Shown here one piece after another: positions 1-33,294 of a stretch of 33,294 bases of DNA. A program made the position numbers and the translations under genes. The notes under the pieces are model-generated. The model saw only the letters and a list, made by a program, of their open reading frames with translations, made no database searches and had not been told where the DNA came from. Position 1 is the stretch's first letter, and the number at the start of each line of letters is the position of its first letter. The stretch is from contig JAGNYI010000007.1 in NCBI GenBank assembly GCA_017985015.1, positions 1 to 33,294 on the forward strand, given 5' to 3'. Source of the stretch: Giesbergeria sp. Its GTDB lineage: Bacteria > Pseudomonadota > Gammaproteobacteria > Burkholderiales > Burkholderiaceae_C.

Positions 1-1
1 T

Positions 2-868
2 TCACAAAAACCGCCGCTTAAGATGTACGACCGACTTGCCCACCGCGTCGCTCGTTCGTCGCAAGCGACGCCCGCCGCCGTGGACAAGTCTTCAAGCGCC
101 TCGAACACAAAAATTCAGACGGCCCCCCGCGCGGTAATTGTCTATGGCCTCAGAGCAGACAATGACGCGACCCTCGTCAACACTCTATCGGCCCAGAGAA
201 AAGTCCCTACAGAAATAGTTTTTTATGATGATCTACTTGATCGAATGAGCGAGGTCTATGCAATCGCCAGGCGAGATAGCGCTTCACGCGTGGGGTGGTG
301 CTTTGTATCTCATCTTTACCTGGCTCCTGAGCGAATCTATCAAAAGGCTTTTCTTGCTGCGTACGGCTCTGCTGACGCAGACAACATTTCCGCCTACCTA
401 GAGAATGGCGAGATTGTTTTTGAGTGTCGCGACTCAACACAGAAATTGCATCGACTAAGTGCGCCCGTTATGGGACTCGGCCCTCACTACGTGAGGTTCG
501 AGTTCTCGACTGATGAGAGCGGTGCCTACATGTCGCTCAACGTAAATAATACTGAGGCGGATCTTCGAATTAGCAAGAGCGTTCTGAACCTATTCCCAGA
601 CACAGAACTATTCACGCTTGGTGCCGATTCACACGGCGGGAACGGAGCCCATTTCTATATGCTGGAGCATTATTTCGTAAGCCGCACCATGGACATGGCC
701 GAAAAGCTTGGCTCATTTTATTACTTCCAGAGAAAGACGGGCGCCTCATCACACTGTATGGAGTTCAAACCTCAGAGCTACATGACTAGGCAGCCTCATG
801 GCCTTGTTCAGGATCATGAGGAATTTAAGCCGGTGCTTAGGGCGTGGCCGCTACCGAGTGAGGCATAA
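2..868 (+). CDS. Integron-cassette protein, possible Shedu (DUF4263)-like C-terminus plus LamG/ConA-like domain; 5' end uncertain
   Basis: The first ATG is at 23 (281 codons), but the frame is open to the window edge and no clear ribosome-binding site precedes the ATG, so the gene may begin further left. Residues ~36-75 (counted from that ATG) run AVIVYGLRAD...VFYDDLLDRM. This resembles the last strand-helix part of Shedu/DUF4263 nucleases, which typically read 'IIGR...I.TYDDLLER'; the catalytic part would lie upstream. Residues ~90-235 look like an all-beta LamG/concanavalin-type sandwich ending FTLGADSHGG...FYMLEHYFVSR...E.LGSFYYFQRK. No signal peptide or membrane segment is seen. The gene is visibly richer in A+T than its neighbours and its TAA lies inside an attC-like site, so I infer an integron cassette. 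Both domain assignments are pattern matches by eye; a purely hypothetical protein is the fallback. Confidence 0.6.
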   Translation, partial: SQKPPLKMYDRLAHRVARSSQATPAAVDKSSSASNTKIQTAPRAVIVYGLRADNDATLVNTLSAQRKVPTEIVFYDDLLDRMSEVYAIARRDSASRVGWCFVSHLYLAPERIYQKAFLAAYGSADADNISAYLENGEIVFECRDSTQKLHRLSAPVMGLGPHYVRFEFSTDESGAYMSLNVNNTEADLRISKSVLNLFPDTELFTLGADSHGGNGAHFYMLEHYFVSRTMDMAEKLGSFYYFQRKTGASSHCMEFKPQSYMTRQPHGLVQDHEEFKPVLRAWPLPSEA

Positions 869-920
869 CAACTCGTTCAAGCCGACGCCGCTTCGCGGCG
901 TGGCTTAACTCAGGCTACAA
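863..920 (+). repeat. attC-like integron recombination site (59-base element)
   Basis: The R''-type box GCATAAC (863-869) overlaps the TAA of the preceding gene. It is followed by a near-palindrome: left arm 879-891 (AAGCCGACGCCGC) pairs with right arm 895-906 (GCGGCGTGGCTT) around a TTC loop. The left arm carries one unpaired G (884), the extrahelical base expected in folded attC sites. The spacer AACTCGTT and the right-hand TTAACTCAGGC match the usual attC layout. A canonical R' box (GTTATGC would pair with R'') is missing; GCTACAA stands there. The site is therefore probably the degenerate right end of a cassette array. Confidence 0.8.
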
Positions 921-1251
921 GGGCTTCCCCATAAAAGTCAAACAAATTTCCAACCTTGATGCATCGCGCAGCGATGGATCACGGAATGCATTTCGACTGA
1001 CTTGATTCAATCCACACCATCTGCGCCAGCACTACGTTGCCCAGTCGAGCAAGGAATGCGGACAGCGAAACTACAAACGGTCATTAATGCTGCTTGTTGC
1101 AGCGGACCCTGATGAAAAGACGCGCGCGGGGGACCCATTCGAGAGGCCAACCAAACAACGGCGGCGCCGTAGCTGCTGCCACCCCAGCGTTCGACCGCGC
1201 ACGCGCCCCGCAGCTGCCACACTTGGGCCTTCTGCCAACCACCGGACAAGC
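921..1251. other. Intergenic region between cassette end and chromosomal genes
   Basis: About 330 bp without a convincing gene. Open frames through 1084-1250 on both strands are out-of-frame or upstream extensions of the next gene and resemble no family. No integrase gene, second attC, terminator or clear promoter was recognised. The sequence is A+T-rich up to about 1080 and then turns G+C-rich, which may mark the junction between mobile and native DNA. Confidence 0.5.
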
Positions 1252-1752
1252 ATGCCCCCCATCACCCCAACCGTTCTGCCCGAAGAAGCCCTGCTCCAGC
1301 GCTACAAGCGCGGCGGCGCTTATACCGATTGCTATTGCATGGACCTGCCCCGGCACGTATCCATGCCCGACTACATTTCGGCCTTCTACACCACGCCGCT
1401 TTTCAAGGTGGAGCGCAAGATCCTGGCCCTGGCCGCTGGCAAGCATTCGACGGATGAAGCCGCTCGGGACTTGGCCCACGGCCGCCAGGCCAGCTTTTCC
1501 GCCTGGCGCGTGGAAGACCGTTCCAGCAACCAGCTGTTGCTGTGTGACCATCTGGGCCGAACGCGGTCGTGGCTGATGGCAGAGCCCGGGGCTTTGTCCA
1601 CCCGGCTGTACTTCGGCTCGGCGGTGCTGCCAAAGTCCACAGCCGCAAGCGGCAAGGCGTCTTTCGGCTGGGCGTTCCACGCGCTTTCGGGCTTTCACCG
1701 GCTGTATACCAGGGCGCTGATGAGCGCTGCCCGCGCGAGGCTCGCCCAGTAA
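1252..1752 (+). CDS. Conserved hypothetical protein (possibly DUF2867-like)
   Basis: A 166-residue soluble protein without signal peptide or membrane segment. I chose the ATG at 1252 because homology-like sequence (YTDCYCMDLPR at ~24-34) starts soon after it; the ATG at 1087 would add a low-complexity basic leader. Recognisable blocks are AFYTTPLFKVER, FSAWRVEDR, GRTRSWLM and TRLYFGSAVLP, then a C-terminal helix rich in Arg and Ala (GFHRLYTRALMSAARARLA). The style matches betaproteobacterial conserved hypothetical proteins, perhaps related to DUF2867, but I cannot assign a function. The stop lies 9 bp before the ankyrin gene, so the two are probably cotranscribed. Confidence 0.65.
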   Translation: MPPITPTVLPEEALLQRYKRGGAYTDCYCMDLPRHVSMPDYISAFYTTPLFKVERKILALAAGKHSTDEAARDLAHGRQASFSAWRVEDRSSNQLLLCDHLGRTRSWLMAEPGALSTRLYFGSAVLPKSTAASGKASFGWAFHALSGFHRLYTRALMSAARARLAQ

Positions 1753-1761
1753 AAGGCCACC

Positions 1762-2097
1762 ATGTCCGCAGGCGACTGGAAAAGCATGTACCAAGCCGCT
1801 GTCAGCGGCAATCTGCCGCTGCTGCAGCACCACCTGCGCGAAGGTGTGGACCCGAACTACCAGCACCCCGAGATCCTGCGCACGGTGCTGGTGGCCAGCT
1901 TGGTCGAGGGCCATGCGGAGGTGGCGCACCACCTGCTGGCCCACGGGGCGGACCCGAACCTGGTGTCCGGGCTGGACGACCTCTCGCCCCTGCAGGCCGC
2001 CCGCCGCCACGGGCGCCATGAGTTCGTGGCGCTGCTGCGCGGGCTCGGGGCGAAGGAAACGCGCAAACCGTTCTGGTGGCGCTGGCTGCCGATTTAG
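1762..2097 (+). CDS. Small ankyrin-repeat protein
   Basis: 111 residues, almost entirely ankyrin repeats. Helix pairs with the diagnostic pattern are visible: 'MYQAAVSGNLPLLQHHLREGVDPNY' style at residues ~9-33, 'ASLVEGHAEVAHHLLAHGADPNL' style at ~45-67, and a third repeat beginning 'LSPLQAARRHGRHEFVALL' (~74-92). A basic aromatic tail (KPFWWRWLPI) ends the protein. Such proteins mediate protein-protein contacts; the partner cannot be told from sequence. AAAAGG at 1751-1756 is a fitting ribosome-binding site for the ATG at 1762. The gene probably forms a transcription unit with the preceding hypothetical gene. Confidence 0.8.
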   Translation: MSAGDWKSMYQAAVSGNLPLLQHHLREGVDPNYQHPEILRTVLVASLVEGHAEVAHHLLAHGADPNLVSGLDDLSPLQAARRHGRHEFVALLRGLGAKETRKPFWWRWLPI

Positions 2098-2153
2098 CCT
2101 ACCCGTTCGGGAACCAATGCCCGTACGCTTTGTGGCGCCTATCCCATTCAAAA

Positions 2154-2687
2154 ATGTTCCAAGAGATTCTTGCGTTCTGGTTGCATGAAATCGACGCCAA
2201 CCAGTGGCGCACCTACGATCCGGCCTTTGATGCCTTGCTCAGGAAGCGTTTCCTGGGCTGCCTGCAGCAAGCCGCCGCGGGCGAATTGTTCGCCTGGCGC
2301 GCCAGCCCGGCGGGGCGCCTGGCCGAGGTGATCGTACTGGACCAGTTCTCACGCAACATCCACCGCGGCACGCCGCTGGCGTTCAGCCAGGATGGGATGG
2401 CGCTGGTACTGGCGCAGGAGGCCATTTCCGCCGGCGCGATGTCCGTCTTGGATGAAGAGGAACGCGCCTTCCTCCTCATGCCTCACATGCACAGCGAGTC
2501 CCGCACCATTCACGCGCAGGCCGAGGTGTTGTTCCAGCGCTATGCGCCGTCGCGCCATCAACCCGAGCTGCGGCACAAGGCCGTCATCGACCGGTTCGGG
2601 CGCTACCCCCACCGGAATGCCATTCTGGGCCGCGCTTGCACCGACGAAGAAATCGAATTCCTCAAGCTGCCGGGGTCGAGCTTTTAG
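2154..2687 (+). CDS. DUF924 family protein
   Basis: 177 residues beginning MFQEILAFWL, the usual start of DUF924 proteins (the domain opens with 'ILdFWFgeid...W'). The family's hallmark blocks are all present: aspartate/arginine-rich LIVLDQFSRNIHRGTP-type segment (~62-77), FLLMPHMHSES (~105-115), and the C-terminal RFGRYPHRNAILGR...EEIEFL (~145-168). An upstream extension to 2076 is open but overlaps the ankyrin gene and lacks family similarity, so the ATG at 2154 is preferred. DUF924 proteins are soluble helical proteins of tetratricopeptide-like fold whose biochemical role is not established as far as I know. The next gene, arsR, has its own promoter. Confidence 0.85.
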   Translation: MFQEILAFWLHEIDANQWRTYDPAFDALLRKRFLGCLQQAAAGELFAWRASPAGRLAEVIVLDQFSRNIHRGTPLAFSQDGMALVLAQEAISAGAMSVLDEEERAFLLMPHMHSESRTIHAQAEVLFQRYAPSRHQPELRHKAVIDRFGRYPHRNAILGRACTDEEIEFLKLPGSSF

Positions 2688-2789
2688 GGGCTTCTGTGGT
2701 CCGGGGAGCAGGGCCCGATCACGCAAATCGAGCGGATGGAGCTCGCGCGTGCTTTCGAGCGCTGGGCAGCGCCTTTTTTCACAGGCCCA

Positions 2790-2840
2790 TTGACAGCGGC
2801 GCTTTATTTCGATTATCGTAGAAATATCGTATCAGAAGAC
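2790..2840 (+). promoter_or_regulatory. Promoter and likely operator of arsR-arsM
   Basis: TTGACA at 2790-2795 is followed, 18 bp later, by TATCGT (2814-2819), a good sigma-70 promoter. Overlapping the -10 region is a short symmetric A+T-rich sequence: CGATTATCG (2810-2818), then a repeat of ATATCG (2824-2829) embedded in TATCGTAT. This is where an autoregulating ArsR-type repressor would be expected to bind. The operator assignment is inference; the promoter hexamers are seen directly. Confidence 0.5.
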
Positions 2841-2845
2841 GCAGA

Positions 2846-3190
2846 ATGCCCGCCACACCCCCGCCCTCCACCACGGCCCGATTTGCCCACATGCTTGCCG
2901 CAATGGGTACCGAGCCCCGCTTGGCCATCGTGCGCTTGCTGCTCACCGCCCACCCCGAGGGGCTGGTGGTCGGCCAGATCGGCACCGAACTCGGCATGGC
3001 GGCTTCCACGCTCTCGCACCACCTGGACAAGCTGCGGACCGAGGGCCTGGTGTCCGTCCAGCGGGAAGGCACCTTCCTGCGTTGCACCGCCAACACCGCC
3101 GGGCTGGAAGCCCTGCTCGGCTTTCTGTACGCCGAGTGCTGTACCCGCAACCAGGCGGTGGAGCCCCAGCGCATTACCTGCTGCGATTGA
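2846..3190 (+). CDS. arsR: ArsR-family arsenic-responsive repressor with C-terminal cysteine cluster
   Basis: 114-residue winged-helix protein of the ArsR/SmtB family. The recognition helix is in 'GMAASTLSHHLDKLRTEGLV' (~50-69) and the wing in 'VSVQREGTFLRC' (~69-80). The classical ELCVCDL metal site in the DNA-binding helix is absent. Instead a Cys98-Cys99 pair and a Cys112-Cys113 pair lie in the C-terminal dimerisation region, like the alternative As(III) site known from the Acidithiobacillus ferrooxidans ArsR group. It probably represses itself and the adjacent arsM until arsenite binds. The arsM start follows 26 bp downstream, so the two form one operon. Confidence 0.88.
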   Translation: MPATPPPSTTARFAHMLAAMGTEPRLAIVRLLLTAHPEGLVVGQIGTELGMAASTLSHHLDKLRTEGLVSVQREGTFLRCTANTAGLEALLGFLYAECCTRNQAVEPQRITCCD

Positions 3191-3216
3191 ACCGAACCCC
3201 AACCAAGGAGAAATTC

Positions 3217-4116
3217 ATGAACGACATGGCGAATGTGAAGGAAGTGGTCAAGCAGAAATACGGCGCGGCCGCCGAGCATGTGGCGCAGGGGCGTGGCAAC
3301 GCCTGCTGTGGTGGCTCGGCCGCGTCGCCCGAACAGTGGGACCCCATTACCTCGAACCTGTACGACCAGGCCCAGGCGGACGACGTGCCCGCCACAGCGA
3401 TGCTGGCATCGCTGGGCTGCGGCAACCCGACCGCGTTGGCGGAACTCCAGGTCGGCGAGACGGTGCTGGACCTCGGCTCCGGCGGCGGCATCGACGTTCT
3501 GCTCTCGGCCAAACGTGTCGGCCCCACCGGGACCGCTTACGGCTTGGACATGACCGACCAGATGCTGACTCTGGCACAGGAGAACAAGCTCAAGAGCGGC
3601 CTGTCCAACGTCCATTTCCTGAAGGGCGAGATCGAGCACATCCCGCTGCCCGCCAATTCGGTGGACGTCATCATCTCCAATTGCGTGATCAACCTGTCGG
3701 CCGACAAGGACAGCGTGCTGCGCGAAGCCTTCCGCGTGCTCAAGCCGGGCGGACGTTTCGCGGTGTCCGACGTGGTGGTGCGCGGCGAAATGCCCGAATC
3801 CATCCGCCGCAACATGGAACTGTGGATCGGCTGCGTGGCCGGAGCGCTGCGCGATACCGACTACCTCACCAAGCTGCAGGCCGCTGGCTTCGAGGACGCG
3901 GACATCGAAGTCACGCGCGTCTACACGGCAGAAGACGCCGCCGAGTTCCTGGCGGGCCAGCCGGCTCAGCTTCAGCAACTGGCGCGCGAGGTGGACGGTC
4001 GCTTCGTCAGCGGCTTCGTGCGGGCACGCAAACCCCTTGCCACAGGGAAGACGGCCGAAGGCGCGGCACCTACCGCTGCAACCGCGGCCGGTGGCAGCCG
4101 CGCACGCTGCTGCTGA
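3217..4116 (+). CDS. arsM: Arsenite S-adenosylmethionine methyltransferase ArsM
   Basis: 299-residue cytosolic class I SAM-dependent methyltransferase that converts As(III) to methylated arsenicals. The ATG at 3217 follows AAGGAG (3205-3210). The SAM-binding motif I is VLDLGSGGGID (~83-93). The three cysteines essential in characterised ArsM enzymes are matched by Cys68 (SLGCGNP), Cys156 (SNCVINL) and Cys206 (IGCVAG). An extra Cys30-Cys31 pair sits near the N-terminus and a Cys-Cys pair ends the protein after an Ala/Thr/Gly-rich tail (~275-299), which may help arsenic capture. No arsenite pump or reductase gene is in the window, so this unit would detoxify by methylation alone or cooperate with genes elsewhere. 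Confidence 0.95.
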   Translation: MNDMANVKEVVKQKYGAAAEHVAQGRGNACCGGSAASPEQWDPITSNLYDQAQADDVPATAMLASLGCGNPTALAELQVGETVLDLGSGGGIDVLLSAKRVGPTGTAYGLDMTDQMLTLAQENKLKSGLSNVHFLKGEIEHIPLPANSVDVIISNCVINLSADKDSVLREAFRVLKPGGRFAVSDVVVRGEMPESIRRNMELWIGCVAGALRDTDYLTKLQAAGFEDADIEVTRVYTAEDAAEFLAGQPAQLQQLAREVDGRFVSGFVRARKPLATGKTAEGAAPTAATAAGGSRARCC

Positions 4117-4126
4117 AATGCACGCC

Positions 4127-4176
4127 CGGGCGGCAGTGGCTTGGGTTGCTTGGTCGGTAAAAGCCACTGCCGCCCG
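4127..4176 (+). repeat. 16-bp perfect inverted repeat after arsM
   Basis: The arm at 4127-4142 is exactly complementary to 4161-4176, separated by an 18-nt loop (core GGGCGGCAGTGGCTT / AAGCCACTGCCGCCC). It starts 10 bp after the arsM stop. No T-run follows, so it is not a classical terminator; it could stabilise the 3' end of the arsR-arsM mRNA or be the trace of an insertion. Confidence 0.75.
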
Positions 4177-4290
4177 CACACCGTCGTAGCCGAAGGTGGC
4201 CTGGGCGCCTGCTCTCCGCTGATCCGGAGCGATGGGCGCGGAGACCTAGGCAACATCACGGCATCGCGGCATTCACGGGATAAGCAGAAC

Positions 4291-4324
4291 AAAAAAGCCC
4301 CTTTCCACAGAGGAAAGGGGCTTT
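4291..4324 (-). terminator. Rho-independent terminator of icd
   Basis: Perfect 13-bp hairpin (4294-4306 with 4312-4324, 5-nt loop). On the minus strand it ends in a run of six T (complement of the A-run at 4291-4296). It lies 35 bp downstream of the icd stop. Confidence 0.9.
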
Positions 4325-4358
4325 GATTTCGGGGCGTCTCCGCTCCCGAAAGGCAGGG

Positions 4359-5618
4359 TTACATGTGGTCGATCATGACCTGTCCAAAGCCCGAGCAGCT
4401 CACCTGCGTGGCGCCGTCCATCAGGCGGGCGAAGTCGTAGGTGACTTTCTTGCTGGCAATCGACTTCTTCATCGAGCTGATGATGAGGTCGGCCGCTGCC
4501 GTCCAGCCCATGTGGCGCAGCATCATTTCGGCAGACAGAATCTCGGAACCGGGGTTCACGTAGTCCTTGCCGGCGTACTTGGGCGCCGTGCCGTGCGTGG
4601 CTTCGAACATGGCAATGGTGTCCGACAGGTTGGCGCCGGGGGCGATGCCGATGCCGCCGACTTGCGCGGCCAGGGCGTCAGACACATAGTCACCGTTGAG
4701 GTTGAGCGTAGCAATCACCGAGTACTCGGCCGGGCGCAGCAGGATTTGCTGCAGGAAGGCGTCGGCAATGCTGTCCTTGATGGTGATGTTCGTGCCCGTG
4801 CGGGGGTTCTTGAACTGCATCCAGGGACCGCCATCGATCAGTTCGGCGCCGAATTCCTTGGCGGCCAGGCCGTAGGACCAGTCGCGGAAGCCCCCTTCGG
4901 TGAACTTCATGATGTTGCCCTTGTGCACGATGGTGACGCTGGGCTTGTCGTTGTCGATGGCGTACTGGATGGCCTTGCGCACCAGGCGTTCGGTGCCTTC
5001 GCGCGAGACGGGTTTGATGCCGATGCCCGACGTGGCAGGGAAGCGGATCTTCGTGACGCCCATTTCGTCCTGCAGGAACTTGATGAGCTTCTTGGCCTTG
5101 TCGGACTCGGCTTCGAATTCGATGCCGGCGTAGATGTCTTCCGAGTTCTCGCGGAAGATGACCATGTTGGTCTTGTGCGGCTCTTTCACGGGCGAGGGCA
5201 CGCCCTCAAAATACTGGATGGGGCGCAGGCAGACGTACAGGTCAAGCTCCTGGCGCAGGGCCACGTTCAGCGAGCGGATGCCGCCGCCCACGGGCGTGGT
5301 CAGCGGGCCTTTGATGGAGACGACGTAGTCTTTGATGGCGGCCAGGGTTTCCTCAGGCAACCAGACGTCGGGGCCGTACACCTTGGTCGCCTTTTCGCCA
5401 GCGTAAACCTCCATCCAATGGATTTTCTTCTTGCCGCCGTAGGCCCTGGCCACGGCTGCATCGACCACCTTGAGCATCACGGGCGTGATGTCGCCGCCCG
5501 TGCCGTCGCCTTCGATGAAGGGGATGATCGGCTGGTCCGGCACATTCAAGGACATGTCGGTATTGACGGTGATTTTCGCGCCTTCGGCGGGAACCTTGAT
5601 GTGCTGGTAGCTGGTCAT
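4359..5618 (-). CDS. icd: NADP-dependent isocitrate dehydrogenase, homodimeric type
   Basis: 419 residues from the ATG at 5618 ([13 protein letters not shown]), preceded by GGAG. The frame stays open 48 bp further upstream, but family members start at this position. It converts isocitrate to 2-oxoglutarate plus CO2 and NADPH in the TCA cycle. Family blocks: [13 protein letters not shown] near the N-terminus, the substrate loop [12 protein letters not shown] with the serine phosphorylated by IDH kinase in E. coli, Mg-binding aspartates in the region [10 protein letters not shown], and the NADP-binding [11 protein letters not shown] with [13 protein letters not shown]. Length equals that of E. 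coli Icd. A second, unrelated IDH lies about 1.1 kb away on the same strand. Confidence 0.96.
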
Positions 5619-5806
5619 GTAAGCAAAACTCCGTTGAGGCTGAAGGACTTTCAGCAAGTTAGGCAAAACTCTCTAAACCGTTCAATTCTAGCCACAAAAA
5701 TTTTCACCATTCCCTGTCAACGGTGCGGTTCGCATGCCGTTGTTAGCTGGCTTGCATTCGCTTGTTAAGCATCAAGAAACGGCGTTTTCCTATTTTGAAA
5801 GTTCTT

Positions 5807-6043
5807 ATGAACAAAGTTGTTGCCACCCTTGCGGCCAGCCTTCTCGCTTTTGCTGCCCATGCCCAGACTTCCGCACCTGCGGCCCCGGCACCTGCGGCGG
5901 CCCCTGCAGCCGCAGTGGCTGCGCCTGAAGCCGCTCCGGCTGCTCAAGCCATGAAGCCCACAGCCAAGCACAAGGTAGCCAAGTCGAGCCACAAGAAAGT
6001 TGCCAAGAAGAAGGCACACAAGGCTGCCGCCAAGGCGGTCTGA
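5807..6043 (+). CDS. Small exported Ala/Pro/Lys-rich protein
   Basis: 78 residues. A clear signal peptide (MNKVVATLAASLLAFAAHAQ, cleavage probably after AHA) precedes an Ala/Pro segment (~21-48) and a strongly basic Lys/Ala/His tail of KHKVAKSSHKKVAKKK type. The mature protein is low-complexity and positively charged, comparable in style (not demonstrably homologous) to the E. coli acid-shock protein Asr and to histone-H1-like tails. It would be periplasmic and could buffer or bind anionic surfaces; that is inference. The ATG at 5807 is chosen because it begins the signal peptide; the ATG at 5762 adds a basic leader. A hairpin terminator follows the gene. Confidence 0.75.
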   Translation: MNKVVATLAASLLAFAAHAQTSAPAAPAPAAAPAAAVAAPEAAPAAQAMKPTAKHKVAKSSHKKVAKKKAHKAAAKAV

Positions 6044-6075
6044 TCCTTGCTCCCCGGGCGCAGGCCCGATGCGTG

Positions 6076-6104
6076 AAAATGGCCCGCTGCATGCGGGCCT
6101 TTTC
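6076..6104 (+). terminator. Rho-independent terminator of the small exported-protein gene
   Basis: GGCCCGC (6081-6087) pairs with GCGGGCC (6093-6099) around a 5-nt loop. It is flanked by AAAA on the left and TTTT on the right, so it may work in both directions. It lies about 35 bp after the stop codon. Confidence 0.8.
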
Positions 6105-6146
6105 ATGCCCGCTTGCGAACGTGCCAACCGCTTTTTTGGAGTGTCG

Positions 6147-6623
6147 ATGCCTGCACTTTCCCTGTTCTCCCGATGTTCGCGGCACCTGGCGCTTCTGGCG
6201 CTGCTGACAAGCTTCGCAAATGTCCATGCGCAAGAAGCACCGCAGATGGATTTGCCACGCGTCGAGCTCACGGCCGGTATGTACCGCATTGATGCGCAAT
6301 TGGCCCAGACGCCTGGCCAGCGCCAGATCGGCCTGATGCATCGCAAATCCATGCCGCCCCAGGAGGGCATGCTGTTCATCTTCGAGCAGCCGGGTGTCCA
6401 GTGTTTCTGGATGAAGAACACTCTGCTGCCACTCACGGCGGCATTCGTTGCCGACGACGGCAGCATCGTGAATCTGGCGGACATGCAACCCCAGTCCGAA
6501 ACCTCGCACTGCTCGCAAAAGCCGGTGCGCTATGTGCTCGAAATGAACCAGGGCTGGTTTTCTCAGAAACGCCTCAAGGCCGGTAGCAAGCTGAGCGGTG
6601 CCCCTTTCTCTGCGCCCCACTGA
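6147..6623 (+). CDS. DUF192 family exported protein
   Basis: 158 residues starting with a signal peptide (hydrophobic core LALLALLTSFANVHA, cleavage probably after VHA, ~28). The DUF192 domain follows: VELTAGMYRIDAQLAQT...RQIGLMHRKSMPPQEGMLFIF (~38-80), CFWMKNTLLPLTAAFV (~90-105) and the C-terminal RYVLEMNQGWF (~132-142). The MxR...M...GMLF...FWMKNT...LD pattern defines the family. Its members are small periplasmic or membrane-attached beta-barrel proteins of unknown biochemical role. The ATG at 6147 follows TTGGAG; earlier in-frame starts overlap the upstream terminator. A strong terminator ends the gene, so it is monocistronic. Confidence 0.9.
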   Translation: MPALSLFSRCSRHLALLALLTSFANVHAQEAPQMDLPRVELTAGMYRIDAQLAQTPGQRQIGLMHRKSMPPQEGMLFIFEQPGVQCFWMKNTLLPLTAAFVADDGSIVNLADMQPQSETSHCSQKPVRYVLEMNQGWFSQKRLKAGSKLSGAPFSAPH

Positions 6624-6657
6624 CATCGCATTGCCCGTCTGGCAATCGCCACAAGAC

Positions 6658-6700
6658 AAAGGCCGGTCCCTCCGCACAGGGGGGCCGGCCTTTTTTTTTT
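6658..6700 (+). terminator. Rho-independent terminator of the DUF192 gene
   Basis: GGCCGG (6661-6666) pairs with CCGGCC (6685-6690), extended inward by a CCC/GGG pairing, and is followed by ten T residues (6691-6700). It lies between the convergent DUF192 and icd2 genes and may partly serve both. Confidence 0.9.
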
Positions 6701-6758
6701 CGCTTCTTGCGCAACCCGGGGCTTTGGCCCCCAATTGCCAGAAATGCGGTGGCGCAGC

Positions 6759-8996
6759 TCAGCTCTGCATGGTGGCCAGGGCCGCGTTGAGCGTTGCGCT
6801 CGGGCGCATGACGGCGTTCAGCTTGTCCAGATCAGGCTGGTAATAGCCGCCAATATCGACGGCCTTGCCTTGCACTGCTGCGAGTTCGGCCACGATGGCT
6901 TGCTCGCCTGCCGCCAGCTTGTCGGCCAGCGGGGCAAACTTGGCGGCCAGCGCGGCGTCGTCGGTTTGTGCCGCCAAGGCTTGTGCCCAGTACAAAGCGA
7001 GATAAAACTGGCTGCCCCGGTTGTCGAGCTGCCCTGTCTTGGGGGACGGATTCTTGTTGTTTTCCAGCAGCTTGCCCGTGGCTGCGTCCAGTGTCTGTGC
7101 CAGAACCTTGGCCTGTGTGTTGCCGGTCTTGAGTCCCAGATCTTCCAGCGAAACGGCCAGTGCCAAAAACTCACCCAGCGAATCCCAGCGCAGGTGGTTT
7201 TCTTCCACCAGCTGCAGCACATGCTTGGGCGCCGAGCCGCCAGCACCGGTTTCGTACATGCCGCCGCCCGCCATCAGAGGCACGATGGAGAGCATCTTGG
7301 CGCTGGTGCCCAGTTCCATGATGGGGAACAGGTCGGTCAGGTAGTCACGCAGGATGTTTCCGGTCACCGAGATAGTGTCCAGGCCGCGCGCCACCCGCTC
7401 CAGCGTGAAGCGCATGGCACGCACCTGGCTCATGATCTGGATGTCCAGGCCGGTGGTGTCGTGGTCTTTCAGGTAGGCCTGCACCTTCTTGATCAGCTCA
7501 TTTTCATGCGGGCGGTACGGGTCGAGCCAGAACACGGCCGGCATACCTGAGTTGCGGGCGCGGGTGACGGCCAGCTTGACCCAGTCGCGAATCGGTGCGT
7601 CCTTGACCTGGCACATGCGCCAGATATCGCCCTTTTCCACATTTTGCGAGAGCAGCACTTTGCCGGTGGCCAAATCGACGATGTTGGCCACGCCGTCCTC
7701 CTGGATTTCGAAGGTCTTGTCGTGCGAGCCATATTCCTCGGCCTGCTGCGCCATCAAGCCAACGTTGGGCACGGTGCCCATGGTGCGCGGGTCAAAGTTG
7801 CCGTGCCACTTGCAGAAGTTGATCATCTCCTGGTAGATGCGGGCAAACGTCGACTCGGGCATCACGGCCTTGACGTCTTTCAAGCGACCGTCTGCGCCCC
7901 ACATCTTGCCGCCATTGCGGATCATGGCCGGCATGGAAGCGTCCACGATGATGTCATTGGGCGAATGAAAGTTGGTGATGCCCTTGGCCGAGTCCACCAT
8001 GGCCAGCTCGGGGCGGCCTTCGTGGCAGGCGTGCAGGTCCTTGATGATCTCTTCGCGCATCGATTGCGGCAGCGTTTCCAGCTTTTCGTACAGGTTGGCC
8101 ATGCCGTTGTTGACGTTGACACCCAGTTCCTCGAACAGCTTGCCGTGCTTGGCAAAGGCGTCTTTGTAGAAAATCTTTACGCAGTGGCCAAACACGATGG
8201 GGTGCGAGACCTTCATCATCGTGGCCTTGACGTGAAGCGAGAACATCACGCCCGTTTTGTAGGCGTCTTGAATCTCGTTTTCGTAGAACTCGACCAGCGC
8301 TTTTTTGCTCATGAACATGCTGTCGATGACTTCGCCCGCCTTGAGCGACACCTTGGGCTTGAGCACAATGGTCTGACCGCTTTTGGTCGTGAGCTCCATC
8401 TTCACGTCGCAGGCGGCGTCCAGCGTCATCGATTTCTCGCCGGCATAGAAGTCGCCGTGGTGCATGTGCGAGACATGCGAGCGCGAAGCCTGGCTCCACT
8501 CGGCCATCGAATGCGGGTTTTTGCGCGCATATTCCTTGACGGCTCGGGGGGCACGGCGGTCTGAGTTGCCCTCGCGCAGCACCGGGTTCACAGCGCTGCC
8601 AATGCACTTGGCATAGCGCGCACGGGTGTCTTTCTCTTCGTCGCTCTTGGGGTCTTCCGGGAAATCGGGAATGGCATAGCCTTTGGCCTGCAATTCCTTG
8701 ATGCAGGCAATCAACTGGCCCACCGAAGCGCTGATGTTGGGCAGCTTGATGATGTTGGCATCGGCCCGCAAGGTCATCGCACCCAGTTCGGCCAGCGTGT
8801 CGGGGACTTTTTGGGCGTCGGTCAGCCGCTCGGGAAAAGAAGCCAGGACCCGGGCTGCAACCGAAATGTCGGTTTCATCCACCTGGATGCCAGCGGGCGC
8901 GGTAAAGCTGCGAACAATGGGCAGGAACGAAGCCGTCGCCAAGCGCGGCGCTTCGTCAGTCAAGGTATAGAGGATGGTGGGTTGTTGGGCGCTCAT
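6759..8996 (-). CDS. icd2: NADP-dependent isocitrate dehydrogenase, monomeric type
   Basis: 745 residues, the full length of the monomeric IDH family (Azotobacter vinelandii/Corynebacterium type), which is unrelated in overall sequence to dimeric Icd. It starts [21 protein letters not shown], as family members do. Characteristic segments are [15 protein letters not shown] (~80-94), the region [23 protein letters not shown] (phosphate-binding loop, ~143-165), THFDPRTMG-like [31 protein letters not shown], and the C-terminal [23 protein letters not shown]. It makes 2-oxoglutarate and NADPH in the cytosol. Both IDH forms occur in many gammaproteobacteria and Burkholderiales; here they are nearly adjacent. 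The start lacks a strong ribosome-binding site (ACTGAGAGAAG before ATG). Confidence 0.96.
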
Positions 8997-9163
8997 GTCT
9001 TCTCTCAGTAAAAAAACAGGGGTGGCGCAGCCAAGCCGCAGCCCGCTGCATGGGGTTCAGTCAGACAACACAGGTGGTTTGCTCGAGGCAAAAATCCGAT
9101 GTGGACGATTTTGCAATCGGATACCACGATACGAAATTTTACTCCAATGGCTCGGCTTTTTTG

Positions 9164-9181
9164 AAGTCTTCTATAAGACTT
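9164..9181. promoter_or_regulatory. Inverted repeat upstream of icd2, possible GntR-type operator
   Basis: AAGTCTT (9164-9170), a 4-nt spacer CTAT, and AAGACTT (9175-9181) form a perfect 7-bp dyad about 170 bp upstream of icd2. From memory it resembles the TCTTATATAAGAC-type sites of FadR-subfamily GntR regulators near TCA-cycle genes in betaproteobacteria. Regulator and target are inference. No equivalent was found upstream of icd. Confidence 0.4.
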
Positions 9182-9204
9182 AGCGATATGCATACGCTCG
9201 CGCG

Positions 9205-9248
9205 CATGCAAAAGGGCCCCGAGATCTCTCTCAGGGCCCTTTTGCATG
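9205..9248 (-). terminator. Strong hairpin terminator, probably of sodB
   Basis: Perfect 15-bp arms (9205-9219 and 9234-9248; CATGCAAAAGGGCCC and its complement) with a 14-nt loop. The A-run and T-run inside the stem make it usable in both directions. The only gene ending toward it is sodB on the minus strand, whose stop is now 211 bp away because a MITE-like element sits between. Confidence 0.7.
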
Positions 9249-9261
9249 GGGAGCAGCAGCG

Positions 9262-9430
9262 CTAGGGATCCTCTGCATAGCTCCCTGCAGCCCGTGGCAG
9301 CGCGGTCTCGGGCGCTCCGCTGCGTTGCTTTTCTAGCCAATAGCCCGGCTATTGGCTGCAAAAATCGCCTTGCGGCCCATCCCGATCCGCACTACCCCAG
9401 GCTCGCGAGGGCTATGCAGAGGATCCCTAG
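9262..9430. mobile_element. MITE-like element with 16-bp terminal inverted repeats and CTAG target duplication
   Basis: GGATCCTCTGCATAGC at 9266-9281 is repeated as its exact reverse complement at 9411-9426. Each end is flanked by CTAG (9262-9265 and 9427-9430), so the element is 161 bp plus a 4-bp target duplication. CTAG-type duplications are typical of IS5-group transposons, and the end sequence has the 'GG..CCTCTGCA' look of IS5-family ends. There is no coding capacity. Inside lies another perfect palindrome, AGCCAATAGCC (9335-9345) with GGCTATTGGCT (9347-9357). CTAG is itself palindromic, so the 20-bp dyad could also be read as longer inverted repeats without a duplication. Confidence 0.7.
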
Positions 9431-9458
9431 ATTGCAGGGCGCCGCAACGCCCGTCCGC

Positions 9459-10040
9459 TTAAGCGAAGTTGGCCTCGGCGAAGCTCCAGTTCACTAGGTG
9501 CTCCAGGTAGGCGTCAAGGAACTTGGGTCGGGCATTGCGGTAATCGATGTAGTAGGCGTGCTCCCAGACGTCGACGGTGAGCAAGGCCTTGTCGGTGCCG
9601 GTCAGCGGCGTGCCGGCGGCGCCGGTGTTGACGATGTCCACGCTGCCATCGGGTTTCTTGACGAGCCAGGTCCAACCCGAGCCGAAATTGCCGACCGCCG
9701 ACTTGGCAAAGGCTTCCTTGAACGCAGCATAGGAGCCGAACTTGGCGTCGATGGCCGCAGCCAGTGCGCCGGACGGAGCGCCACCGCCCTTGGGCTTCAT
9801 GCAGTTCCAGAAGAAACTGTGGTTCCAGATCTGTGCGGCGTTGTTGTAGATGCCGCCATTGGCGGTTTTCACAATCTGCTCCAGCGGCTTGTCGGCGTAT
9901 TCCGTGCCTTCCTGCAGCTTGTTCAGGTTGTCGACGTAGGCCTTGTGGTGCTTGCCGTGGTGGTATTCCAGGGTTTCCTGGCTGTAGTGCGGTGCCAGGG
10001 CGTCAATGGGGTACGGCAGGGGGGGAAGCGTGTGTTGCAT
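9459..10040 (-). CDS. sodB: Superoxide dismutase, iron type
   Basis: 193-residue cytosolic superoxide dismutase (2 O2- to O2 plus H2O2). Metal ligands are visible: a His in YHHGKHHKAYVDNLN (~26-40), a His in QIWNHSFFW (~69-77), and the Asp and His of DVWEHAYYIDYRN (~157-169), the family signature. Gln in AAQIWNHSFFW, in place of the Gly expected in Mn enzymes, favours the Fe type, as does the length. It starts MQHTLPPLPYPIDAL, standard for SodB; GGAG lies just upstream of the ATG at 10040. The gene appears monocistronic; its terminator seems to be at 9205-9248, beyond the inserted element. Confidence 0.96.
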   Translation of the reverse strand: MQHTLPPLPYPIDALAPHYSQETLEYHHGKHHKAYVDNLNKLQEGTEYADKPLEQIVKTANGGIYNNAAQIWNHSFFWNCMKPKGGGAPSGALAAAIDAKFGSYAAFKEAFAKSAVGNFGSGWTWLVKKPDGSVDIVNTGAAGTPLTGTDKALLTVDVWEHAYYIDYRNARPKFLDAYLEHLVNWSFAEANFA

Positions 10041-10190
10041 GGGGCTCTCCTGTTTTGAGTGGGTTTCAATGCGTCGGTCGACGCGCGTGTCCGGCGCGCC
10101 GAAGTCACCGGCTATTCTAGGAAGATCGCGCCCAATGTGCCGGCAGGCGCCGGGATGTCCCTGCCCGTAGGCGCAGATGCCGGGTTTGTC

Positions 10191-11501
10191 CTACAGCAGG
10201 CGGGGCGGCACCACGGTGAGTTCGATTTCACCGTCCGCCAGGCGCGCCCGCAAGGCGGTGGCCGGCGGGGCCTGGCGCACGCTTCGCACCAGTTCGCCTG
10301 CGGGCGTTTGGAGCAAGGCGTAGCCGCGTTGCAGTACCAGCGCGGGGTCCAGCAACTGCAGGCGCAGCGCAGCGGTTTCCATGCGCTGGCGCTGCGCCGC
10401 CAGCGCTACCTTCATTTTTCGGGCGAAATCGGCCTCCAGCGCTTTGTGCACAAGCGCCTGCCGCTCACTATTCAATAGCAGCGCCTGCCGCAGGCGCTGC
10501 GCCAGACCGGCCAGGGCCAGTTGCTCGCGCTGCGCCAGCAGCGAGGGGCGCCCCAGCCGGGCGCCCGCCTGGTCCAGGCGCAGATGGCGTTGATCGAGCT
10601 GGCGCTGCACGCCCTCGGCCAGGCGCTGCTCCAGCAAATGCAGCGCTGCGAGCCAGGTTTCGCGCGGGGCCGACACCAGTTCGGCCGCCGCCGTGGGCGT
10701 GGCCGCGCGCAGATCGGCGCAGAAGTCGGCAATGCTGAAATCGGTTTCGTGGCCTACGCCACAGATGAGCGGCACCGGGCTTTGCACCACCGTGCGCGCC
10801 AGGGTTTCGTCGTTGAAGGCCCAGAGATCTTCCAGCGAGCCGCCGCCGCGCACCAGCACGATGACATCGATGGGAGGCACGCCTTTGGCCGGGGGCGCCT
10901 TGGCCAGGGTGTAGAGCTGCTCAAGCGCACGCACCAGCGCGCCCGGGGCCTGTGCGCCCTGCACGGGCGCGGGCACCAGCAGCACCGGAATGTGGGGTAC
11001 GCGCCGCCGCAAGGCCGTGACCACGTCGTGCAAGGCGGCGGCGCCGGGCGAGGTGACCAGGCCGATACCGCGCGGCGCGATGGGCAGCGCCCGCTTGCGC
11101 GCTGCGTCAAACAGGCCTTGCGCCTCCAGGCGCTCCTTGAGCCGCAAAAACTGCTCGAACAAGGCACCCTGGCCGGCGCGCTGCAGATGCTCCACCACCA
11201 ACTGCAGATCGCCGCGCTGCTCGTAGACGCCCAGGCGCCCGCGCAACTCGACGCTGTCGCCGTCGCGTGGGCTGAAGTCAAGCAGGCTGGCGGCGCGGCG
11301 GAACATGGCGCAGCGGATCTGGCCGCCTGCATCCTTGATAGAAAAATAGCAGTGGCCGCTGGACGCGCGCGAGAACCCGGATATTTCGCCGCGCACCGCC
11401 ACCGGGTTGAAGCGCGCCGCCAGCGCGTCGCCCACGGCGTGGCACAAGGCACCCACATCCCAGATGCGCTCTGCCCCGGCGCCAGGCGTTCTCTCAAACA
11501 T
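10191..11501 (-). CDS. xseA: Exodeoxyribonuclease VII large subunit
   Basis: 436 residues. The N-terminal OB-fold (residues ~12-110) contains VRGEISGFSRASSGHCYFSIKDAGGQIRCAMF. The catalytic part holds GIGLVTSPGAAALHDVVTAL (~145-165), DVIVLVRGGGSLEDLWAFND and the hallmark GVGHETDFSIADFCADLRAATPTAAAEL. A long coiled-coil stretch (~285-395) follows, and the short C-terminal segment includes LVLQRGYALL. With XseB (not in this window) it degrades single-stranded DNA to oligonucleotides in mismatch repair and recombination. The gene is transcribed away from exbB across a 352-bp intergenic region. Confidence 0.95.
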   Translation of the reverse strand: MFERTPGAGAERIWDVGALCHAVGDALAARFNPVAVRGEISGFSRASSGHCYFSIKDAGGQIRCAMFRRAASLLDFSPRDGDSVELRGRLGVYEQRGDLQLVVEHLQRAGQGALFEQFLRLKERLEAQGLFDAARKRALPIAPRGIGLVTSPGAAALHDVVTALRRRVPHIPVLLVPAPVQGAQAPGALVRALEQLYTLAKAPPAKGVPPIDVIVLVRGGGSLEDLWAFNDETLARTVVQSPVPLICGVGHETDFSIADFCADLRAATPTAAAELVSAPRETWLAALHLLEQRLAEGVQRQLDQRHLRLDQAGARLGRPSLLAQREQLALAGLAQRLRQALLLNSERQALVHKALEADFARKMKVALAAQRQRMETAALRLQLLDPALVLQRGYALLQTPAGELVRSVRQAPPATALRARLADGEIELTVVPPRLL

Positions 11502-11853
11502 GAGCGCGAAACCGAGTGTGGATGCGGTATTCGCCGACTTGCTGCGCTGCAGTACTCCACAGCGAACGGCGAGCGGGAGCCAGGTAACAAATTTTTGCCA
11601 AAAACCCGGGAACGCCGCAGAAGTACATGCAAGCCATTGATTTCATTCGATTTTTATCTGCCCAAAAAATCATCAATGTGTTGCATTGACCTTGTGGTGC
11701 CGTTTTGCGGACCATGGAGGCGGGCTTATCCACAAAGTTATCCACAACTTCTGTGGGTGAACAAGCGGGGTTTGCTTGGGCAGCTAAACGGCCCGGACCG
11801 GCAAAAAAGCTGGTCCATAATGCCCGCTTGCCCAAACCCGTGCGGAGAGAGAA
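11502..11853. other. Divergent intergenic region between xseA and exbB
   Basis: 352 bp with no convincing gene. It contains A+T-rich tracts around 11588-11690 (runs of T and A), the DnaA-box pair at 11726-11746 and, close to exbB, CATAAT (11814-11819) as a possible -10 element. Promoters for both divergent genes must lie here. Confidence 0.6.
11726..11760 (+). promoter_or_regulatory. Tandem perfect DnaA boxes
   Basis: TTATCCACA occurs at 11726-11734 and again at 11738-11746 in the same orientation, 12 bp apart. Both match the DnaA-box consensus TTATNCACA exactly. An opposite-strand relative (TGTGGGTGA, 11752-11760; two mismatches) follows, and the CCACA/TGTGG pair can fold as a small hairpin. 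No replication-initiation gene is nearby. Confidence 0.7.
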
Positions 11854-12480
11854 TTGCTGTCCATCATACAAGCCGCAGGCTGGCCCATCTGGCCCCTGGT
11901 TGCCTGCTCGGTGCTGGCATTGGCGCTCGTCATCGAGCGTTTCATCGCCCTCAAGACGGCGCGCATTGCCCCACCCAAATTGCTGGACGAGGCCATCTCG
12001 GTGTCGTCCGTCACCCTCCCCGGCCCCGACGTGGTGGCGCAATTGGCGCAGAACTCCGCGCAGGGCGAGGTGCTGGCGGCGGGCCTTCGGGCGCTCAACA
12101 ACAATCCGCGCTGCAGCGAGGCAGACCTGCGCGCCGCGATGGAGGGCATGGGGCGGCGCGTGGCGCACCGGCTGGAAAAGTCGCTCAGCGCCCTGGCCAC
12201 CATCGCTTCTGCGGCGCCGCTCCTGGGCCTGCTGGGCACCGTGATCGGCATGATCGAGATTTTTGGCTCGCAGGGCTCAGGCGCCGTGGGAACGGGCAAT
12301 CCGGGGCAGTTGGCGCACGGCATTTCGGTGGCCTTGTACAACACGGCGTTTGGCCTGATTGTCGCGATTCCCTCGCTGATTTTCTGGCGCTACTTCCGCG
12401 CCCGGGTGGACGCTTACTTGCTTACCCTGGAACTCTCGGCCGAGCAGTTCGTGCGCCACCTGCTGCGGATGCAGAAGTAA
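11854..12480 (+). CDS. exbB: ExbB/TolQ-family proton-channel protein
   Basis: 208 residues of the MotA/TolQ/ExbB family. Start is TTG at 11854, preceded by GGAGAGAG; no ATG or GTG fits this N-terminus (MLSIIQAAGWPIWPLV). Three membrane segments are visible: ~11-29, ~114-136 (LATIASAAPLLGLLGTVIGM, the family signature) and ~158-178. With ExbD it forms the inner-membrane proton channel that energises TonB (or a Tol-like partner). exbD follows 43 bp downstream and they form one unit, but no tonB is present, so the driven partner lies elsewhere. TolQ is the alternative name; the simple ExbB-ExbD pair next to lpxK is a common Burkholderiales layout. Confidence 0.9.
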   Translation: MLSIIQAAGWPIWPLVACSVLALALVIERFIALKTARIAPPKLLDEAISVSSVTLPGPDVVAQLAQNSAQGEVLAAGLRALNNNPRCSEADLRAAMEGMGRRVAHRLEKSLSALATIASAAPLLGLLGTVIGMIEIFGSQGSGAVGTGNPGQLAHGISVALYNTAFGLIVAIPSLIFWRYFRARVDAYLLTLELSAEQFVRHLLRMQK

Positions 12481-12523
12481 AAGCGGACCCGTTGGAACGG
12501 CGACTTAGAAAGAGGCAGCGCCC

Positions 12524-12958
12524 ATGAATTTTCGCTCGCGCGATCGGGAGGAGCCCGAGATCAACCTGATTCCGTTCATCGACGTGCTGCTGGTGATCCT
12601 CATCTTTCTGATGCTGACCACCACCTACAGCAAGTTCACGCAGTTGCAGTTGACGCTTCCAGTGGCCGATGCCGAACAGATGCGCGACCGGCCCAAGGAG
12701 GTGATCGTCTCCGTCGCAGCCGACGGCCGTTACGCGGTCAATAAGGCGGCTCTGGACGGGCGCAGCGTGGAAGTGGTGGCTGCCGCGCTGCGCACGGCCG
12801 CCAGCGCCGGGCCCGAGAGCATCGTCATCATCAGCGCCGACGCCACGGCCCCGCACCAGTCCGTCATCACGGTCATGGAAGCGGCGCGCCGCGCCGGCCT
12901 CACGCAGATTACCTTCGCCACGCAGTCGGCAGCCAGCGCCGGCGCGGCGCCGCGCTGA
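12524..12958 (+). CDS. exbD: ExbD/TolR-family proton-channel protein
   Basis: 144 residues with one N-terminal membrane segment (~17-36) that carries the essential membrane aspartate Asp20 in [18 protein letters not shown] periplasmic domain follows (residues ~40-135) with [14 protein letters not shown] and [34 protein letters not shown], the usual ExbD/TolR fold. GAAAGAGG lies ahead of the ATG. It works with the upstream ExbB to turn proton motive force into movement of a TonB-type protein. lpxK starts 7 bp after its stop, so the envelope genes are linked in one transcript. Confidence 0.93.
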
Positions 12959-12965
12959 GCCTTTC

Positions 12966-13985
12966 ATGCCACAGCCGGCCGACCAGGCGTGGCCGCAAAG
13001 CAGTTGGCATGGACGCGGTGCGGCGGCGCGGCTGTTGTGGCCCTTGTCGATCTTCTACGGCGCCCTGGTGCGGCTGCGCCAGCGCCTCTTTCGCAGCGGC
13101 TGGCTGCACAGCACCCGGTTTCCCGTGCCAGTGATCGTGGTGGGCAACGTGGTGGCCGGCGGCGCTGGCAAGACGCCCGTGGTGATGGCGGTGGTGCAGC
13201 ACCTGCAGGCACGGGGCCGGCGGCCTGGCGTGGTCTCGCGCGGCTACGGCCGCAGCAGCCAGGGCACACACTTTGTCCAGCCCGACAGCGCCGCCCAGGC
13301 GGTGGGCGACGAGCCCGCGCTGATCGCCCGCCGCTGCCGCGCGCCCGTGGTGGTGTCCGAGCGGCGCAGTGACGCCGCCCAGGCGCTTTTGGCGCAGCAC
13401 CCCGACACCGATGTCATCGTCTGCGACGACGGCCTGCAGCACCTGGCGCTGGCGCGCGACCTGGAAATTTGCGTCTTTGGCGCGCAGGGCGTGGGCAATG
13501 GCTGGCTGCTGCCTGCCGGTCCGCTGCGCGAGCCATGGCCCCGGCCGGTGGATTGGGTGCTGTACGCGGGCTCGCCCCCGCCGGACTGCGCGGCTGCGTG
13601 CTTTGAGATCGTGCGCCGCCTTGCCAATACCGCCCACACTGCGGACGGCCGCACGGTGGCACTGTCGGATCTGGCCAAAGTCCCCTTGATGGCGGTTGCC
13701 GGCGTCGCCCAGCCGGAAGATTTTTTTGCCATGCTGAGGCACGGCGGGCTCCTGCTTTCGCAGACGCTGGCTTTGCCAGATCACTTTGATTTTGATAGCT
13801 GGGAACCTAATATGGATAAGCGCCAGAGGCTTATTTGTACTGAAAAAGACGCCGTCAAACTGTGGCCACGCTTCCCTGACGCCCTGGCAGTTCCCCTGGA
13901 GGTGGTCATTGATCCCGCATTTTTTGCTGCGCTCGATGCCCGTCTCGCCCAGGTCGGGCGCGCCTCGCTATCATCGCCCTCCTGA
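12966..13985 (+). CDS. lpxK: Tetraacyldisaccharide 4'-kinase LpxK
   Basis: 339-residue inner-membrane-associated kinase that adds the 4'-phosphate to lipid A precursor. The P-loop-like motif [12 protein letters not shown] is at 60-71, preceded by an N-terminal hydrophobic helix (~22-36). VSRGYGR (~87), [11 protein letters not shown] (~112), [16 protein letters not shown] (~155) and LPAGPLREP (~180) are family blocks. CTEKDAVKL near residue 295 is the conserved end block. The segment just before it (residues ~276-291, [15 protein letters not shown]) is encoded by a copy of the dispersed ~45-bp repeat found elsewhere in the window. Trm112-like and kdsB genes follow closely, in keeping with LPS synthesis. 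Confidence 0.95.
13791..13837 (-). repeat. Dispersed ~45-bp repeat, copy 1, inside lpxK
   Basis: Read on the minus strand this segment gives CAAATAAGCCTCTGGCGCTT, then ATCC, a variable middle, and CAGCTATCAAA. It aligns with the copies at 18291, 28334, 30544 and 32271 on their plus strands. It is in frame within lpxK. Confidence 0.65.
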
Positions 13986-14013
13986 TTGCCAACGCGCTTT
14001 GCCGCCTGCTGCC

Positions 14014-14192
14014 ATGGACCCCCGATTGCTCGAACTGCTCGTCTGCCCCGTCACCAAAGGCCCACTCACCTACGACCGCGAGCGCCAGGAACTCGTCTCG
14101 CGCAGCGCCCGGCTGGCGTACCCGGTGCGCGATGGGATCCCTGTGATGCTGGAAGTGGAAGCGCGCACGCTGAGCGACGAGGAACTCGAACA

Positions 14193-14196
<4 letters not shown>
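14014..14196 (+). CDS. Trm112-family (UPF0434) small protein
   Basis: 60 residues of the Trm112/YcaR family: [18 protein letters not shown] at the N-terminus, then [21 protein letters not shown], the consensus ending. Only the first of the two zinc-type CxxC positions is kept as a single Cys (LVCPVTKG), which is common in bacterial members that no longer bind zinc. It sits between lpxK and kdsB as in many proteobacteria; bacterial members are small, and their partners are not settled. The stop TGA overlaps the GTG start proposed for kdsB (GTGA), which suggests translational coupling. Confidence 0.92.
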
Positions 14197-15826
<1,630 letters not shown>

Positions 15827-15860
15827 ACGCACACCCGGCCGACACCCGGATCCGCCATAG

Positions 15861-15881
15861 CGCCCCGCAAGGGGCGTTTTT
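15861..15881 (+). terminator. Rho-independent terminator of adk
   Basis: CGCCCC (15861-15866), loop GCAA, GGGGCG (15871-15876), then TTTTT. It ends at the stop codon of the convergent asparaginase gene. Confidence 0.85.
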
Positions 15882-16861
15882 CATGGAGCTGGTGCTGACC
15901 GCATCAGCTCCAGCATCAGTGAGATGCGTGCCTTGACCGGCGAGAGGCCATCGGCCAAAGGCAGCCCGTGGGCGGGCCTGCCGATCACCACACCCAGCGG
16001 GCAACGCGTGCCCACGCGCACCGCCACGCCAGCGTCTTGAGCGCGCAGCAAGGCCGCTTCCAGCGCGTGGTGCAGGGTTCCATTGCCGGTACCCGCCGCC
16101 ACGATGCCCTGAACGCCTGCAGAGACCAGCGCATCCACCTGCCCGCCGCGTGCGCTTGCGTGGCTGAGCACAATTTCCACCCACGGCCATGCGCCCTGCT
16201 CGACAGGCAGCGCCTGGGGAAGAGCCTGGGAAAGTGCGGCGCTGACAGACCGCGCCTGCGGCCATGGGTGGACCTGCCGCAGCCCGCCCTCTTCCATCCA
16301 ACCGATCGGGCCTGCGTCGCCCGAGCCGAACGCATCCACACGGTAGGACGACATCTTCTGCACATGGCGCGGCGCGTGGACAGCCCCGGCACAGACCACG
16401 CTCACGCCCAGAGCCCGCGCATCGGACGCCAAAGCGACAGCATCCAGCAGGTTTTGCGGTCCGTCTGGGGAAGCGGCAGTAGCCGGCCGCATCGCGCAGG
16501 TCAACACCACGGGCTTGTCGGCCGGCAAGGTTTCAGCCAGCAGCCAGGCGGATTCTTCCAGCGTATCCGTGCCATGGGCAATGACAATGCCGCGCACAGC
16601 GTCATCCTGCAAATGGGCCAGGCAGCGTGCATGCAGGCGAGACCACAAGGCCACATCGGCGTCCTTGCTGTCGATTTGCGCGATCTGCTCGGTCACCAGC
16701 GCAAGCGGTGGTTGCGCCTGCCCGGCCGGCAAGGCGTCCAGCAAGGACTGCACCGTGCGCTCACCCGCCCGGTAGCCCACGTTGTCGCCGGCACGTTCGG
16801 AACTGCCTGCAATGGTGCCGCCGGTTCCCAAAACCACAATTTTTGTGCCAATCACTTGCAT
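15881..16861 (-). CDS. L-asparaginase, cytosolic
   Basis: 326 residues of the asparaginase/glutaminase family, which hydrolyses asparagine to aspartate and ammonia. The first signature with the nucleophilic threonine is VLGTGGTIAGS (~9-19); the second, with the Thr-Asp pair, is IVIAHGTDTLEESAWLL (~92-108). VDAFGSGDAGPIGW and GIVAAGTGNGTLH are further family blocks. No signal peptide precedes the domain, so the enzyme is cytosolic although the sequence is closer to type II. Its start is 70 bp from the divergent lexA gene and both SOS boxes lie in that gap, so LexA may also affect it (inference). The frame starts at ATG 16861. Confidence 0.92.
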   Translation of the reverse strand: MQVIGTKIVVLGTGGTIAGSSERAGDNVGYRAGERTVQSLLDALPAGQAQPPLALVTEQIAQIDSKDADVALWSRLHARCLAHLQDDAVRGIVIAHGTDTLEESAWLLAETLPADKPVVLTCAMRPATAASPDGPQNLLDAVALASDARALGVSVVCAGAVHAPRHVQKMSSYRVDAFGSGDAGPIGWMEEGGLRQVHPWPQARSVSAALSQALPQALPVEQGAWPWVEIVLSHASARGGQVDALVSAGVQGIVAAGTGNGTLHHALEAALLRAQDAGVAVRVGTRCPLGVVIGRPAHGLPLADGLSPVKARISLMLELMRSAPAP

Positions 16862-16864
16862 CCC

Positions 16865-16907
16865 TTGAAAAACTGGTTAAAAATACAGTTACTGAAATTT
16901 TATACAG
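16865..16907. promoter_or_regulatory. Two tandem LexA (SOS) boxes between asparaginase and lexA
   Basis: CTG-N10-CAG occurs twice: CTGGTTAAAAATACAG (16873-16888) and CTGAAATTTTATACAG (16892-16907). Both have the A+T-rich spacer and TA before CAG typical of the CTGTATATATATACAG consensus. Their starts are 19 bp apart. The second box ends 24 bp before the lexA ATG. The sites fit negative autoregulation of lexA. Confidence 0.9.
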
Positions 16908-16931
16908 CTGCGCAACCCGCGGCGTACGAAC

Positions 16932-17606
16932 ATGTTCAACGGCCCCAAACTCACTGCCAGGCAGCAGCAGATTCTCGATCTGATTCAAACCGCCATTGCC
17001 CAGTCTGGCGCGCCACCCACCCGCGCCGAAATAGCCAAGCAACTGGGATTCAAATCGGCCAACGCCGCAGAAGAGCACTTGCAGGCGCTGGCCCGCAAGG
17101 GCGTGATCGAACTCGTCAGCGGAACCTCACGCGGCATTCGGCTGCGGGGTGAAGCGGTGCGCAACCTCAACGCCGCGCGCGGCACGCAATTCAATCTGCC
17201 CATCCTTGGTCTATCGCAGCTGGCCCTGCCTTTGGTGGGCCGCGTGGCTGCAGGCTCCCCCATTCTGGCGCAGGAACATGTCGAGCAAACCTATTGTGTA
17301 GAAAGCAGCCTGTTCCAGCACAAGCCCGACTACCTGTTGAAGGTGCGCGGCATGTCCATGCGCGATGTCGGCATCATGGATGGCGACCTGCTGGCCGTGC
17401 AGCAGACGCGCGAGGCACGCAATGGCCAGATCATCGTCGCCCGCATTGGCGAAGAAGTCACCGTCAAACGTCTGCGGCGCACCGCCCACGCGATTGAACT
17501 GTTGCCAGAAAACCCCGACTTCCCAGTCATCGTGGTGCAGCCGGACGAACCGTTCGAGATCGAAGGGCTGGCGGTCGGTCTCATTCGCAACACCATGTTG
17601 ATTTAG
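16932..17606 (+). CDS. lexA: LexA SOS repressor
   Basis: 224 residues. The N-terminal winged helix ([13 protein letters not shown], then [26 protein letters not shown], ~7-54) recognises SOS boxes. The cleavage site is Ala107-Gly108 in GRVAAGSP. The catalytic dyad is Ser142 (RGMSMRD) and Lys179 (VTVKRL). RecA filaments on single-stranded DNA trigger self-cleavage and release of the SOS genes. The insert between DNA-binding and peptidase domains (about residues 73-100) is longer than in E. coli LexA (202 residues), as is usual in betaproteobacteria. Two boxes upstream indicate autorepression. No recA or imuB-type gene follows in this window. Confidence 0.97.
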
Positions 17607-17823
17607 CCGTTATTCCACGCACAGCAGGTGGCGGGCGCTTGGCGGGCAGCAGTTCCGCCATCCCTGCGGTGCGTGAAGGCCAGGGGTTTCAGCTACGCGT
17701 CCTGCCGGTCCGTCGGTCTCGTTTCGAGGCTGAGCAGACGGCAGAACCGCTTCGCAGCGAAACCTTCGGTTTTCTTCATTTTGAATCCTGCCTGTGTTCA
17801 ACCCTTGCCCATGGGAGCTTCAC

Positions 17824-18210
17824 ATGCAAATTGCGTTTCGCCACCTCTCTCGCCTGTCTCTGTCTCTTGTCACACTCTGCCGTTCCTTCGGGGGTGACGC
17901 GGTACACCAGCGCAGCCATCCTGCGCGCAAAGCGCCGCCCGCTGCTGTGCGCCCCATCGACTTGAGCAGCCTGAGCAGCCCGTCCGCAAACGCCTGCAGC
18001 ACAAGCAGTGCAGCGCTGCAGGGGGTTCGGGTTGCATCGGCTCGCTGCACGCGTCCACCGGCTGCATCGCGCGCCAGCATTCAGCCTTCCCGCACCGTGC
18101 GCGTTCTGCGCAAGCGTGAAGGATCGGCCGAGCACCTGGCCATCGTGGGCCGCATGGCCGACGTATGTGCCGAGCTCGATCGCCTGGTGGCGCGAGAACG
18201 CCTTTGTTGA
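17824..18210 (+). CDS. Hypothetical protein, doubtful
   Basis: 128 codons from ATG 17824 (MQIAFRHLSRLSLSL). The N-terminal third has a weakly hydrophobic, basic start that could be a poor signal peptide. The middle is Ser/Pro/Ala-rich with three scattered Cys. The last ~30 residues (VLRKREGSAEHLAIVGRMADVCAELDRLVARE) look like a genuine amphipathic helix and are the best argument that part of this frame is coding. A start at 17794 is also open. No family is recognised. The gene is separated from lexA by 217 bp in which I see no other gene and is followed by a dispersed repeat. Confidence 0.4.
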   Translation: MQIAFRHLSRLSLSLVTLCRSFGGDAVHQRSHPARKAPPAAVRPIDLSSLSSPSANACSTSSAALQGVRVASARCTRPPAASRASIQPSRTVRVLRKREGSAEHLAIVGRMADVCAELDRLVARERLC

Positions 18211-18290
18211 TCCCTCCTGGGGCGCGCTGCGCGCAAGGAACGCGCTGATAAGCAAAGGCACGGACAAGACGTGGACAAGACGCGAATTTC

Positions 18291-18348
18291 ATAAAAAAAT
18301 GCCTCTAGCGCTTTCAGGGCAATCGCTTCAAGCTATTTATTAGATAGC
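18291..18348 (+). repeat. Dispersed ~45-bp repeat, copy 2
   Basis: AAAAAATGCCTCTAGCGCTT, then a variable middle, CAAGCTATTTATTAGATAGC. It has the family core GCCTCTAGCGCTT...AAGCTAT-A/T-rich and lies in the intergenic space ahead of the hydroxyacid dehydrogenase gene. Confidence 0.7.
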
Positions 18349-18470
18349 AAATATAGATGCTTTCTGGCGCTGCTTCTTGTCATTTGGCCACTCGGTCACG
18401 ACGTGGCGCCGCTGCCGCCTGGACGCACAGCGATCGCTAAGCCCCGCTGCGTGCAAGGCACAATCGGGCC

Positions 18471-19478
18471 ATGAACATCGTGATCCTCGACGACTATCAG
18501 GACGTCGTTCGCAAGCTCCACTGTGCCGAGCGCCTCGACGCCCACTCTGCCAAGGTCTATACCAACACCGTCAAAGGCATTGGCCAACTGTCGGTGCGGT
18601 TGAAGGACGCTGACATCATCGTTCTGGTGCGTGAGCGCACCCACATGACGCGGCAACTGATCGAGAAATTGCCCCGGTTAAAAATGATTTCTCAGACAGG
18701 GAAAATTGGCGACCACGTCGACATTGCCGCCTGCACCGAGCGCGGTATCGCCATCGCCGAGGGCGTGGGGTCGCCCGTGGCGCCGGCGGAACTGACCTGG
18801 GCGCTCATCCTCGCCGCCATGCGCCGGCTGCCGCAATACATTGCCAACCTCAAGCATGGGGCGTGGCAACAGGCAGGCCTCAAGTCGGCGTCCATGCCAG
18901 CCAACTTTGGCATTGGCAGCGTCTTGCGCGGCAAGACTCTGGGAATATGGGGCTATGGCCGCATTGGCCAAATCGTTGCCGGCTACGGCCGGGCCTTTGG
19001 CATGAACGTGCGCATCTGGGGCAGCGAGTCATCGCGTGCGCAGGCGTTGTCGGATGGCTTTCAGGCGGCCGTCACGCAGCAGGACTTTTTTGAGCAATGC
19101 GACGTGGTCTCTTTGCATTTGCGCCTGACTCCGCAGACCAAGGGTCTGATCACGCTGGAGACGCTCTCCTGCATGAAACCCACATCGCTGCTGGTCAACA
19201 CCTCGCGCGCGGAACTGATTGAACCCGATGCCCTGCTCGCCGGCCTCAATCGGGGGCGTCCCGGCATGGCAGCCATTGACGTGTTCGAGAGCGAGCCCAT
19301 CCTCCAGGGGCACGCCTTGCTGCGCCTGGAGAACTGCATCTGCACGCCCCACATCGGGTATGTCGAGCAGGACAGCTACGAGCTGTATTTCGGCTCGGCC
19401 TTTGACAACGTGCTCAGTTTCATGCGGGGGACCCCCACCAACATTGTCAATCCCGGGGCGCTGCAAGTGCGGCGCTGA
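18471..19478 (+). CDS. D-2-hydroxyacid dehydrogenase family protein
   Basis: 335 residues. The NAD-binding Rossmann motif GYGRIG is at 161-166 in the second half of the usual two-domain arrangement. The catalytic triad of the family is complete: Arg246 (NTSRAELI), Glu275 (FESEPI) and His294 (TPHIGYVE). The substrate-loop region near residues 74-82 reads ISQTGKIGDHVD rather than the common 'ntG.dnvD', so the substrate cannot be told from sequence. The enzyme would reduce a 2-keto acid or oxidise a D-2-hydroxy acid in the cytosol; SerA proper is unlikely because there is no ACT domain. The gene stands alone and has its own terminator. Confidence 0.92.
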   Translation: MNIVILDDYQDVVRKLHCAERLDAHSAKVYTNTVKGIGQLSVRLKDADIIVLVRERTHMTRQLIEKLPRLKMISQTGKIGDHVDIAACTERGIAIAEGVGSPVAPAELTWALILAAMRRLPQYIANLKHGAWQQAGLKSASMPANFGIGSVLRGKTLGIWGYGRIGQIVAGYGRAFGMNVRIWGSESSRAQALSDGFQAAVTQQDFFEQCDVVSLHLRLTPQTKGLITLETLSCMKPTSLLVNTSRAELIEPDALLAGLNRGRPGMAAIDVFESEPILQGHALLRLENCICTPHIGYVEQDSYELYFGSAFDNVLSFMRGTPTNIVNPGALQVRR

Positions 19479-19506
19479 AGCACTGCACTCCCTTGCCAAT
19501 CAGGCA

Positions 19507-19536
19507 CAAAAAAGGCTTCCCGAAGGAAGCCTTTTT
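19507..19536. terminator. Bidirectional rho-independent terminator
   Basis: AAAAAAGGCTTCC pairs with GGAAGCCTTTTT around a CGAA loop, with A-runs on the left and T-runs on the right. It lies between the convergent dehydrogenase and livK-type genes and can serve both. A second small palindrome (TCAGGCCT/AGGCCTGA, 19545-19562) follows. Confidence 0.9.
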
Positions 19537-19574
19537 GCATGAATTCAGGCCTTCAGGCCTGAGCCAGGCTTTGC

Positions 19575-20705
19575 TTAGTTCAGCGGGGTCTTCTTGCCGT
19601 CGATGTAGTTGTACAGCGTAATGGCAGGGTTCTTCATTTCGCCAGTCTTTTCAAAGCTGATGTTGGCGGTCACACCCTTGAAGTTCGACTTTGCCAGCTC
19701 AGGCAGGTAGACCTTGGGGTCCACGGAGTTGGCACGCTTCATCGCGTCGACCAGCAGCATCGTGGCATCGTAGGTGTAGGGGCTGTAGACCTGGAACTGG
19801 CCTGGGTACTTGGCGTCATAACGTGCTTTCCACGCGGTGCCACCAGGCATCTTGCCCAGCGAAGCACCACCTTCGGCGCAGATCACATTGCCCAGCGTCT
19901 TCGCGCCGGCTGCGAGCTTGGCAATTTCGCTGGTGCAAACGCCGTCGCCGCCGAAGTACTTCACGTTGGCCATGCCGAGCTGTTCCATCTGGCGCAGCAT
20001 TGGGCCGGCTTGCGGGTCCATGCCACCGAAGAAAATCGCGTCAGGATTCTTTGACTTGATGGCGGTCAAGATTGCCATGAAATCGGTGGCCTTGTCGGTC
20101 GTAAACTGCTGGTCAACTTGCTTCATGCCAAGTTCTTTACTCACCTTGGCGAACACATCGGCTACGCCTTGGCCGTAGGCCGTGCGGTCATCGATGACAG
20201 CGAAGGACTTGAGCTTGAGCGTGTCGTGCGCATAGTGCGCCAGACCGGCGCCCAACGCGAGGTCGTTTGCAATGATACGGAAGGTGGTGTTGTAACCGGG
20301 CTTGGTCAGGGCGGGGTTGGTGGCTGCGCCCGTGACCATGGGAATGCCGCAGTCGTGGTAAACCTTGGACGCGGGAATGGTGGTGCCCGAGTTCAGGTGA
20401 CCCACTACGCCTGCGACCTTGGAATCGCACAATTTTTGTGCGGCAGCCGTGCCTTGCTTGGGATCCGCTGCGTCGTCTTCGGCCTGAATTTCAAATTTGA
20501 TCTTCTTGCCGCCGATCGTCACGCCCTGGGCGTTCAGATCTTCGATGGCCATGCGGGCGCCATTTTCGTTGTCCTTGCCGTAGTGGGCCTGTGCACCCGA
20601 AACCGGGGCGACGTGACCAATCTTGACCACTTGCTCCTGGGCCAGTGCCATGCCGGCAACAGCGGCAAATGCTGCGGCTACGGTCAGTTTCAACTTCAAT
20701 TGCAT
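19575..20705 (-). CDS. Branched-chain amino acid ABC transporter, periplasmic binding protein (LivK type)
   Basis: 376 residues from ATG 20705, preceded by GGAGA at the right distance; the frame is open 33 bp further up but without a signal peptide there. The N-terminus MQLKLKLTVAAAFAAVAGMALAQ is a Sec signal peptide cut after ALA. The mature part is a type I periplasmic binding fold: VVKIGHVAPVSGAQAHYGKDNENGARMAIEDLN, then VVGHLNSGTTIPASKVYHD...IPMVTGAATNP, and IFFGGMDPQAGPMLRQM, all typical of LivJ/LivK. It captures leucine, isoleucine, valine or a related compound for an ABC transporter. No permease or ATPase gene is adjacent, so this is an orphan binding protein using a transporter encoded elsewhere. 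Confidence 0.92.
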   Translation of the reverse strand: MQLKLKLTVAAAFAAVAGMALAQEQVVKIGHVAPVSGAQAHYGKDNENGARMAIEDLNAQGVTIGGKKIKFEIQAEDDAADPKQGTAAAQKLCDSKVAGVVGHLNSGTTIPASKVYHDCGIPMVTGAATNPALTKPGYNTTFRIIANDLALGAGLAHYAHDTLKLKSFAVIDDRTAYGQGVADVFAKVSKELGMKQVDQQFTTDKATDFMAILTAIKSKNPDAIFFGGMDPQAGPMLRQMEQLGMANVKYFGGDGVCTSEIAKLAAGAKTLGNVICAEGGASLGKMPGGTAWKARYDAKYPGQFQVYSPYTYDATMLLVDAMKRANSVDPKVYLPELAKSNFKGVTANISFEKTGEMKNPAITLYNYIDGKKTPLN

Positions 20706-20824
20706 AGGGATCTCCAGTAAAGATAAAACGCTGAGCATCTTTTTTGTGTCTCAACGCGGCGGAAGATAGCGCAAATTTCCAGATTGCGGCATTAGGGAAC
20801 ACGCGCAATCAGCGCATGACGATG

Positions 20825-20870
20825 CATAAAAGCTGCACTTATAGTGCTTGCGCAAGCTATTGATTTGACT
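20825..20870 (+). repeat. Dispersed ~45-bp repeat, copy 3 (divergent)
   Basis: ATAAAAGCTGCACTTATAGTGCTTGCGCAAGCTATTGATTTG-like segment. It shares the A-run start, the CTTAT element and the AAGCTATTGAT end with the other copies. GCACT/AGTGC forms a small dyad in the middle. The copy overlaps the 3' end of the gene at 20857 and supplies its stop codon. Confidence 0.5.
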
Positions 20871-21459
20871 TGGAAGCAAGCTCATCCGCCACGGCCTCGT
20901 AGACCGCATGGCGCACCACCGATTCCACCTCTTCACGCAGTCTGGGCAAGATTGAGCGTGTCTGTTCCAGCACAACGGACGCAATCGCGTCGCGCAGCCG
21001 CAGATCCAAGGACACATCCACCCGCTGCATAACGCGGTGTACGAGCAGTTCCTCGAAGTCTTCGCTCAGCATCTTGCGTGCTGGCGCTGTGGGCATCGGC
21101 TTGGCAGTGGGAAGGGCCGCTGCCGCAAGACCCCTCTTTTCTGTGGCCAAAGCAGCCACGGCGGACAGCGTGCTTGCCTGCGGCACAGCAACCGGCGCGG
21201 TCTGCACAGCTTTGGGCGGCATCGCAGGCGGCACAGAACTTCTGGCGAGCGCCGCCCCGCTGCTCGCCGCAGGCGAGGAAATCACGGCAGGCGAGGAAAT
21301 CACGGCAGGCGGGGAAATCGCTACCGGCGCGGCCAGCGGCTCGGGCGCGGCGAGTGGCCGCAGCGCCGGCGCCGACTGCGGTGCTGGCTGGTCGCCGCCT
21401 TGCACCACCTCAGTGAGGGTGGGTACAAACCGCGGTGGAACTCGGGGTGTGGTGACCAT
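20857..21459 (-). CDS. Hypothetical protein downstream of holC, Ala/Pro-rich with helical C-terminus
   Basis: 200 residues from ATG 21459, which overlaps the holC stop by one base (TGATG). Residues ~1-110 are Ala/Pro/Ser-rich and low in complexity, including a Ser-Pro-Ala-Val-Ile-Ser repeat encoded by an 18-bp tandem repeat. Residues ~135-195 (EDFEELLVHRVMQRVDVSLDLRLRDAI...LPRLREEVESVVRHAVYEAV) form predicted amphipathic helices. Position and layout recall the poorly known DUF2486-type proteins that follow holC in Burkholderiales; that is a suggestion only. It would be cotranslated with DNA polymerase III chi. The last codons and the TAG stop lie within a dispersed-repeat copy. Confidence 0.75.
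   Translation of the reverse strand: MVTTPRVPPRFVPTLTEVVQGGDQPAPQSAPALRPLAAPEPLAAPVAISPPAVISSPAVISSPAASSGAALARSSVPPAMPPKAVQTAPVAVPQASTLSAVAALATEKRGLAAAALPTAKPMPTAPARKMLSEDFEELLVHRVMQRVDVSLDLRLRDAIASVVLEQTRSILPRLREEVESVVRHAVYEAVADELASKSNQ
21267..21321 (-). repeat. 18-bp tandem repeat inside the gene downstream of holC
   Basis: Three in-frame units of about 18 bp (GGCAGGCGAGGAAATCAC on the plus strand; the last is diverged) encode repeated SPAVIS-type hexapeptides. The number of units could vary between strains by slippage. Confidence 0.75.
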
Positions 21460-21893
21460 CAGGGGTTCCTCGCTACCAGATCGTGGCGCTCCAGGGCGAA
21501 GCCGCGCTGCAAGTAGTGTTTCCAGCGCCTGCGCGCGGCTGCGCGATCGGCTTCGTCGGTGGCACTGACCACCTCGATCAGCCGCGCAAAGCGACCAAAG
21601 CCGTCCGGCACCTCGTCCTCCAAATTGAGCAGCACGTCGTGGTGTGAGGCGAGCTGAGCATCTTGCGTGAGCAGGATGGGCGATGCGTCCACCCATTCGG
21701 CGGCGTCGCCGCTTCGGCAGTGCGCCACGAAATCATGCGCAGACATATTCCAGAGCATGGTGTCGAGCGCGTCCAGCACGGGCGCGCTCGCCTGAATGAC
21801 GAGCCGCCGGTCTTGCCGCAACAACTTGCGCGCGACCCGACACGCGTGCTCCAGTTTGTCCGGCGCGTTGAAATGAAAAGCGATGTCGGTCAT
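21459..21893 (-). CDS. holC: DNA polymerase III chi subunit
   Basis: 144 residues of the HolC family, starting MTDIAFHFNAPDKLEHACRVARKLLRQ as usual. LDTMLWNMSAHDFVAHCR (~43-60) and PILLTQDAQ...HDVLLNLEDEVPDGFGRFARLIEVV (~72-107) are the conserved blocks; Trp48 and Phe103-type residues lie in the SSB- and psi-contact regions. Chi links the clamp loader to SSB. The ATG overlaps the pepA stop by 4 bp (ATGA), and the following gene overlaps its own stop, so pepA-holC-hypothetical are translationally coupled. The length matches the family. Confidence 0.94.
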   Translation of the reverse strand: MTDIAFHFNAPDKLEHACRVARKLLRQDRRLVIQASAPVLDALDTMLWNMSAHDFVAHCRSGDAAEWVDASPILLTQDAQLASHHDVLLNLEDEVPDGFGRFARLIEVVSATDEADRAAARRRWKHYLQRGFALERHDLVARNP

Positions 21894-23413
21894 GCGCCAG
21901 CGCGGGGCGTGCGAAGCTTGCGGGGCGCCGCTTTGCTGCGGGCGGACGCTGCGTTCTCCGACATTTCAGATTGCGCCTCGGCCCGAGCCAAAAGCCAGTG
22001 GGTGAGCAAGGCCACAGGCCTGCCCGTCGCACCCTTGGCTGCGCCGCCCTTCCAGGCGGTACCGGCAATGTCCAGGTGCGCCCAGGGCACCTCACCGACA
22101 AACGCCTGAAGAAACTTGGCCGCTGTGATGGCCCCTGCTGGACGCCCTCCGACATTGCCCAGATCGGCAAAATTGCTCTTGAGCCCTTCTGCGTATTCCT
22201 CGTCCAGCGGCAGACGCCAGGCAAGGTCTCCAGTGGCTTCGCCTGCTGCCAGCAACGCCTCACCCAAGGCATCATTCGACGAAAACAAGCCCGAGCGCAC
22301 GCCGCCCAGTGCAATCACGCAGGCGCCTGTCAGGGTGGCGATATCGACAATCGCCGCCGGCTTGTGGCGCTTGCTGTAGCTCAGAGCGTCGCACAGCACC
22401 AAACGCCCCTCGGCGTCGGTATTGAGCACTTCGATGGTCTGCCCGCTCATGCTGGTCACCACGTCGCCGGGCTTGACGGCTCGGCCATCGGGCATGTTTT
22501 CGCACGTCGGAATCAATCCCACCACATTGATCGTGGGCTGGAGTTGCGCCAGTGCACGGAACACCCCGAGCACGCTGGCGGCACCGCACATGTCGAACTT
22601 CATTTCATCCATTTCCGGCGCCGGCTTGATGGAGATGCCACCGGTATCGAACGTGATGCCTTTGCCAACCAGCACCAGCGGAGCCTGCCCCCGCGCCGCA
22701 CCGTTGTAGCGCAGCTCAATGAAGCGCAGCGGCTCGGCCGAGCCCCGCGCCACGGCCAGAAACGCGCCCATACCCAGGCGCTCCACGTCCGCCGGCCCCA
22801 TCACCTTGCACTGGATGCGAGGGTGCTTGGCCAGTGCCCTGGCTGCATCGGCCAGCATGCTGGGAGTGGCGTGGTTGGCAGGGCGGTTGCCCCATTCGCG
22901 GGCCAGTTCCACCCCCAAAGCCACGGCCTGGCTGGTCTCGAACGCCTGGGCCACGGCCTTGGGCTCGGGCACACCGATGACCACACGCGTGAGCTCTGAC
23001 GCCTCCGCCTTGGGTTTGGTGAGCGTGTACACGTAGCGCGCCTGCGCAACACCTTGCACTACAGCAGACACCGCAGGCGCCGTCACGCCGCCGGCAAAGC
23101 AGACCACGGCGCGCTTTGCGCCAGCGGTCCGGAATGCGGGGGCGATTGCGGCCAGCGCCTGGCGCACGGCCCGCGCGTCGCCCGACCCTGCTCCGACAAG
23201 AAGCAGGCGCCGCGCTGCAATGCCAGGGGCCTGGTACAAAGCCAGCGACTTGCCTGGCTTTGTTTCAAAATCCTTGCTCTTGAGGGCCTGTGCGATCAAA
23301 CGTGCCAGCGGATCGCTGCCCGGGGCGAAATCTTCGCCAACCAGGACCACCAACTGATCGCACTTTTCCGCAGCGCCCGTGCGCAAATCCAGTGTTTTGA
23401 GATCAAAGTTCAT
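21890..23413 (-). CDS. pepA: Leucyl aminopeptidase (M17), PepA
   Basis: 507 residues from ATG 23413 (MNFDLKTLDLRTGAAEKCDQ), with AAAGG upstream; a 13-residue basic extension is open but improbable. The C-terminal catalytic domain has the two-metal site: LVGKGITFDTGGISIKP (Lys and Asp ligands), EMDEMKFDMCGAASVLG and the signature NTDAEGRLVLCDAL (Asp and Glu ligands, Arg in the bicarbonate site). It removes N-terminal residues from peptides in the cytosol; in E. coli PepA also acts as a DNA-binding protein. The start is only 23 bp from the divergent lptF start, so the promoters must overlap the coding sequences. Confidence 0.96.
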   Translation of the reverse strand: MNFDLKTLDLRTGAAEKCDQLVVLVGEDFAPGSDPLARLIAQALKSKDFETKPGKSLALYQAPGIAARRLLLVGAGSGDARAVRQALAAIAPAFRTAGAKRAVVCFAGGVTAPAVSAVVQGVAQARYVYTLTKPKAEASELTRVVIGVPEPKAVAQAFETSQAVALGVELAREWGNRPANHATPSMLADAARALAKHPRIQCKVMGPADVERLGMGAFLAVARGSAEPLRFIELRYNGAARGQAPLVLVGKGITFDTGGISIKPAPEMDEMKFDMCGAASVLGVFRALAQLQPTINVVGLIPTCENMPDGRAVKPGDVVTSMSGQTIEVLNTDAEGRLVLCDALSYSKRHKPAAIVDIATLTGACVIALGGVRSGLFSSNDALGEALLAAGEATGDLAWRLPLDEEYAEGLKSNFADLGNVGGRPAGAITAAKFLQAFVGEVPWAHLDIAGTAWKGGAAKGATGRPVALLTHWLLARAEAQSEMSENAASARSKAAPRKLRTPRAGA

Positions 23414-23436
23414 AATTGCCTTTTTACGTCTCTTCC

Positions 23437-24534
23437 ATGTTATTCGATTCAACTCTGCGCAAGGAGCTGGGCCGCAGCTTCGGCGCGACGCTCGTGGTTT
23501 TGGTGACGGTGGTCATGACCATGATGCTCATTCGCACGCTGGGCCAGGCTTCGCGCGGCAATGTCAGCCCGTCGGACGTCATGCTGGTCATGGGCTACAC
23601 CGTGCTGGGCCAGTTGCCTACCATTTTGAGCCTGAGCCTCTTTGTTGCCACCATAGGCAGCCTTTCGCGCATGTACCGCGACAGCGAAATGGTGATCTGG
23701 TTTTCCAGCGGCAGGGGCCTGGCCAGCCTGTTGCCCTCTCTGCTGCGTTTTGCCTGGCCGGTCATGCTGGTGGTGGCCGTGCTGTCGCTGCTGGTCTGGC
23801 CCTGGGCCAACCAGCAGATTCAGGAGCTGCGCGCCCAGTACGAGCAACGTGGCGACGTGGACCGGATCGCGCCAGGTGAGTTCCAGGAATCGGCCAGTGG
23901 CAACCGGGTGTTTTTCATCGACAAGGACAGCCCCGAGCCAAATTCGGCCAGCAACGTCTTCATCGCAGCCAGCGAACACGGGGCACAGGCCATTACTTCG
24001 GCGCGCAGTGCGCGCATCGAAATGCGCGGCGCCGATCGGTTTGCGCTGCTGAGCAATGGCCAGCGCCTTGAGAGCACCGCCGGCAAACCCGACCTCAAGC
24101 TGAGCGAATTCGAGTTGTACGGAACCCGCGTGGGCTCGGCACGCGCCGGGCTGGGAGCCGATGGCTCCGCCAAAACCCGCAGCACACGCGAACTGCTGGT
24201 GCAGTCCGCACTTCCTTACCAGGCCGAGCTGGCCTGGCGCGTGGGGCTGGCTTTCACCGCATTCAATCTGGTGGTGCTCGGGCTGGCGCTGGCCAGCGTC
24301 AACCCGCGCGCCAGCCGCAGCGGCAACCTGCTGTTTGCCTTGTTTGCGTTCGTCGTTTACTACAACTTCATGACGCTGGGCCAAAGCTGGGTGGGCTCGG
24401 GGCGCTTTGGTCTGGTGCCCTATGTCGGCCTGCTGCATGGCGGCGTTTTGCTGTTTGCGCTGGCGCTCATTGCCATTCGCCACAACCGCTGGGCCTTGGC
24501 AAACCTTTGGCGTGGCCGGGGGATGGCGGCATGA
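23437..24534 (+). CDS. lptF: LPS export permease LptF
   Basis: 365 residues of the YjgP/YjgQ family. It begins MLFDSTLRKELGRSFGATLVVLVTVVM with a membrane helix at ~15-35. Further helices lie at ~60-75 and ~100-120, then a periplasmic jelly-roll-like domain (~130-255) and three helices near the C-terminus (~270-360). With LptG and the LptB ATPase (elsewhere) it extracts LPS from the inner membrane and passes it to LptC/LptA. ATG 23437 is chosen over one 21 bp upstream because the family N-terminus starts there. The stop overlaps the lptG start (ATGA), which points to coupled translation and a 1:1 ratio. Confidence 0.95.
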   Translation: MLFDSTLRKELGRSFGATLVVLVTVVMTMMLIRTLGQASRGNVSPSDVMLVMGYTVLGQLPTILSLSLFVATIGSLSRMYRDSEMVIWFSSGRGLASLLPSLLRFAWPVMLVVAVLSLLVWPWANQQIQELRAQYEQRGDVDRIAPGEFQESASGNRVFFIDKDSPEPNSASNVFIAASEHGAQAITSARSARIEMRGADRFALLSNGQRLESTAGKPDLKLSEFELYGTRVGSARAGLGADGSAKTRSTRELLVQSALPYQAELAWRVGLAFTAFNLVVLGLALASVNPRASRSGNLLFALFAFVVYYNFMTLGQSWVGSGRFGLVPYVGLLHGGVLLFALALIAIRHNRWALANLWRGRGMAA

Positions 24535-25631
24535 AAACGATTCGCTGGATGGTGTACCGCGAAGTGCTGGCGGCCATCGTGCTCGTCACGCTCGGTTTTC
24601 TGGCGCTGTTTTTTTTCTTCGACCTGATCGACGAACTGCGCTCGGTGGGCCAACTTTACCCCGTGTCGCAGGCCGTGCTGTACGTGATGCTGGGCATGCC
24701 CAGCCATTTGTATGAACTGTTGCCGATCACCGTGCTGATCGGCACCATCTTCGTCATGGCCCGCTTTGCGCAAAGTTCTGAATTCACCATTTTGCGCACC
24801 AGCGGCCTGGGGCCGGGCCGCGCCCTCTCCATGCTGATGCTGCTGGGCTGCGCGTTTGTGGTGCTCACCTTTGCGCTGGGAGACTACGTGGCCCCCATGA
24901 GCGACCGCGCAGCGCAGGTGCTCAAATCGCGTGGCTTGGCGCGCCTGACCAGTGGCGGCACCGGCGCCTGGCTCAAGGAACGCCAGGGCGAGGCTTCCGT
25001 CGCCGTCAACATTCGCGCCATTCGCGCCGATGGGCTGATGGAGGATGTTCGCATTTTTCGTTTTGACGCCGGTGGCCGACTGGAGTCTCAAACCCACGCG
25101 GAGACGGCGCAGGTAGCGCCGGAGGGGGACGCATGGCTGCTTGCAACGGTCCGCAGCAGCGGCTTCGTGCGCGACGCGGCGGGTGAAACCGTGCGCGCCG
25201 AGCGCCTGCAAATGCCGCAGCTGCGCTGGCCAACCGCCATTACGGCGGACATGGTGTCGGCCGCTGTGCTCAAGCCCGACCGCATGGCAACCATCGACCT
25301 CTTTCAGTACGTGCGCCACCTCGAGGCCAACGGCCAATCAGCGCAGCGCTATGAAATCGAGTTCTGGCGCAAGGTGTTTTACCCCCTGAGCTGCCTGGTG
25401 ATGGTGGTGCTGGCGCTCCCCTTTGCTTACCTGCACTTTCGGGCCGGATCGACCACCGGTTATGTATTTGGCGGGGTCATGGCGGGCATCAGCTTCTTCC
25501 TGCTCAACAACGTGTTTGGCTTTGCCGGCAACTTGCAGCAGTGGTCGCCCTGGCTGACCGCAGCGGCTCCCGGACTGATCTATACCTTCGCGTCGCTGGC
25601 AGCCTTTGGCTGGCTGGTGCTGCGGCGCTGA
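24531..25631 (+). CDS. lptG: LPS export permease LptG
   Basis: 366 residues, second permease of the LPS transporter. The start MKTIRWMVYREVLAAIVLVTLGFLALFFFFDLIDEL is typical, with the first helix at ~12-30. PSHLYELLPITVLIGTIFVMARFAQSSEFTILRTSG (~60-95) is the family's conserved loop and coupling region. The periplasmic domain runs ~120-265, and C-terminal helices include KVFYPLSCLVMVVLALPFAYLHFR and the last two segments (~305-360). LPS synthesis genes (lpxK, kdsB) occur about 10 kb upstream in the same window. It ends 10 bp before the cbiX start. Confidence 0.95.
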   Translation: MKTIRWMVYREVLAAIVLVTLGFLALFFFFDLIDELRSVGQLYPVSQAVLYVMLGMPSHLYELLPITVLIGTIFVMARFAQSSEFTILRTSGLGPGRALSMLMLLGCAFVVLTFALGDYVAPMSDRAAQVLKSRGLARLTSGGTGAWLKERQGEASVAVNIRAIRADGLMEDVRIFRFDAGGRLESQTHAETAQVAPEGDAWLLATVRSSGFVRDAAGETVRAERLQMPQLRWPTAITADMVSAAVLKPDRMATIDLFQYVRHLEANGQSAQRYEIEFWRKVFYPLSCLVMVVLALPFAYLHFRAGSTTGYVFGGVMAGISFFLLNNVFGFAGNLQQWSPWLTAAAPGLIYTFASLAAFGWLVLRR

Positions 25632-25641
25632 GGATTGCTAT

Positions 25642-26028
25642 ATGGAACCAATGGACAACTCCAAAGGCATCGTCTTGTTCGCCCATGGCTCGCGCGATCC
25701 GCTATGGCGCGCGCCGATCGAGGCCGTGCGGGCACATATTGAGCACACGCAGCCGGAGACCCTGGTGCGCTGCGCCTACCTGGAACTTTGCGCGCCCGAT
25801 CTCTCGCAGGCCGCTCGCTCGCTGCACGAAGCCGGCGTGCGCCAGCTCACCATCGTTCCCATGTTTCTCGGCACCGGCCGCCACGCACGCGAAGACCTGC
25901 CCCTGCTTGCTGCCGCGCTGCGCGAGCAGCACCCGGATCTGCAGATTGCACTGCAGCAGGCCGTGGGCGAAGACCCCCGCATGACGGCACTGATGGCGCA
26001 AATCGCCGTGGACCCAACGGCCGGCTGA
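25642..26028 (+). CDS. CbiX/SirB-like sirohydrochlorin chelatase
   Basis: 128 residues, a single-domain (CbiX-small) chelatase. The two metal- and substrate-site histidines are His15 (LFAHGSRDPLW) and His80 (FLGTGRHAREDLP), with Glu47 in the conserved YLELCAPDL. It inserts Fe2+ or Co2+ into sirohydrochlorin for sirohaem or cobalamin. Because cysB, the sulfur-assimilation regulator, follows, a role in sirohaem for sulfite or nitrite reductase is plausible (inference). The short length fits the small homodimeric type. ATG 25642 precedes another possible ATG at 25651. It follows lptG by 10 bp and may be cotranscribed with it. Confidence 0.88.
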   Translation: MEPMDNSKGIVLFAHGSRDPLWRAPIEAVRAHIEHTQPETLVRCAYLELCAPDLSQAARSLHEAGVRQLTIVPMFLGTGRHAREDLPLLAAALREQHPDLQIALQQAVGEDPRMTALMAQIAVDPTAG

Positions 26029-26030
26029 AG

Positions 26031-26056
26031 TCACCGGAAGCGCAGCGCTTCGGTGA
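26031..26056 (+). repeat. Stem-loop after cbiX
   Basis: TCACCG...CGGTGA encloses AAGCGC-A-GCGCTT, giving a 12-bp hairpin with one bulged G and a 1-nt centre. It begins 3 bp after the stop. No T-run follows, so it is at best a weak or factor-dependent terminator. Confidence 0.55.
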
Positions 26057-26126
26057 GTCAGGCTTGCGCCATGCTTTTCGGAGCAAGATATCGCATAATG
26101 ATCCGATTCTTTAGCTGCAATTCGGT

Positions 26127-27068
26127 ATGAACCTCCACCAATTTCGCTTTGTTCAGGAAGCAGCGCGCCGCAACCTGAATCTGACTGAGGCGGCAAAGGC
26201 GCTGCATACCTCGCAGCCCGGCGTGTCCAAGGCGATCATTGAGCTCGAAGGTGAATTGGGGGTGGACATTTTTGCCCGCCACGGAAAGCGGCTCAAGCGC
26301 ATCACGGAACCTGGACAGCATGTGCTCAAAAGCATCGAGCTGATCATGCGCGAGGTGGGCAACTTGAAGCGCATCGGCGAGCAGTACAGCGCGCAGGACA
26401 CCGGCACCTTCAGCATCGCCACCACGCACACCCAGGCGCGCTACGTGCTGCCGCCCGCCGTGGCCAAACTGCGGGAGGTCTACCCCAAGGTCAACGTCAG
26501 CCTGCATCAGGCCACGCCCGACCAGGTGGCTCGCATGCTGATCGATGAAGTGGCCGAGATCGGCGTGGCCACCGAGTCGCTGGCCGATTACCCCGAACTC
26601 GTCACCCTGCCCTGCTACGAATGGCAGCATGTCCTGGTGATGCCGCATGGTCACCCTTTGGCGCAAAAGGAGCGCGTCGGCCTGGAGGACATCGCCCACG
26701 AGCCTCTGATCACCTACCACCCCTCGTTCACCGGACGCACCAAGATCGACCAGGCCTTTGCCGCGCGGCGCCTGCAGCCGCGCATCGCACTCGAAGCCAT
26801 TGACTCGGACGTCATCAAAACCTATGTGCGCCTGGGCCTGGGCCTGGGCATCGTCGCCGAAATGGCGATGCGAGACGACCCGCTGGGCGACCTGGTGGTG
26901 CGCCCCATCGGGCATCTCATCGGTCAAAGCGTGGCGCGCGTGGCTTTCAAGCGCGGTGCCTACCTGCGCAACTTTGTCTACCGTTTTGCCGAACTGCTCA
27001 GCGACCGCCTCAGCCGCGAACTGGTGATGCGCGCCATGACCGGTCAGGTCAACGACTACGAACTCTAA
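26127..27068 (+). CDS. cysB: LysR-type regulator CysB
   Basis: 313 residues of the CysB/Cbl subgroup. The N-terminal helix-turn-helix is MNLHQFRFVQEAARRNLNLTEAAKALHTSQPGVSKAI (~1-37); the MNLxQFRFVxEAxR start is diagnostic for CysB. The co-inducer domain (~90-295) contains TTHTQARYVLPPAV, where the threonines and Gln bind sulfate or N-acetylserine in known structures, and GLGLGIVAEMAM. It activates sulfate uptake and cysteine biosynthesis genes. The preceding chelatase and the following methionine-type aminotransferase also belong to sulfur-related metabolism. GCATAAT (26093-26099) is a possible -10. Confidence 0.94.
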   Translation: MNLHQFRFVQEAARRNLNLTEAAKALHTSQPGVSKAIIELEGELGVDIFARHGKRLKRITEPGQHVLKSIELIMREVGNLKRIGEQYSAQDTGTFSIATTHTQARYVLPPAVAKLREVYPKVNVSLHQATPDQVARMLIDEVAEIGVATESLADYPELVTLPCYEWQHVLVMPHGHPLAQKERVGLEDIAHEPLITYHPSFTGRTKIDQAFAARRLQPRIALEAIDSDVIKTYVRLGLGLGIVAEMAMRDDPLGDLVVRPIGHLIGQSVARVAFKRGAYLRNFVYRFAELLSDRLSRELVMRAMTGQVNDYEL

Positions 27069-27088
27069 AACCCGCAACACCCGCCACC

Positions 27089-28264
27089 ATGGACACAGCC
27101 GCCGCACCGCGCACCCCCGCCCTCGCCAGCCGCCTGCCTCAAGTGGGCACGACCATCTTCACCGTGATGTCCGCGCTCGCCACCGAACATGGCGCCGTCA
27201 ATCTCGGCCAGGGTTTCCCTGATTTCGACTGCGACCCCCACCTGCTGGACGCCGTGAACACGGCGATGCGTGCCGGTCACAACCAGTACCCACCGATGCC
27301 AGGCGTCCCCATGCTGCGGGACGCCGTTGCTGCAAAAATGGAAGCGCTGCACGGCCACCGATACAGCGCTGGAAGCGAAATAACCATTACGGCGGGGGCC
27401 ACACAGGCCATCTTCACCGCGCTGCTGGCCATCGTGCACCCCGGCGACGAAGTCATCGTTCTGGACCCCTGCTACGACAGCTACGTTCCCAACATCGATC
27501 TGGCCGGTGGCCGCGCTGTGCGCGTACCGCTCAGCCCCGGCAGCTTTCGACCCGATTTTGCGAAGATCAGCGCGGCCATCACGCCGCGCACCCGCGCCAT
27601 CATCGTCAACAGCCCGCACAACCCCAGCGCCACGGTCTGGTCGGCCGAAGAAATGCGGCAACTGGACGATTTGCTGGCGCCCACCGACATCCTGCTCATC
27701 AGCGACGAAGTCTACGAACACATGGTGTTTGACGGCGCCGAGCACCAGAGCGCCGCCCGCTTTGCCGGCCTGGCCGCACGCGCGTTCATTGTTTCGAGCT
27801 TTGGCAAAACCTTTCACGTCACGGGCTGGAAGGTGGGCACGGTGGCCGCTCCCGCCGCATTGACGGCCGAGTTTCGCAAAGTGCACCAGTTCAACGTGTT
27901 CACCGTCAACACGCCCATGCAGCACGGCCTGGCGGCTTATCTGCAAGACCCGGCGCCCTACCTGGGTCTGCCCGCCTATTACCAGGCCAAGCGCGACCTG
28001 TTCCGCGCAGGCCTGGCCGGTTCGCGCCTGCGCCTGTTGCCGGGCAGCGGGGCCGGCAGCTACTTTCAATGCGTGGACATATCCAAGGTGAGCGAACTGA
28101 ACGAAGCCGACTTCTGCCAATGGCTCACGCGCGAGATCGGCGTGGCGGCGATTCCGCTGTCGGCGTTCTACGGTGACGGCTTTGATCAGCGCGTGGTGCG
28201 CTTCTGCTTCGCCAAAAAAGACGCAACGCTGCGAGCTGCGCTGGAGCGGCTGCAGCGCCTGTGA
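27089..28264 (+). CDS. PLP-dependent aminotransferase, probably methionine aminotransferase (YbdL-like)
   Basis: 391 residues, fold-type I aminotransferase. The PLP lysine is Lys240 in SSFGKTFHVTGWKVG; the cofactor ligands Asn178 (NSPHNPS) and Asp206-Tyr209 (ISDEVYE) are present. VNLGQGFPDFDCD (~38-50) and HNQYPPMPGVPMLRDAV (~64-80) are typical of the YbdL/methionine aminotransferase group, which makes methionine from 2-keto-4-methylthiobutyrate in methionine salvage. Kynurenine-type aminotransferases are the closest alternative. It begins 20 bp after cysB and is probably cotranscribed with it. The stop is followed by a duplicated GCGCCTGTGA. Confidence 0.9.
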   Translation: MDTAAAPRTPALASRLPQVGTTIFTVMSALATEHGAVNLGQGFPDFDCDPHLLDAVNTAMRAGHNQYPPMPGVPMLRDAVAAKMEALHGHRYSAGSEITITAGATQAIFTALLAIVHPGDEVIVLDPCYDSYVPNIDLAGGRAVRVPLSPGSFRPDFAKISAAITPRTRAIIVNSPHNPSATVWSAEEMRQLDDLLAPTDILLISDEVYEHMVFDGAEHQSAARFAGLAARAFIVSSFGKTFHVTGWKVGTVAAPAALTAEFRKVHQFNVFTVNTPMQHGLAAYLQDPAPYLGLPAYYQAKRDLFRAGLAGSRLRLLPGSGAGSYFQCVDISKVSELNEADFCQWLTREIGVAAIPLSAFYGDGFDQRVVRFCFAKKDATLRAALERLQRL

Positions 28265-28333
28265 GCGCCTGTGAGCGCGCCATGCTCTGGCCCGAGCAGA
28301 CGCAGTACCCGAGCAGATGCAGTACTTTTCTCC

Positions 28334-28385
28334 TATAAAAATGGCTACAGCGCTTATCCAGCAAGGGTTAGAAGCTATCAATTCA
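28334..28385 (+). repeat. Dispersed ~45-bp repeat, copy 4
   Basis: ATAAAAATGGCTACAGCGCTTATCC, variable middle, GTTAGAAGCTATCAATTC. It lies between the convergent aminotransferase and rng genes, 28 bp beyond the rng stop, where a terminator would be expected. Confidence 0.7.
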
Positions 28386-28413
28386 GTAGTTTTCTGGGGC
28401 GCCGCAAGCCGCT

Positions 28414-29901
28414 CTACAGCAGCACGATGTCGTACTGCTCCTGGCCCATGGCGGCCTCGGTTTGCAGCGAAATGGGTTTGCCGATGAAGTCCGACAGGCC
28501 GGCCAGGTGGGCGCTTTCCTCGTCAAGGAACAGCTCGACCACTGCAGCCGAGGCAATCACGCGGAACTCGCGCGGGTTGAACTGGCGGGCTTCGCGCAAG
28601 ATTTCGCGCAGGATGTCGTAGCACACGCTGCGCGCCGTTTTGACGCTGCCTTTGCCCTGGCAGGCGGCGCAGGGCTCGCACAGCATGTGGGCGAGTGATT
28701 CGCGCGTGCGCTTGCGTGTCATCTCCACCAACCCGAGGTTCGAAAAACCCCCAGCCATGGTTTTCACGCGGTCGCGCGCCAGGTGCTTGCGAAACTCGGC
28801 CAGCACGGCGCTCTGGTGCTCTTCACGCAGCATGTCGATGAAGTCGGCAATGACGATGCCGCCCAGGTTGCGCAGGCGCAGTTGCCGGGCGATGGCACCC
28901 GCGGCTTCCAGGTTGGTCTTGAAAATGGTGTCGTCGAAATTGCGCGCGCCCACGTAGCCACCGGTGTTCACGTCCACCGTGGTGAGTGCCTCGGTCTGGT
29001 CGATGATGAGGTAGCCGCCCGATTTGAGGTCCACACGCCGCCCCAGCGCACGGGCGATTTCCTCGTCAATCGAATACAGGTCAAAGACCGGGCGCTCGCC
29101 TTTGTAGTGCTGCAGCTTGGCGGCTGCGGCCGGCATGAACTCCAGGCCAAAGGCGCGCAGGCGCTGGAACTGCTCCAGCGAATCGATGCGAATGCTTTGC
29201 GTATGCTCGCCGACCAGGTCGCGCAGCACACGCTGCAGCAAATCGAGGTCCTGGTGCAAAAGCGAGAGCGGCGGCAGGCGCAGCGCAGCATCCTTGATGC
29301 GCGCCCAGGTCTTGCGCAGATAAGCGATGTCGTCGGCCAGCTCGGCGTCGGTGGCGTCTTCGCCATTGGTGCGCAGGATGAAGCCGCCCCCGCCGCCCGA
29401 GGCCTTGTCGCCCACCAGGGTCTGCAGGCGCGCGCGCAACGACTCGCGTTCGCCCACGGGTATTTTTTGCGAGACGCCGACATGCTCGTCCTGCGGCAGA
29501 AACACCAGCAGCCGCCCGGCCACGCTGATCTGGGTGGAGAGGCGCGCGCCCTTGCTGCCAATCGGGTCCTTGATGACCTGCACCATCAGCGCCTGGCCCT
29601 CGAACACCTGCTTTTCAATCGGCACCTGCGGCTCGCTCTTGCGCGCCAGCGCACCGGCGTCGCCGTCCGGGTGGCGCTGCCAGACATCGGCCACATGCAG
29701 AAACGCCGCGCGCTCCAGCCCAATGTCGATGAACGCCGACTGCATGCCCGGCAGCACGCGCGCCACCTTGCCGAGGTAGACGTTGCCGACCAGGCCGCGC
29801 TCGAGCGTGCGCTCGACGTGCAGCTCCTGCACGGCGCCGTGCTCGACCACGGCCACGCGCGTCTCCTGGGGCGACCAATTGATCAGGATGTCTTGTTGCA
29901 T
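28414..29901 (-). CDS. rng: Ribonuclease G
   Basis: 495 residues from ATG 29901 (MQQDILINWSPQETRVAVVE); an ATG at 29916 directly after the maf stop (TGAATG) is possible. The N-terminal S1 RNA-binding domain spans ~35-130 (GNVYLGKVARVLPGMQSAFIDIGLERAAFLH). The catalytic DNase-I-like subdomain carries the Mg-binding Asp in TTVDVNTGGYVG and IVIADFIDM, and the zinc-link CEPCAACQGKG. It lacks the long C-terminal scaffold of RNase E, so it is RNase G, which matures the 16S rRNA 5' end and decays mRNA. It is the last gene of the rsfS-rlmH-maf-rng run. Confidence 0.95.
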   Translation of the reverse strand: MQQDILINWSPQETRVAVVEHGAVQELHVERTLERGLVGNVYLGKVARVLPGMQSAFIDIGLERAAFLHVADVWQRHPDGDAGALARKSEPQVPIEKQVFEGQALMVQVIKDPIGSKGARLSTQISVAGRLLVFLPQDEHVGVSQKIPVGERESLRARLQTLVGDKASGGGGGFILRTNGEDATDAELADDIAYLRKTWARIKDAALRLPPLSLLHQDLDLLQRVLRDLVGEHTQSIRIDSLEQFQRLRAFGLEFMPAAAAKLQHYKGERPVFDLYSIDEEIARALGRRVDLKSGGYLIIDQTEALTTVDVNTGGYVGARNFDDTIFKTNLEAAGAIARQLRLRNLGGIVIADFIDMLREEHQSAVLAEFRKHLARDRVKTMAGGFSNLGLVEMTRKRTRESLAHMLCEPCAACQGKGSVKTARSVCYDILREILREARQFNPREFRVIASAAVVELFLDEESAHLAGLSDFIGKPISLQTEAAMGQEQYDIVLL

Positions 29902-29916
29902 GGTGGCGGGGCCCAT

Positions 29917-30531
29917 TCAGACGGCAAAACCGGCAGCGCGCAGCAGTTGCGCAGTTTCAAACAAAGGCAGCCCCATGATGCCCGAATAGCTGCCGCGCAG
30001 CACAGGAATGAACGCGCCGGCCCGCCCTTGCACCGCATAGGCGCCGGCCTTGCCCAGCGGTTCACCAGTGGCGACGTAGGCGGCGATCTGCTCGGGCGTC
30101 AGCGCTGCAAACTGCACGGTGGACACCGCCAACGCCGCCAGCCGCTTGGCGCCCACCTGCAGCGCCACGGCGGTGAGCACGCGGTGGCTGTGGCCGGCCA
30201 GCTCGCCCAGCATGCGCGCCGCATCTTGTGCATCTTCGGGCTTGCCATAAATGCGCCGGCCGAGCGCCACCGTGGTGTCCGAACACAAGATGGGCGCTGT
30301 GGGCAAGCCCCGGCGGGCGTGGCGCTGCACTGCCGCATCGAGCTTGAGGCCGGTGACACGTTCCACATAGGCTTTGGGCGCCTCGCCGGGCCGCTGCAGC
30401 TCGATGGCTTCGGCGTCTTCGGCTGTGTCGCCCTCGGCGTTGGGCAGCAGAAGGGTGTGGCGCACGCCAAGCTGGTCCAGCAACTGGCTGCGGCGCGGGC
30501 TCTGCGACGCAAGGTAGAGGAAGTCTGGCAT
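29917..30531 (-). CDS. maf: Maf-family nucleoside triphosphate pyrophosphatase
   Basis: 204 residues. [15 protein letters not shown] (~8-22) is the Maf signature, [25 protein letters not shown] (~80-105) holds the catalytic Asp and the Gly-Lys-Pro motif, and [15 protein letters not shown] (~155-170) is the base-recognition and substrate loop. These features favour the dTTP/UTP pyrophosphatase (YhdE-like) subgroup over the m7GTP (YceF-like) one, but sequence alone does not settle it. It hydrolyses non-canonical or excess nucleotides to monophosphates. ATG 30531 ([10 protein letters not shown]) is preferred over 30546. It is followed immediately by rng. Confidence 0.92.
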
Positions 30532-30543
30532 AAAAATTTTGGT

Positions 30544-30592
30544 CAAATAGGCCTCTAGCGCTTACTGCACATATGTAAGAAGCTATTGAAAC
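30544..30592 (+). repeat. Dispersed ~45-bp repeat, copy 5
   Basis: AAATAGGCCTCTAGCGCTTACTG, variable middle, TAAGAAGCTATTGAAAC. It lies in the gap between rlmH and maf, just upstream of the maf start. Confidence 0.75.
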
Positions 30593-30644
30593 GATAGTAT
30601 TTTGCACCGCCCTGCATCGCTGCGCAGCGGCGGGCGCTCCCCCC

Positions 30645-31112
30645 CTATTCCCGATGGTAAGGGTGGCCGGCGTTGACCGACCAGGCGCGGTAGAGCTGCT
30701 CGATCAGCAGCACCCGCACCATGGCGTGCGGCAGCGTCAGATCGGACAAGCGGATGCGCTCGTGCGCCGCCTGGCGAAACGCCGGCTCCAGCCCATCGGG
30801 CCCGCCAATGACCAGCGCCACATCGTCGCCGCTCAATTGCCAGCTTGTGAGCCGCTCGGCCAGGGCCTTGGTGGTGAGGCTGGTGCCGCGTTCATCGAGC
30901 ACCACCACGCGCGTGCCTTTGGGGATGGCCGCTGCAATGCGCTCGCGCTCGGCGGCAACGAGCGTCTCCAGCGTCTTGGAGCCGCGCGGCTCGGTCTTGA
31001 CCGCCTTGAGCTCGACCTTGAGCTCGGGCGGAAAGCGCTTGGCGTAGTCGTCGTAGGCGCTGCTGGCCCAATCGGGCACGCGCTGGCCAACGGCCACGAT
31101 CAGCAGGCGCAT
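30645..31112 (-). CDS. rlmH: 23S rRNA pseudouridine-1915 N3-methyltransferase RlmH
   Basis: 155 residues, full length of the small SPOUT methyltransferase Rlm[36 protein letters not shown] is the usual N-terminus. [38 protein letters not shown] (SAM-binding knot, ~100-118) and the C-terminal [29 protein letters not shown] are conserved throughout the family. It methylates m3-Psi1915 in helix 69 of 23S rRNA on assembled 70S ribosomes. The upstream gene is rsfS, the usual neighbour. Confidence 0.96.
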
Positions 31113-31236
31113 GCTCTCAAAACCCGTGCGTTATTGAATTTCTCAATCCATCGAGTACACGAAGGCGAAGCGCAGACCGTACAGGCGCACTGACCAAGCG
31201 AAGCCGACAAAGTAATCGTTGGATTTAGAAATGGAA

Positions 31237-32166
31237 TTACGCCTTGCGGCTGGGGCTCTTGCGTGCAGGGGCTTTGGCAGCGGGCGACTTCCGGGCTGCT
31301 GGCGCACGGGCCGGTGCGGCCTTGGCGGCAGGGCTGGCGCGCTTGGCGGGAGCCGCCTTTTTCGCCGGTGCAGCGCTCTTTGCAGGCACTGCCTTTTTGG
31401 CCGGAGCACCGGCGCTGCGGGGCTTGACCACCAATTTCTGAATACTGGTGGTCTTGGCGGCTGGCGCCTTGCCTGCTGTCTTGGCGGCGGCCTTGGGCGC
31501 TGCTTTTGGGGTGGCCTTCAGAGCCACTTGCGGAGCAGCCTTTGGCACGAACTTCGGAGCTGCCTTCGCCGGTGCCTTGGCAGCAGCCCTGGCCGGCGCA
31601 GCGGATCGCGAAGGGGCTTTGCGGGCCGGTGCCTTGGCAGCGGGCGCCGCGGTGGGAGCGCTGGCGCCCTTGCGCGGCGCCGCCTTCTTGGCGGGTGCAG
31701 CAGCTTCTGTCGCCGCCGCTGCCTTGGCGGCGCGGCGCGCGGCCGTCTTCACGGGCACCTTGGCTTCTGGCGCCACGGGTTTGGCGGCGCCCAGCTTGAG
31801 GCGCACAGGCATCTCGCCCCACAAGTCTTCCAGCCGGTAGTACTGGCGGATGGTGGGCTGCATGATGTGCGCCACGGCCGCGCCGCAGTCCACGATGATC
31901 CACTCGCCGTTTTCTTCACCTTCGGTGCGCGGCTTGGGAAAACCGGCTTCCTTCACCGCATCGCGCACGCTGGCGGCCAGTGCCTTGGTTTGTCGGTTGG
32001 AGGTGCCGGACGCCACGATGACACGCTCGAACAGCGGCGAGAGGTGCTCGGTGTTGAACACCTGAATGTCCTGCGCCTTTACGTCTTCGAGGCCATCCAC
32101 AATGGCGCGCTGGAGTTTGGCGACGTCTTTCTTGGCGGTGGATTCCGAGGTTTTGGAGGTGGTCAT
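31237..32166 (-). CDS. rsfS: Ribosomal silencing factor RsfS with long histone-H1-like C-terminal tail
   Basis: 309 residues, more than twice the usual ~105-130. Residues ~13-125 are a complete RsfS (DUF143/Iojap) domain: QRAIVDGLEDVKAQDIQVFN, HLSPLFERVIVASGTSNRQTKALA, NGEWIIVDCGAAVAHIMQPTIRQYYRLEDLWGE. The domain binds ribosomal protein uL14 and blocks subunit joining in starvation. Residues ~130-309 are a low-complexity tail of Ala, Lys and Pro (repeats of the type PAKKAAPAK, KAPARK), strongly basic and resembling eukaryotic histone H1 tails and bacterial H1-like proteins. The whole tail is in frame with no stop. nadD, often upstream of rsfS, is absent here. Confidence 0.93.
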   Translation of the reverse strand: MTTSKTSESTAKKDVAKLQRAIVDGLEDVKAQDIQVFNTEHLSPLFERVIVASGTSNRQTKALAASVRDAVKEAGFPKPRTEGEENGEWIIVDCGAAVAHIMQPTIRQYYRLEDLWGEMPVRLKLGAAKPVAPEAKVPVKTAARRAAKAAAATEAAAPAKKAAPRKGASAPTAAPAAKAPARKAPSRSAAPARAAAKAPAKAAPKFVPKAAPQVALKATPKAAPKAAAKTAGKAPAAKTTSIQKLVVKPRSAGAPAKKAVPAKSAAPAKKAAPAKRASPAAKAAPARAPAARKSPAAKAPARKSPSRKA

Positions 32167-32270
32167 CAGGTGGTGTGAAAGGTAAACAGGGTGAAAACAA
32201 TATAGCGCGGGGTTGCGGGGGCGACCAGCATCTCTGGCGTCGCCCGCATGCCTCAGCCGAAAAAATAGAA

Positions 32271-32325
32271 CAAAAAATGGCCTTGCCGCACGTATGGCAA
32301 GCGTTCTAAGCTATTTAAATTATAG
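32271..32325 (+). repeat. Dispersed ~45-bp repeat, copy 6
   Basis: CAAAAAATGGCCTTGCCGC, variable middle with GCAAGCGTTCTAAGCTATTTAAATTATAG. It lies between hemF and rsfS. On the minus strand the end reads CTATAATTTAAATAG and could supply a -10 element (TATAAT) toward rsfS. Confidence 0.65.
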
Positions 32326-32355
32326 CGACAGTGTGTTGCAGCAACGCCAGTCGGC

Positions 32356-33294
32356 TCAGGCCCAGTCGCGCGGCACGAGGAAATACTCGGTCAATTTCGC
32401 CTCGGGCGAGCCCGCTTCGGGCGCGCGCCGATAGGCCCAGCTGGCCAGTGGCGGCATGGACAGGAGGATGGATTCGGTGCGCCCGCCCGACTGCAGGCCA
32501 AAGTGTGTGCCGCGGTCCCACACCAGGTTGAACTCCACATAGCGGCCGCGCCGATAGAGCTGGAAATCGCGCTCGCGTTCGCCGTACGGCGTGCCCTGGC
32601 GCTTTTCCACGATCGGCAGATAGGCGGGCAAAAAGGCGTCGCCCACGGCCTGTGTCATGGCCATGCTTTGTGCAAGCCCGAGCTCGGAAAAATCGTCAAA
32701 AAACACGCCCCCCACGCCGCGCTGCTCGCTGCGGTGCTTGAGGCTGAAGTAGTCGTCGCACCACTGCTTGAAGCGCGGGTATTTGTCGCCCCCAAACGGG
32801 GCCAGGGCCTGTTGGCAGATGCGATGGAAATGCACTGCGTCTTCGTCAAAACCGTAGTAAGGCGTCAGATCCATGCCGCCGCCAAACCAGCACACCGGCT
32901 GCGTGCCATGGTGGCCCGCCGCAATCATGCGCACGTTCATGTGCACCGTCGGCACATAGGGGTTGCGCGGGTGGAACACCAGCGACACGCCCATGGCCTC
33001 GAACGGCGCACCCGCCAGTTCGGGCCGGTGCTGGGTGGCGGACGGCGGCAGGCGCGGCCCGCGCACATGCGAGAAGCCACAGCCGGCGCGCTCAAAGATG
33101 CGCCCGCCTTCGATGATTTTCGTGATGCCTTCGCCCTGCAGCAGCTCGCCCTCGCCTTTTTTCCAGGGGTCCACCACGGCTTTGGCGCCGTCCTCGCCTT
33201 CGTCCTCAATGGCTTGCAGCGCGCCCATGATGCGGGTCTGCAGACCCAGAAGGTAGTCGCGCATGCCGGCCACGCCGGCGCTGCGCTCAAAGAT
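32356..33294 (-). CDS. hemF: Coproporphyrinogen III oxidase, oxygen-dependent (5' end near or beyond the window edge)
   Basis: The frame is open to the right edge (…IFERSAG before a GTG at 33273 and an ATG at 33264), so the true start may lie outside. At least 302 residues are present. HemF signatures: [68 protein letters not shown], and [35 protein letters not shown]. It oxidatively decarboxylates coproporphyrinogen III to protoporphyrinogen IX in the cytosol, using oxygen. The C-terminus [12 protein letters not shown] is complete. Confidence 0.94.

Follow-up and report, generated by a model that had tools for sequence, protein, structure and literature searches.

Several described systems bear on the stretch of DNA analysed here. 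Insertion sequences of the IS1111 family are reported to carry end extensions of 3 and 7 bp, occasionally 3 and 6 bp, and one group within the family, the IS1111-attC elements (ISKpn4, ISPst6 and ISPa25), is described as targeting one end of the attC sites of integrons (PMC11187229). ISPa21 has been reported as a further member of this group (PMC11616780), and attC targeting by elements of this type is already known. IS621, a relative, is reported to be able to excise the DNA between its target and its donor when both lie on one molecule (PMC11208160). As for the decay of integrons, the ilvD locus of Xanthomonas has been described as holding chromosomal integrons with a lost intI, as well as clusters of attC sites lacking integrases (CALIN), and Shedu is among the cassette genes reported there (PMC12444791).

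The sequence we analysed (the window) comprises 33,294 bp and is the start of contig C83 of a Giesbergeria sp. genome. Its features are collected in Table 1. The most likely reading of its left end is that a chromosomal integron at the mmsB-icd locus has been worn down to one broken cassette. In full, we consider it highly probable that this is an integron remnant that has lost intI, whose remaining Shedu-like cassette was broken by an IS21-family element and whose attC was split by an IS1111-attC-type element that has since been deleted. Decay of this kind is ordinary for integrons, although its anatomy here is unusually legible.

Table 1. Features at the left end of the window and in its conserved right chromosomal flank
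Feature	Position	Strand	Remarks
IS21-family right end (downstream of istB)	1-126	+	Identical ends on other contigs
Shedu-like (SduA/DUF4263) cassette gene remnant	127-868	+	C-terminal ~246 aa; 59-67% identity to relatives
Disrupted attC	863-915	+	R'' GCATAAC 863-869, hairpin 879-906, extrahelical G884, spacer up to C915
IS1111-attC-type (IS110 family) right-end stub	916-1141	-	226 bp, region downstream of transposase gene; 97% match to full copy on contig C101
Stub termini	916-918; 919-930		TAC 3-bp extension; subterminal inverted repeat
CATTCG, start of putative target-matching segment	1136-1141		Last letters of the stub; CATTCGTTAG in most full copies
GAGAGGC, speculatively a degenerate remnant of the original R' box	1141-1147	+	From sequence only; 5/7 positions fit GTTRRRY
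Isocitrate dehydrogenase gene (icd-like), conserved right chromosomal flank	4362-5666	-	PF00180, E 4e-87

The attC site and its cassette gene

The stretch at 863-915 is a genuine integron attC site, disrupted and not complete. An earlier note, made from the letters alone, had proposed an attC-like site here, with GCATAAC lying over the stop codon of a gene and followed by an imperfect hairpin with one extrahelical G, and its reading of the left side of the site is borne out in each part. GCATAAC fits the R'' consensus RYYYAAC at six of seven positions (the third is A, not Y) and overlaps the TAA of the cassette gene at 866-868, an R'' box being expected to overlap or follow the stop codon. The predicted DNA fold of 855-930 agrees exactly with the proposed hairpin, 879-883 and 885-891 pairing with 895-906 around a loop at 892-894 and G884 remaining extrahelical (z -3.35; 0 of 200 shuffles are equally stable). 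The missing R' box had been noticed as well: GTTRRRY is expected directly after C915 and is absent, the window reading TACAAGG instead.

Two further lines of evidence identify the site. When window positions 1-1260 were compared with plasmids by blastn (3143 records, the attC comparisons being drawn from the best 20), the attC sites of class 1 integron cassettes shared 84-93% identity with 863-915; in the same best 20, the stretch at ~847-940 reaches up to 92.9% identity with the attC of aadB, 88.1% with that of aadA6, 85.7% with that of fosI, and 84.0% with the site behind aadA1. Judged by these plasmid matches, the host would belong to Burkholderiales, probably to Comamonadaceae. A covariance model was built from 17 aligned sites (11 from plasmids, five from other contigs of the same genome and one from a relative, the window being excluded). 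Its match to 863-920 scores 46.9 bits (E 5.3e-8 in a search of 170,425 bases), which is partly family likeness, as the training set includes near relatives of the window attC such as that of aadB. The site ranks ninth among the 16 model matches despite its lost right box. The same model found no second attC up to E 5 in the whole window. The genome-wide search with this model scored 150 of 4964 first-look candidates; the window site is not listed there and was found by direct search of the window. Rfam gave nothing in the window at gathering thresholds, and the dedicated attC model was used instead. A scan that combined R''/R' motifs with folding was too strict, then too loose, and was given no evidential weight.

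Of the gene closed by this attC, a Shedu-like anti-phage gene, the C-terminal part remains, its 5' side cut by an IS21-family end. Window 128-865 has three relatives in our collection of genome contigs, in Psychrobacter immobilis, P. glacincola and a MAG labelled Bacteroidia. The remnant matches residues 148-390, and keeps about residues 148-394, of the 395-aa proteins at loci L041 and L042, and these full proteins match PF14082 (SduA_C) at 28.4 and 29.0 bits (cut-off 27) and the PADLOC SduA models weakly. The DUF4263 nuclease domain is present in the full-length relatives and lost from the remnant, which gave no PF14082 match above the cut-off. Downstream of the stop codon in L041 lies an attC-like stretch, which the model scores at only 12.9 bits (E 3.6). 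As for the cut itself, the first 125-126 bp of the window recur identically at the ends of contigs C42, C38, C84 and C70, with flanks that diverge from about base 127, and window 30-98 matches the stretch directly after istA/istB in two plasmids. The contig probably breaks at window base 1 because this IS21-family end sequence is repeated. The earlier note was silent on this end, as it was on the element stub at 916-1141.

The mmsB-icd locus and other integron parts of the genome

The chromosomal setting is best seen from the relatives. In six of the 12 compared, icd follows mmsB on a single contig, with gene order and orientation unchanged. The two are neighbours, 0.16 to 15.4 kb apart, in G004 (0.16 kb), G006 (1.2 kb), G014 (3.3 kb) and G003 (15.4 kb), and are 35 kb apart in G007 and 74 kb apart in G012. 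The two genes are far apart in G022 and G002 and on different contigs in G015, G017 and G010, and G013, the last of the 12, has no strong match to either. From the stub to icd the window (1142-4358) holds ankyrin, DUF924, ArsR-like and methyltransferase genes. At the locus itself, 1142-4290 turned up neither in the five relatives covered in full nor in the covered half of G012; 2790-4116 or part of it has 84-86% matches elsewhere in G003 and G021.

The left side of the locus appears to lie on contig C72. A query with residues 1-147 of the L041 protein found a single place in the genome, the last 105 bases of C72, which hold codons 1-35 of a Shedu-like gene, at 74% identity to L041. Toward its end C72 carries, in order, an mmsB-like gene (named from sequence and from gene order in relatives rather than by profile search), a terminator-like stem, a block resembling the DNA at the start of intI, an attI-like site (...CTAAATCTA-GTTATGCC) and this gene start. 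The block shares 26 bp at 92% identity with the DNA at the intI start of C16, a score that 0 of 1000 shuffles reach, and what is shared adjoins the intI start, not the crossover itself. The attI-like site has a modest likeness to that of G007 (14 of 1000 shuffles reach the score). G007 carries at the same place attI-like DNA and cassettes with two clear attC sites (50.7 and 35.3 bits), with a doubtful third at 15.3 bits; intI gave no match at its mmsB-icd locus, and the profile search of our genome found no integron integrase on C72. By the gene order in the relatives, the placement of C72 as left neighbour of C83 would seem well supported.

Between C72 and C83 the assembly has a gap: it lacks ~330 bp of the gene and the body of the IS21-family element, and C72 stops within the gene with no IS21 end visible there, so that we infer the single cassette rather than read it through. 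The same gap, together with the G007 array of at least two clear attC sites at the same place, gives some room to a rival reading in which the cassette of the window and the gene start on C72 come from different Shedu-like cassettes, the last and the first of a longer mmsB-icd array. We think this unlikely, if still worth keeping in mind: the N-terminal search found one place, the C-terminal part was found by DNA search only in the window, and the two parts are complementary within one 395-aa protein. The earlier description of the site as the end of an array holds to the extent that the attC closes the last cassette in a chromosomal setting; the array itself probably amounts to one cassette.

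The integron integrase profile has nine matches in the genome and none on C83, in agreement with the earlier remark that no integrase gene was in view, and neither C83 nor C72 shows the intI beside attI of a complete integron. Uninterrupted integrase genes are found on C16 (472 bits) and C10 (458 bits), broken ones on C9 and C94, and weak profile matches on C81 and C20. The C16 and C10 integrases are 57% and 61% identical to plasmid IntI1, and at these identities they are not taken as class 1. Strong attC sites outside the training set lie at C101:627-686, at the right end of C101 and on C97 (one site). Across the genome as a whole, the two uninterrupted integrases and these further attC sites speak against the refuting outcome named in the earlier note, no other attC site or integrase within reach upstream; C83 itself starts at base 1 of the window, with no sequence to its left. 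An integrase could act in trans in the same cell, and the window site is without the R' box that it would need.

Several other integron parts are visible in this genome. C9 carries a compact second integron (L022, 2315-6217), with an integrase in two pieces, one with a TAA, an attI-like site and then cassettes with attC sites at 3852-3938, 4839-4925 and 5326-5412 and an attC-like stretch of 114 bp at 6104-6217. C10 and C16 (L021 and L020) both terminate precisely at an attI-like core, GTTAG; if arrays followed it, they are on other contigs or absent. On C97 (L118, 3230-3941), an attI-like site is followed by a first cassette and a strong attC, and the protein of this cassette shows a weak likeness to the T5orf172 domain (E 0.005, short of the cut-off). 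Within the window, ARAGORN reports an 89-base tRNA-Ala at 31636-31724, where Rfam has nothing at gathering scores; this is probably a false call.

The element stub and its right limit

The R' half of the attC is split off, exactly where GTTRRRY should start, by an IS1111-attC-type right end. TAC followed by AAGGGCTTCCCC at 916-930 is the right end of the IS1111-attC group, and the insertion at an attC end is that of the group too; what the window holds is a remnant of a member of the group, not a working member. No transposase match was found in the window, the DEDD transposase being present in the full copies, and a search allowing up to three mismatches found no left-end repeat of the element there.

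Full copies on C101 and C62 of the same genome occupy the same attC point as the stub. The C101 element is ~1.53 kb long, with a 339-aa IS110-family transposase between a right end TACAAGGGCTTCCCC and a left end GGGGAAGTCCCTTTCATTC. It starts TAC-AAGGGCTTCCCC and finishes GGGGAAGTCCCTT-TCATTC, and its subterminal inverted repeats are near-perfect (a one-base gap). Its right extension of 3 bp and left extension of 6 bp, these repeats and the non-coding region 3' of the transposase fit the definition of IS1111 given in PMC11187229. The C101 insertion point reads ...GGTTAGCTCTAC before the element and GTTAGGT after it; that of the window reads ...CTTAACTCAGGC, followed by the stub. Eight element copies were read at both ends, including that of G022, whose far end is 2.6 kb away; seven of them have GTT after CATTC and one (pPNAP04) has TTT. 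Among ten distinct copies with the joint read the count is nine with GTT, the exception again being pPNAP04.

That plasmid (L037, 6228 and 7522) has internal CATTC-TTTATTC against a flank of CATTC-TTTATCC, unlike the usual GTTAG. Internal letters that match an altered flank are as expected if the target is RNA-guided; the match of guide letters to flank is partly circular, the copies having been found via their first eight letters, and only pPNAP04 tests it. IS1111-attC-type elements also lie in attI-like sites of two relatives in the genus (L089 of G012, ~7925 and 9380; L091 of G013, reverse strand), for example with GGGATACATCAC before the element and GTTAG after it. A decayed element in Serratia fonticola plas1 (L040, ~4001-4350) has internal CATTC-GAAATGC and a transposase-end fragment.

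The stub stops at CATTCG. In the non-coding region of full copies CATTCGTTAG has the same letters as the joint between the left end of the element (CATTC) and its target (GTTAG), so that CATTCG occurs at both sites and one deletion between its two copies would explain the stub in one step. We compared this segment at at least 44 loci (the window, 25 newly listed and 18 earlier; some share one genome). Among the 44 listed loci, the sequence continues beyond CATTCG in all 40 other readable ones, with TTAG in 32, CTAG or CTAA in five and other letters in three, and L049, L163 and L174 are cut off or diverged before this point. A stub ending in CATTCG is found in one of the 41 readable copies among these loci.

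Such a deletion might be the product of self-targeting, in which the complex of transposase and RNA, or recombination between the two CATTCG copies, deletes the DNA between them. The excision ascribed to IS621 provides a parallel, and right-end stubs could then permanently lock attC sites, RNA-guided insertion sequences leaving a recognisable, irreversible scar on integrons. We hold this to be improbable, given that the flank of the stub, GAGAGGC, is a poor target and that the stub is single among the readable copies. GAGAGGC could, speculatively, be what is left of the original R' box. As for an empty right-hand site in relatives, window 1142-1560 gave two short matches (51 and 36 bp) among 99 other genomes.

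Two other accounts of the right limit were rejected. A diverged continuation of the element past 1141 is probably chance: the likeness is weak, scores as high being reached in 15 of 500 shuffles and by 18 of 634 chunks from elsewhere in the window, and a 97% copy should not collapse there. IntI recombination at the internal CATTCG-TTAG is unlikely, the window letters AGAGGCC being without TT.

It is very unlikely that the 226 bp represent a gene-less cassette of their own, or a MITE-like unit, that moves between attC sites. Their precise placement at an attC would suit such a unit, and the right limit resembles a cassette end (CATTCG-TTAG in full copies), but the continuation past CATTCG at 40 of 40 other readable listed loci would not, nor would the related transposase that 36 of the 44 listed loci have within 1.6 kb. 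Even L051, L062 and L156, three other loci where 1.5 kb was available and no transposase was matched, retain sequence beyond CATTCG, and the window lacks a left-end repeat. Finally, the account in which the R' box simply decayed by point mutation into the GCTACAA of the earlier note, and the element letters match by chance, can be dismissed: GCTACAA is alignable with GTTRRRY, but the 227 bp from 915 (915-1141) are 97% identical to the C101 full element and 95-97% to the C62 copy at the same attC position, so the sequence that follows C915 belongs to the right end of the element, at its usual insertion point.

Probable course of integron decay and comparison with described systems

The decay would have run as follows. 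A chromosomal integron would formerly have stood between mmsB and icd, and its integrase gene would have been lost, leaving the attI-like site and one Shedu-like cassette. An IS21-family element broke the Shedu-like gene. Comparison with the full copies shows that an IS1111-attC-type element, of a kind guided by its own RNA, went in between the spacer of the attC and its R' box. It would then have lost its transposase and most of its length, and the 226-bp stub left behind now stands between the attC arms and any R' box. On the folded bottom strand, R'' and R' form the R box at which IntI cuts attC. With R' split off, the cassette should now be immobile, and the earlier note's view of a site unable to recombine would hold by way of the stub. 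One locus would thereby display the freezing of an integron, with its integrase lost, its gene broken by an insertion sequence and its attC split by an attC-seeking one. That an attC close to those of resistance cassettes closes a defence-like gene on a Burkholderiales chromosome is in line with such chromosomes as a source of cassettes.

The stub shares with ISKpn4, ISPst6, ISPa25 and ISPa21, as these are characterised in the accounts cited above, its attC-end target, subterminal repeats, short extensions and a non-coding region downstream of the transposase; the likeness is to the descriptions, not to ISfinder sequences. Unlike them, the window copy is without transposase and left end. The window attC is of the same 60-bp type as the class 1 cassette sites of aadB, aadA6 and fosI, being identical to that of aadB from CAAGCCGACGCC through CTTAACTCAGG. 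It differs from all three in that its R' box is separated by the stub, that its cassette gene is Shedu-like and not a resistance gene, and that its setting is chromosomal. Full-length relatives of that gene share PF14082 with the Shedu (SduA) anti-phage nucleases, whereas the remnant has no nuclease domain. With respect to CALIN (at least two attC sites without an integrase), the window holds one attC, below the two-site threshold of PMC12444791, and more could lie in the gap between C72 and C83. The place is mmsB-icd and not ilvD, and yet the window locus has in common with the Xanthomonas ilvD locus, as portrayed in that report, a fixed chromosomal place, an integrase lost or broken, and surviving cassettes.
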